Virus record (IMG/VR): IMGVR_UViG_3300036770_004432
Coordinates: 1 to 42,521 of that record
From: a virus
Length of the DNA: 42,521 nt
Strand: one strand, 5' to 3'
Below the pieces are notes generated by a model. That model was not told the DNA's origin. It worked only from the letters and a program-made list of their open reading frames with translations, and ran no database searches. Both the position numbers and the translations under genes were made by a program. Below are positions 1 to 42,521 of this stretch, piece after piece; the stretch's first letter is position 1; the number at the start of each line of letters is the position of its first letter.

Positions 1-380
1 TTGTAAGTGTGCTTTGCCTCCAAAGCAGCAAGCACAAGTCCCACTTCGTTTCTAGGAATAACAATAATTTCTTCGTCTCTTTGCGGAGCCTTGGGCATCT
101 TAAAGCTTGCTAGAGGATTCTTTTCTAAATAACCAACATCCTCTTGTGCCGCCCAACGAAACATTGTTTTTGTATACATAGCCACGCGCCTTGAGGAAAG
201 AACTGGTTTCTCTCCCAACACCCAAATCATAATTTTTCGTGCTTCATTTAAGTCTTGAATTGGACAACGTTTTAACCATTTTGTTACTTGTCTGTAGTCG
301 GAAGTCAAGCTGGTTGGGCATAGAGAAATGGAGCGCTCTTCCAAGAAGGCGCTCCAAAGCTCCGCAAGAGTGGTGGGCAT
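1..380 (-). CDS. int: Tyrosine recombinase (integrase), N-terminal part, cut by window edge
   Basis: Translating the minus strand from the ATG at 380 gives an open frame of about 126 residues to the window edge. It begins MPTTLAELWSAFLEER and contains the helical pattern of a SAM-like core-binding domain (RVAMYTKTMFRWAAQEDV, then YLEKNPLASFKMPK), followed by the start of the catalytic domain. The R-H-R-Y active-site residues would lie beyond base 1. A stop codon lies a few codons upstream in frame, so 380 is the only plausible ATG. Tyrosine integrases carry out site-specific integration and excision, so this is the main evidence for a temperate life cycle. The gene is clearly more AT-rich than the GC-rich structural genes, which suggests separate acquisition. 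It reads in the same direction as the tail genes and follows the DUF433 gene. The family call is firm; its activity cannot be judged from half a gene. Confidence 0.88.
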   Translation of the reverse strand, partial: MPTTLAELWSAFLEERSISLCPTSLTSDYRQVTKWLKRCPIQDLNEARKIMIWVLGEKPVLSSRRVAMYTKTMFRWAAQEDVGYLEKNPLASFKMPKAPQRDEEIIVIPRNEVGLVLAALEAKHTY

Positions 381-453
381 GGTTTGAGGGCGAAGACGGC
401 CAGACTAGTGGCCTTCCCAGAAATTGTCAACCCATGCTTGGTATCGCAAGTAA

Positions 454-774
454 CTACTGAAGCTGGTCTTTGGCGTGCTGGGCCTGGATCTCCGCATAAT
501 TCAGCGCGGTGCGGCTGAGTTGGGGGAAGTCTTCCTGCAGCTCTGCGGGAGAGACGCCAGCACGCAATTGCTCCACCACCACGGCCACGGGAATCCGCGT
601 ACCGCTAAACACGAGCTGTCCCGAGCAAATCGCGGGGTTGCGCTCCACTATATTTTGGGAAAGCATCTCCTGGCTTTGTTTTGACGCATGGCGTAATTCA
701 ATCTTACGCTGCTCAATGCGCTCCCGGCGCTCAGCATTGAAGCCCTTGGTGAGGTCTGAAAAGGAGCGCGTCAT
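454..774 (-). CDS. DUF433 antitoxin-like protein with an extra N-terminal leader
   Basis: The protein has 106 residues. Residues about 45-95 match the DUF433 pattern: an NPAICSGQLVFSGTRIPV stretch, then VVVEQLRAGVSPAELQEDFP and a final helix. DUF433 is a small helix-turn-helix family that includes VapB45-type antitoxins. The first 30 residues (FSDLTKGFNAERRERIEQRK) resemble the leader of XRE/HigA-type antitoxins and recur in a short ORF at 41570-41737 behind the second tail fibre. No partner toxin is visible nearby. The gene lies between the fibre/63-residue pair and the integrase in the same direction, so it may regulate neighbouring genes instead of neutralising a toxin. The domain call is fairly safe; antitoxin activity is inference. 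Confidence 0.75.
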   Translation of the reverse strand: MTRSFSDLTKGFNAERRERIEQRKIELRHASKQSQEMLSQNIVERNPAICSGQLVFSGTRIPVAVVVEQLRAGVSPAELQEDFPQLSRTALNYAEIQAQHAKDQLQ

Positions 775-792
775 GAGCGTTAAAGAAGGTGA

Positions 793-984
793 CTACTCAA
801 GTTCACGGTAATCACCGTTGATTTCGGAGATCAACACATCGGCTGCTTGCCAGAAGCCTTCCTTCCGCAGCCACGAGGCGGCGTAGCAGACAGCTTCTAA
901 GGCAGTTTCCCTGAAGTGATGGGCATCATCACCGTTGCTGATAACTTCGGCGATTGTGTCGAGAAGTGTGATTTTGTTGGACAT
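793..984 (-). CDS. Small hypothetical protein (63 aa)
   Basis: I do not recognise this protein. It is a short, acidic, mostly helical protein (LLDTIAEVISNGDDAHHFRE, then a helix AVCYAASWLRKEGFWQAADV) without a membrane segment or metal motif. It begins 15 bases after the stop of the S74 tail fibre and ends just before the DUF433 gene, all in one direction. The equivalent position behind the second tail fibre (41738-41762) lacks it, although the flanking bases (GGTGACTA and AGTAGGACTACG) are conserved. It therefore looks like a small inserted or lost cassette. Confidence 0.6.
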   Translation of the reverse strand: MSNKITLLDTIAEVISNGDDAHHFRETALEAVCYAASWLRKEGFWQAADVLISEINGDYRELE

Positions 985-998
985 AGAAGTGAGTAGGA

Positions 999-2642
999 CT
1001 ACGACGCCTCAAGGGCTGCAACTTTTGTTTGAAGTTCAGCGATCATGGCTTGCTGCTGCTGGATGGATTTAACCAAAATGGCGACCATGTTGGCGTAGCC
1101 AATTTCGCTGGGAACGGTGGCATTGCCTTCATCGTCATTCCAGTATTCAACGTATTCCGTTAGCCCAAGAGCGTGGAAGTCCTCGGCAATAAAGCCTGCA
1201 CGTTGCTTCTGATTGGGTTCATCGTTGTAGACAAAATACTTGGGCTGCATTTGCATCAGTTCATCCAAGCCTTTGTCGTAATCAACAATGTCGTGCTTGA
1301 AGCGTTCCGACGACGAGGTTACAAACAGTTGGCCTGCTGAAGAAGACCAGTGGACGTTGGCAGTACCACCAACCTGCATCACGTTTATATAGACGTTCCC
1401 AGCGTTATCAATTTTCATCCGCTCCGTCGGGCTGCTCGCTCCGTCGGCAGTAGTGGAGAACACTAGGCGAGACGGCATGTCATCAGCGCCAGGTGTTCCG
1501 TCTACGGCTGCTGTTATGCTCGCGCCCGAAACAAATTCACTACCATCGCCGCCACTAAAAAACAAACCGCCAAGCTCGTCGTTATTGCTTACGAGACCAG
1601 CATCTGTTCTGCCGTGCGCCAAGAATAATTTAGGTCCGCCAGAATCGTTGTTGTCTCTCAGGATTGATAATGATGCTCCATTCAGGGATGTTGACTCAAT
1701 TTGAAACTGAGGTGTTGTTGAGGAGTTTTCAAAATTGGTCTTGGCACTAGACGTGCCAACTAACAGGCGTCCCGAGCTGTCGATGCGGACACGCTCTGAT
1801 GCACCTGATTTAAAAGTAAAAGCGCCTGCGGTTACGTCACCTGCTGTAAAACGATATTCACCATCACCAAGACTGCCACCGCCAGCTAGCTTGGATATGC
1901 CGTAGAAATTAGCAGCATTGCCGTTAAATTGTATTTTTAAAGCATTAACGTCAGCAAAAGATAATGGCGCTCCGGGACTCGTAGTGCCAATCCCTACACG
2001 GCCTGAGGAGTCAATCACCGCACGCTCGGAGCCATTGACGCTGAATTGCATCTTGTCCGTTGAGTGGTCATAACGAATCTGACCAATAGCGTTGTTATCT
2101 GTATCGCCAAATAGCAAGCCTGGAGAGCCAGTGTTGCTGCTTTCAATCGAGATAAACGGGTTGCTTGCCGTGTTGTAGACGGTCAAATTTCGACTAGGCG
2201 TAGAAGTCCCCAGACCTACCCTGTTATTGGCGGCATCAACGTAGAGCGTGTTGCTGTCAATATCGACGTTGCCGTTGGAGTCGATGGTCAGGCGAGCCGT
2301 GCCGCCCGTTGAAATTCCGACCTGATTGGCACCAGGAGAGTAGAAGCCGGTATCGGTGCCGCTGTCCTTGAAGTAGATCGACGGAGCGCCAGCCGTGCCG
2401 TTTTCCAGTGCAATCGTGGACCATTCGCCGTCCAACTGAAATAGTGTGATCCAGCCCGAGTTCGCAGCGTTGCGAAGCTTGAGGAGGTTCGTGGTTGTGT
2501 CTGCCCACCATTGGTAGGCGTACATGGTTGCCGGTTCGGTGGCGCCACTGTTTTGGCTGACGATTGCAGCCAGCGCATTGTTGAGATCGGAACGGACGGC
2601 AGCGCCGGTGCCGTTAGCAATCACATAATCGTGTTGAGCCAT
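999..2642 (-). CDS. Tail fibre with C-terminal S74 self-cleaving chaperone
   Basis: The protein has 547 residues. The N-terminal 100 residues probably attach it to the tail tip. The middle is built of recurring beta-rich units of the type RVGLGTSTPS, GRVGIGTTSPG and GRLLVGTSSA, as in trimeric beta-helix fibres. The last 110 residues are a peptidase S74 intramolecular chaperone: the SSSERFKHDI signature with the Ser/Lys region, then FIAEDF, ending in a coiled coil (IAELQTKVAALEAS). S74 domains fold the trimer and then cut themselves off. The gene starts 35 bases after J, as expected for a receptor-binding side fibre. Part of it, 1451-1529, is identical to the second fibre at the window end. 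Confidence 0.88.
   Translation of the reverse strand: MAQHDYVIANGTGAAVRSDLNNALAAIVSQNSGATEPATMYAYQWWADTTTNLLKLRNAANSGWITLFQLDGEWSTIALENGTAGAPSIYFKDSGTDTGFYSPGANQVGISTGGTARLTIDSNGNVDIDSNTLYVDAANNRVGLGTSTPSRNLTVYNTASNPFISIESSNTGSPGLLFGDTDNNAIGQIRYDHSTDKMQFSVNGSERAVIDSSGRVGIGTTSPGAPLSFADVNALKIQFNGNAANFYGISKLAGGGSLGDGEYRFTAGDVTAGAFTFKSGASERVRIDSSGRLLVGTSSAKTNFENSSTTPQFQIESTSLNGASLSILRDNNDSGGPKLFLAHGRTDAGLVSNNDELGGLFFSGGDGSEFVSGASITAAVDGTPGADDMPSRLVFSTTADGASSPTERMKIDNAGNVYINVMQVGGTANVHWSSSAGQLFVTSSSERFKHDIVDYDKGLDELMQMQPKYFVYNDEPNQKQRAGFIAEDFHALGLTEYVEYWNDDEGNATVPSEIGYANMVAILVKSIQQQQAMIAELQTKVAALEAS
1451..1529. repeat. 79-base exact direct repeat shared by the two tail fibre genes, copy 1
   Basis: Bases 1451-1529 are identical to 42443-42521. 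The sequences also stay close upstream in the fibre frame (1416-1450 against 42408-42442, with three differences seen). Both copies encode the same fibre segment, ending ...SGASITAAVDGTPGADDMP on the minus strand. The second copy runs exactly into the window end. Confidence 0.95.
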
Positions 2643-2676
2643 GCCGAGTCCTTACAAGGACAGTATTTGTCCAACT

Positions 2677-5600
2677 TTAGCCGCCTCGGCCATAGCCAAC
2701 CGCACTCCAGTTGAAGTTACGGCTAACGGCAGTTCCAGCCGAGTTTTTGAAGGTGACGGTGAAGCCGGTGCCGCTGATGCTGGTGACCTCAAAGAAATCG
2801 CCGGTTGCCATGTTTTGGGCGGTGATGCCGATGCTGGGGAGGTAGGCGTTGACCCCGCCGAGGCTTGCTGTTCCAGTCCAGAAGGCGTTGGTGAAGGTGA
2901 TTGCCTTGGCGCCGGCACCGCTGCTGACTGCTCCATCGCTGTTTTCCGTGCGGCGTTGGAAGGTGGCGTCGTAGCCCAGTTCATCCACCAAGATGTTTTG
3001 ATCGATGGCACTGCTGCTGAGATCGGCGCGGAATTGAAAGCCGCGACCACGGAAGGCGCCGTTGACGAATTCTTGCCATGCGCCCCAAGTCGGGGTGCCG
3101 CTGGGGTTGTCGTTGGTGGAGCGCAGCATCAGCTTGGCGTTCACCTTGTCCGTAACGTCGCCGTCCCAGTCGGACCAGTCATCCACGGTGTTGGCTCGGG
3201 AGTCGATCAGGTCGGATGGGTAATAGCCACGAGTGACGAAATAGCGCCGGAGATCGACAGAGAAGGTGTTGCCAAGGTCCAGTGTGCTGGCGAATGTGTA
3301 AGTGCCAGAGCTAGCCACCGGTCCAAGTACATCGAGCGTTGGGATCAGGTCAAAATCAACAATCGAATCAATTAAGGTCGTGCCATCCAGCGTGAGCGCG
3401 TCAAACTCTTCGCTGTAGAAGGTGTCCGACTTGGTGCCTTGGAAGGATGGAACGTCTTGATCTTCGCGGCGGGTTTGGATTGTTAGCGGCGCGATGGTGT
3501 CGGGCAGGTCGATGATTACGCTGGCTTCGCTGGCTGATTGCCGCCCACCGTCATCTTCAAATTTCGCCAGCACCTCGCCTTCCACCAGCGGAATAATGGC
3601 CTCTGTTGAACTGCCGGATTTGGCGGGAATTAGGTCAACGCTGTTGCTCCATGTAGCCGTGCCATCGGTCAGGCTGCTGTGGCGGATGTGAATTTTGCCG
3701 CCAACTTTTACGTCAAGGTCAAGCGTTTCGGTCCAGCGAAGACGACCGGAGTTGTTATTGATTGCCTCAAAGGTCAGGTTTTGGACGTTGCCCGGCACTG
3801 CGGTTTTGCCGATCAGCGCGAACTGGGCGACGGCAATTTCACTGCCTTTGCTGAGATAGTTGAACGCCTGAACTTGAACGTAAAGCGTTCCGGAGCGTGT
3901 GTTTTTAATTTGCAGTGACGGTGAGGTTGTGTTGGCCTGCGTCCAGTTGTCGTTGTCGATTCTGTATTTGACGCGGAACTCGGTTACAAGTTGTTTGGGG
4001 CTGATCCAGCTCAGATCAAAGGCTGAAAATACGCTTTGGCCGTCTTGGTAAAGGTATTCCGTGCCAGTGATATTTCCCGGAGCGTTGGGTGCTGCCGAAA
4101 GATTACTGATGTCGCGGGTGGTTAGTTTGTTATCGCTTTCAATCGCGTCGTAAATCGTGCTGTTGTACTGCAGCGCAGTTACGCCGTAAATGCCATCTTC
4201 GCCTTCGGCAACATTCAGCACGCGATATTGCTGAGCTTCGATGTCGCTGGTTTGGATCAGCCAGATGGCGTTGGCGTTGGGTGCTTCGCTAAATGCGCTG
4301 CTGACGTTGATGGTGGTGCCAGAGATGCTGCTAATGGTTTTGGTTTCCACTAAGCCGGTTGGCATCAGAACCGAAATTGTTGGACTGTTTGACAGATTGA
4401 CGGTGAGGTTGGTGCTGCTGTCAACAGTGATGGCGGTTGTGGTGGCAGAACTGACGCGACCGCTGCGGCGTGATCCGGCTTTAAGCGGATCGGCAATGTC
4501 GATCACCATGCCGGGGCGCAAGATGATGCCGCTGTCAATAGAGACCGAGAAGGTGACGGTTTCGGTCAGGTTTTGTTCGCTCAGTAGCGCCCATTTACCA
4601 GCCCGATGCGCTTGACCTTGGCTGTAACAACCCAGCGCCTTTATATCCTTGTTAATGATGCCGTATTTGGCTACAGCTTCCGCATCTTCAACATATTCGT
4701 ATTCAACTTCGCCCAAGGTGTCGTAGGACTGCCAAGCAACAGTGGCGACCGTGTGACGTGCCTTTTGTGATGATCCGCTATACGCAAAAATGCCATCAAC
4801 AACGTTGCTTGGTCCAAGTAAGTATTGGGAATCGGTTGGTTTGTCCTGCTGCAGTACCAGTGAGCCGGCACCGTAATACGCGATGCCACGGAACAGGCTG
4901 GTCATCTCTTGGATGACGTTGTAAACCTCGTCGCGGCTGTTAATCAATAAGTTGCAAGCGAAACGAGGCTCCAGTCCGCCTTTGCCGTTATCAACTAACT
5001 CGTTGCAGTATTGACTAATCGAATAAAAGTCATAGCGGTCAAGGCTGCTGGCTGGAACGCTGGCGCCGTAACGGGTGTTGGTGAGCAAATCCCACAGACA
5101 CCAAGCTGGGTCGTTGCACCAAGTCGCAGCGCCAAAAGTTCCATCCCAAACGCCTGCGTAAGTGACCCGCCCAATGTGAGTTGTTGTGTCAACCGTGGCG
5201 TTGCTTGGCAACTGAATTTTGATGCCGCGAATCAGGTACTTACGTGGCGGGATGCTGTTGAAATCACGCGCATCAAAACGAAGGCCAACGAGTGCGCTGT
5301 TTGGGTAGCGCAGTTTTTCGTCAATAATTTCTGTGTAACTTTGCCAATAGGTTTCGTTTTGGCGCTTTGCGGAGGATTCGTCGCCACTTAAACGAATGAT
5401 GCGAACATCAACGGGAAACGCTCCATCGAAACCAACGTTGTAATCGCGCTGGTAAGAGTTGTTTGTTTTGCCGCTGATCGTGTCAGTCAGAACGTCTGTA
5501 TAACCGCCACCGTTGTATTGGATTTGAATTTTAAGTTCAACGCTATGGCCGACAATATCGCCGTCATCTTCAATAATTTGCAGGGCTGGAACTTGAACAG

Positions 5601-6444
5601 TTACACGAACGCGGTCAACATCGGTATCGGTGACGGTTCTGGTTATTGGTGTGTTGTAGAAGAGTTGGACGCCAACGCTCTTTTCTGATTCCGCGCCTCC
5701 TGTAAAACTTGCAATAGCGGCTTGGGATTGAGTGCCATTGCGGGTGGTGACTGTGTAGCCGCGAAAGTTATCGTTTCCAGCAGCGTCTACAACGGGCGTT
5801 CCATCCAGATAAATGCTGTTGGCGCCATTGTCTAAACCTTGAATTTCACCTTCGCTGATTAGATCCAGAACGTTTGCGTACTGAATTGATTGCAGCGAGT
5901 CGTCGGCTTCGGTTGGTGTACGGGACTGACCGCCACCACCACCTTTGCCACCACCGCCTCCGCCACCACCAGCACCAGCGATACCAAGACCGAGGCCGGC
6001 ATTGTGGACGCGAACACCGTTGGCGATGAAGGTGTGATGCCCTTCGACCGTCAGGTTGTAGACCGTGCCAGTGCAGAATTCGGTCTTGCCGACGATGGGG
6101 CGGAGGTGGCCGTTGGCATCAACGAGGCAATCGTCAGAACCGAGCGTGTCGATTTCGACGAAGGCATTGAACTGGTTTAGAACCCAGTGGTTAGGGGTTG
6201 CATCAAGATGCTGTCCGCCCCAGAGCGTGTAGCGGATGACGCGCTCGTTTTCGTGTTCGTGAACCTTGAGGATCTTAACTTCGTGGACTTCGCCGGTGTG
6301 ATCAAAGCTCAGGACCAGATCGCCAGCCTGCAGTTCATCAATCCGGCGTTGGCCGCCTGGAACGTTGACGAGCGTATGCCCTAGGAAGCAACCGCCACCA
6401 CCGCCGCCACCAGAACCTTGGATCATTTGGATATTGCGGGTCAT
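2677..6444 (-). CDS. J: Tail-tip host-specificity protein J with embedded intein-like domain
   Basis: The protein has 1255 residues, the size of lambda-type J proteins, which form the tail tip hub and contact the receptor. Residues 1-18 end in a polyglycine run. Residues 19-148 are a Hint (intein-like) domain, annotated separately, and a second glycine-rich run follows. The J core then begins with the typical NVLDLISEGEIQGL motif near residues 190-205. Fibronectin-type III-like modules follow (APNAPGNITGTEY and TAVPGNVQNLTFEAI), and a beta-rich C-terminal region. The start overlaps the stop of the I-like gene as TAATG. It is followed after 34 bases by the first tail fibre. Confidence 0.92.
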   Translation of the reverse strand: MTRNIQMIQGSGGGGGGGCFLGHTLVNVPGGQRRIDELQAGDLVLSFDHTGEVHEVKILKVHEHENERVIRYTLWGGQHLDATPNHWVLNQFNAFVEIDTLGSDDCLVDANGHLRPIVGKTEFCTGTVYNLTVEGHHTFIANGVRVHNAGLGLGIAGAGGGGGGGGKGGGGGQSRTPTEADDSLQSIQYANVLDLISEGEIQGLDNGANSIYLDGTPVVDAAGNDNFRGYTVTTRNGTQSQAAIASFTGGAESEKSVGVQLFYNTPITRTVTDTDVDRVRVTVQVPALQIIEDDGDIVGHSVELKIQIQYNGGGYTDVLTDTISGKTNNSYQRDYNVGFDGAFPVDVRIIRLSGDESSAKRQNETYWQSYTEIIDEKLRYPNSALVGLRFDARDFNSIPPRKYLIRGIKIQLPSNATVDTTTHIGRVTYAGVWDGTFGAATWCNDPAWCLWDLLTNTRYGASVPASSLDRYDFYSISQYCNELVDNGKGGLEPRFACNLLINSRDEVYNVIQEMTSLFRGIAYYGAGSLVLQQDKPTDSQYLLGPSNVVDGIFAYSGSSQKARHTVATVAWQSYDTLGEVEYEYVEDAEAVAKYGIINKDIKALGCYSQGQAHRAGKWALLSEQNLTETVTFSVSIDSGIILRPGMVIDIADPLKAGSRRSGRVSSATTTAITVDSSTNLTVNLSNSPTISVLMPTGLVETKTISSISGTTINVSSAFSEAPNANAIWLIQTSDIEAQQYRVLNVAEGEDGIYGVTALQYNSTIYDAIESDNKLTTRDISNLSAAPNAPGNITGTEYLYQDGQSVFSAFDLSWISPKQLVTEFRVKYRIDNDNWTQANTTSPSLQIKNTRSGTLYVQVQAFNYLSKGSEIAVAQFALIGKTAVPGNVQNLTFEAINNNSGRLRWTETLDLDVKVGGKIHIRHSSLTDGTATWSNSVDLIPAKSGSSTEAIIPLVEGEVLAKFEDDGGRQSASEASVIIDLPDTIAPLTIQTRREDQDVPSFQGTKSDTFYSEEFDALTLDGTTLIDSIVDFDLIPTLDVLGPVASSGTYTFASTLDLGNTFSVDLRRYFVTRGYYPSDLIDSRANTVDDWSDWDGDVTDKVNAKLMLRSTNDNPSGTPTWGAWQEFVNGAFRGRGFQFRADLSSSAIDQNILVDELGYDATFQRRTENSDGAVSSGAGAKAITFTNAFWTGTASLGGVNAYLPSIGITAQNMATGDFFEVTSISGTGFTVTFKNSAGTAVSRNFNWSAVGYGRGG
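6001..6390 (-). other. Hint / bacterial intein-like (BIL) domain inside J
   Basis: The 130 codons run from Cys19 (codon 6388-6390) to Asn148 (codon 6001-6003). The splicing motifs are visible: block A CFLGHTLV with the nucleophilic Cys1; block B LDATPNHWVL with the T-x-x-H pattern; and a C-terminal block VYNLTVEGHHTFIANGVRVHN-like stretch ending His-Asn. The residue after Asn is Ala, not Cys, Ser or Thr, which fits A-type BIL domains better than a classical intein. No homing endonuclease is inserted. Both sides are polyglycine, so the domain is joined to J by flexible linkers. It could splice, cleave or ligate. The family call is strong; the reaction outcome is unknown. Confidence 0.85.
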
Positions 6445-7151
6445 TAGCTCTTACGTGAACGGAAGAAAGCGGCGAAGAGTTCTTCTTGAACTTGTTGTTG
6501 ACTCTTGGTTGCACCGTTGCCGGTGCTTTCAACATCAAGACCGCTGGAAATCACAGCCGAACCAACAAAAACTCGACCGTAGGCAATGGGAACAGGTAAG
6601 CCTTGTTTGGCGGTATTGACGATTCCACTAAAACTGAATGATTCGAGCTTGGCGGCTTCACGTCCGCGCTCAAACGGGGAAGTTGATTGCACCGGAGCTG
6701 GTGAAAGCGATTGCGCGATACCTCCAAGAACAAGACTGGCGCCGATACCAACAACAGCGGTGCCAACCGTTCCGATGCCCATGAATCCTCCCAAGGCAAC
6801 ACCAGCAGACGCAATACCACCAGTGACGATTGCCAACGTTATTAGGCCAATGCCCGCAAAAATCTGAGCTGCGCCTTCGCCAGCGCCAACAATTACGGGC
6901 GTAATGCTAAATACTTCGCGCTCACTAAATGGAGCGGCAATCAACATTGCATTCTGTTCGGTAACTTTTTCTTTCCCGATTGTCACCCGATAGCCGACAC
7001 CTTCTTTCTCGCTATCAATTAACCACTTTTCTAAACCCGGAAAATTAACGCACAAGGCTTTCAAAACCTGCGCGGGCGTATCAGCTTCAAACTGAAAACG
7101 GCATTGACCCAGCTTTTTGCGGAGTGCGCCGTAGACCTTAACGACTTTCAT
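6444..7151 (-). CDS. I: Tail assembly protein, lambda gpI-like
   Basis: The protein has 235 residues. The N-terminal 80 residues have the ubiquitin-like pattern of tail assembly protein I (MKVVKVYGALRKKLG start, then IAAPFSEREVFSITPVIVGAG). A long Gly/Ala-rich hydrophobic stretch follows (residues about 90-145), and a C-terminal IVNTAKQGLPVPIAYGRVFVG segment typical of this family. In lambda, I acts with K, L and J in building the tail tip. The gene overlaps the K-like gene by 14 bases and the J gene by one (TAATG), which supports translational coupling. Confidence 0.85.
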   Translation of the reverse strand: MKVVKVYGALRKKLGQCRFQFEADTPAQVLKALCVNFPGLEKWLIDSEKEGVGYRVTIGKEKVTEQNAMLIAAPFSEREVFSITPVIVGAGEGAAQIFAGIGLITLAIVTGGIASAGVALGGFMGIGTVGTAVVGIGASLVLGGIAQSLSPAPVQSTSPFERGREAAKLESFSFSGIVNTAKQGLPVPIAYGRVFVGSAVISSGLDVESTGNGATKSQQQVQEELFAAFFRSRKS

Positions 7152-7851
7152 GCCGCAGGACTCGGGCGGTGCTTTTCAGATAATAGCCGCCATAGATGTC
7201 GCGGCTACTGAGGCGTCCTTGGAGGTGGTGCAGGATCAGTTGGTCGCCAAGGTAGACAGCGGCGTGGTTGGGCAGCGGTGATTGCAGTTGCATCAGGATC
7301 GCGTCGCCGTATTGCAGCTCCTCAAGCGGGATGGAGTAGAAGCCTTCGTTGGCGAAGTTGTCTAGGTATAAATTCTCACCCTTGAGCCAGAACTGATCGC
7401 GGCGGTCGTAGTCGCGCAGGTTGAGACCGAATTCGCGGTTGTACCAGTCGCGGCAGAGCGTGTAGCAGTCCACGATGCCAAACATGAACTCGCGCCCCAC
7501 GTAGGGCAGTTCAAAGCCTTCAGGCTCGCAATAACCCCATTGCTCGGTCTGCGGGTTGACGACGTGCCAAGGGAGGCCGGATTTTTCGCAGGCAACGCGG
7601 TCGGCTTGGGATGGGGCGTGGTTGGTCTTCGGGTGGCTATGCACAACGGCGACGATTTCGCCCTGCTCTTCCACGGCGGCGTAGTCAACAGGATCCAAGA
7701 CGAAATGCTCGTCTGGTGTCTCGGCCATGTTGCGGCACGGAAAATACCGTTTGCGACCCTTGACCACCGCCACCAGCCCGCAGGATTCCTTGGGAAACTC
7801 GGTTCTGGCGTGTTCCAGTGCAGCAGCCTGTACGGCTTCGGATAATTTCAT
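7138..7851 (-). CDS. K: Tail tip protease/hydrolase, lambda gpK-like (JAMM + NlpC/P60)
   Basis: The protein has 237 residues in two domains. Residues 1-110 are a JAB/MPN metalloprotease-like fold with Glu22, the HSHP motif (His71, His73), Ser81 and Asp84, a complete JAMM zinc set. Residues 115-237 are NlpC/P60-like, with Cys129 in GIVDCYTLC and His196 in PNHAAVYLG. The family acts in tail-tip assembly and in cutting host peptidoglycan during DNA entry. It sits between L-like and I-like genes as in lambda; the ATG overlaps the L stop (ATGA). Confidence 0.9.
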   Translation of the reverse strand: MKLSEAVQAAALEHARTEFPKESCGLVAVVKGRKRYFPCRNMAETPDEHFVLDPVDYAAVEEQGEIVAVVHSHPKTNHAPSQADRVACEKSGLPWHVVNPQTEQWGYCEPEGFELPYVGREFMFGIVDCYTLCRDWYNREFGLNLRDYDRRDQFWLKGENLYLDNFANEGFYSIPLEELQYGDAILMQLQSPLPNHAAVYLGDQLILHHLQGRLSSRDIYGGYYLKSTARVLRHESR

Positions 7852-8741
7852 TGCGTCAGACCAGCGCCGGGGAAAGATCCAAAGGGCAACTCGGCGGTTT
7901 CACCGAAACGTAATTTGCAGGAACTGAGGCGCTTGCCGCATTTATCGGCTGCCAAGGTGCCAACGCTGTTGTCATTGATGTCCCAGTAGTTGCTGCCGGT
8001 GTAGCCGCACTCGGTGCTGCGGTATTTCCACTGGCAGATGTTGGCAATGATCTGGCGCTTGGGAATCATCACGCCAGCGAGATCGAATTTGCTTGCCAGC
8101 TCAAAACTCACCGAGTCGCGGTTTTCGCTTGCCTTGCGGTCTACATACCAGATTTCATCGGGGAACTTGGCGTGTGGATCTGCGGCGGTCTCGCCGTCAA
8201 GGTATTTTTTCAGGGTGCGAATGCGCTTGACCGTGGCGCCACCGAGGTCGTTACCGGGTGTGGTGGCGTTGACCAGCAACAGCAGCGTGGTCATGGTGCC
8301 ATCCAGATTGCTGATGGTCAGCGTGGGGCGCGGCAGGGTGCCGGTGTTGCTGTATTCAAAGCCCTCGGCCTTGACGGGTAGGCGGGTGTAAGTATTGCCG
8401 TTCCAGACGATGTTGCCACTGATATTGGCATTGCAGCCATTGTGCCAGCGGTAGGTGTCGCTGCTGCCGTGCAGGGTTGTGTCCAGCGTCATCTCAAACA
8501 GTTCAATGATGGCGCTTGGTGCCAGTGCGGCCAGCTCCTCGTAGACGCTGCTAATCGCCGTCCAGACAACCGTGCCATCGGTGACGGTGCTGCCAATGTC
8601 GGTTGGCCACGTTGGTTGCGTGCTGGAGCTGGTGCCGGCCGTGGTGCATTGGAAGACAAGACCGGACGCCTGCAGGCTGCTGGCGCGGACAATATCGCCA
8701 ACGACATATGCGGTTGAACTAGCCCAGGCTGAATACGCCAT
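7848..8741 (-). CDS. L: Minor tail protein L-like, with an added N-terminal module
   Basis: The protein has 297 residues. From about residue 70 it matches minor tail protein L, and its C-terminal part holds four spaced cysteines (ICQWKYRSTEC and KCGKRLSSC), like those that bind an iron-sulphur cluster in lambda gpL. The first 65 residues (AWASSTAYVVGDIVRAS) resemble the small aromatic modules seen in carbohydrate-binding or fibre-associated proteins and are not part of usual gpL. The gene overlaps its neighbours on both sides by 1-4 bases. The L call is good; the role of the added module is inference. Confidence 0.85.
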   Translation of the reverse strand: MAYSAWASSTAYVVGDIVRASSLQASGLVFQCTTAGTSSSTQPTWPTDIGSTVTDGTVVWTAISSVYEELAALAPSAIIELFEMTLDTTLHGSSDTYRWHNGCNANISGNIVWNGNTYTRLPVKAEGFEYSNTGTLPRPTLTISNLDGTMTTLLLLVNATTPGNDLGGATVKRIRTLKKYLDGETAADPHAKFPDEIWYVDRKASENRDSVSFELASKFDLAGVMIPKRQIIANICQWKYRSTECGYTGSNYWDINDNSVGTLAADKCGKRLSSCKLRFGETAELPFGSFPGAGLTQ

Positions 8742-9082
8742 CAGGGTTCAAATACTTGTTGAAAGGTGGCCGTGATGGTGGCGCGGTTTTTGTAGGGGAC
8801 GGATTTGTTCCACTCTGGGCAAATCCACTTGTAGGAGGTGGCTTCGTCGAGGGGAGTCCAGTCGAAGCTGGCGTTGTCGGCGGCCCGGTCGTTGAGGAAG
8901 GTTTCGATGGTGTCCGCGTCGGTTTCGGAGACTTCCCAGGTCAGGCTCCAGCTCTTGGGGTTTTGGTTGAGGCCGTAGGTCAGACGTTGTTGGTAGCCGT
9001 CGCCGAATTGGACCGTGCGGACGTTGGGGCGGCTGTTTTTTTGGGCGCCGTAGGTTGGCGTTATGGCGGGGAAGGTGGCCAT
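8741..9082 (-). CDS. M: Minor tail protein M-like
   Basis: The protein has 113 residues and the typical beginning of minor tail protein M (Pfam phage_min_tail): TPTYGAQKNSRPNVRTVQFG, then DGYQQRLTYGLN and a C-terminal ATITATFQQVF. In lambda, gpM is part of the tail tip baseplate between the tape measure and L. The position, directly after the tape measure gene with a one-base overlap and before L, supports the call. Confidence 0.9.
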   Translation of the reverse strand: MATFPAITPTYGAQKNSRPNVRTVQFGDGYQQRLTYGLNQNPKSWSLTWEVSETDADTIETFLNDRAADNASFDWTPLDEATSYKWICPEWNKSVPYKNRATITATFQQVFEP

Positions 9083-11874
9083 TAGGCGAGCAAGCCTCCG
9101 GGACGTTTTTGTTTGATGAGTTCTTGCTGGACCGCGATGCCGATGACTTTGCCGAGTTGGTTGGCTTGGCCCGGATCGCCTCCCACACTAGAGCCGCCGG
9201 CATCGACGTTCACGACAATGTTTGCGCCACCCATGCCCATCGCATCATTGGGATAGATGCTGCCACTGGTGCGCGGCATGAACAATTCGGGACCACGCTC
9301 GCCGACGATGTAAGGCGAACCAGCGGAGACTGGACCGCCGTCAGCACGGTATTGAGCAGCTGCAGCATTGAAAGAAGCAAGGCGATCAATACCAGGAGCC
9401 TTTGGTGCAAATACACCCTGCAAGGCAGAGATAGCTTGATTTATTACAAATACGCGCAGTAACTCGTTAGCGATGCTTCGTAAAACATTGCTTGCAATAT
9501 TTTGCAGTGATTCTGCCCAAGCATCTGTACCTTCAATCAGCAAACTAAACGTATCTGTAAGACCAGAACTGAAACTGCTGTAAATACCCCCGAAGCGTTC
9601 TGCATGTTGATTTAGAAGCAGTTGCTGCTGCTCCATTTGTTGGATAACGGCAAGACTGCGTTCTTTTACAGCAACATCCTGTAAACCTAAATTTACAAGT
9701 TGCGCTTCATTTTCGACATTTTCACCTTCCGCTTTTCGCCGCAGCAGCTCCCCTAACTGCAGCTCCAGTTGAGTACGTTGTGTTAAAAGCTGAACACGCT
9801 GGTTGTCTTGTTGGGTAAGTAATCTTTGTGTTTCGAGGCTTCGCACATCTTGCCCGCGAAGACGCCCGATCTGCTCTTGAAGGCTTAATACCTGAGTTTG
9901 GCCTTCCAGTTGACTGGTAATTACGTCAGCCTGGGCTTGAGCAACAGAACGCCGTTGCGTGTAATCAGCAATTATTTTTTGTTTTTGCGCAATACGTTCT
10001 GTGAGATACAACTCGTTATTAAGAATAGCCCTTTTAATATCAAATATTTTTAAGATTCTCTCTTGTTCTTTGGCTGTTTTTGCGGTTTTTAATGCTATGT
10101 CTTCTTCAGCATTTAATTCAGCAAGTTTAAGTACGCCAACCTCTCTTGCTATACTTACTTGATACTTAAACGCGGCAACAGTACCTTCTTGAAATTCAAC
10201 AATTTTTGCGTAATCTTCACGCGATTGAATATTTACTTGCCGCTGCTGTTTAATCAAATTAAGATTGTCAATTTCATTTTGACGAGTTTGATCTTGGGAT
10301 TGTTTATCAATTTGCTGAAGTTGTGCAGCGTACTGAAGGTTTGCTGTTGTGATGAGAGCTTTATTGCGTTCTAGGTTGAAGCCTTCACGCAACATTGTGT
10401 TTTTAATTTCCAGCAATTTATTTTCATACTCTTGTTGAGCTACTCGTTTAGACGCAGCTACGTAGGCTTCTTGATTCCTTGCAATATCTAAACCAGCAAG
10501 TCCTAGCTGAGCAGCTGCTACATCACGTTGTTTTTCAAGTTCTTTTGTAGTTGCCTGTTCTAACTGAAACCTTTTTTGTGCCTCAGGAGAAAGTTGTAAC
10601 TTCTGAGGATTTACGTACTGCTTAAATTCAGATTGTAAATTCCTGATAGCCGCATCTCGTTCAGCCGGAGACGCCATACCAAGACGACTAGCAAGCTGTG
10701 TAGAACGTTGTACATAACGTTGTTGCTGCGCTGGCGGCAAACTGGCAACAAAATTTTGCTGCTCAATAGCAGCTTGGTTAGCCTGTGTAAAAACAGTAAG
10801 TCCTTTATTTATTGCGCTAAGAAATGCTGCGAGCGGTCCGGCTACTAGACTCTGTATTTGCAGTCCCAGCTCAGCGAGAGTGCGGGTTAAACGAGAGTTT
10901 GCAGTGTCTAAATTTGATAGGTTTTTGCTGCCCTCTACACCAATTTTTTTCAGTATTTCAGCTTGAATTACAGTGTTAGCTTTTGCAACTTGTCCGCTGC
11001 TTAAGAGTGCGTCTATGTAACGCTCTTGTGCAGATGATGCAAGTATGCTGGAGGTTTTTAAGGCTTCAAATTGTGTTATTGGATCTCGTAAAACTTTTGC
11101 AGTTTCTTTAGCTGATTTATTGAGATTATCGAATACTTGACCGATTGCCGTACCAACGAGCGAAAGGCCGAAACCAAACTGCCCTCCGGCAAAACCGCCG
11201 ACGGCTCCACCGATGCCACCACCAGCTGCGGCACCTACGCCTTGACCAAATAGAAGTGGAAAGGCGCCACCGATAATTGCATTGCTTAATGCCTCGCGGT
11301 TGCGTGCAGCGCGAAATGCCGGAGAGCCGGGAATATTAGTTCTGCCGCCAATGGGAGAGCTGGGACCGCCTTGAGATATGGCCGCCTCTAAATTTGCTTC
11401 TGCCTGCCGTTTGCGCCTGAGTTCTAGAAGGCGGATCTGACGTTGTGCGAGCTGAATCTGTCGTTCTTCGACGGATTGCATCCCACGGGCAGAACGGATT
11501 ATATTTTCTTGCTCCAGGGCGACTTTCTGTAGTGCTCGGGCTTGGTTATCGGCAGCAATCGTAAAATTTTTGAAGTCCGCTGTTCCAATGCGAGCATTGG
11601 CGGATAAAAAGCGAAAAGATTCGGCTACGGCTTGCATCCGCGCCTGAGTATTTTTTAGTCCCTTGCCCGTATTTACTGATTCACGGGCTAAATCGCGGAA
11701 AGGTACTAGGGCTTTGCGGATGTCATCACCCAGTTTTCCAGTGCCAGGTGCTGTAATGTCGATCGCCTTGATCGACTTCATCCGAGTTTCAAGTTGTCCT
11801 ACGGCTCGCAGGACTTTGTTAAGGCGTTCTTCGCCTGTTACCCGTAGGGCTATGTCTACGCCGTACTCAGCCAC
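9082..11874 (-). CDS. Tape measure protein
   Basis: The protein has 930 residues, the longest mainly helical protein in the tail module. It has coiled-coil regions (residues about 100-170 and 430-780), a Gly/Ala-rich hydrophobic stretch near residues 198-245 and the common C-terminal signature YIVGERGPELFMPRTSG. Tape measure proteins set tail length and help DNA cross the membrane. At about 0.15 nm per residue the tail would be near 140 nm. The middle (about 9600-11100) is more AT-rich than the flanking genes. It follows the chaperone pair G/T as in most siphoviruses. Confidence 0.93.
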   Translation of the reverse strand: MAEYGVDIALRVTGEERLNKVLRAVGQLETRMKSIKAIDITAPGTGKLGDDIRKALVPFRDLARESVNTGKGLKNTQARMQAVAESFRFLSANARIGTADFKNFTIAADNQARALQKVALEQENIIRSARGMQSVEERQIQLAQRQIRLLELRRKRQAEANLEAAISQGGPSSPIGGRTNIPGSPAFRAARNREALSNAIIGGAFPLLFGQGVGAAAGGGIGGAVGGFAGGQFGFGLSLVGTAIGQVFDNLNKSAKETAKVLRDPITQFEALKTSSILASSAQERYIDALLSSGQVAKANTVIQAEILKKIGVEGSKNLSNLDTANSRLTRTLAELGLQIQSLVAGPLAAFLSAINKGLTVFTQANQAAIEQQNFVASLPPAQQQRYVQRSTQLASRLGMASPAERDAAIRNLQSEFKQYVNPQKLQLSPEAQKRFQLEQATTKELEKQRDVAAAQLGLAGLDIARNQEAYVAASKRVAQQEYENKLLEIKNTMLREGFNLERNKALITTANLQYAAQLQQIDKQSQDQTRQNEIDNLNLIKQQRQVNIQSREDYAKIVEFQEGTVAAFKYQVSIAREVGVLKLAELNAEEDIALKTAKTAKEQERILKIFDIKRAILNNELYLTERIAQKQKIIADYTQRRSVAQAQADVITSQLEGQTQVLSLQEQIGRLRGQDVRSLETQRLLTQQDNQRVQLLTQRTQLELQLGELLRRKAEGENVENEAQLVNLGLQDVAVKERSLAVIQQMEQQQLLLNQHAERFGGIYSSFSSGLTDTFSLLIEGTDAWAESLQNIASNVLRSIANELLRVFVINQAISALQGVFAPKAPGIDRLASFNAAAAQYRADGGPVSAGSPYIVGERGPELFMPRTSGSIYPNDAMGMGGANIVVNVDAGGSSVGGDPGQANQLGKVIGIAVQQELIKQKRPGGLLA

Positions 11875-11902
11875 GGGCAGGCACTAGAAGTCTGTCTGCA
11901 GT

Positions 11903-12103
11903 TTAACGGGAGCGCATTGTCGCAGCTTGGGAATTGCGGCGACTGCGCTCCATGGCTTTTTCTTCGTATTCAGCTTTTACCTCGAAATACGCGGCCCAGC
12001 CGATAAGCTCCTCTTGTGTAACAACCTCAGCTAGTTGTTTTAGCGTCATGCCGAGTTCGGCGGCAAGCGCGAAGAGGAAATACTTGTCGGCGTTAGCTTT
12101 TGA
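11903..12103 (-). CDS. Tail assembly chaperone frameshift extension (T-like)
   Basis: In the frame one base ahead of the G-like gene an open stretch continues past its stop as ANADKYFLFALAAELGMTLK and ends KAMERSRRNSQAATMRSR before a TAA at 11903-11905. This looks like the T part of a tail chaperone pair (LAAELGMTLKQLAE, GWAAYFEVKAEYEEKA). There is no good start near its beginning; the first ATG would leave only the last 45 or so residues. The G gene ends CTC AAA AGC TAA, so a +1 or -2 shift on the A run would fuse the two. A -1 shift soon meets a stop. The coding character is fairly clear; the shift mechanism is inferred. Confidence 0.7.
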   Translation of the reverse strand, partial: SKANADKYFLFALAAELGMTLKQLAEVVTQEELIGWAAYFEVKAEYEEKAMERSRRNSQAATMRSR

Positions 12104-12443
12104 GATCGGCTTTCGCTTCCTCCACCTTGGTTTCGGAGCCGGAAGTCAGCATTGCCAGTTGGATTTCTTGGAGGATGCTGGCTTCGACTTCGCGGCGGAG
12201 GGCGGCGCGATCGCCGTCTTGGAAGAGGCGCTTGCCGTCTTTGTCGAGGGCTTTTTCGATCATGAGACTCAGCGCGAAGTCACCAGCATCGTCGGAGCCC
12301 GACTTTTTCTGGATGGACTCGCGCTCGGCGATAGTAAGAGGGTGCCAGTAGATCTCCAGCAGGGTCTCGTCGCCGGACTTGACTTCGTGCTTGTAAAGCT
12401 GGCTGACTCCGAATTTGTTGCGGAGCAGTTCGACGGCTCGCAT
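12093..12443 (-). CDS. Tail assembly chaperone (G-like)
   Basis: The protein has 116 residues, is helical and charged, and lies just upstream of the tape measure gene, where the G/T chaperones of siphoviruses always lie. It contains EIYWHPLTIAERESIQKK near residues 30-47, a pattern frequent in this family, and ends SETKVEEAKADLKS. Such chaperones bind the tape measure protein during tail assembly and are absent from the virion. An overlapping frame continues the protein (11903-12103), which supports a programmed shift at its last codons. Confidence 0.82.
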   Translation of the reverse strand: MRAVELLRNKFGVSQLYKHEVKSGDETLLEIYWHPLTIAERESIQKKSGSDDAGDFALSLMIEKALDKDGKRLFQDGDRAALRREVEASILQEIQLAMLTSGSETKVEEAKADLKS

Positions 12444-12472
12444 GGAGCGGGTGCAAGTTGTTCAATAATACA

Positions 12473-12901
12473 CTAGGCGTTTGCCGTAAATTGGCAAGAG
12501 ATCAGGCCGATAAAGTGCGAGCGGTCCTCAATGTCTAACGGTGTCGGACCAACGATGTCGAGAACACGGGGGTCACAGGTGAAGGTATCGGTGTAGCCGG
12601 AAGCGTTGACGGAGGTGAGGCCGTCAATGACTGCCTCGCTAATCGAGGCCAACGTAGATGTACCAGCGTTTTTGGGGACGTAGACGTTGCAGGTGATGAC
12701 TCCGGTGTAAAAATCAGCTGCGGCGCCCATGTTTTGGAGCGTGGAGCGATTGAAATTGACTGAAATGGCGATGTACTTGGTTGTTTTGCTGGGTGTGGTG
12801 TATGGGACGTTGTCGTACACCATGGTCACCGTGGGATCGACGGCGGCGACAGCGTCGGTGACGGCTTTTTCAAATGCGGCGCGAACGTTTACGAGACTCA
12901 T
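12473..12901 (-). CDS. Tail terminator protein
   Basis: The protein has 142 residues and an alpha/beta composition: an N-terminal helix (VNVRAAFEKAVTDAVAAVDP), then strands containing YDNVPYTTPSKTTKYIAISV and a C-terminal HFIGLISCQFTANA. This is the pattern of the DUF4128 / gpU-like tail terminators, which cap the tube and join it to the head. It sits between the gp10-like neck protein and the chaperone. It overlaps the upstream gene by four bases (ATGA). Confidence 0.78.
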   Translation of the reverse strand: MSLVNVRAAFEKAVTDAVAAVDPTVTMVYDNVPYTTPSKTTKYIAISVNFNRSTLQNMGAAADFYTGVITCNVYVPKNAGTSTLASISEAVIDGLTSVNASGYTDTFTCDPRVLDIVGPTPLDIEDRSHFIGLISCQFTANA

Positions 12902-13404
12902 GACCTCATGTACCTAGAACCACGGACAGAAGACAGGTCCTCTCCGTCGAATCCTAGTGGGCTTGCGGCTACGCGAACATCGGGGCGTTTTTTGTCGCCA
13001 AAAATAAAATCGACCAAATAACGCATCTCACCTTGGACAAAGGCCGGAATTGTGTTTGAGGGTGACGCCAATGCGTACCGTGCATACACTGCAGTATTGC
13101 CTATAAAAACTGTGTCGTTGAAAGAAAAACGCGGCACCGTAAAACGCGGTTGTACGCGAGCTTGAACTGAAGGGTTTTTATCTTTTTCTTTTTTAATCCG
13201 GTCCCAGGGTGAAAAGTCCTCGACTCTGTCAATGGCTCTGGGGCGAGTTGTGGAGGCTTTCCAGCTGGAAGCAAAAAAGCCTGTGTACTGCGGGCTTTGA
13301 GCAGGTAACTGGCGCACAACAATGCGTACCAGGCGGTTTAAGTCCGTGGTGACGTTTTGTTTAATGTCGTTGGCGAGCCCTTTTTTTGTCAGCGGCTTTC
13401 TCAT
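12898..13404 (-). CDS. Neck / tail-completion protein, HK97 gp10-like
   Basis: The protein has 168 basic residues. It has an N-terminal helix (KKGLANDIKQNVTTDLNRLV) followed by the pattern QSPQYTGFFASSWKAST, which matches HK97 gp10-like proteins (the P-x-x-T-G-x-hydrophobic-x-x-S-W motif). It lies between the stopper and the tail terminator and shares a base with the gene before it. The role, joining head and tail, comes from family and position. Confidence 0.78.
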   Translation of the reverse strand: MRKPLTKKGLANDIKQNVTTDLNRLVRIVVRQLPAQSPQYTGFFASSWKASTTRPRAIDRVEDFSPWDRIKKEKDKNPSVQARVQPRFTVPRFSFNDTVFIGNTAVYARYALASPSNTIPAFVQGEMRYLVDFIFGDKKRPDVRVAASPLGFDGEDLSSVRGSRYMRS

Positions 13405-13790
13405 CAGAAGCGCACCAGCAGGATGAAGAGGTAGGTTTGGCCGCCGCGATAGGTGCGGATGTCGGTGATTTGGGCGGTGCGACTGGAGCCGGCGTAGGTG
13501 AAACTGACTTCGTCGCCGAGCGTTGGTTGGTTGTTGCCAATTAGGTCGGGGGTTATGTAAATCTTGGCTTGGCGTTGTTCGCGGCCTTCTTCTTCCTCGG
13601 AGACCACAAATTCGATGGGAACTTTGATGTTGGAGTAGTTGGTGTTGGTTGTGGTTAGTGCGCCAGTGCTGGTGTTGTAGGTGGGAGTGGCTTTGCGGGT
13701 GTAGGTGATGGTGGTGTCGAGGGACGTGCCAAGTTCGGCGACGACGTCTTTGGCGACGGACTTGAAGAGGGAGTCGAGGGCGCCAGCCAT
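13404..13790 (-). CDS. Head closure (stopper) protein
   Basis: The protein has 128 residues, mainly beta, with an acidic middle (VVSEEEEGREQRQAKIYI) and a C-terminal GQTYLFILLVRF. The size, fold prediction and place between the connector and the gp10-like protein fit the head-closure proteins that plug the portal channel until the tail docks. The sequence alone gives only a moderate match, so the call leans on gene order. Confidence 0.65.
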   Translation of the reverse strand: MAGALDSLFKSVAKDVVAELGTSLDTTITYTRKATPTYNTSTGALTTTNTNYSNIKVPIEFVVSEEEEGREQRQAKIYITPDLIGNNQPTLGDEVSFTYAGSSRTAQITDIRTYRGGQTYLFILLVRF

Positions 13791-13791
13791 T

Positions 13792-14322
13792 TCAGCCTCT
13801 ATAGACGCGGAGTTGGAAGGAGCCCGAGCCGCCTAGGCAGTAGGGGCCGAGGTAGGTCTGGAGCCAGGGGTAGACGTCGAAGACGTTGTTGATGGTGCCG
13901 ACGGCTTGGCTGGTTTTGCTGTATTTGACTTGCAGGTCGCCCAGTTTGACTTCGTCGTAGAGGCCGGTGGTGCCAGTGCTATCAGTGATAGCACCAGTGT
14001 CATTGGCGAGGGCGCGTGCCAGCTCGTAGGTGGCGTACTTTATTTGGGCGGGGATTAGGGAGCACTCCAGCTCGACGCCATCAACGTCGTAGTTGTTGCG
14101 GGGCCATTTGAGAGCTTGGTCTTCGTCGCAACGGTCGCCTAGGTAGTTGAGGCTGTCGATCCAGCGGGTGGCGGAGATCAGGGCGCGGTTTTTCTGGTCG
14201 TCGGTCTTGTTGGTCCAGGTGGCGGAGTCGGGGACCGTTTCGAAGTAGGAGTTGGCGTCGGCCAGCGTGACGTAGCTGTTGGCCGAGGCGCTACTCAAGG
14301 TGGCGTTAATTGTCGCGGCCAC
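13792..14322 (-). CDS. Head-tail connector (adaptor) protein
   Basis: The protein has 176 residues: N-terminal ANSYVTLADANSYFETVPDSA, then NRALISATRWIDSLNYLG, then IPAQIKYATYELARALAND. This is the pattern of phage proteins labelled DnaT-like single-stranded DNA binding / gp6-like connectors. They form the ring below the portal; the DnaT name is misleading here. It is the first gene after the capsid gene, behind a strong terminator hairpin. Confidence 0.75.
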   Translation of the reverse strand: MAATINATLSSASANSYVTLADANSYFETVPDSATWTNKTDDQKNRALISATRWIDSLNYLGDRCDEDQALKWPRNNYDVDGVELECSLIPAQIKYATYELARALANDTGAITDSTGTTGLYDEVKLGDLQVKYSKTSQAVGTINNVFDVYPWLQTYLGPYCLGGSGSFQLRVYRG

Positions 14323-14360
14323 AGCAACTGTTCATTCTTTATTGCAGTGTAGCGGCAATG

Positions 14361-14385
14361 AAAAAGCCCCACCCGAAGGTGGGGC
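14361..14385 (-). terminator. Rho-independent terminator after the capsid gene
   Basis: On the minus strand an 8-base GC stem (GCCCCACC / GGTGGGGC) closes a TTCG tetraloop and is followed directly by TTTTT. It lies 24 bases after the major capsid stop and before the connector gene of the same operon. It probably acts as a partial terminator that gives more capsid mRNA than connector and tail mRNA. Confidence 0.9.
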
Positions 14386-14408
14386 CGGTGTCGTCCACGG
14401 TCTGATTA

Positions 14409-15497
14409 TCAGATGGTGGAGGTGTCGAGGGGGCTGTTCACGATCAGCTCGACGATCGGGATCAGGTCGATGTCGTAAGTGGCTTGCCACTTGGTGCCAT
14501 CGGACAGGTTCGCGTTGGTCGGGTTGTCGCTGGCATCGTTCCACTTGGTGCCCATCACGTGGTAGGCGGAGTGGTAATCGACCGAGAGCACGTCCTGCTT
14601 GGACAGGATGTTGCGGTCGGCTTCGATGCGGAGGTCCTGCTGGACGCCTTCGAGGATCGCGCCACCCTTCATCAGGTAGCAGCGGAACTCACGCTGGTGG
14701 CCAGCGGCGCCAGGGGCGGCGGTGTTCACCAGGGGGTCGATGATCACGCGGCAGCCGGCGAATTCGCCGATGCTGCGGGCACCGATGCCCACGCCGCCGC
14801 CGCCCCACACCACGGAGCCGGCAGCAGCCAGAGCCGAGGTGGAGAAGGTCAGCAGACCCACTTGGTACAGGTAGAAGCCCACGGAGGGGTGGACCACCAG
14901 GATGTCCAGCTCGTCGCCGCGCTCACCCAGGAGGGAGCGACCGCGGGCCACAGCGGAGCCGGTCAGGAAGTTGGCTTCGGCAGCGCCGGAGGCGGCGGCC
15001 ACAGCCAGGTCGAGGTGGTTGCCGCCCAGGGCGCCAGCACCAGCGGAGAAGAGGCCGTTCAGTTGGCTGAACAGACGCTGGCTGTTCAGTTTGTTGATGG
15101 CGTCGGCCAGCTGGTTGCGGATGTGAAGCATGGGGTCTTCACCAGCCGCGAGCATTGCGACGTCATCCACTGCATACGCGAAACCGCGGTGGCAGATGGT
15201 AGCGACTTGGGTGGCGGTGCCGATCTTCTGAGGGGTCAGGTAACCGGCGTTGCTGGTGCCCCAGGTGGCCGTCCCGTTCATGATCTCCTCGGTGGGAGCC
15301 ACGGGGTTGAACTCGGGGACTTGGATGCGGGTGCCGCCTTCGCGGGCATCCAGCAGGCTGTTGCGAACCACAGCGCCGCTCTTGATGAACAGGCTGCGCT
15401 CTTTGATGGCCTCAGACACGTAGGTGCTGAGGTTATTGCGCTTGACGATGTCCGCGAGAAGGACACCGCCGGAATAGTTCTGAAATGGTGCGGCCAT
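14409..15497 (-). CDS. Major capsid protein
   Basis: The protein has 362 residues. It begins MAAPFQNYSGGVLLADIVKR and contains EGGTRIQVPEFNPV, a long central alpha/beta domain with DILVVHPSVGFYLYQVGLL, and GCRVIIDPLVN near residue 260. The pattern resembles Gp13-like HK97-fold major capsid proteins. Its place directly after the scaffold and before a strong terminator agrees. No cleavage or protease domain is seen, so the scaffold is a separate gene. The 68-base leader contains a 7-base inverted repeat. Confidence 0.9.
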   Translation of the reverse strand: MAAPFQNYSGGVLLADIVKRNNLSTYVSEAIKERSLFIKSGAVVRNSLLDAREGGTRIQVPEFNPVAPTEEIMNGTATWGTSNAGYLTPQKIGTATQVATICHRGFAYAVDDVAMLAAGEDPMLHIRNQLADAINKLNSQRLFSQLNGLFSAGAGALGGNHLDLAVAAASGAAEANFLTGSAVARGRSLLGERGDELDILVVHPSVGFYLYQVGLLTFSTSALAAAGSVVWGGGGVGIGARSIGEFAGCRVIIDPLVNTAAPGAAGHQREFRCYLMKGGAILEGVQQDLRIEADRNILSKQDVLSVDYHSAYHVMGTKWNDASDNPTNANLSDGTKWQATYDIDLIPIVELIVNSPLDTSTI

Positions 15498-15529
15498 TTC
15501 TAAGTACCAGGGTTTGGGGTGTGCGGGGT

Positions 15530-15546
15530 CCTAGTCACGGACTAGG
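15530..15546. promoter_or_regulatory. Inverted repeat in the capsid leader
   Basis: CCTAGTC and GACTAGG are perfect 7-base arms around ACG. The site lies in the only sizeable non-coding gap between scaffold and capsid. It could be an operator, an RNA hairpin that protects the capsid mRNA, or a processing site. No clear promoter boxes are seen beside it. Confidence 0.5.
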
Positions 15547-15565
15547 TAAGCGCCACGGACGCGAT

Positions 15566-16273
15566 TTAGAGTCCTGCCTCTCTCTTCAGCACAGCTGCGA
15601 GATCGGGGTCCTGACTAGAAATTAGCATCTGCTGGGTAAGGTTGAGTGAACCTTCTTTCCAGGGGTTTGCTACTCCAGTCGAGGCAACTCCGACGGGGAC
15701 GGGTTTGGCGCCCATTCCAGCGGCGGAGCTGGGTTTGAAGTGGTGCTCGTAACCCGAACCAGGGGCTTTCAGGGTGGCTAGATAGGTCGTGAGATCCTGC
15801 TCTACGCCGCCGTTGAGCACGACGACGGCGCCTGAATCGTTTTTGCGAAGGTTGTTTTGCACCAGTTGCAGCATTTGCTCGGCGTTAATAGCGCCAGCTT
15901 GGCTGATTGCGGCCATTGCGCGTGTACGAATGGCGGCGTTTTCGTTGGACTGGCGCAAGTCCTCCAGCTGTTTTTGCAGGTCGAGGATTTGCTGGTCCTT
16001 TTCCTGTGCGGTGCGGTTGGCCTCTTCCCAGAGGTCCTTCCATTGGCCTTGGTCTTCCAGCGTCTTTTTACGCTGTTCGTCCTGTTTTTTGTAGACCTCG
16101 TCGAGTTTTGCCTTGATGCCTTGGAAACGTTCCTCGGCTTCGACGGCTTGGTTTTTTAGGGCGTTGATTTGAGCCTCGTATTCGGCTCGAAAATCAGGTT
16201 GTGGAGCGTCGGTTCCAGCCACGGGCTGGGTAGGAGACGCCACGGGCGTTTCCTGGATGACTTGCTCTTCCAT
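15566..16273 (-). CDS. Capsid scaffold protein
   Basis: The protein has 235 residues and is strongly charged. A long coiled coil runs over residues about 30-110 (ALKNQAVEAEERFQGIKAKL through KDQQILDLQKQLEDLRQ). The C-terminal part (residues 120-235) is less ordered and ends LISSQDPDLAAVLKREAGL. This is the usual build of phage scaffolds, which guide capsid assembly through a C-terminal basic helix. It directly precedes the capsid gene. Confidence 0.85.
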   Translation of the reverse strand: MEEQVIQETPVASPTQPVAGTDAPQPDFRAEYEAQINALKNQAVEAEERFQGIKAKLDEVYKKQDEQRKKTLEDQGQWKDLWEEANRTAQEKDQQILDLQKQLEDLRQSNENAAIRTRAMAAISQAGAINAEQMLQLVQNNLRKNDSGAVVVLNGGVEQDLTTYLATLKAPGSGYEHHFKPSSAAGMGAKPVPVGVASTGVANPWKEGSLNLTQQMLISSQDPDLAAVLKREAGL

Positions 16274-16276
16274 GAA

Positions 16277-16462
16277 TTAGAACTCGGGAGTTTCGGTGGT
16301 TTCGGGGGCTTCGTAAGAAGCAAGCTCGACAGTGGCTTTGCGGGTGCGCTTTGGCTTGTCTTCGGCGGGCGGTTCCGGCTTAGCCTGTGCCGCTTCATCC
16401 AGTTCGACCATCTCCCAGCGAGTGGAGCCGTCGGGTTGGATGACTTCAGCAAGTGTTTTCAC
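16277..16462 (-). CDS. Small acidic/basic hypothetical protein (about 61 aa)
   Basis: The start is uncertain. GTG at 16462 gives a protein beginning V/M-KTLAEVIQPDGSTRWEMV; a TTG 15 bases upstream (16477) would add five residues but lies inside an inverted repeat, so GTG is preferred. The C-terminal half is rich in Pro, Lys, Arg and Glu (PPAEDKPKRTRKATVEL). I do not recognise a family. It sits between the collagen-like gene and the scaffold, three bases before the latter, and may be a minor head protein. Confidence 0.55.
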   Translation of the reverse strand: MKTLAEVIQPDGSTRWEMVELDEAAQAKPEPPAEDKPKRTRKATVELASYEAPETTETPEF

Positions 16463-16465
16463 TGC

Positions 16466-16486
16466 CAAAAGTATCAACTACTTTTG
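16466..16486. promoter_or_regulatory. Inverted repeat upstream of the scaffold pair
   Basis: CAAAAGTA and TACTTTTG are perfect 8-base arms around a 5-base loop. They lie between the end of the collagen-like gene and the small gene before the scaffold. AT-rich TATACT lies just upstream on the minus strand (plus 16488-16493), so an operator over an internal promoter for scaffold and capsid is possible. A hairpin without a T-run is the alternative. Confidence 0.45.
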
Positions 16487-16504
16487 TAGTATACAACAAA
16501 AGAA

Positions 16505-17530
<1,026 letters not shown>

Positions 17531-17533
17531 TGC

Positions 17534-19075
17534 TTACTGAAGCAGCGCGTTGAGGAGCTGCTCCATGCGGTCTGGGGTCAGTTCTTGGTCGTCGTTTTCT
17601 TCGCCGGGGGATTCTTCCATTTCGGATTCGTCTTCGACTTCGCCGGGTTCTTCGCTGGGAAGGCTGCCGAGTTCCATCGAAGGGAGGATCTCGCCTTGGG
17701 TCAGGATGGCGCGGACTTCTTCGAGGGTGATGACGCCCTTGTCGAAGAGGGCGGTGATGGCGGTGACGTCTTGGCCGATCAAGCGGTCGATGTCGAAGTC
17801 GCGGCTGATGCTGACTTCGGGCGGTTCAATGCCGAGATACGCGCCAGCGAAGTCAAAAGCCTTCTGGAGGGTTTGTTCGAGGTCGAGGCTGACGGCGGCC
17901 AGCATGGAGTTGGTATCGACGCGGTCGAGGCGGCGGGCGTCGGCGGATTCGGCGACGAACTTTTGCTGGCTCAGCGTGCTGATGCCGAGCGTGGCCATCT
18001 GTTGCTGGAGTTCGCGGATTTCGTTGGATTGGGCCTCGAAGGCGCTGGAGGCGGGCTCCACGTAATAGACCTTGTTGCCGGGGGCGGTGGCCATTGCGTA
18101 GTTGACGCTGACCGCCATGTCCTTGGTTTGGTCGTCCCAGCCTTCAAGGACGAGCATGGGTTGGGAGGCGATGTGGAGGCTGTGGATTAGGTCGGCTTGG
18201 CGTTGGAAGTGCGCCAGGTTCAGGTAGGCGATGTCGATCAGCGGTGGGCGGCTGATCATCGTGTCCACCTTGTTGGAGTAGGTGGTGACGAGGGGGATTT
18301 GGTTGAGGCTGTAGGTGCCGGTGTCGATGAGTTCGTAGTCGCCGCTTTGGGCGTTGGGCTCCATGAAGCCGGGGCCGAGGGGTTTGAGGGCTTGGCGCTG
18401 GCGGTAGACCTCGTAGCGGCCAGGCTCGATCACGCGGATTTGTTCGTAGGTTTTTTCGCCGAAGCGGCCCTCGGGGACGATGGCTTTTTCGTAGATGCGG
18501 ACTTGGGTGAGGGTGCCGTAGGCGGCGTCGCGGTCCAGGCGCCAGCCGTAAATGTTGTAGGGGTCTACTTCGACCCAGTAGGGGCGGCGGCCGAGGGCGC
18601 GTTCTTCGGCGAGGCTGCGGATTTCGGTGGGAGCCGGGAAGTCGATGAGGGTGTGGGCTTGGCCGTAGGTCAAGCTGCAGATCAGGAGGCGGCGAGCGTA
18701 TTCGTCGAGGTCGGAGCCACAGCCGTCAACGTCGCGGGCGAAGACTTCGCGCCAGTAGGGGTCGCCTTCGAGGGCGATGGGTTTGCGGAGGATGAGGCCG
18801 GCGGCAGCGCGGATCAGGCGCTGGGTGTAAGGCGAGAAGACGGCGCGGTTGACGCGGCTCATGTAGGCCCGGTAGTCCTCTCGGGGTTCTAGCGGGAGGA
18901 AGGCTTCGCTGTTTTCGCGCAGGTACTCGGTGCCGCGGGTGACGGCTTTCATGATTTCCCAACCCTTCATCATGTCCAGCACGGCGGCTGTGCGGATGAA
19001 GGGGCTGTCGCCACCGTTTTGGTACGTCGTGGCGACGATGTGGGTCGGGAATTGGCCGGGTACTGCGTAGGTCAT
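17534..19075 (-). CDS. Portal protein, DUF4055 type
   Basis: The protein has 513 residues. The N-terminal half has the DUF4055 features RVNRAVFSPYTQRLIRAAAG and GSDLDEYARRLLICSLTYGQ followed by PYWVEVDPYNIYGWRLDRD. The central VTTYSNKVDTMISRPPLIDI and LAHFQRQADLIHSLHIASQP are typical of portals, and the C-terminal 60 residues are very acidic. Portals form the ring through which DNA enters and leaves the head. It sits downstream of the tail-tube pair and before the collagen-like gene, so the head module is interleaved with tail genes. Confidence 0.88.
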   Translation of the reverse strand: MTYAVPGQFPTHIVATTYQNGGDSPFIRTAAVLDMMKGWEIMKAVTRGTEYLRENSEAFLPLEPREDYRAYMSRVNRAVFSPYTQRLIRAAAGLILRKPIALEGDPYWREVFARDVDGCGSDLDEYARRLLICSLTYGQAHTLIDFPAPTEIRSLAEERALGRRPYWVEVDPYNIYGWRLDRDAAYGTLTQVRIYEKAIVPEGRFGEKTYEQIRVIEPGRYEVYRQRQALKPLGPGFMEPNAQSGDYELIDTGTYSLNQIPLVTTYSNKVDTMISRPPLIDIAYLNLAHFQRQADLIHSLHIASQPMLVLEGWDDQTKDMAVSVNYAMATAPGNKVYYVEPASSAFEAQSNEIRELQQQMATLGISTLSQQKFVAESADARRLDRVDTNSMLAAVSLDLEQTLQKAFDFAGAYLGIEPPEVSISRDFDIDRLIGQDVTAITALFDKGVITLEEVRAILTQGEILPSMELGSLPSEEPGEVEDESEMEESPGEENDDQELTPDRMEQLLNALLQ

Positions 19076-19079
19076 TTAG

Positions 19080-19352
19080 TCACCACTTGGTGCGATCCGC
19101 CCAGTAAGCGGCTGACATTTTTCCTTTCTTGATGTTAGCCGCGTGCCTAGCTTTGAACGCTTCGCGGCGTTTGCGGTCGGCCTCAGACTCTCCAGTGGTC
19201 TTGGGGGAGCCGGAGACGCCTTGTTGTCCGAAGCGGATAAGTTTTACTTCGCCGTTTTCTTTTGCGAGGACGGCGTGTGATTTAGTGGGATGTTTTGGGG
19301 TGCGTTTGGGTTTGTTGTAGCCCTCGAATTTTTCGCCGCGGTATTCAATCAT
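19080..19352 (-). CDS. DUF6321-like small basic protein (90 aa)
   Basis: The start is ATG at 19352, giving MIEYRGEKFEGYNKPKRTPK. The conserved core is SHAVLAKENGEVKLIRFGQQ, then SEADRKRREAFKARHAANIK and KMSAAYWADRTKW. I associate this pattern (DUF6321) with marine and cyanobacterial phages; no function is known to me. It overlaps the 65-residue gene upstream by 8 bases and precedes the portal. Confidence 0.78.
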   Translation of the reverse strand: MIEYRGEKFEGYNKPKRTPKHPTKSHAVLAKENGEVKLIRFGQQGVSGSPKTTGESEADRKRREAFKARHAANIKKGKMSAAYWADRTKW

Positions 19353-19542
19353 CGTCGTCTTCCTCGTCGTCGGGGTCTTCGATGGGCACCAGCACTTCGA
19401 TGCCGAGGGCGAGCATTTTGATGAAGTTGCCCAGGGTGTCTGGGACGGAGGGAGTTTTGAAGAGGAAGGTAGCGTGCGTGATACCTTCCTCACCATCAAT
19501 TTCGATGTGGATGCAGTTGCCGGTGACTGTTTGGATAGTCAT
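19345..19542 (-). CDS. Small hypothetical protein with acidic tail (65 aa)
   Basis: Not recognised. An N-terminal beta region (MTIQTVTGNCIHIEIDGEEG) is followed by FLFKTPSVPDTLGNFIKMLA and a very acidic end with nine Asp/Glu in the last twelve residues. It lies between the second tail-tube gene and the DUF6321-like gene and overlaps the latter by 8 bases. Confidence 0.6.
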   Translation of the reverse strand: MTIQTVTGNCIHIEIDGEEGITHATFLFKTPSVPDTLGNFIKMLALGIEVLVPIEDPDDEEDDDD

Positions 19543-19554
19543 GGCTCCAGCCGG

Positions 19555-19971
19555 TTAGATGGAAGCGGTGATGGCGCCGCTGGTAATGAAGTTGCAGGTG
19601 ATGACTTCGAGTTCGCCCACCGTGGCGCTGAAGTCGGCGCTGGTGATGATGCCCGAGAAGGTGATCTTTTTGCCGCCGCTGGTGTCCAAGTACAGCTCGA
19701 AGGCGGCGTTGGCGCTGTCTTCGGTGGTAAGGACGTCTTGCAGGAAGGCGGCGGTTTCGTCGGCGCTGGAGGCCGTGTACATCAGCTCGACGGTACCGGA
19801 GCCGGAGATGAGGCCGCCCACGAATTCGCGGCTGGTGGAGCCGTGGTCAGTGGTGTCGAGCGTGTCCTTGTTGATGGTCAGGGACCAACTGCGGGTCGAG
19901 GTGATTGCAGCAGGGGTGGAACCGTCGTTTTCGAATTTGACGGAGCCCTCTTCGCCACGAAAAAAGGCCAT
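19555..19971 (-). CDS. Major tail tube protein, paralogue 2
   Basis: The protein has 138 residues, beginning MAFFRGEEGSVKFENDGS, with RSWSLTINKDTLDTTDHGST and GELEVITCNFITSGAITASI. This is the pattern of TP901-1-type major tail proteins: a beta-sandwich subunit of the tail tube with the conserved W-x-hydrophobic-x-x-x-K-D-x-x-D-T-T block. It is about 70% identical over its full length (about 99 of 138 residues by eye) to the gene directly upstream, with no gaps. A 57-base gap with an inverted repeat lies between the two. Confidence 0.8.
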   Translation of the reverse strand: MAFFRGEEGSVKFENDGSTPAAITSTRSWSLTINKDTLDTTDHGSTSREFVGGLISGSGTVELMYTASSADETAAFLQDVLTTEDSANAAFELYLDTSGGKKITFSGIITSADFSATVGELEVITCNFITSGAITASI

Positions 19972-19973
19972 AG

Positions 19974-19997
19974 CTGGAGCGGGGTGCTTTGCTCCAG
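19974..19997. promoter_or_regulatory. Inverted repeat between the two tail-tube genes
   Basis: CTGGAGC and GCTCCAG are 7-base arms around a 10-base loop. On the minus strand the hairpin ends just before the start of the second tail-tube gene (ATG at 19971) and would cover its ribosome binding region. It could tune the ratio of the two tube proteins. No T-run follows. Confidence 0.4.
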
Positions 19998-20028
19998 TCT
20001 ACGGCCTAAGTCGAGGGGTGTTTAGTTA

Positions 20029-20445
20029 TTAGATAGAGGCGGTGATTGCGCCAGAGCTGATGAAGTTGACGGTGATGACTTCCAGTTCGCCGACGGTTGC
20101 GCTGTAGTCAGCGCTGGTGATGATGCCGGTGAAGGTGATTTTCTTAGTGCCGGAGGTGTCCAAGAAGAGTTCGAACTGGGCGTCGGTTTGGTCCGTGGTG
20201 GTCAGGACGTCGTCGATGAAGTTGAGGGTTTCGCCCGAGCCGGGGGCGGTATACATGACTTCGGCGCTGCCGCTTCCAGAGAGGAGGCTGCCGATGAATT
20301 CACGGCTGGTCGAACCTTGGTCGGTTACGTCCAGGGTGTCTTTGTTGATGGTGAAGCTCCAGCTGCGGGTGGACGAGACCGCGGCCACGACGCCGGAGCT
20401 GTCCTTGAAGCTGATGGAGCCCTCCTCGCCGCGAAAGAAAGCCAC
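20029..20445 (-). CDS. Major tail tube protein, paralogue 1
   Basis: The protein has 138 residues, beginning MAFFRGEEGSISFKDSSG, the same build and length as the downstream copy at 19555-19971. The identical parts are the first ten residues, the NKDTLD and GSTSREF blocks and the last 35 residues. The differences cluster in residues 11-24 and 58-80, which are probably surface loops. Tail-tube proteins stack in hexameric rings around the tape measure. Two copies suggest a mixed tube, or one tube and one decorated or terminal ring. Confidence 0.8.
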   Translation of the reverse strand: MAFFRGEEGSISFKDSSGVVAAVSSTRSWSFTINKDTLDVTDQGSTSREFIGSLLSGSGSAEVMYTAPGSGETLNFIDDVLTTTDQTDAQFELFLDTSGTKKITFTGIITSADYSATVGELEVITVNFISSGAITASI

Positions 20446-20476
20446 GGGTTGTTATGCAGTAGGGGATGTTTTGAGT

Positions 20477-20659
20477 TTAGTTGATGATTTCTTCGACGAG
20501 TTCCAGGGCAGCAGCCACTTCTTTTTTGGCTTTTGCGGGGGTGACGGCGATGGCGGCCTGCTTGGCGAGGAAGCGGGCGCAGCGGGGGTCCCAGAGCTTG
20601 GGGTTGCGCTTGCCCTTGACGGCGAAGATCGCATCGAGCATTACGGAGGTGATTTCCAT
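20477..20659 (-). CDS. Small helical hypothetical protein (60 aa)
   Basis: The protein is MEITSVMLDAIFAVKGKR, then NPKLWDPRCARFLAKQAAIA, ending in a helix KEVAAALELVEEIIN. It is not recognised. It lies four bases after the 116-residue gene and before the first tail tube. The reading frame is supported by the tight spacing, and the longer overlapping frame looks like low-complexity shadow. Confidence 0.6.
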   Translation of the reverse strand: MEITSVMLDAIFAVKGKRNPKLWDPRCARFLAKQAAIAVTPAKAKKEVAAALELVEEIIN

Positions 20660-20663
20660 GGGA

Positions 20664-21014
20664 TTAGCCGTGGTAGGCGATGGCGATGTGGGGGACGACG
20701 TCTGGGGTGCCAGAGCTTACTTCTGAGATTCGCATACGAATCTTGGAGGCGGCTTTACCGTCGTAGAAGTAGACGTATTCGCCGGCTGAGTTGATGGTTT
20801 TGGCGGTGTCGATGGTGAACCACGTGCCGTTGCCGTTGAAGCTGCACTCCAGGGCGAGCTTGAAGGTGGCGGCGCCAGTGACTTTGGCTGCGAAGGTGTA
20901 GCTAGAGGAGTGGGCAGCGACCTCGAACCATTCGTCGAGGGCGTCCATGGTGGCGCCGGTGTATTCGACGATGTTGGTGAAGCGGTCGGTGGCGGTGGTA
21001 GAGACGGCGGCCAT
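20664..21014 (-). CDS. Hypothetical structural protein (116 aa)
   Basis: The protein is beta-rich: DEWFEVAAHSSSYTFAAKVT, CSFNGNGTWFTIDTAKTINS, then EYVYFYDGKAASKIRMRISE. The pattern of short strands with Gly/Thr/Ser turns looks like a virion surface or decoration protein, but no family is recognised. It follows the small basic gene by two bases. Confidence 0.6.
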   Translation of the reverse strand: MAAVSTTATDRFTNIVEYTGATMDALDEWFEVAAHSSSYTFAAKVTGAATFKLALECSFNGNGTWFTIDTAKTINSAGEYVYFYDGKAASKIRMRISEVSSGTPDVVPHIAIAYHG

Positions 21015-21016
21015 GA

Positions 21017-21187
21017 TTACTTGCTCCGTTTTTTGGGTTTTTTGGCGGTTTTGGCCGCGGCTTTGAAGGCGGCGTCGGTGGGGGCGCCTTTCGCTCCAGG
21101 CTTACGCATTTTTTCGCCGCTGCCGGCTTCGATGCGCTTGCGTTTGGCTGCGATGTTGGCGTAAAGGCCCTTTTTCTTGGCGGCCAT
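21017..21187 (-). CDS. Small basic phage protein (56 aa)
   Basis: The ATG at 21187 overlaps the stop of the previous gene as TAATG. The protein starts MAAKKKGLYANIAAKRKRIE, continues AGSGEKMRKPGAKGAPTDAA and ends with a Lys/Ala-rich tail. The GLYANI-x-AKRKRI and GSGEKMRKPG-x-KGAPT pattern is one I associate with many marine and cyanobacterial phages; its function is unknown. High basic charge suggests DNA or RNA contact, perhaps packaged with the genome. Confidence 0.8.
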   Translation of the reverse strand: MAAKKKGLYANIAAKRKRIEAGSGEKMRKPGAKGAPTDAAFKAAAKTAKKPKKRSK

Positions 21188-21369
21188 TATTTTTTGCCTC
21201 CCTTTTTGGTGGGTTTTTTGCGTGCCATGCCTGCTTCGCTGAGGGCAATGGCGATTGCCTGCTTGCGGGAGGTCACTTTGCGGCCCGAGCTGGACTTAAG
21301 CGTTCCAGCAGAGTATTCGGACATGACCTTTTCGACCTTTTTCTGGCCTTTTGTAGGTTTTTTGGCCAT
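21187..21369 (-). CDS. Small basic phage protein, DUF6496-like (60 aa)
   Basis: The start is MAKKPTKGQKKVEKVMSEYS at ATG 21369, then GTLKSSSGRKVTSRKQAIAI and ALSEAGMARKKPTKKGGKK. The VxSRKQAIAIALSEAGxxRKK block is the DUF6496 pattern known from bacteria and phages. The function is not known; the charge suggests nucleic acid binding. It lies 32 bases after the large terminase gene. Confidence 0.8.
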   Translation of the reverse strand: MAKKPTKGQKKVEKVMSEYSAGTLKSSSGRKVTSRKQAIAIALSEAGMARKKPTKKGGKK

Positions 21370-21401
21370 GTTTCGCGGGCTTTTCTGCAGTCTACGGAGT
21401 G

Positions 21402-22652
21402 TTAGTAGAGGCGGTAGGAGGTTTGGCCGAGGGTGCCGTGTTTGGCGAGGTTGAATTGTTGGAGGCAGAGGTAGCCGAAGGCGTCGAAGGCGTGGTCTAC
21501 GCCGAGATTTTTGTTGGGGAGGCCGGTTCCAGGGGCGTAGGTGAGGGTGCGGAGGGATTTGATTAGTTCTTTGCAGCGGGGGTGGATGTAGGTGCGGCGT
21601 GTTCCAGTGGCGTCGAGGAGGGCGGTGTTGACGGCGGTGATTTTGTCGCGGATTTTCCAGGGGGCTTTGGGGCTGGAGACGTTGAAGCCACTGCGGCGGA
21701 GGATGTTGTGGTCGGTCAGTCCCACGCCGGAGGTTTTGCGGGCGCCGCCGGTGGGGTCCGGGCAAGCGATAACGCGGCGATCCACGCCAAAGCGGCGGGT
21801 CACTTCTTCGGCGAAGTCCCAGGTGGTGGCGCCGCCGGTGAGCATGATTTCGTCGAAGACGTAGAGGGTGTCGTCTTTGAGGACGGCGCAGATGCCGGAC
21901 ATGGGATCCACGTTGAAGTCCACCCCCAGGAGGAGTGGAAGTATTGAAATATCGGTTGCTTCGGTGGAGATGTTTTCGTCGCCGAATGAGACGGCCACGA
22001 GACCGCTGAGATTTTCGAAGCTGGCCTCGAATTCTTGGCGGAAGGTGCGGGCGTCGAGTTGGCTGCGGGCGGCTTCGATTTCTTCCGGTGGGACGTTGTC
22101 GCCGTCGATGGTCGTGAATTGCCAGCGGCTCCAGTCAGAATCGCCGGAGTCGGCGTATTGCCAGAGTTCGTAGAACCAGCTGGCGGTGCCATCGGGGGTG
22201 GAGATGAACAATGCCCAGCCTTGTTTGTCGGCGAGGGCGGGGCGGATGACCTCGAACCAGACGTCGGCGGACATGAAGGCGGCTTCGTCGAGAACGACTC
22301 CAGCGAGGCTCCTGCCTCGCAGGGCCATGGCGTTTTCAGTGCCCTTCAGTTCGATGGTTGAGCCGTTGACTAGTTCGATCTTCAGGTCGGTCTCGTTCTT
22401 GGACTTGATCCAGGCTTTCGGGACCAGCTTTTTCATTACCTTCCAGGCAATGTCTTTCGCCATCCGGTATGTAGGGGCTGCATAGAAGAATGTTTCGCCC
22501 GGCCTTTCGATCGCCCCACGCAGCAACTCGATACATGAGAGGTAGCTTTTTCCGAAGCGGCGGCCGGCTACCAATACTCTGAAGCGTTTTCGGCTGGAAA
22601 AAACTTGGCCTTGGGCGTAGCGGAGGGAGAGGGTTCCAGCCGTTTCGGCCAT
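21402..22652 (-). CDS. terL: Terminase large subunit
   Basis: The protein has 416 residues. Residues 29-36 are the Walker A motif (AGRRFGKS) and residues 117-124 the Walker B region (LAGVVLDEAAF, Asp122 and Glu123). The nuclease domain shows LGVDFNVDPMSG near residues 240-250 and VDHAFDAFGYLCLQ near residue 390 with the metal-binding acidic residues. TerL drives DNA packaging through the portal and cuts concatemers. The start ATG follows a 195-base gap with a strong hairpin, so it may have its own promoter; I could not find convincing boxes. Confidence 0.95.
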   Translation of the reverse strand: MAETAGTLSLRYAQGQVFSSRKRFRVLVAGRRFGKSYLSCIELLRGAIERPGETFFYAAPTYRMAKDIAWKVMKKLVPKAWIKSKNETDLKIELVNGSTIELKGTENAMALRGRSLAGVVLDEAAFMSADVWFEVIRPALADKQGWALFISTPDGTASWFYELWQYADSGDSDWSRWQFTTIDGDNVPPEEIEAARSQLDARTFRQEFEASFENLSGLVAVSFGDENISTEATDISILPLLLGVDFNVDPMSGICAVLKDDTLYVFDEIMLTGGATTWDFAEEVTRRFGVDRRVIACPDPTGGARKTSGVGLTDHNILRRSGFNVSSPKAPWKIRDKITAVNTALLDATGTRRTYIHPRCKELIKSLRTLTYAPGTGLPNKNLGVDHAFDAFGYLCLQQFNLAKHGTLGQTSYRLY

Positions 22653-22809
22653 TTTTTCGGGTACGGGTACCTTCTAGGGTATTACAGAAATTCGACCCCT
22701 CCCCCGGGTGTGTAACAGAGGGAGGAAATGCGAATGTATCAGTAGGTTCCCCGCCCCCCGCTAGCACGGCTAAATAACTCGAACCCTCCCCCCTTATGTG
22801 AGAAGAATT

Positions 22810-22840
22810 GCGGCCCGCTAGGTGTAAATTAGCGGGCCGC
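22810..22840 (-). terminator. Strong 11-base hairpin before the terminase gene
   Basis: GCGGCCCGCTA and TAGCGGGCCGC are perfect 11-base arms with a 9-base loop. On the minus strand the hairpin comes 8 bases after the stop of the 65-residue gene and is followed by AATTCTTCTC, a broken T-run. It is probably a terminator for the three small genes upstream or an attenuator for terminase. Confidence 0.65.
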
Positions 22841-22847
22841 GGTAAGG

Positions 22848-23045
22848 TTAACTATCGGCGAGAATCTTGCGAGCTTGTGCTAGCACTGATTCTCGCGATC
22901 CTTTTAGGTTGTGCTCACTTTTAAGTATCGCATATGCGCTGGGGCCGCGGCGCTTCATGCCCTTAAGCTCCAACTGGAGAGCTGACACAAGGGCATAGAG
23001 TCGGAAGCGGTCGATCTGGGAGCCAGTGAGGACGGAAGCGGTCAT
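22848..23045 (-). CDS. Small helical protein (65 aa)
   Basis: I chose the ATG at 23045 because it overlaps the stop of the 25-residue peptide (ATGA). The longer upstream frame is a shadow. The protein is MTASVLTGSQIDRFRLYALV, then LQLELKGMKRRGPSAYAILK and a C-terminal helix. It is not recognised, but the pattern of a helix followed by a basic turn would fit a small DNA- or RNA-binding protein. Confidence 0.6.
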   Translation of the reverse strand: MTASVLTGSQIDRFRLYALVSALQLELKGMKRRGPSAYAILKSEHNLKGSRESVLAQARKILADS

Positions 23046-23119
23046 AGCAGGATCAGGATGAGGGCGGTGGGCACCAGGGGCAGGGCCCCTAGCAGGATCT
23101 GGCGGAGTGCTCGCTTCAT
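23042..23119 (-). CDS. 25-residue single-helix membrane peptide
   Basis: The peptide is too short for usual gene calling. Its sequence starts MKRALRQILLGALPLV and ends PTALILILL: a basic start of six residues, then about 18 hydrophobic ones, enough for one membrane helix. Its ATG overlaps the stop of the 100-residue gene upstream (ATGA) and its TGA overlaps the start of the 65-residue gene (again ATGA), so all three should be translated as a coupled series. The function is unknown; a toxin-like or membrane-anchoring role is speculation. Confidence 0.6.
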   Translation of the reverse strand: MKRALRQILLGALPLVPTALILILL

Positions 23120-23418
23120 GCTGCGGCAGCCTCCTTAGCCTTCTTCTCGATCTTGTCGCGGAGTGCTCCCATTGTGCGCTCGACCTCAGCCTGGAGATCC
23201 GAGAGTCGGTCAATCCAGAGGTCGGCGTCGCGCTCCTTAGCACTCCAGCGGATGTTGCCGATCAAGCGATCTGCAGCTTTAAGGAGTTGCTCTGGCGTAG
23301 CGCCCTTGATCTCCACGGCGTCGCCATTGTCGGCGGTTACGGTTACCTTGCCGTCATAGGAGCACAGATCCACGCGGACGTCGTGGAGTTCGGCGCGGAG
23401 TTGGGTAGAGGTCTTCAT
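23116..23418 (-). CDS. Hypothetical protein with coiled coil (100 aa)
   Basis: The N-terminal half is beta-like (QLRAELHDVRVDLCSYDGKV, TVTADNGDAVEIKG) and the C-terminal half is a long helix (DLQAEVERTMGALRDKIEKK, then Ala-rich). It is not recognised. It is the first gene of the coupled trio before terminase. The leader upstream (23439-23483) has three copies of a GCGGAT element that may be its control site. Confidence 0.65.
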   Translation of the reverse strand: MKTSTQLRAELHDVRVDLCSYDGKVTVTADNGDAVEIKGATPEQLLKAADRLIGNIRWSAKERDADLWIDRLSDLQAEVERTMGALRDKIEKKAKEAAAA

Positions 23419-23438
23419 GGGGTCCCTTGGTTTAGGTA

Positions 23439-23483
23439 GTGCGGATGTGATCCGCTTGGACCCTTCCTAGGACGGATCCGCAC
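23439..23483. promoter_or_regulatory. Operator-like GCGGAT/ATCCGC repeats
   Basis: GTGCGGAT at 23439-23446 faces ATCCGC at 23450-23455 with a three-base spacer, and ATCCGCAC occurs again at 23476-23483 inside a GGATCC palindrome. They lie upstream of the leftward 100-residue gene (ATG at 23418). The arrangement is what a dimeric repressor or activator site looks like. The binding protein is unknown. Confidence 0.5.
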
Positions 23484-23572
23484 CCTTGGCAATACCGTTA
23501 CACATTAGGATAACTTATGCTTGTCGGATGCTAGGATCCGGAGGCTAGTGCACCCGTACTAGCCTGCGAGAG

Positions 23573-23668
23573 TAGTACATCAGAACTGTAGTACATAACA
23601 CCTATAGTACACCTGTGCTGTAGTACATCAGACCTATAGTACACCTGTGCCCTAGTGCAGCTGTACTA
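23573..23668. repeat. Six 16-base iterons (TAGTACA type)
   Basis: TAGTACA begins at 23573, 23589, 23605, 23621 and 23637, exactly 16 bases apart, and a degenerate TAGTGCA at 23653 keeps the spacing. The units alternate in their second halves: TAGTACATCAGAACTG and TAGTACATCAGACCTA, against TAGTACACCTGTGCTG and TAGTACACCTGTGCCC. A TAGTGCA...TACTAGCC element occurs before the array (23546-23563) and again at its end. It lies in the non-coding gap between the small terminase gene and the genes before TerL, so a packaging (pac) recognition site or a replication origin is likely. Confidence 0.85.
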
Positions 23669-23684
23669 GCCTCGTGCGCCAGGT

Positions 23685-23795
23685 ATGAATGGCCTATGAA
23701 TGGCCTATGAATGGCCGCGGCAATGAATGGCAATTCATGAATGGCGATCCCGCGATGAATGGCAATTCATGAATGGCGCTCCGGGCATGAATGAC
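23685..23795. repeat. ATGAATGGC repeat array
   Basis: Seven exact ATGAATGGC copies start at 23685, 23696, 23707, 23723, 23737, 23755 and 23769, and ATGAATGAC starts at 23787. Spacings are 11, 11, 16, 14, 18, 14 and 18. From 23723 a 32-base unit occurs twice in which ATGAAT and ATTCAT form a dyad. The array ends three bases before the stop side of the small terminase gene. Together with the 16-base iterons it fills the 379-base gap between genes. Confidence 0.88.
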
Positions 23796-23797
23796 AC

Positions 23798-24286
23798 CTA
23801 GCCGGCCCGTTTGTCGTCGATCTCCACCCGAAGCACAGGGGCCGCGGCGGCTTGAGCCTCTGGTGCGACTTCGCCCACCACCGCGCCCATGTCCTTGAGC
23901 AGCATCGCTGCAGTCTGCAGTTGACCCTTCCGCACGGCGGCAGAGAACAACCGCTCCCGCATCTGAGCGATTCGAGAGACTAACCGCGGCCTCTCCCGCT
24001 CAAAATCCTGTGCTACCCACTGTTGCACAGCGTCCCAGTCTTTCCATGCTGTACTTACAGCGATGCCCTCTCTTTCCGCGTGCTCTAGCACCAGTTGCCG
24101 TGTGGTGAGCCCGTCTAGTTGCCGTTTGTACAGCCGCTGTTGGCGTTGCTCTATCACTGCGTCAGGATTGCGCTTCCCGTAAATTCGCCGCATCCGTTCG
24201 GCGCTATCACGGGGATAACCGTTCGCGGTTAAATCTTCCGCCGTAACTTCCGGCGCTTCGGTGTTAGCTTCCGGCTGTTCGGCCAT
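23798..24286 (-). CDS. terS: Terminase small subunit (probable)
   Basis: The start is ATG at 24286 (MAEQPEANTEAPEVTAEDLT). The longer frame upstream looks like non-coding sequence. The 162 residues contain a helical region with QLDGLTTRQLVLEHAEREGI and STAWKDWDAVQQWVAQDFER, which reads as a helix-turn-helix, followed by helices for oligomer formation and a flexible Ala-rich end. TerS proteins recognise pac or cos DNA and load TerL. The repeat arrays immediately downstream make this role attractive. TerL lies three small genes away. Confidence 0.7.
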   Translation of the reverse strand: MAEQPEANTEAPEVTAEDLTANGYPRDSAERMRRIYGKRNPDAVIEQRQQRLYKRQLDGLTTRQLVLEHAEREGIAVSTAWKDWDAVQQWVAQDFERERPRLVSRIAQMRERLFSAAVRKGQLQTAAMLLKDMGAVVGEVAPEAQAAAAPVLRVEIDDKRAG

Positions 24287-24402
24287 TGTTAAGATCCCCA
24301 GGCTGTTTGCTTCAATCTTAGGCTGTACCTTGCAAGCGGCCGCAGGCCGCGCAGCAAAAAGACCCGGCAGCAGGGCCGGGCCGTTGATCGGTGGGGTGCC
24401 AG

Positions 24403-24636
24403 TCAATAGGAAGGCAGCACGAACGCAACGGTGCAGGATCCGACGGGCCGAAGCTCGAAGCCCTCACCGTACTCGAAGGTACGGCACCGGCAGCCGGTCA
24501 GCCCCAGGGCTGCCTTGGCTGCGGTGATGATCCGCCGATCGGATGCGCTGGCCGGTAGCTCGAAGCTATCGCGGCGCACCCAGCTGTAGTTAGCCTCTCC
24601 GCCAAACGTGTCGGTCAGTTCTACGCTCCACCGCAT
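24403..24636 (-). CDS. Hypothetical protein (77 aa)
   Basis: Not recognised. The sequence MRWSVELTDTFGGEANYSWV, DSFELPASASDRRIITAAKA, ending SCTVAFVLPSY is typical of small host-takeover or structural accessory proteins. It has an N-terminal beta region, a short helix and a beta end. It is separated from the 66-residue gene by three bases. Confidence 0.65.
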   Translation of the reverse strand: MRWSVELTDTFGGEANYSWVRRDSFELPASASDRRIITAAKAALGLTGCRCRTFEYGEGFELRPVGSCTVAFVLPSY

Positions 24637-24639
24637 CGC

Positions 24640-24840
24640 TCAAACCTCCTCGAATTCGGCTTTATCGCTAAGCGGGCCGGGATCGTGGGCCTGATTCCAG
24701 CTGCGGCAAAGGTCGCGGGCCTCCTCCTCGCTCCAGGCGTAGGTGATGTGATGGCGCGGGCCTACGCCAGGTTCGCGGCCATCGGGCCAGCTGGGGTTGG
24801 CTTTCCACCAGGTACGGTGGAACACTCGAAACTTTGTCAT
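24640..24840 (-). CDS. Hypothetical protein (66 aa)
   Basis: The protein is MTKFRVFHRTWWKANPSWPD, then HHITYAWSEEEARDLCRSWN and an acidic end. The ITYAWSEEEARDLCR helix is the kind seen in small phage proteins of unknown function. It is coupled to the next gene by a three-base gap. Confidence 0.65.
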   Translation of the reverse strand: MTKFRVFHRTWWKANPSWPDGREPGVGPRHHITYAWSEEEARDLCRSWNQAHDPGPLSDKAEFEEV

Positions 24841-24898
24841 GGGTGAGTCCTAAGGGTTGGGTCTCGTGTGCAAGTGTAGAACCGGAAGCGGGCCGGCG

Positions 24899-25510
24899 TC
24901 AAGCCAGCGCGGTTGGGTATTCGTTCAGATTCTCCAGGATCATCTCCCGGAGTCGGTCGAAACCGTCACGCCAGGGTGCGGCATCATCACGGGCCGCAAA
25001 AACACAGAGCCCCAGATCCTGCAGCATCCGCACGCGGCTGGCGATGCTCTCACCGCCCCAGTCGGAAGCGATGCCGTCGCACTCCAGCTGGCTGTGATCA
25101 TCCTCTGAAATCAGCGGGTAAGCCTCCAGGGCTTCTACGGTTTCGAGCACGTCAGCCGGAGCCCGCAGCAAGTCCAGCACAACGCCGCGGCCATTCCAGC
25201 CGTAACCCACTTCAAGGATTCCGCCATAGGGGTCTGGCGTGCTGGCGGGATCGGTGAGCACGCGGAAGTTGGAAAGTCCCACCAGCCCGGTGCGGCTGTA
25301 GTCGCTGTAGCCGCAGTAGGACGGCACGAAACCTAGGGAGACGTCGCGCCAGCGCTCTGCCAGACAAGTCTGGAGGTGGTCGTCAGGGCTGTGGTGCCAC
25401 TGGTGGCTGCAGTCTGTTTCGGGCTGGCCGTCGCGGATCAGGACCCAGTGGCCGGAGCAGATAGCGAGACGGTCGACGCGCTCCAGGAGAGCGGGGGAGG
25501 CGGTTGGCAT
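24899..25510 (-). CDS. Hypothetical protein (203 aa)
   Basis: Not recognised. Four cysteine/histidine positions in the first half (SHQWHHSP, LQTC, YCGYSDYSRTG) are not arranged as a known zinc finger. The middle (GGILEVGYGWNGRGVVLDLL) is beta-like and the C-terminal half helical (ESIASRVRMLQDLGLC). It is the first gene of a leftward set and has the clearest sigma-70 type promoter in the window directly upstream (25537-25565). Confidence 0.7.
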   Translation of the reverse strand: MPTASPALLERVDRLAICSGHWVLIRDGQPETDCSHQWHHSPDDHLQTCLAERWRDVSLGFVPSYCGYSDYSRTGLVGLSNFRVLTDPASTPDPYGGILEVGYGWNGRGVVLDLLRAPADVLETVEALEAYPLISEDDHSQLECDGIASDWGGESIASRVRMLQDLGLCVFAARDDAAPWRDGFDRLREMILENLNEYPTALA

Positions 25511-25536
25511 GGCAGGGCTTGCCGAAGTGCTCCCAT

Positions 25537-25565
25537 ATTGTATGTCATAGGTGGCGATTCCGCAA
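25537..25565 (-). promoter_or_regulatory. Sigma-70 type promoter for the leftward gene set
   Basis: On the minus strand TTGCGG (plus 25560-25565) and TACAAT (plus 25537-25542) are 17 bases apart. The start site would be near 25530 and the ATG of the 203-residue gene is at 25510. The promoter lies in the divergent gap facing the rightward gene at 25626. Confidence 0.7.
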
Positions 25566-25625
25566 GATTGCGCCCGGTGCTACTGTTACAGGTGAAGCCC
25601 TCAACCCAACCTAGGAGGCTCCCCA

Positions 25626-25838
25626 ATGAACCGACCCCTCGGCCCGCTCCAGAGGAACATGCTGGCGTTTTGCCAGCGCCACCCCGGACGCCACACGATC
25701 CACCCCGATCGCAAGACAATCAGGATCGCCCGCTCACTTGAGGCCCGCGGGCTGCTACATGTGACCGATTGCGGCATGTGCACCGCCAGCGGCTGCCCCG
25801 TGCTGATGGTCTCGCTTGCGGAGGGGTGCCAGCCGTGA
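25626..25838 (+). CDS. Hypothetical protein (70 aa)
   Basis: It is preceded by a strong ribosome binding site, AGGAGG at 25613-25618, seven bases before the ATG, the best in the window. The protein has an N-terminal helix, QRNMLAFCQRHPGRHTIHPD, then a short segment RSLEARGLLHVTDCGMC with two more cysteines. The helix pattern (ARSLEARGLL) resembles a small winged helix, so DNA binding is possible but not shown. It overlaps the next gene by four bases (GTGA). Confidence 0.7.
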   Translation: MNRPLGPLQRNMLAFCQRHPGRHTIHPDRKTIRIARSLEARGLLHVTDCGMCTASGCPVLMVSLAEGCQP

Positions 25839-26260
25839 GCGGGGGAGAATGGAACACCAGCCGGGAGCGGAAACAACTGGCCCTAGATGCCCGAGAACTA
25901 GAGCGCGAACAGCTGCGGCTTGAGAAGCGCCAGCTCCGGGATCTGCGGTGGGCTGTTGAGCGCTCCAGCCTGGCCGCTTCAGACTGGGCCGACCTGCTGG
26001 CCCTGCAGGCCGCCCACGGCAAGGAAGGCCCGCTCCAGCTCTGGCGGGAACTGGTGCCCTACTGGCGGGCGTGCCAGCGATGCAACGGCGGCGCTGACAT
26101 CCCCCCGGAGCTTTTTCCACAGGCTACGGGTATTTTTCCGCGCAACGATCAACCGCCAGCCCCAGCCAACCGCACCCGCTCCAGCAAGGGGGCAGCCCGT
26201 AAGGTTCGATCTGATGCTGGGGTCAGCAAGCCCCGCAAAGTGCCAGCCCCGCAGGGGTGA
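25835..26260 (+). CDS. Coiled-coil hypothetical protein (141 aa)
   Basis: I chose the GTG at 25835, which overlaps the stop of the gene before it; the longer frame from 25769 runs inside that gene. Residues 10-45 are a charged coiled coil (REREQLRLEKRQLRDLRW), followed by a short helix (AASDWADLLALQAAHGK), a CQRCNGG turn and a Pro/Lys/Arg-rich tail. It is not recognised. The basic tail suggests nucleic acid contact. Confidence 0.65.
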   Translation: MSGGEWNTSRERKQLALDARELEREQLRLEKRQLRDLRWAVERSSLAASDWADLLALQAAHGKEGPLQLWRELVPYWRACQRCNGGADIPPELFPQATGIFPRNDQPPAPANRTRSSKGAARKVRSDAGVSKPRKVPAPQG

Positions 26261-26264
26261 GCAC

Positions 26265-26292
26265 GCCCCAGCCCTGCCCTACGGGGTGGGGC
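26265..26292 (+). terminator. Possible terminator after the two rightward genes
   Basis: GCCCCA (26265-26270) can pair with TGGGGC (26287-26292), with more pairs inside, and TTCT follows. There is no clean T-run, so the call is weak. Confidence 0.35.
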
Positions 26293-26307
26293 TTCTCACC
26301 GTCTTGC

Positions 26308-26320
26308 CGTGAGACTCACG
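26308..26320. promoter_or_regulatory. CGTGAGACTCACG palindrome
   Basis: These are perfect 6-base arms around an A. TGAGACTCA also occurs at 37853-37861, and half-sites flank the start of the ribbon-helix-helix-like gene (37540-37545, 37561-37566). It is a candidate operator in a non-coding stretch. Confidence 0.45.
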
Positions 26321-26403
26321 AGACACCACCTAAGACGCCCCAGCAACAAGCCACACGCCAAGGGCAGAGTGACCCTGCCCCAGGGTAGAGTGGTACCGGG
26401 CAG

Positions 26404-26499
26404 TAGTACCAGCATGAATGGCTTTTCATGCGGCATGAATAAGTTTTAGTCGAGGGCGAAGCCCGAGACATGAATGGCGTTCCAGGCAACCTTGAATGG
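26404..26499. repeat. Second cluster of TAGTAC / ATGAATGGC elements
   Basis: TAGTAC at 26404-26409 is followed by ATGAATGGC at 26414-26422, ATGAAT at 26435, ATGAATGGC at 26469-26477 and TTGAATGGC at 26491-26499. Both motif types of the terminase-side arrays are present together. Further single copies lie inside the exonuclease gene (ATGAATGAC near 26577, ATGAATGGC near 26729). The 245-base gap from 26261 to 26505 holds no gene. Confidence 0.75.
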
Positions 26500-26505
26500 C
26501 TTTTG

Positions 26506-27360
26506 TCAACCGGCGAAGGCCGCACTGTCAACCTGATTGTCAACTAAGGCGGCAAAGTAGCGTTCCACCCTGGCCATGAATGACTCCTCTGCCTGTTGCA
26601 GTTCTTCGGGGGTCATCCAGTGAATGTTTGGCGCTCCACAGCGGCGGGCCAGAACGATCACAGCTCCAGTCGGTTCAAGCCCGGTCAGGTGTTTAAGGCC
26701 GAGGCTGTAAGCCCCACACTGGTCTATGTATGAATGGCCGGGAGGCAAACGTTCCAGGCCGTCCTCATCTTTGGTGGTCTTGCGCCCGACGCTGGTTTTC
26801 CAGTCGGCAACCACGATGGAGTTGTTCTTGAATCCCAGCAGGGCATCTGCCGTTCCAGCGAAGCCGGCGGGGTGGTGAATGGAAAATTCGCTGGCAAAAA
26901 TTTCGGTGACGTTCTCGGCGATCCAGTCAGACAGGCTGCGGGCGTAGCCAGATGCGCTCCAGCCAACGCGGGGAACATTCGGCCTCACCCGCTTGAGTGC
27001 CCACTGGGTGATGGGGACCGGGATGCGTGCCAGTCCTTGATCGTCCCAGCGGATGGCGTTGCGCTTGTTTGCAGTGGAGCGTGCCAGCTGCTGAGACGTT
27101 TTCAATAGATACTCAGCCTGGCTGTGGGCCATGTTGCCGCGGGTGGCGGCAACGTTGCGCTGGCAGCTTGCCTCGACCGGTCCCAGGCGGGCTTCCCAAC
27201 GCTCCAGCCCGGTTTTGTCGCTCGTTTCCTTCAGGATGTGTGTAACACTATGGTATACATTACCTTTGATGTCCCGGTAGACCCGGAAGGGGCCGCTGTT
27301 ATCTTGTTCCAGCCTCCATTTACGCAGTCCTGCCAGCGTGTCTTGGGTGTTGGAGGCCAT
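26506..27360 (-). CDS. PD-(D/E)XK exonuclease (RecB/Cas4-like)
   Basis: The start is ATG at 27360, with GGGAAAG as a possible ribosome site; the TTG further out is less likely. The 284 residues contain the nuclease motifs GFAGTADALLGF (Asp) and SIVVADWKTS (Asp-x-Lys), then YIDQCGAYSLGL, the QxxxY-like motif of RecB-type nucleases. In phages such enzymes act in recombination, end processing or host DNA degradation. It shares its direction with the single-stranded DNA-binding gene but lies beyond a terminator. Confidence 0.85.
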   Translation of the reverse strand: MASNTQDTLAGLRKWRLEQDNSGPFRVYRDIKGNVYHSVTHILKETSDKTGLERWEARLGPVEASCQRNVAATRGNMAHSQAEYLLKTSQQLARSTANKRNAIRWDDQGLARIPVPITQWALKRVRPNVPRVGWSASGYARSLSDWIAENVTEIFASEFSIHHPAGFAGTADALLGFKNNSIVVADWKTSVGRKTTKDEDGLERLPPGHSYIDQCGAYSLGLKHLTGLEPTGAVIVLARRCGAPNIHWMTPEELQQAEESFMARVERYFAALVDNQVDSAAFAG

Positions 27361-27393
27361 GAAGTTATTCTTTCCCAATTTGATAATACCAGT

Positions 27394-27419
27394 AAAAAGC
27401 CCCCTGGGTTAGAGGGGGC
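27394..27419 (-). terminator. Rho-independent terminator
   Basis: On the minus strand GCCCCCT and AGGGGGC form a 7-base stem with a 7-base loop, followed by TTTTT. It lies 9 bases after the stop of the 69-residue gene, so it ends the SSB transcript. The exonuclease gene beyond it needs read-through or its own promoter. Confidence 0.88.
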
Positions 27420-27427
27420 AGGAAGTT

Positions 27428-27637
27428 TTAACCGTTAACTGCTTCTGGTGGAATGTCTTGTTGATACTGCGAGCAGTAATCGTCAGGACGCACCACAGGC
27501 CACTTGTGCGTTACTAGACACGTTCCATCCGGCAAATCATGTACTTGCTCGGCTGCTGGCGGATTAAATCGGCAAAAACGCCAATTCAAATCATCCGCTG
27601 CTCCGCTCCAATGACAAGTGCTACAGGAAGCCATCAA
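27428..27637 (-). CDS. Small cysteine-rich protein, likely zinc-binding (69 aa)
   Basis: The protein is MMASCSTCHWSGAADDLNWR, then FCRFNPPAAEQ, with five to six Cys/His in the first half (CSTCH, C) and YCSQYQQD later. The CxxC followed by CxxxP and a final C resembles a small zinc ribbon. It overlaps the SSB gene by four bases (ATGA) and ends before a terminator, so it is probably co-produced with SSB. Confidence 0.65.
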   Translation of the reverse strand: MMASCSTCHWSGAADDLNWRFCRFNPPAAEQVHDLPDGTCLVTHKWPVVRPDDYCSQYQQDIPPEAVNG

Positions 27638-28215
27638 GCAGCCTTGAAGGGGTTGCCTCCCGTGAGAAGTCGGGAGATGTCAAAGCCTTCGGCCTTGGCT
27701 TCGAGCCAGGCGGCGTCGATGTGCTCTTGGCTGCCCTTCTTGCGGGGGACCGGGCGGACGGTGTACTCGGTGAGCAAGCCGGTGCCCTTCTTACCGATCG
27801 TGAAGTCCCACTCCAGCAGGTTTTCGTAGTCCTCCATCTGGGAGATTTGGTCGATCTCCTTGAGGATGGACTTCTGGGTGATCTGCAGGACCTGGACTTT
27901 GCCGGACTCGTAGTTGTAGACCGGGCAGGCGATGGCGAACTTGACGTCGGCAGTGCCAGGGCCGCCGCGGCCTTCGCGGGGCTCGAACTCGCCCATCTCA
28001 GTGGTTACGTCCTCGATGGTGGGCTCGTAGTCGAAGCGGAAGGGCTTGGAGGCGCCGTTGGCTTGGCCCCAGCACTCGTAGAACTCCAGGGGTTCGTCGG
28101 TAAGGAGGGCGAAGCGGACGGAGCCGCCGTCGGGGAGCTTGCTGAGGCTGAGGTAGCCGCCGCCGGTGCTGTTGGACGTAACAGCAGCAGAGGCTTGCTT
28201 GGAAAGGAAAGGCAT
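27634..28215 (-). CDS. ssb: Single-stranded DNA-binding protein (probable)
   Basis: The start is ATG at 28215 (MPFLSKQASAAVTSNSTGGG); the 42 codons upstream look non-coding. The 193 residues show YLSLSKLPDGGSVRFALLTD, then FYECWGQANGASKPFRFDYE, and a C-terminal GTGLLTEYTVRPVPRKKGSQ. This resembles the cyanophage SSB-like proteins placed beside primase or polymerase genes. It would coat DNA at the fork and assist the exonuclease. It faces the primase-helicase across a 146-base gap. Confidence 0.7.
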   Translation of the reverse strand: MPFLSKQASAAVTSNSTGGGYLSLSKLPDGGSVRFALLTDEPLEFYECWGQANGASKPFRFDYEPTIEDVTTEMGEFEPREGRGGPGTADVKFAIACPVYNYESGKVQVLQITQKSILKEIDQISQMEDYENLLEWDFTIGKKGTGLLTEYTVRPVPRKKGSQEHIDAAWLEAKAEGFDISRLLTGGNPFKAA

Positions 28216-28296
28216 TGTGTTTTCCGGTGTTTTGGTGGTCGCCCGAGGGCAACGTCTATGACAGTAACACGGGATTGACGGGACGGCTACCCTAGT

Positions 28297-28330
28297 AAAA
28301 CGCCCCAGCCGCGGAAGGCGGCCAGGGCGC
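28297..28330 (-). terminator. Hairpin in the divergent gap
   Basis: On the minus strand CGCCC...GGGCG arms enclose an inner GCCGC/GCGGC stem and TTTT follows (plus AAAA 28297-28300). It would stop leftward transcripts from the primase side before the SSB gene. It might instead be a leader hairpin of the primase mRNA. I see no strong promoter boxes on either side. Confidence 0.55.
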
Positions 28331-28361
28331 AAGTCAAACATTCCTGTAGGAGTCTAACACT

Positions 28362-30782
28362 GTGTCTCGTAAGACGCAAGAATTGCTGGCTTTTGTGCGC
28401 CAGCTACCTGACGGCTTTGCTTACGCCCCTATTTATGCCAAGGGTGAGGTTTTACCTTCAGGCTCTGTAAGCAAGGGCAAAACACCGACAAAGCGCAGTC
28501 ATGACACGGTGATGAGCCCGGCTGACGTTGCGCTTCAGATCGAGCGGCAACCTGAAGTGTTCCAGGCGGTCGGGGTTTTTACCGGCGGTCGCAGCATGGG
28601 ACTTGTGATTCTTGATGTGGATCGCAATCTCAGCCGTCTCAAAAAGAAGTGGGGCGAGACGTTGGAAGGTGCGCCTGTGGTTACGAGCACCAAGGCCAAT
28701 GCGGCGAAGTATCTGTTCCGCGTCCCAGAGGCTCTGTGGGGCTCGGTGCAAGGTTTTGGGCTGTCGGATACCGGGGCGGGCTACGAGGTCCTCTGGGGCC
28801 GTCAGGGGGTCATCTACGGGGCTTATCCGGGCTCTAGCGATGGGAAGGCGCCGGAAGGTTCTTACGGCTTTGAGGGCGATTTGGAGGCCATCCCAGAGGC
28901 TCCAGCGTGGTTGTTGGCGGAGATGAAGGAGCGGGCGGGGAAAGGTATTGAAGATGCTGGCTTCATTCGGAACCGCAAGGCGCTTGATTTTTCGGATCGG
29001 GATCCGGCTGAGGTGGCTGAAATTATTCAGTCGGCGCTGAAGGTAATTCCGGGGCAGGGGGCTGGCAGCCGGGACCACTGGGTGAAGGTGGGGATGGCGA
29101 TCCACAGCGAACTGCCCAATGACCTCGGTTTAACGCTGTGGTCAGCTTGGTCTGCTGAGGATCCGGAGTTTTCACAGGATTGGGAAGAGGGCAATCCCTG
29201 TGACGCTGCGTGGAAAAGTTTTCGAAAGGGGCCGGTGAGCTTGGGGACGTTGTTCTGGATGGCGGACCAGCAGATGCCGGGGCGGCTGTGGCTGTCGGAG
29301 GATCTGCGGAAGGTTGTTTCGGAAGCGGAGCAGGACCGCGTTCAGCGGTTTATTTCCGTGGGCTTATCCCACAAGGAGATCATCGCTCGCGCTGAAAAAG
29401 CGATGTTGCTGGAGGATCCTTCAGAGGTCCAGCACACGCTCCACGAAATTGCAATGGAGGCCCGTTATCGGGATTCCAGTGCTGTTTCGCGGTTGCTTAT
29501 TGCCCACCGTGAGTTCAAACGTGGGGCGCAAGGTGGCAGTTTGCGTGAACTTTTGGAAGCGGATGTGTCGCCCATCGAGTATTTGATTCCTGAATTACTG
29601 CCTAAGCCGGGCACTCTGCTGCTTCATGGCCGTGGTGGTTGCGGTAAGACCATGGCTGCCCTGACCATTGCCAAGCACATTGCCCGCGGCACCCCATTCA
29701 GTGTTCGCGGGGCTGATGTGCCAGTTGAACAGGGAAGCGTACTGTGGCTTAACGGTGATCAGAACAGCCGCCGGATCCGCAAGCAATTTGAGGATCTTGA
29801 TTTTGTGGCCGACGATCCGGTGAGGATCGAGAACAAGGTTTCGATGCTTTGGTACGACTGGTTTATCAAAGCGGTCGAGAAACACCAGCCGAAGCTTGTT
29901 GTGTGGGATTCGGTGACTGCCTGTATGCGCGGCTGTGCATACGACCAAAACAAAGCCGAGTACGCAGAACCTATGTACTGGTACAGCTCTGAGAACGGAG
30001 AGAGCTTCCCGGCCACCACCATCGTGTTTATCCACCACGCCAACAAGGAGGGCGGTTTCCGGGGAACCACGGCATTGGAAGACGCTGTGGACATTTCAAT
30101 GGCCATCCGCAGGCCCGAGAAAAAAGAGCTGGATTACATCGGTGCTAGTTCCAGGCTTATCACCATCACCAAGAGCCGCGAGGGCAACGAAGGCAAGCAG
30201 CTCAAGCTGACCCAGCAGGACGACCTGACCTTCAGCCTGGCTGACGTGGAAACGCCTGAGGACCAGAGTCAGCCCGCGTCGGTAGTAGATCGGGTGCTGG
30301 TGCGGCTGCGGGAAAGCGGTAGGCCGCTACTTCGTACTCAACTAAACGCCGATCCTTTGTGCGGTGGAAAGGTTGAGGCGATCCGCAAGGCGTTAGAGCG
30401 CCTGGAGGACAAGGGGCTGGTTCGCTCCAGTGGTCAAGGCCGTTCCAAGCAGTACGAAGCTGTACTCGCACGCGCGGGGGGTGTGGACAATAGTGTCCTA
30501 AAACCGGAAAACACCAGTGCTGGCACTGGATCTGGCACTCGGACAAACCTGGACAAGCCCAAAATTGTCCGGGTTTTGACCTCGGGAGAAGGTTTAAAAG
30601 GCGAAACCGGACAAACCCGGACAGAACCGGACAAAATCGAGGCATTGTCCGAGGCAATTTCCTTGCCGCGCAATGCCTCTGACGAAACCGGACAAGATTC
30701 CGGGTCGATCTTCACGCGCGAGGAGCGTTCGGGGGCAGAACTCAACTCCCTGATGGAGGAAGCCGCACGGCTGTGGGACTGA
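28362..30782 (+). CDS. Primase-helicase (prim-pol + RepA-like helicase)
   Basis: The protein has 806 residues and starts at a GTG, with GGAG nine bases upstream. Residues about 1-190 resemble bifunctional primase-polymerase domains (VGVFTGGRSMGLVILDVDRN; GYEVLWGRQGVIYGAYPGSS). Residues 220-310 match PriCT_2 (SRDHWVKVGMAIHSELPND, WKSFRKGPVSLGTLFWMAD). From residue 410 a RepA-like ATPase shows Walker A GRGGCGKT and PKLVVWDSVT, then TTIVFIHHANKEGGF. A winged helix lies near residue 650. The last 120 residues are disordered, and their DNA holds GGACAA repeats. It opens the rightward early operon. Confidence 0.88.
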   Translation: MSRKTQELLAFVRQLPDGFAYAPIYAKGEVLPSGSVSKGKTPTKRSHDTVMSPADVALQIERQPEVFQAVGVFTGGRSMGLVILDVDRNLSRLKKKWGETLEGAPVVTSTKANAAKYLFRVPEALWGSVQGFGLSDTGAGYEVLWGRQGVIYGAYPGSSDGKAPEGSYGFEGDLEAIPEAPAWLLAEMKERAGKGIEDAGFIRNRKALDFSDRDPAEVAEIIQSALKVIPGQGAGSRDHWVKVGMAIHSELPNDLGLTLWSAWSAEDPEFSQDWEEGNPCDAAWKSFRKGPVSLGTLFWMADQQMPGRLWLSEDLRKVVSEAEQDRVQRFISVGLSHKEIIARAEKAMLLEDPSEVQHTLHEIAMEARYRDSSAVSRLLIAHREFKRGAQGGSLRELLEADVSPIEYLIPELLPKPGTLLLHGRGGCGKTMAALTIAKHIARGTPFSVRGADVPVEQGSVLWLNGDQNSRRIRKQFEDLDFVADDPVRIENKVSMLWYDWFIKAVEKHQPKLVVWDSVTACMRGCAYDQNKAEYAEPMYWYSSENGESFPATTIVFIHHANKEGGFRGTTALEDAVDISMAIRRPEKKELDYIGASSRLITITKSREGNEGKQLKLTQQDDLTFSLADVETPEDQSQPASVVDRVLVRLRESGRPLLRTQLNADPLCGGKVEAIRKALERLEDKGLVRSSGQGRSKQYEAVLARAGGVDNSVLKPENTSAGTGSGTRTNLDKPKIVRVLTSGEGLKGETGQTRTEPDKIEALSEAISLPRNASDETGQDSGSIFTREERSGAELNSLMEEAARLWD
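30485..30695. repeat. GGACAA repeat cluster inside the primase-helicase gene
   Basis: GGACAA starts at 30485, 30541, 30551, 30609, 30629 and 30690, with a GGACAG at 30619. TTGTCC, its complement, starts at 30565 and 30645, and GGACAATAGTGTCC at 30485-30498 is a dyad. Four of the copies are preceded by ACC or CCC, giving ACCGGACAAA. They lie in the disordered C-terminal coding part. Iterons inside the replication initiator gene would be an origin of the lambda O or P4 kind. Confidence 0.7.
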
Positions 30783-31126
30783 TGGACAAGTTCAGACCGC
30801 CTAACTTTTTCCTAGGGCTCATGCGGGTTGCCGCGTGGGTGATCTGGAGAGAACCCGTGGCTAAACCTGAATCGCCTCAGCCGAAGCGTCCCAGGAAGCC
30901 AACGCTGGGTTACACCGTCGGTGACATCCCCTTCGACCTACTGGCCGTGGTGCGCGTGCAGTGGTACCGAAGGGGCCGAGCCTACGAGGTCGAGGAGTAC
31001 CAGATCGAGGAGTGCCCTGATGCCCACTCGAAGTTCCACTACATGGTTGGGACGGCGCTCAAACAGGGCGCTGACGTCTGCGTTTTGACCCAGTACCAGC
31101 CGGAAGACTTAGGAGTCCCAGTGTGA
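30782..31126 (+). CDS. Hypothetical protein (114 aa)
   Basis: I chose the ATG at 30782, which overlaps the primase-helicase stop (TGATG); a GTG nine bases upstream is possible. The first 20 residues (MDKFRPPNFFLGLMRVAAWV) are partly hydrophobic, then a Lys/Pro-rich part, then QWYRRGRAYEVEEYQIEE and a helical end. It is not recognised. It is followed by a coupled 25-residue peptide. Confidence 0.65.
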   Translation: MDKFRPPNFFLGLMRVAAWVIWREPVAKPESPQPKRPRKPTLGYTVGDIPFDLLAVVRVQWYRRGRAYEVEEYQIEECPDAHSKFHYMVGTALKQGADVCVLTQYQPEDLGVPV

Positions 31127-31200
31127 TACCGCCTGTTGTGGTCTTCGGGTTGACGTGGCTGCTGGGGATGCTGGTGGTCACCGTCTATCTCACCCAATAG
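31123..31200 (+). CDS. 25-residue single-helix membrane peptide
   Basis: The GTG at 31123 overlaps the stop of the 114-residue gene (GTGA). The sequence begins MIPPVVVFGLTWLLGM and ends LVVTVYLTQ: some 21 hydrophobic residues, one membrane helix and almost no charge. Its length equals that of the peptide at 23042-23119, also in a stop/start coupled position, but the sequences differ. The function is unknown. Confidence 0.6.
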   Translation: MIPPVVVFGLTWLLGMLVVTVYLTQ

Positions 31201-31260
31201 GCCACATGAAGAATTGCAACAGCCCGGCTGGACGCTCAGCTGGCTGTGTGCAACAGTAAG

Positions 31261-31290
31261 GGCACGCCCGCAACGGCGTGCCTTCTATTA
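31261..31290 (+). terminator. Hairpin, possible terminator between operon sections
   Basis: GGCACGCC and GGCGTGCC form a perfect 8-base stem with a six-base loop, followed by TTCTATTA. It ends 10 bases before the ATG at 31300. The T-run is broken, so a partial terminator or leader structure is the best description. Confidence 0.55.
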
Positions 31291-31299
31291 CTGATTGAC

Positions 31300-31542
31300 A
31301 TGGACGATTTCACCTGCACCAAAGTTGACAACATCAAACTCAGCCCGTGGTACTTCGCCGTCCACTGGTCCGTTGTCCACCTTCAAGAAAAGATCGTCGA
31401 GATCGAGCGTCTCGGCGTAGACCCGACCTACGACATGCTCCAGCTCAAGCAGCTTCAGGATCTGGAACAGTTCTTGAAGATGAGCTGGGATGCCTGGATG
31501 GATGGCATCGAAGCCCGCCAAACTGCTACGGAGGCCAAATGA
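31300..31542 (+). CDS. Hypothetical helical protein (80 aa)
   Basis: The start is MDDFTCTKVDNIKLSPWYFA at ATG 31300; the longer frame reads through the hairpin. Two long helices follow (LQEKIVEIERLGVDPTYDML and QLKQLQDLEQFLKMSWDA). It is not recognised. It overlaps the next gene by four bases (ATGA). Confidence 0.65.
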   Translation: MDDFTCTKVDNIKLSPWYFAVHWSVVHLQEKIVEIERLGVDPTYDMLQLKQLQDLEQFLKMSWDAWMDGIEARQTATEAK

Positions 31543-31802
31543 CTTCGGTACTCGAAATTGAGGATCTCTGGTTTGAGGATGGTGGCTCCCGCATTGTTGT
31601 TGATGCCGTTGTGGATGACATGGTGGTGGTCCACTCGCAAACGCATCTCGATCCACCAGAGTGGGGGCCTGCCTTGTGCAGAGGCTCCTTCTACCTTCAC
31701 GAAGAGGATCTGATTCCCGCCAGCGATGACGGACTGCGCAAACTCCTCTCCGAGCGAATCGACGACTGGGCGCCGCTCGACACGTCTGATTGGGACGACT
31801 GA
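31539..31802 (+). CDS. Hypothetical acidic protein (87 aa)
   Basis: The start is MTSVLEIEDLWFEDGGSRIV at ATG 31539, which overlaps the stop of the gene before (ATGA). The protein is acidic, with a beta-rich first half and a helical second half (LRKLLSERIDDWAPLD). It is not recognised. Confidence 0.65.
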   Translation: MTSVLEIEDLWFEDGGSRIVVDAVVDDMVVVHSQTHLDPPEWGPALCRGSFYLHEEDLIPASDDGLRKLLSERIDDWAPLDTSDWDD

Positions 31803-32052
31803 AGCCCGCGAGCTTCGGAACCAGCTCGATTACGACGACTGGGAATACGGCACCGAGCCAATCCCTGGCGACACGCACTGGGTCCGCGCCAAAACGCTGA
31901 CCCAGCTCTATCGTCACCTGATCTACGTGTTTGCCACCAGCGACACGATCTGCTCCAGCAGACTCGCCAAGCTGGCCATCCACGAGATTCTCAAGTTGCG
32001 TCTCACGGATCTCACCCGGTTACGCCACCAAGACCCTAGGTATTTCGCATGA
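31726..32052 (+). CDS. Hypothetical protein (up to 108 aa)
   Basis: The coding part begins near 31790 (TTEARELRNQLDYDDWEYGT), but the only ATG in frame is at 31726, inside the previous gene. A non-standard start near 31785 (CTG or ATT) or a long overlap are the options. A helical domain (WVRAKTLTQLYRHLIYVFAT, then SRLAKLAIHEILKLRL) follows. It is not recognised. It ends with an ATGA overlap. Confidence 0.55.
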   Translation: MTDCANSSPSESTTGRRSTRLIGTTEARELRNQLDYDDWEYGTEPIPGDTHWVRAKTLTQLYRHLIYVFATSDTICSSRLAKLAIHEILKLRLTDLTRLRHQDPRYFA

Positions 32053-32243
32053 ACTTCGACTGGTACAACGACTACTATCGGCAGTCCCGGGGCTACGGCC
32101 CCGGGGAAATCGCCGATCTCTATCGGCAACCTGCTAAACCCTCCACCTCTGTTCCAAGGGAATTTCAAGGGCGTTTTGCGACGCCCGCTGAATACGACGC
32201 TTGGGTACAAGAGCGTTGGAGCATCTACACCAACGGCTATTGA
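32049..32243 (+). CDS. Small aromatic-rich protein (64 aa)
   Basis: The protein is MNFDWYNDYYRQSRGYGPGE, then RQPAKPSTSVPREFQGRFAT and AEYDAWVQERWSIYTNGY. It is rich in Tyr, Trp and Arg. Phage proteins of this type are common in early operons but I do not know their role. The start overlaps the previous stop, and the stop overlaps the next start (TGATG). Confidence 0.65.
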   Translation: MNFDWYNDYYRQSRGYGPGEIADLYRQPAKPSTSVPREFQGRFATPAEYDAWVQERWSIYTNGY

Positions 32244-32500
32244 TGACTGAAAACAATCTGGTTCCGTTCTACAGGTCCTTCCTGTTGAGCCAGACCGTTT
32301 ACTTGGACAAGATCAAGGACATGCCGCTTCGAGACCTGGAGCTGCTCAACGTGGAAACGCTGGCAGCCCTCAACGAAGCTCGGCATAACTACGCCGCGAT
32401 CGAGAACAAGCAAAGCGAGGATGCCAGCAATGAATTTCGGCGCATGAAAATCGCCGGCTACTTCCAGGCTGCGCTCCAGATCGAACTAGCCAACCGCTAA
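32243..32500 (+). CDS. Hypothetical helical protein (85 aa)
   Basis: The start is MTENNLVPFYRSFLLSQTVY at ATG 32243. Helical throughout (YLDKIKDMPLRDLELLNVET, LAALNEARHNYAAIENKQSE). It is not recognised. Confidence 0.65.
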   Translation: MTENNLVPFYRSFLLSQTVYLDKIKDMPLRDLELLNVETLAALNEARHNYAAIENKQSEDASNEFRRMKIAGYFQAALQIELANR

Positions 32501-32529
32501 TCCTGTACTACACTCTCACCGTTCTACTG

Positions 32530-32919
32530 ATGATCATGCACATCCTTTCTGACCAACAGTTCCAGCAGATCACCACTGCCCTAGAGCACGCCTTCGTGGC
32601 CATCAACGCCTGCCAGCACGTCGAACTGGACGTGACCAAGCCGGCAATCGCACCAGCAGCTAAACCTGCACGCGCAACCACCGTCCAAACTCCGAAGTCT
32701 CAAAGTAAGACTCGTGTGTCGCGCCGCAAGAAGAGGGCGGCGTTGACGGAGAAGAAGGTGCTGGAGATCAAGCGCCAGCTGCAGGCTGGTGGTAAGTCGG
32801 TCGCCAAGATTGCTAAGGAGTTTGGCGTTCACAGCACCACGATTAACTGTATTAAGTGGAACAAAACGTGGAAACACGTGACGCTCCAGCAGGATCAGCC
32901 CACCACGGTGGTGATCTGA
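32530..32919 (+). CDS. Helix-turn-helix DNA-binding protein (129 aa)
   Basis: Residues about 70-118 form a Hin-like helix-turn-helix: LTEKKVLEIKRQLQAGGKSV, AKIAKEFGVHSTTINCIKWN. A basic linker (SQSKTRVSRRKKRAALTEKK) precedes it, and the first 40 residues are helical. The same type of domain occurs alone in the 72-residue gene at 34622. It is likely a regulator of the early or late genes, or a phage factor at the replication origin. The start could also be the ATG at 32536. Confidence 0.75.
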   Translation: MIMHILSDQQFQQITTALEHAFVAINACQHVELDVTKPAIAPAAKPARATTVQTPKSQSKTRVSRRKKRAALTEKKVLEIKRQLQAGGKSVAKIAKEFGVHSTTINCIKWNKTWKHVTLQQDQPTTVVI

Positions 32920-32920
32920 A

Positions 32921-33433
32921 GTGTCGATCCTGTGTGACCACCAGATTGTGTCGCTGGTGCGGCGGAATCTGGTAAGCCCCTACGACCAGGAGATGGTGAA
33001 TCCCGCGAGTCTCGATGTGAGACTCGGCGAGAACATTATGGTGGAGTCGCCGTTGACTAACCACTTAGTCCATTGCTCGATTGTGGGGCACACGCAGGAG
33101 GAACCTTTCTTGCTCCAGCCGCATGAGTTCATACTCGCGGAGACGTTGGAGGAGTTCCAGTTGCCTGACTGTATTGCCGGGCAGCTGGCGCTCAAATCCA
33201 GCCGAGCCAGGGAAGGTATCGAACATTTGCTCGCTGGGTACATCGACCCCGGTTACAAAGGACGGTTGACGCTGGAGTTGCAAAATGCACGCGCTATGCA
33301 CCCAGTTGCGTTGTGGCCTGGGATGCGGATTGCACAGATTGTGTTCCACCGTATGTCGATGTTGCCCGGCAAAGACTATTCGATGACTGGCCGTTACCAC
33401 GGCGATACCACCGTTCAGGAATCCAAAGGATGA
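32921..33433 (+). CDS. dcd: dCTP deaminase
   Basis: The protein has 170 residues with a GTG start. The family motifs are present: ALKSSRAREGIEH (substrate-binding Ser and Arg), AGYIDPGYKGRLTLEL (catalytic Glu) and the C-terminal YHGDTT. The enzyme makes dUTP from dCTP, which feeds dTTP synthesis; a bifunctional form would give dUMP. With DUF3310 and the polymerase it forms the nucleotide and replication part of the operon. Confidence 0.9.
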   Translation: MSILCDHQIVSLVRRNLVSPYDQEMVNPASLDVRLGENIMVESPLTNHLVHCSIVGHTQEEPFLLQPHEFILAETLEEFQLPDCIAGQLALKSSRAREGIEHLLAGYIDPGYKGRLTLELQNARAMHPVALWPGMRIAQIVFHRMSMLPGKDYSMTGRYHGDTTVQESKG

Positions 33434-33693
33434 GCGACTTTCAGTTTCAGGTCAGTGATGCGGTGCATAACCCATCGCACTATGTGGCCGGCAAGTACGA
33501 AGTCATTGACATCTTGGAGGATTGGGTCCAGCACGCGCCAGACGCTGTGGTTGGCTCGCTCCAGTGGCAATGTCTGAAATACCTCAGCCGGATGTGGCTG
33601 AAAAAAGATCCGCTGGAGGATGCGGAAAAGTGCCGGTGGTATTTGAACCGGCTGATTAACACCTTGGCGACGGAGGCTTATCGCAATGACTGA
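33430..33693 (+). CDS. DUF3310 protein
   Basis: The start is MSDFQFQVSDAVHNPSHYVA at ATG 33430, overlapping the dCTP deaminase stop (ATGA). The VHNPSHYVAGKYEVIDILED and QCLKYLSRMWLKKDPLEDAE blocks are the DUF3310 pattern, common in phages beside nucleotide genes. The name nucleotide kinase is sometimes used; I see no kinase motif. Confidence 0.88.
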   Translation: MSDFQFQVSDAVHNPSHYVAGKYEVIDILEDWVQHAPDAVVGSLQWQCLKYLSRMWLKKDPLEDAEKCRWYLNRLINTLATEAYRND

Positions 33694-34045
33694 CCACCCC
33701 ATCACCCCACCGCCGGAGCTAGTGCAGCAATGGCTTGGCGAATTCTTTGGCTGCACGGTTAGCGGCGAGCTGGCTGATTCAGAGCAGTTTCTTGCTACCC
33801 GCGCCACCCAATGGGGCGCAGACCAGGAGCTGGAGGCGTGCTGTGGTCTGCTAGTACAGCAAGGGTTTGACCTTGTTGACTACCTCCGCGCCGCACGCCG
33901 CCCCAAGCCACCGAGCTTGAAGGAGCAAGCCATGCAAGCCCTTTGCCGCTTTATGGCAAGCGAGGGCCACGAAGGCTGCACTGAAGAAGAGGTCGAAGAC
34001 GACTTCAACACCATCCGCCGCGCACTGGAGCAACTCGATGACTGA
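33686..34045 (+). CDS. Hypothetical protein (119 aa)
   Basis: The protein is helical and acidic: PELVQQWLGEFFGCTVSGEL, ADQELEACCGLLVQQGFDLV, KPPSLKEQAMQALCRFMASE. It is not recognised. Overlaps with the previous (8 bases) and next genes support the frame. Confidence 0.65.
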   Translation: MTDHPITPPPELVQQWLGEFFGCTVSGELADSEQFLATRATQWGADQELEACCGLLVQQGFDLVDYLRAARRPKPPSLKEQAMQALCRFMASEGHEGCTEEEVEDDFNTIRRALEQLDD

Positions 34046-34400
34046 CTACAAAGCAACGCCCGAAGAGTGGCGGAAGATTGAAAATAGTCAGGTATTTAAT
34101 GCAACGTTTCAGAAGTGCGTGCTGGAATTGCGTTCCAGGGTTGAAAAACTTGAGCTGGGTGCCGGAATTCACCAGGCCGTGGCCAATGAGGTGGGGCGCA
34201 TGTATTCCATGCCTATTCCAGATCGCTGGTACTGGATTAGAGAATCGGCCGACGGTGATTGGTTTCCCGCTTTTTACCACAAAACGGTTGGGTGGACTAA
34301 TGGGGATACTTGGGAAGACTGGGACAAACAAGTTGTGCAGTGGCATTTGATTCCATTGCCGCCATCAGAGCTTGAGCAGAAGGGGGATGCTGATGACTAA
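34038..34400 (+). CDS. Hypothetical protein (120 aa)
   Basis: A helical first half (YKATPEEWRKIENSQVFNA, CVLELRSRVEKLELGAGI) is followed by an aromatic beta-like part (YWIRESADGDWFPAFYHK, DWDKQVVQWHLIPLP). It is not recognised. The N-terminus resembles small cyanophage proteins with an SxxW-x-x-I-E helix, but I cannot name the family. Confidence 0.65.
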   Translation: MTDYKATPEEWRKIENSQVFNATFQKCVLELRSRVEKLELGAGIHQAVANEVGRMYSMPIPDRWYWIRESADGDWFPAFYHKTVGWTNGDTWEDWDKQVVQWHLIPLPPSELEQKGDADD

Positions 34401-34629
34401 ACTCTCTTCCCCAGCGCAGGCAATTTTGGATGCCTATCAGTTTGCACCAATCGACGATCACCTCACGGCTGCTGCTGTTCTTCGATCAGTTGCGGACCAG
34501 GTAGTGCCGGTTGAACTGCACCCTCAGGTCTACGAAGACTGTTGCCAGTATTCCAACGTGCAGGCCCGCGCTGGTATCCGCACTGAACTTCTCGCCATCG
34601 CCGATGAGCTGGAGCAACTGGGTGACTAA
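34393..34629 (+). CDS. Hypothetical helical protein (78 aa)
   Basis: The start is MTKLSSPAQAILDAYQFAPI at ATG 34393. It has two helices (HLTAAAVLRSVADQVVPV, IRTELLAIADELEQLGD). Phage proteins of this kind (an ILDAY-type start, AVLRAVADQV helix) are common in cyanophages; the role is unknown. The overlap with the next gene is 8 bases. Confidence 0.68.
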   Translation: MTKLSSPAQAILDAYQFAPIDDHLTAAAVLRSVADQVVPVELHPQVYEDCCQYSNVQARAGIRTELLAIADELEQLGD

Positions 34630-34840
34630 ACCACAAAGACCGCCGACTAAGACGTCGTTTCGGGAGGGGTCGATTCCGGGGACGGCGGTGTTGACGCCGC
34701 AGAACGCGCTGGATTTGAGGCATCTTTATGCCTCTGGCACTTCGATTGCGGAGTTGGCGAAGGTGTATGGGATTTCGTACCAGCACGCTTGGGACATTGT
34801 TAAAAACAAAAAGTGGAAAAATGCGTTGCGCCAGGTGTGA
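34622..34840 (+). CDS. Small helix-turn-helix protein (72 aa)
   Basis: The GTG at 34622 overlaps the previous stop. Residues about 28-60 are LTPQNALDLRHLYASGTSIA, ELAKVYGISYQHAWDIVKNK, a homeodomain/Hin-like fold that ends in the same kind of K-x-x-x-W-K tail as the 129-residue protein at 32530 (WNKTWKHV there, NKKWKN here). The two are probably distant relatives. It is likely a DNA-binding regulator. Confidence 0.7.
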   Translation: MTKPQRPPTKTSFREGSIPGTAVLTPQNALDLRHLYASGTSIAELAKVYGISYQHAWDIVKNKKWKNALRQV

Positions 34841-35030
34841 TTACGAGCGGATGGATGTGGAGCGGACTTGCCGGGATACGGCGGAGTCGGTTTTGCGCCA
34901 GCGGAAATGCCCGGAATGTGGGTACAAAGTATTTACGGTTGAAGTTGAGTTGCCTGATGGGGCGGTTCAGCACACTCGAATCGGCAAGATGAAACGCCTG
35001 CCGGGATTTTTACGTTTTCGTTTTTTCTGA
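34821..35030 (+). CDS. NrdR-like zinc-ribbon protein without ATP cone (69 aa)
   Basis: The start ATG at 34821 lies inside the end of the helix-turn-helix gene. The first 36 residues (MRCARCDYERMDVERTCRDT, then LRQRKCPECGYKVFT) match the zinc ribbon at the beginning of NrdR, with two CxxC pairs, but the ATP-cone domain of about 100 residues is absent. NrdR represses ribonucleotide reductase genes; a lone ribbon may interfere with the host regulator or bind other sites. Confidence 0.72.
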   Translation: MRCARCDYERMDVERTCRDTAESVLRQRKCPECGYKVFTVEVELPDGAVQHTRIGKMKRLPGFLRFRFF

Positions 35031-35302
35031 TGCAAGTTCCAATCAACAGCCGCCGCTGCATCCAGTGCGGCAGTATCACCACCAATGCCGTCTACTGCTT
35101 CAAGTGTTACCGCTCCAGCGATGCCGGAAAAGCGGAGTTGCGGATGCAGCATTTGTTGAGTAAGTACAAGCCGCTGCCGGATGGTGGGGAGTGCCGGACC
35201 TGCGTTCACTGGTATCGCCGCTGCACGCTTGGATTTCCCGAGGGTGGGACGAAACTGGCTGAGCTGTGTGCGGCCAAAGAGCTTGACGGTGTGTTAGAGT
35301 AA
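35030..35302 (+). CDS. Zinc-ribbon-like protein (90 aa)
   Basis: The protein is MQVPINSRRCIQCGSITTNA, VYCFKCYRSSDAGKAELRMQ, with two CxxC pairs, and a second group ECRTCVHWYRRCTL. The start overlaps the previous stop (TGATG). Two adjacent zinc-ribbon genes in front of the DNA polymerase gene suggest a role in early regulation or in the replication complex; not shown by sequence. Confidence 0.68.
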   Translation: MQVPINSRRCIQCGSITTNAVYCFKCYRSSDAGKAELRMQHLLSKYKPLPDGGECRTCVHWYRRCTLGFPEGGTKLAELCAAKELDGVLE

Positions 35303-35324
35303 TACAGAACACGCCCTACCCGGC

Positions 35325-37157
35325 ATGAACATTCTTCAGGGGATCGAGCACCTGCACACGCTCGACGGCGCCAGCTTCGTGGCGTTTGACGTGGAGACCA
35401 CTGGGCTCCAGCCGAAATTTGGTGGTCTGCGGCTGCTGCAGCTGGCCACCGTGGGCCAGCCGCCGGTGGTGATGGACTGCTGGCAGTTCAGCGATGAGGA
35501 CTGGATCACGCTGGAAAACTTCTTTACCAAGGAGCGGACCTGGCTGGCGCACAATGCGGTGTTCGATCTGGGCTGGCTCCAGGAGCATGAGATTTACCCG
35601 GAAGGGCAAGTGCTCTGTTCGATGCTGGCCAGCCGGATCTTGACCAACGGGCTGGCCAACGTGAAGCACGGGCTCCAGCACGTGGTGCGGCGGTACTTGA
35701 GCTACGAGATTTCGAAGGAGGAGCAGGCCAGCAACTGGTCGGTGGATTTGTCGGCGAGCCAGCTGGAGTATGCGGCGAAGGATGTGGTGGTGTTAACGGA
35801 GTTGTGGGAGCCGATTATGCAGCGGATGGCGGCTGCGTCGCCGCCGTTGCTGCCGGCTTGGCACTTGGAGTGCAAGGCGTTGCCGGCGATGGCGCAGTTA
35901 TGGCGGACCGGCCTTCCCTTTAATAAGGATTCTCTTGTTCAACTGATCGAAGAACTCGATATTGAGCACAACGAAGTTGGCGCCAAGTTCATCGAAGACT
36001 TTGATGCCGCGCTGCCGGAGCACGCCAAACTGCACCGTGGGCTCGATGGGAACCTGCTGTACCAGACGAAGCCTGGGGCGAAAGGTAAGAAAGCCGATGC
36101 AGATGTTTTCAACCTGAATAGTCCGGTCCAGTTGTTGGCGAAGTTCACCGCCTTGTTGGGTGAAGCGCCGGTGGATATGAAAACTGGAAAGAAAAGTGCG
36201 AGTAAGTCTGCGCTCCAGGAATACATCGGGGATCACAAACTTATTGCGGATTATTTGCGGTGGAAGCGTGTAGAGAAGCGGCGGCAAATGGCGGAGACTT
36301 TGTTGAAGAATTTGTCGGATGATGGGTTTATTCGTGCCAGCTATTTGCAGCTTGGGGCTGATACTGGGCGGATGAGTTGCATGAGTCCGAATTTGCAACA
36401 AGTGCCGCGGGATGTGCGTTTCCGGGCTTGTGTGCAGGCACCAACTGGTTGGCGACTAGTTGTAGCGGACTATGGACAGATGGAGTTGCGGCTGGCGGCA
36501 GCGGAAGCTCAAGATCCTCTTATGACTCAGGTGTTCCAGCAGGGGAAGGACCTGCATACGATTACAGCGACGCAGATTTATGGGGTCAAGGAAGAAGATG
36601 TTACAAAAGAACAGCGGCAAGTTAGTAAATCAGCGAACTTCGGTTTGTTATACGGAAGCGGTGCAAAAGGGCTCAGAAATTATGCAGCAGCGATGGGAAT
36701 CCAGATGGATCTTGATGAGGCTGCGACGGTGCGGGAAAAGTTCCACGCTGCATATAAAGGCATCTCCAAATGGCAGCGGGACAATGCTCGCGCTGCTGAT
36801 GCGGCTGCGGACAATCCATCTATCCGCATACGCCTCTCGGGCTTGCGGCGGTTTTTACCGGGCGAGAACAATAAACTTACGACCCGTTGCAACACCCCAA
36901 TCCAAGGAGCTGGTGCCGCCGTGCTCAAACTTACGCTCGGCAAACTGTGGCCGCTCCTTAAAGCAGACGGAGAAGACCGTGTGCGCTTGGCCGGCGTGGT
37001 GCATGACGAGATCATCCTGCTCGTAAAAGAAGAGCACGCCGATGTTTGGGCTGCTCAGCTCCAGGCAATCATGGAGGAATCCGAAGCCCGCTGGCTCGGA
37101 GATATTCCGCCGCTCGCAGAGGCTAAGGTCGGGTTGAGCTGGGACCAGGCAAAGTGA
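35325..37157 (+). CDS. polA: DNA polymerase, family A
   Basis: The protein has 610 residues and lacks the 5'-3' exonuclease. The 3'-5' exonuclease is intact: VAFDVETTGLQPK, LAHNAVFDLGWL and the YAAKDVVVL block. The polymerase motifs are SCMSPNLQQVPRD, VVADYGQMELRLAAAEAQD (motif A) and SKSANFGLLYGSG (motif B). Motif B has Phe at the position corresponding to E. coli Phe762. Motif C is VVHDEIILL. It is the phage replicative polymerase, paired with the prim-pol helicase. Confidence 0.95.
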   Translation: MNILQGIEHLHTLDGASFVAFDVETTGLQPKFGGLRLLQLATVGQPPVVMDCWQFSDEDWITLENFFTKERTWLAHNAVFDLGWLQEHEIYPEGQVLCSMLASRILTNGLANVKHGLQHVVRRYLSYEISKEEQASNWSVDLSASQLEYAAKDVVVLTELWEPIMQRMAAASPPLLPAWHLECKALPAMAQLWRTGLPFNKDSLVQLIEELDIEHNEVGAKFIEDFDAALPEHAKLHRGLDGNLLYQTKPGAKGKKADADVFNLNSPVQLLAKFTALLGEAPVDMKTGKKSASKSALQEYIGDHKLIADYLRWKRVEKRRQMAETLLKNLSDDGFIRASYLQLGADTGRMSCMSPNLQQVPRDVRFRACVQAPTGWRLVVADYGQMELRLAAAEAQDPLMTQVFQQGKDLHTITATQIYGVKEEDVTKEQRQVSKSANFGLLYGSGAKGLRNYAAAMGIQMDLDEAATVREKFHAAYKGISKWQRDNARAADAAADNPSIRIRLSGLRRFLPGENNKLTTRCNTPIQGAGAAVLKLTLGKLWPLLKADGEDRVRLAGVVHDEIILLVKEEHADVWAAQLQAIMEESEARWLGDIPPLAEAKVGLSWDQAK

Positions 37158-37324
37158 TCCGGGAGGACTTCGAGTATCGGGTCAGGATGTATGCACTCCA
37201 TGGCCCGATGCACGATGTTTATGTTGTGGCGCCTGATGCGTTCCAGGCGCACATGCAGGTCAGGCAGCAATATCCCGGCAGACTGGTCCAGTCCATCATG
37301 CGAGTCTCAGAGTTAGACCAGTGA
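37154..37324 (+). CDS. Small hypothetical protein (56 aa)
   Basis: The GTG at 37154 overlaps the polymerase stop and the TGA at 37322-37324 overlaps the next GTG. The protein is MIREDFEYRVRMYALHGPMH, DVYVVAPDAFQAHMQVRQQY, ending MRVSELDQ. It is not recognised, but the coupled start and stop and even codon use support it. Confidence 0.62.
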   Translation: MIREDFEYRVRMYALHGPMHDVYVVAPDAFQAHMQVRQQYPGRLVQSIMRVSELDQ

Positions 37325-37530
37325 GTCCAGCCCGCACGGGAAGGGAACTTGTGATGGAGTGGCTCCAGCGGGAGATACGGCTGGCGAAGACGGCGGATTT
37401 GCACAGAATGGCTGCGTTTTTGGAGTGGGCGCGGCAAATTCGGCAGGGGTGCTCCAAGCAGAGGAGTGGGGCGAGGCGGGCGCAGTCCAATGCGTGGCGG
37501 AAAAAAGTGGACGACGATATTCGGTGGTAG
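37321..37530 (+). CDS. Small basic hypothetical protein (69 aa)
   Basis: The GTG at 37321 starts MSPARTGRELVMEWLQREIR, then LAKTADLHRMAAFLEWARQI and a basic tail. It is helical and not recognised. Confidence 0.62.
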   Translation: MSPARTGRELVMEWLQREIRLAKTADLHRMAAFLEWARQIRQGCSKQRSGARRAQSNAWRKKVDDDIRW

Positions 37531-37539
37531 GTCTACTGT

Positions 37540-37566
37540 GTCTCACTGTGCTATTGTGTATGAGAC
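37540..37566. promoter_or_regulatory. GTCTCA...TGAGAC inverted repeat before the ribbon-helix-helix-like gene
   Basis: GTCTCA (37540-37545) and TGAGAC (37561-37566) are 6-base arms with a 15-base spacer, 14 bases before the ATG at 37580. The same half-site makes a perfect palindrome at 37853 and 26310. Autorepressor sites of ribbon-helix-helix proteins often look like this. Confidence 0.5.
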
Positions 37567-37579
37567 TAGACGAAGTACC

Positions 37580-37855
37580 ATGCCGCTGAAGCACGGATCG
37601 AAGCTGTATTGCCAGTTGCTGCTGGACCCGCATCGGTACAAGTTGGCGGAAAATCTTGCGGCTGGGGAAGGTAAAAAGGTGACGGCGTTGTTGCGGGAGA
37701 TGGTTTATACGGCGCTCGAAAAGGCGCTGCCGGCCTCGGAGTACAAGGCGGCGGAGGCTGCGGATGAAGCCCTGTGGCGTGAGTCGGTGAAAAAGCGGGT
37801 GGAGGGAAGGATGCGCTCCAAGCAAGAACCGCCCAAAGCAGAACCGGACGCATGA
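37580..37855 (+). CDS. Possible ribbon-helix-helix regulator (91 aa)
   Basis: The start is MPLKHGSKLYCQLLLDPHRY at ATG 37580. The short strand KLYCQLLLD followed by a helix (HRYKLAENLAAGEGKKVTAL) and a second helix (LLREMVYTALEKAL) is the ribbon-helix-helix build. The C-terminal 45 residues are charged and helical. It is flanked by repeated TGAGAC sites, which suits a self-regulating repressor. A similar fold in a toxin-antitoxin antitoxin is possible, but no toxin gene lies beside it. Confidence 0.6.
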   Translation: MPLKHGSKLYCQLLLDPHRYKLAENLAAGEGKKVTALLREMVYTALEKALPASEYKAAEAADEALWRESVKKRVEGRMRSKQEPPKAEPDA

Positions 37856-37915
37856 GACTCAGTTAAAGGTCTTCATAGTCTGGGTCTGTGCGGTAGAATC
37901 CACTAGTCTTACACA

Positions 37916-37928
37916 GTAATTCAATTAC
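37916..37928. promoter_or_regulatory. GTAATTCAATTAC palindrome
   Basis: These are perfect 6-base arms around a C, 5 bases before the ATG at 37934. The gap 37856-37933 also has TAGAAT (37894-37899) as a possible -10 element. The palindrome would cover the ribosome binding site, so it may be an operator of the last early genes. Confidence 0.5.
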
Positions 37929-37933
37929 AACAG

Positions 37934-38161
37934 ATGACTCGCTATGTGGTGATGGCCGGGGATCGCTGGGTCACAGCGGTCTACGGACCAGGGAATGGAA
38001 TCGGATTTACGGCGACCAAAGAGGATGCCTCCAGCTGGGTCACCTATGAGAAGGCTGTCGCTGCGGCGAGAGTTGTTGCTGACTGCGTTGACGGCTTTGT
38101 TGCTGTACACAGCGTTGAAGAACCCAACTACCCCAAGTCATGGAAAACCTGTACGAACTGA
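37934..38161 (+). CDS. Hypothetical protein (75 aa)
   Basis: The protein is MTRYVVMAGDRWVTAVYGPG, then GFTATKEDASSWVTYEKAVA and an Ala-rich helix. The YVVMAGDRWVT start with a DASSWVTYEKAVAAAR helix is like small phage proteins of unknown role. It overlaps the next gene by 22 bases. Confidence 0.62.
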   Translation: MTRYVVMAGDRWVTAVYGPGNGIGFTATKEDASSWVTYEKAVAAARVVADCVDGFVAVHSVEEPNYPKSWKTCTN

Positions 38162-38379
38162 AGATTTGGATGCCGGGCCAGGGCGCGATGCGCGATTTGG
38201 TGCGGGCGGAATCGGTGAACCAGGCGATCCAGTTCGCAAGGAATCGTTACCCGAATTGTGTGGTGGAGGTGCCGTCAGCGCCGGCGCCGAAGCCTAGGCT
38301 GGCGCGGTCAAATGTCGGACCTCGGGAAGCCGAGCGCCGGCGTCTCAGACTCGTGGAGAAAAAACGTGACAATCCCTGA
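38140..38379 (+). CDS. Hypothetical protein (79 aa)
   Basis: The protein starts MENLYELKIWMPGQGAMRDL, then VRAESVNQAIQFARNRYPN and a basic tail (ARSNVGPREAERRRLRL). A small alpha/beta fold of the phage accessory type; function not known. Confidence 0.62.
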   Translation: MENLYELKIWMPGQGAMRDLVRAESVNQAIQFARNRYPNCVVEVPSAPAPKPRLARSNVGPREAERRRLRLVEKKRDNP

Positions 38380-38539
38380 CTGGGCGCAAGATGCCTGGAG
38401 ACGCACCAGCCAAGACCAAGCGCGGGCGGATTTCCTGGAGCAGTTGTATTTGGAGGATGGGCGGGATAAGCCCGAGCATCCGATGCACTGTCTGTATACC
38501 GGGTTGTACCAGCAGTATTTAGGCCGAGTCGCGGTCTAG
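38366..38539 (+). CDS. Hypothetical protein (57 aa)
   Basis: I chose GTG at 38366 (MTIPDWAQDAWRRTSQDQAR), which overlaps the previous gene by 14 bases like others in this operon. The longer frame runs through that gene. It ends YLEDGRDKPEHPMHCLYTGL, YQQYLGRVAV. It is the last early gene and overlaps the leftward gene at 38519 tail to tail by 21 bases. Confidence 0.6.
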   Translation: MTIPDWAQDAWRRTSQDQARADFLEQLYLEDGRDKPEHPMHCLYTGLYQQYLGRVAV

Positions 38540-38740
38540 GCCGAATTGCTCGGTGAGGTTGTCTGCGGCTTCGCGGATTGCCCACCGGGCTTTTGTTTGC
38601 TCCAGCTGGTGGAGCGTGTTCAAGATGAGGGCGGCTTCGAGGAGGCCGCGGTAGTCGCCGGAGTTGAAGCGGTCCACGAGCCACTTGTCGGTGGCGGCCT
38701 TGTGGAAGCAAGACTCGGTGGTGTGTTCGATGGGGCGCAT
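38519..38740 (-). CDS. Hypothetical protein after the endolysin (73 aa)
   Basis: The start ATG at 38740 lies two bases after the endolysin stop. The protein is MRPIEHTTESCFHKAATDKW, LVDRFNSGDYRGLLEAALIL, TLHQLEQTKARWAIREAADN: a helical protein without membrane segments. It is not recognised. Its end meets the early operon. Confidence 0.62.
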   Translation of the reverse strand: MRPIEHTTESCFHKAATDKWLVDRFNSGDYRGLLEAALILNTLHQLEQTKARWAIREAADNLTEQFGLDRDSA

Positions 38741-38742
38741 GG

Positions 38743-39870
38743 TCACCTCGGGCGGATTTTCATGAACCAGCCGGTGTCGTCGCCTTCGATGAGCCAACGA
38801 GGCAGCCAGTTTTTGCGGGAGTAGACGACGCCCGCTCCACCCTTGTGGCTGACGTAACCGCCGCTGACGAGATTGGCCTCGCCGTAGGGGTCGTTGTGGA
38901 TGAAGTGGGTGGGGGTGAAGCCGACGACAACGCTCCAGTGGCCGGTGCCAGAGGGGTTGCTGACGGGACCTTTGTGGAGCCAACCGACGGGGACGGGGTG
39001 GCCGTTGCTGATTTCATCCTCTAGTTCTTCGACCGTGCCATCCATCTCGAAGGTGGCGGTGAGTCCCAGGGCTTTGAGGGCGGCGATTTGGGCTTTGGGG
39101 TCGGTTGTATCACCGAAACGAGCACGGAGCTTGTTGTATTCATAATCGCCGCTTATTTTTCCGTAGTAGCGGGCCGCCATCGCGCAGCTGGAGCTGAAGC
39201 ACTGGCGGTAGCCGGTGGCGCCGTCATCGGGTCCCAGCTGGTATTCGTATGCAACCTTTAGGACCTTTTCTTTTGGTTTGACGAGAGGTTTAGTTCCCGT
39301 ATGTTGAGCCATCAGCTCGATCAACTTACTGGCGTAAGCCGGATCGGTTGCATACCCTTCTTTCACCAGCCAGTGGGCGGCGTCTTCGCGGGTACTGGCG
39401 TTGTTGCAGCCTTTGTAGGCTTTGAAGTCTTTGTACCAGTGGTCAACGAGATAGACGACGCAAGACAGCAGATCGGGGAAGTCGATGAAACTGTCGGTAA
39501 TCGTGACCCATTGATTGTTAATGAACTCTTGAGTTTTGGTGTCGCTGCCTTCGCCCTTAAGGCCGAAGAAATTGTTGCGGCCTGAGACGAGTTTGCCCCA
39601 GCTGGATTCCAGTGCCCATTGGGCGGCGACGAGTTCGGGGAATTTGGCGCCAGCGACGCGGGCAGCTTCGAGCACGCCTTCCCAGGTGTTGGGGAAGCTG
39701 CTTTGCCTGCCGGCAACGCTCCAGGTTTTGAACCAGCCCTGGTCGCGGCCGAGAATGTGGGGGTTGGCCTTGTTGATGGCGAGTTCCAGCTCGGTTAGGG
39801 CGGCGAGCTGGTGCGGCAAACTCCGGTAATACCGAAATAGGTCAGTTAGGCGGATCTTGTTGGAAGCCAT
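38743..39870 (-). CDS. Endolysin: glucosaminidase plus C39-like peptidase
   Basis: The protein has 375 residues in two enzymatic domains. Residues about 50-190 match the glucosaminidase family (AAQWALESSWGKLVSGRNNF, FGLKGEG, with the catalytic Glu in ALESSWG). Residues 205-375 match C39-type peptidases: QCFSSSCAMAARYYG (Cys), GTGHWSVVVGF (His) and HNDPYGE (Asp). Together they would cut both the glycan chains and the peptide stems of the cell wall. No signal peptide is seen, so a holin is needed for release. Confidence 0.88.
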   Translation of the reverse strand: MASNKIRLTDLFRYYRSLPHQLAALTELELAINKANPHILGRDQGWFKTWSVAGRQSSFPNTWEGVLEAARVAGAKFPELVAAQWALESSWGKLVSGRNNFFGLKGEGSDTKTQEFINNQWVTITDSFIDFPDLLSCVVYLVDHWYKDFKAYKGCNNASTREDAAHWLVKEGYATDPAYASKLIELMAQHTGTKPLVKPKEKVLKVAYEYQLGPDDGATGYRQCFSSSCAMAARYYGKISGDYEYNKLRARFGDTTDPKAQIAALKALGLTATFEMDGTVEELEDEISNGHPVPVGWLHKGPVSNPSGTGHWSVVVGFTPTHFIHNDPYGEANLVSGGYVSHKGGAGVVYSRKNWLPRWLIEGDDTGWFMKIRPR

Positions 39871-40123
39871 CGGACCAAGGAGAGCGGATACTCATGGGGC
39901 CGCCAAGAAGACGGCTGTCGCCGGTTTGTAGTTCGTCATTGATGGGTTCGTTAACGACAACGGGTTTTGTCGTTACTGGTTGAGCGTCGTGCCAGTCCTG
40001 GATGGTGCGGTCTAGGCGAGGTTTAAGGGTTGCGTGGAATTTGTGGTCCTGCGCTGCTTTACGCAGGTGATCCTTCCACGTCTTGTCGCCGAAACGCACC
40101 AGCCAGGTGGTGTCGGCGTTCAA
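39842..40123 (-). CDS. Hypothetical protein in the lysis cassette (93 aa)
   Basis: The start is TTG at 40123 (MNADTTWLVRFGDKTWKDHL); the TTG overlaps the stop of the small membrane gene. The C-terminal end overlaps the endolysin gene by 29 bases. The protein is charged with a Pro-rich end and has no membrane helix. It is not recognised. Confidence 0.55.
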   Translation of the reverse strand: MNADTTWLVRFGDKTWKDHLRKAAQDHKFHATLKPRLDRTIQDWHDAQPVTTKPVVVNEPINDELQTGDSRLLGGPMSIRSPWSDGFQQDPPN

Positions 40124-40260
40124 CGCTTTGGGAAGAGTGTGCGGGCAGCAATGAGGAGTGCCTGCACGATCCCGTTGGCTTTGACGCCGGGATACAGGGA
40201 CAACGCCTCAGAGATGGCGGCAATCACGATGGCGATGACCGCATAGGTGGTGGGGTCCAT
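40120..40260 (-). CDS. Small membrane protein, possible holin (46 aa)
   Basis: The start is MDPTTYAVIAIVIAAISEAL, then SLYPGVKANGIVQALLIAAR. One clear helix of about 17 hydrophobic residues comes first, and a second amphipathic helix follows. The ATG is at 40260. Its place directly upstream of the endolysin fits a holin or pinholin, but sequences of this kind are also called phage proteins of unknown function. Confidence 0.6.
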   Translation of the reverse strand: MDPTTYAVIAIVIAAISEALSLYPGVKANGIVQALLIAARTLFPKR

Positions 40261-40359
40261 GAGAAATCAGTAGGTCCACTGAAGTTTAGCTGTAGTAGAC
40301 AAGAGCACCAGAGCACGTAATAGTTTCTACCGCTACCGTTCCAGTAGCCACTGCTTGGT

Positions 40360-40680
40360 ATGGACCATCGCATCGAGGATGGCGAATACTTAAACAAAAA
40401 AGAGGCAAAGTTAAGGTTTAGGCAATCAATCCTTAGTGATTGGGATAACTGCTGCGCGTATTGCGGGGATGACCTGGGGCGTGCGGCGACGCTGGATCAC
40501 GTTCACCCGAAGATGAAGGGAGGTTTGACGCACCAGCAGAATTTGGTGGCGTGCTGCTTCGCGTGCAATATCGCTAAGTCGTCGGAGGATTGGATTGAGT
40601 GGTACCGGCGCCAGCCGTTTTGGACGGAGGAGCGGGAAGACCAGATTATTTTTTGGATTACTGGGGGTCTTGTTGCTTAG
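40360..40680 (+). CDS. HNH endonuclease
   Basis: The protein has 106 residues. Motifs: CAYCGDD, LDHVHPKMKGGLTHQQNLVA, then CCFACNIAKSS, that is, the zinc Cys pairs and the H-N-H residues. It faces opposite to the lysis genes on either side and overlaps the 61-residue gene tail to tail by 23 bases. Such genes in phages are packaging nucleases (normally beside terminase) or free-standing homing endonucleases; the position favours the second. Confidence 0.85.
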   Translation: MDHRIEDGEYLNKKEAKLRFRQSILSDWDNCCAYCGDDLGRAATLDHVHPKMKGGLTHQQNLVACCFACNIAKSSEDWIEWYRRQPFWTEEREDQIIFWITGGLVA

Positions 40681-40843
40681 GGTCCCAGCCCATGCCTTCG
40701 AGGTACATAATTGCGATGTAGTGATCTTCGGCGTAACGGCAAATGCTGCCTTTGCAGGCGCGGTAGTACAGTTCGCCGCGTTCATTTTCGAGTTGGTCCA
40801 GCGTATAGCCGTTGCCGTAATCGGTGCTGTTAGTGACGGCCAT
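40658..40843 (-). CDS. Hypothetical protein (61 aa)
   Basis: The protein is MAVTNSTDYGNGYTLDQLEN, then ERGELYYRACKGSICRYAED. The start overlaps the 80-residue gene stop as TAATG. It is a soluble, acidic protein with two cysteines. It is not recognised. Confidence 0.6.
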   Translation of the reverse strand: MAVTNSTDYGNGYTLDQLENERGELYYRACKGSICRYAEDHYIAIMYLEGMGWDPKQQDPQ

Positions 40844-41085
40844 TAGCGACGCATTTCTAGTTTGATGATACGAACGTCGTGATCTTTAACGGTGTCTTCC
40901 AGTTCACCAACGCGAGTCTTGAACTGCTCTTGATTTTGTATTACACGCTCCAGTTGGGATGGGACGGTGTAAACGAGATAACCGATGCCGGTGATCGCAC
41001 CACCGGCAAGGAGTACAACGAGACCGGCGATGGCTTCTTGCTTGACAGCCCGCCAAAAGCTAGTGTCTGACGGGCTTGGGGCCAC
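40843..41085 (-). CDS. Membrane/coiled-coil protein, holin- or spanin-like (80 aa)
   Basis: It starts at a GTG. The N-terminus (MAPSPSDTSFWRAVKQEAIA) is followed by one membrane helix (GLVVLLAGGAITGIGYLVYT) and a coiled coil (VIQNQEQFKTRVGELEDTVK). This topology is that of holin-like or inner spanin-like lysis proteins, with the coiled coil on the outer side. The cassette supports it. Confidence 0.65.
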   Translation of the reverse strand: MAPSPSDTSFWRAVKQEAIAGLVVLLAGGAITGIGYLVYTVPSQLERVIQNQEQFKTRVGELEDTVKDHDVRIIKLEMRR

Positions 41086-41110
41086 TGTCGCCTAGGAATC
41101 TTTTTTTAGT

Positions 41111-41245
41111 TTAACGTCCTTGACCGCGAGTCTTTTTGCGCCCGTGATTAGGCAGGCTGTGCTGGCCCTGGCCTTGCCTGGTGCGCTTGGGTTTGCCGGG
41201 TTTGTGTTCGACTCGGGCGGTGCCGGTTTTGCTTTTTACTGCCAC
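41111..41245 (-). CDS. Small highly basic protein (44 aa)
   Basis: The GTG at 41245 overlaps the end of the DUF7936-like gene. The protein is MAVKSKTGTARVEHKPGKPK, then RTRQGQGQHSLPNHGRKKTR and GQGR. Over a third of residues are Lys, Arg or His. The RQG...NHGRKK-x-RGQGR pattern is one I associate with short proteins of cyanophages and marine phages. The role is unknown; nucleic acid binding is likely. Confidence 0.65.
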   Translation of the reverse strand: MAVKSKTGTARVEHKPGKPKRTRQGQGQHSLPNHGRKKTRGQGR

Positions 41246-41565
41246 GGCACACCAGCAGCCTTACTGGGATGACGCTGCTCGTCAAGTTGAGCTTGGAGCG
41301 CAGCTTGGATCTCGTTGACCTTTTCCTCGCCGCCAAGGGCTTCTTGCACCCAAGAAACGACAAGATCCGGCGTTAAATCCGAGAACGGAATCAAATTTTC
41401 GGGGCGCTCGAAGCCGATGGAGCCGTACGCACCAGAGGAGTAGGTGCCGTCTTCGGCGCTGACGGTGTAGTGGGCGGTGAAGACGAAGCCGTCGGCGGTT
41501 TCGCGTTCCAGGTTGGCAATGCCCCAGGTGAATACCGTGGTGGGCGCGTCGGCAGCTTTGGGCAT
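41236..41565 (-). CDS. DUF7936-like tail-associated protein (109 aa)
   Basis: The protein begins PTTVFTWGIANLERETADGF, VFTAHYTVSAEDGTYSSGAY, then GFERPENLIPFSDLTPDLVV and ends HPSKAAGVPWQ. This is the pattern I know as DUF7936, a family typical of phages beside tail fibre genes. It may be a fibre assembly factor or fibre-associated protein. It follows the second S74 fibre and the short leader ORF. Confidence 0.75.
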   Translation of the reverse strand: MPKAADAPTTVFTWGIANLERETADGFVFTAHYTVSAEDGTYSSGAYGSIGFERPENLIPFSDLTPDLVVSWVQEALGGEEKVNEIQAALQAQLDEQRHPSKAAGVPWQ

Positions 41566-41569
41566 GGTG

Positions 41570-41737
41570 TTAGCTGTTTCTGTTGGAGTTTAATGGAGGT
41601 GGCAAGTCGAAGCACTGACGGATCTCCGCCTTGCGCTGTTCGATGCGTTCCCGGCGCTCAGGACCGAAGTCTTTGGTAAGGTCTGAAAAAGGACGCACCA
41701 TCGGATTTTGTCCGATCTTTTCGCTGTTTTTGACCAT
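41570..41737 (-). CDS. Short ORF with XRE-antitoxin-like leader (55 aa)
   Basis: The ATG is at 41737 (an ATG 36 bases further in is also possible). Residues 15-41 (RPFSDLTKDFGPERRERIEQ, RKAEIRQ) match the first 30 residues of the DUF433 protein at 454-774 in about 80% of positions. The rest (CFDLPPPLNSNRNS) is unrelated and short. The leader resembles the start of HigA/XRE antitoxins, so this looks like the same gene without its C-terminal domain, or a functional short protein. Confidence 0.6.
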   Translation of the reverse strand: MVKNSEKIGQNPMVRPFSDLTKDFGPERRERIEQRKAEIRQCFDLPPPLNSNRNS

Positions 41738-41762
41738 TAGGGAAGGTGACTAGCGAGTAGGA

Positions 41763-42521
41763 CTACGCCGCCTCAAGGGCTGCAACTTTGGCCTCAAGGG
41801 TTTCGATCTTGTCCTTAGCCTCCTGCAAAGCGGCAATCAGCAGTGGAGCAAGCAAATCGTATGAAACCCCAAGGTATTCAGTTTGGTCATCCGATCCGTA
41901 TCTTTGCGTTTTACTGACAATTTCAGGCAGCACTGCTTCAACATCTTGAGCAATAACGCCAACATTTGTCGTCTGATTTGGATCGTCTTTCCAAGAGAAT
42001 TTGACGGCTCTTATGCTTGCAACTTTTTCCAAACCATTGGAAAGAGGTTCAATAATGTCCTTAAGGCGCTCATCGGAACTTGAGGTCCATGATGTGCCGC
42101 CCGCCGAAACATACGGTCCTCCCGTAAATGTGATTGTGTTTCCACCTGTATTTGTGCCGCTAGTCGACACAATTTGGGTTGTTCCCGCGTTGGTAGGGTT
42201 AAATACAATTCCCTGCGAATAGCCAGTTGCTATGGCTTTATCAGCGCCGTCATAGTAAAAATTATTTGAAAAAATGGTAGAACCACCATTTGATACGGCT
42301 GTATCGCAGGCCGCCGCGCCGCGACCCATTTGAATTACCTGCCTGCTGGAAACCCATGCAGCCGGTCCCGAACTGCCAATTCCAACGGTTCCACCATTTG
42401 TAATCCTCATCCGCTCCGTCGGGCTGCTCGCTCCATCAGCGGTAGTGGAGAACACTAGGCGAGACGGCATGTCATCAGCGCCAGGTGTTCCGTCTACGGC
42501 TGCTGTTATGCTCGCGCCCGA
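41763..42521 (-). CDS. Second tail fibre with S74 chaperone, cut by window edge
   Basis: About 253 residues are present; the start lies outside the window. The S74 domain is complete: TSSSDERLKDIIEPLSNGLE, then VGVIAQDVEAVLPEIVSKTQ, and a coiled coil KIETLEAKVAALEAA. The upstream part resembles fibre 1 through the exact repeat. The middle of the present part differs from fibre 1, as expected for a fibre with another specificity. Confidence 0.85.
   Translation of the reverse strand, partial: SGASITAAVDGTPGADDMPSRLVFSTTADGASSPTERMRITNGGTVGIGSSGPAAWVSSRQVIQMGRGAAACDTAVSNGGSTIFSNNFYYDGADKAIATGYSQGIVFNPTNAGTTQIVSTSGTNTGGNTITFTGGPYVSAGGTSWTSSSDERLKDIIEPLSNGLEKVASIRAVKFSWKDDPNQTTNVGVIAQDVEAVLPEIVSKTQRYGSDDQTEYLGVSYDLLAPLLIAALQEAKDKIETLEAKVAALEAA
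42443..42521. repeat. 79-base exact direct repeat shared by the two tail fibre genes, copy 2
   Basis: Identical to 1451-1529. The copy is stopped by the window end, so the repeat may be longer. The window probably ends here because an assembler could not resolve it. Confidence 0.95.

Follow-up and report, generated by a model that had tools for sequence, protein, structure and literature searches.

The window analysed here, a stretch of 42,521 nucleotides of viral DNA (IMG/VR record IMGVR_UViG_3300036770_004432), carries on its minus strand gene J (2677–6444), which according to family matches encodes a lambda-type tail-tip (hub) protein of 1255 residues with an embedded Hint domain. PHROG 31 ('central tail fiber J') matched residues 165–981 with an E-value of 1e-236, the NCBIfam model lambda_TipJ covered residues 168–886, and the Pfam families FNIII-A_GpJ (E 9e-40) and Phage-tail_3 were also detected; beyond residue 165, as judged from these matches, the protein is an ordinary J. 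All the features of J described below lie on the same strand. The N-extein corresponds to residues 1–18 (MTRNIQMIQGSGGGGGGG; 6391–6444) and harbors the start motif [I/L]xG[A/S]GGG common to domain-free J proteins. The Hint domain, of 130 residues and without an endonuclease, occupies residues 19–148 (6001–6390), exactly the coordinates given in the first-pass annotation, and reads CFLGHTLV... DATPNHW... VYNLTVEGHHTFIANGVRVHN, followed by Ala149. The three signatures on which that annotation relied were borne out, namely Cys1 (Cys19 of J; 6388–6390), the predicted nucleophile of an N-S acyl shift, block B with T83-P-N-H86 (6187–6198), and block G with His147-Asn148 (6001–6006), the predicted site of Asn cyclisation and C-cleavage. 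Block F, VYNLTVEGHHTFIA (residues 128–141; 6022–6063), includes the Tyr-Asn pair found in the BIL structure 2lwy, with which it was aligned. The +1 residue, Ala149 (5998–6000), opens the C-extein start AGLGLGIAGA (5971–6000), which contains a second IxG[A/S] motif and is followed by a G8-K-G5 linker (5929–5970) that connects to the conserved J body (RTPTEADDSLQS...). The domain had been described as flanked by polyglycine on both sides, and this holds on the left, where seven glycines precede Cys19, whereas on the right the polyglycine only begins after AGLGLGIAGA and does not abut the domain directly.

Gene J belongs to a tail-tip module in the order M-L-K-I-J, as in the lambda-type tail tip, in which J, L and K were assigned by family matches and M and I by position only. 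Genes K (JAB and NlpC/P60) and L (Phage_tail_L), recognized by Pfam, span 7138–8741 on the minus strand, and gene I, at the position of the tail assembly or plug protein (6444–7151, minus strand), has a stop codon overlapping the J start (TAATG). The homology of the J body together with this gene order identifies the protein as a lambda-type tail-tip J. Just after J, a tail fibre gene with an S74 chaperone domain was found at 999–2642 on the minus strand. In lambda, J contributes its N-terminal half to the hub, together with L and the plug protein I (PMC10721106, PMC11101478), and receptor binding is a function of its C-terminal domain (PMC11101478). The N-terminus is also where single-chain hubs split into separate chains, and it is a focus of variable extensions (PMC13243795). 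Since the Hint domain sits at the N-terminal, hub end of J and the receptor end is the C-terminal one, it would be placed to affect hub assembly and not receptor choice, and its previously proposed use in maturing or varying the receptor-binding tip draws little from this position.

The assignment of the window domain to the Hint fold is far beyond chance. Taken alone, the domain reached or nearly reached the cut-offs for four Pfam Hint/intein models, including PT-HINT (30.8 bits, cut-off 27.7), Hint (29.7 bits, cut-off 29.7) and Intein_splicing (35.0 bits, just under the cut-off of 35.8), and it passed both the intein_Nterm and the intein_Cterm models of NCBIfam. The AlphaFold2 model of the isolated domain, computed from an alignment of 68 variants, had a pLDDT of 93.8 and a pTM of 0.85, and the top Foldseek matches to it were Tetrahymena BIL2 (6y75, 6tmm) and CthBIL4 (2lwy), with TM scores of 0.86–0.91 (0.91 for 2lwy, rmsd 1.6) and mini-inteins ranking just behind. 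A profile of the same 68 variants likewise found 2lwy as its best PDB match (E 3e-10), an intein being the next (5.5e-8). The presence of a BIL-type Hint domain inside the J reading frame, as initially proposed, is thus supported by the fold, the profile matches and the invariant residues.

By its chemistry the domain is predicted to be an A-type BIL, capable of auto-cleavage and low-level splicing, because it combines the Hint fold (blocks A, B, F and G) with Cys1, TxxH and a terminal His-Asn, and has neither a +1 nucleophile nor a homing endonuclease, with 130 residues in all close copies. CthBIL4 (2lwy) and BIL2 of Tetrahymena BUBL1 (6y75/6tmm) share with it the fold, Cys1, TxxH and HN, and the likeness extends to the YN of block F (2lwy), the absence of a +1 Cys/Ser/Thr (in the window family) and the lack of an endonuclease. 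However, known BILs reside in variable regions of hypervariable, non-conserved bacterial proteins, whereas the J-Hint lies in a conserved virion hub protein, in which only the glycine linker itself varies around it, and occupies a single site across hundreds of phages, its +1 Ala being invariant in close copies and its presence or absence polymorphic. It is this distribution, and not the chemistry, that leads us to file the domain as a variant and not as a plain member of the A-type BILs. Class 1 mini-inteins (gp41-1, Mtu RecA, DnaB) are also similar in fold, length, blocks A, B, F and G, occupation of one gene site and allele exchange, but the J-Hint differs from them in lacking a +1 nucleophile and a homing endonuclease and in residing in a glycine linker instead of a conserved enzyme active site. 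Inteins in phage terminase, helicase, portal, methyltransferase and thymidylate synthase genes are likewise Hint elements in phage genes; the full-length phage intein matches listed were about 25–36% identical to the J-Hint, and none was in J.

Other classes were considered and rejected: a class 1 intein by the +1 residue, which is Ala149 and not Cys, Ser or Thr; a class 2 intein by the invariant Cys, not Ala, at position 1; a class 3 intein on residues and context; a B-type BIL by the presence and invariance of block G with its HN; and a Hedgehog Hog-Hint, which is C-terminal, has a sterol-recognition region and lacks HN, by the HN and by the J body that follows the domain. The PT-HINT domain of polymorphic toxins (PF07591) belongs to the same Hint superfamily, and its cut-off was passed, but here a J body follows, with no toxin domain.

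Searches of IMG/VR with the Hint domain gave 460–501 related stretches; because each search lists the best 80 out of several hundred matches, the frequencies reported here do not estimate those in nature. Full-length copies were recovered among the collected loci by tblastn with the Hint core without its two ends, so that 313 copies were obtained, 123 of them distinct, the latter being the better count because some contigs were counted twice. Cys1, the terminal HN and the +1 Ala were each present in 313/313, no gap or stop was found in any copy, and block B was TPNH in 300/313 and TANH in 13/313. The codons of the catalytic residues vary synonymously among copies, and the invariance is therefore maintained at the protein level, which excludes the loss of these residues at neutral rates among relatives that had been named as evidence against the BIL reading. 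The median pN/pS was 0.12 in the domain versus 0.22 in the J body, 59 columns were invariant in the 68 Hint sequences (V110, Y111, N112, L113, T114, V115, H118, H119, T120, F121, I122 and A123 among them), with strong conservation of non-catalytic residues, and the -1 residue was always Gly in the close family. Altogether, the predicted activity of the domain looks to have been kept under selection. The +1 position, earlier held to be a non-nucleophile, is indeed Ala throughout the close relatives, and across 154 distinct wider alleles it is Ala in 134, Gly in 19 and Thr in only one (L513), the last being the exception to the rule; a further Hint domain, in L515, has a +1 Lys. The IxG[A/S] motif occurs in both exteins of 152/154 of these alleles, and co-variation of the N- and C-extein motifs was suggestive by eye but not upheld by counts. 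One locus (L213, 4968–5010) has a one-base frame shift in the polyglycine of the leader, which separates the J start from the domain. This may be a genuine slip or an artefact of sequencing or assembly; the IMG/VR contigs are assembled sequences, and DNA encoding polyglycine is prone to errors.

The J proteins of Burkholderia, Acinetobacter, Halomonas and Xanthomonas phages, of marine relatives and of close relatives of the window include domain-free forms starting with M..[IL]xG[AS]xGGG..(K)GGG..RTPxEA.DSL.S. As these proteins have the conserved start motif whole, the Hint domain can be recognized as splitting it, separating M..IxG(A/S)GGG from (K)GGGG..RTPxEA. When only the J body was used as a query, 77 loci with the domain and 64 without it were found among the matches listed, and in two pairs the first 300 residues of the conserved J body were identical, with the domain present in one member and absent from the other. 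In one pair differing in the domain (L066/L392), the body DNA was 98.7% identical and the mismatches were concentrated in the roughly 200 bp that precede J, as would be expected of a recombination tract. A J-body tree of 158 rows required 23 changes of the Hint label by parsimony, at least 9 of which were forced by well-supported branches (by a quick method), so that the domain would have been gained or lost at least 9 times. Moreover, in about 80% of distant pairs the synonymous divergence of the domain was below that of gene I or the J body, with extreme cases such as L166/L203 (0.19 in the domain and 0.64–0.74 around it). Cassette exchange by homologous recombination would be the simplest reading, although codon constraint could in part account for the low divergence. 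Because near-identical phages lack it, the domain looks like a mobile, self-removing insert, and the polymorphism, the split start motif and the signs of recombination point to such a cassette rather than to a dedicated maturation device.

According to the sequences collected, J-Hint domains are carried by hundreds of uncultivated aquatic phages in a glycine run near the J start. Distant J proteins (L503, L513, L522, L531, L534, L558, L500, L596 and others) also have a Hint domain in this linker, followed by Gly, Thr or Ala at +1, and all five records found to have the domain carry one copy per genome. In L500 (2793–3233, plus strand) and L596 (2810–3238, plus strand), a clearly different and longer Hint domain of 143–147 residues occupies the same polyglycine, which suggests that this linker was invaded independently. 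Polyglycine Hint domains of the same kind also occur in an I-like tail assembly protein, in L486 (9379–9768, minus strand) and L497 (4577–4966, minus strand), for both of which PHROG 32 matches were obtained, and in L510 (238–627, plus strand) and L550 (4638–5027, plus strand). These have a +1 Gly in the context GGGGGG|Hint|GGGGKGGGG, and the gene next to the one in L550 encodes a homologue of J whose N-terminal extension is very long. The Hint domains of L488, L537 and L546 lie in glycine-rich stretches of large virion-like proteins. In these three loci and in L504, the domain was observed between basic, glycine/lysine-rich runs of large proteins, exceeding 2700 residues in two, and is followed by KRGGGR..DPLAQSF; these are possibly structural proteins of cyanomyovirus-like phages.

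We consider it somewhat probable that the domain is a self-removing mobile cassette, that is, an A-type BIL (a mini-intein without a +1 nucleophile or an endonuclease) placed in frame in the N-terminal polyglycine of J, with at least partial ligation of its flanks. A route without a +1 nucleophile has been described for A-type BILs, in which a Cys1 thioester is formed, the C-terminal Asn cyclises and the freed amine attacks the thioester (PMC4031507). In J, the acyl group of Gly18 would be taken by Cys19 as a thioester, Asn148 would cyclise, freeing the amine of Ala149, and the attack of this amine on the thioester would join the flanks (..GSGGGGGGG-AGLGLGIAGAGGGGGGGGKGGGG..) and release the 130-residue domain. 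In tested A-type BILs, cleavage products dominate over splicing (PMC4031507), and for this reason ligation may be the minor outcome, with some J molecules expected to be cut but unjoined. The processed protein would then work like the J of cassette-free phages, and the distinct forms should be recognizable by their predicted tryptic peptides, NIQMIQGSGGGGGGGAGLGLGIAGAGGGGGGGGK for joined, AGLGLGIAGAGGGGGGGGK for C-cleaved and NIQMIQGSGGGGGGGCFLGHTLVNVPGGQR for uncut J. Lacking a homing enzyme, the cassette would depend for both its spread and its loss on homologous recombination between co-infecting phages, by way of the conserved gene I and J flanks. Its activity would have to be preserved, because tail assembly would presumably suffer from a hub in which the domain is still uncut. 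We infer here that the domain is catalytic, that its flanks are ligated and not only cleaved, that the uncut form is harmful and that the phage gains no benefit. Nevertheless, a purely selfish element would not account for the strict AGL that follows HN.

A maturation by cleavage only, in which cuts at Asn148 (and Cys19) would discard the 18-residue leader and the domain as an autoproteolytic activation step of the hub, leaving a J that begins AGLGLGIAGAGGG with no ligation, is a serious although doubtful alternative. It agrees with the prevalence of cleavage among A-type BILs (PMC4031507), and in the window family the C-extein re-creates the start motif right after the domain, so that C-cleaved J (AGLGLGIAGAGGG..) would also have a near-normal start resembling that of cassette-free J, which counts against ligation. 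However, Cys1 and block B on the N-side are no less invariant than the C-side residues, even if Cys1 could be kept for folding and not for chemistry, and the N-extein retains in nearly all alleles the IxG[A/S]GGG start motif of cassette-free J, which would be needless in a discarded leader. In L534 and L500, cleavage would leave J without the motif, whereas ligation would bring I-S-G-A-GGGG and GGGGGK directly together and so restore it. The conservation of both ends, the leader motif and these two loci together make ligation, or failing that complete removal of the domain, more likely than C-cleavage alone.

Conditional splicing is known for some inteins (PMC8987985), and in a regulated switch of benefit to the phage, processing would wait for the joining of J with I, L and the tape-measure protein, or for a redox or receptor change, and would time hub assembly or tail opening. 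Such a switch would accommodate the strong conservation outside the catalytic residues (59 columns invariant across 68 sequences) and the polyglycine Hint domains found in J as well as in its I-like hub partner. We regard it as unlikely, since near-identical phages without the domain indicate that it is dispensable, and no partner gene or trigger was found. The first-pass annotation had also suggested ligation to another virion or host-surface molecule, in which case the Gly18 thioester would go to an amine on a second virion protein or on the host surface. Such chemistry is possible for Hint domains generally, as in Hedgehog, where transfer is to cholesterol (PMC5874633), and Gly is the constant -1 residue of the close family, but only the 18-residue leader would be transferred, Hint-free relatives exist and no acceptor is evident from the sequence, making this very improbable. 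An inactive relic or structural spacer seems more improbable still: a flexible linker could tolerate an insertion, but none of the 313 copies has a decayed active site, the close family shows no change of length, and the frame-shifted leader of L213 is a single case.

BIL domains have been described in hypervariable, non-conserved bacterial proteins, and because of this scattered occurrence the natural role of the A-type is poorly known. The J-Hint is found at a fixed site in hundreds of phages, in a carrier whose relatives have solved structures and genetics, and near-isogenic alleles without it exist in nature, which makes both the role of BILs and the natural use of splicing without a +1 nucleophile directly testable. 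If the domain is active, the mature tail-hub protein of many environmental phages would differ from its gene, with consequences for annotation, for structure prediction and for cryo-EM work on tail tips. More speculatively, and in our opinion rather unlikely, the polyglycine linkers of J, I and other virion proteins might be the recurrent home of a dedicated BIL class with splicing tied to the assembly of the hub or the opening of the tail, a virion-based conditional switch gained and lost by phages as a cassette.

No cultured phage with a Hint domain in J was found among 50,697 INPHARED phage records, nor was a report of a BIL or intein in tail-tip J found in the open-licence literature. The genome collection searched for a bacterial source gave one match, a viral-looking contig with a tail module in a cyanobacterial MAG (L082; VGQX01000158.1), whose J-Hint is 74% identical to that of the window; no J-Hint was detected in 200 further genomes of the cyanobacterial family of this MAG. 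The portal protein of the window has its nearest counterparts in cyanophages S-2L and KBS-S-2A, and part of it shares 82% identity with that of a marine virus from a single cell. Together with the MAG-binned contig, this suggests picocyanobacteria as hosts. Adjoining the portal gene, a collagen-like fibre protein is encoded at 16505–17530 on the minus strand. Finally, a J with a +1 Gly Hint domain was observed in a 99-kb viral contig (L608, UViG 2820089333), which may be a prophage of an isolate, its identifier falling outside the metagenome naming pattern.
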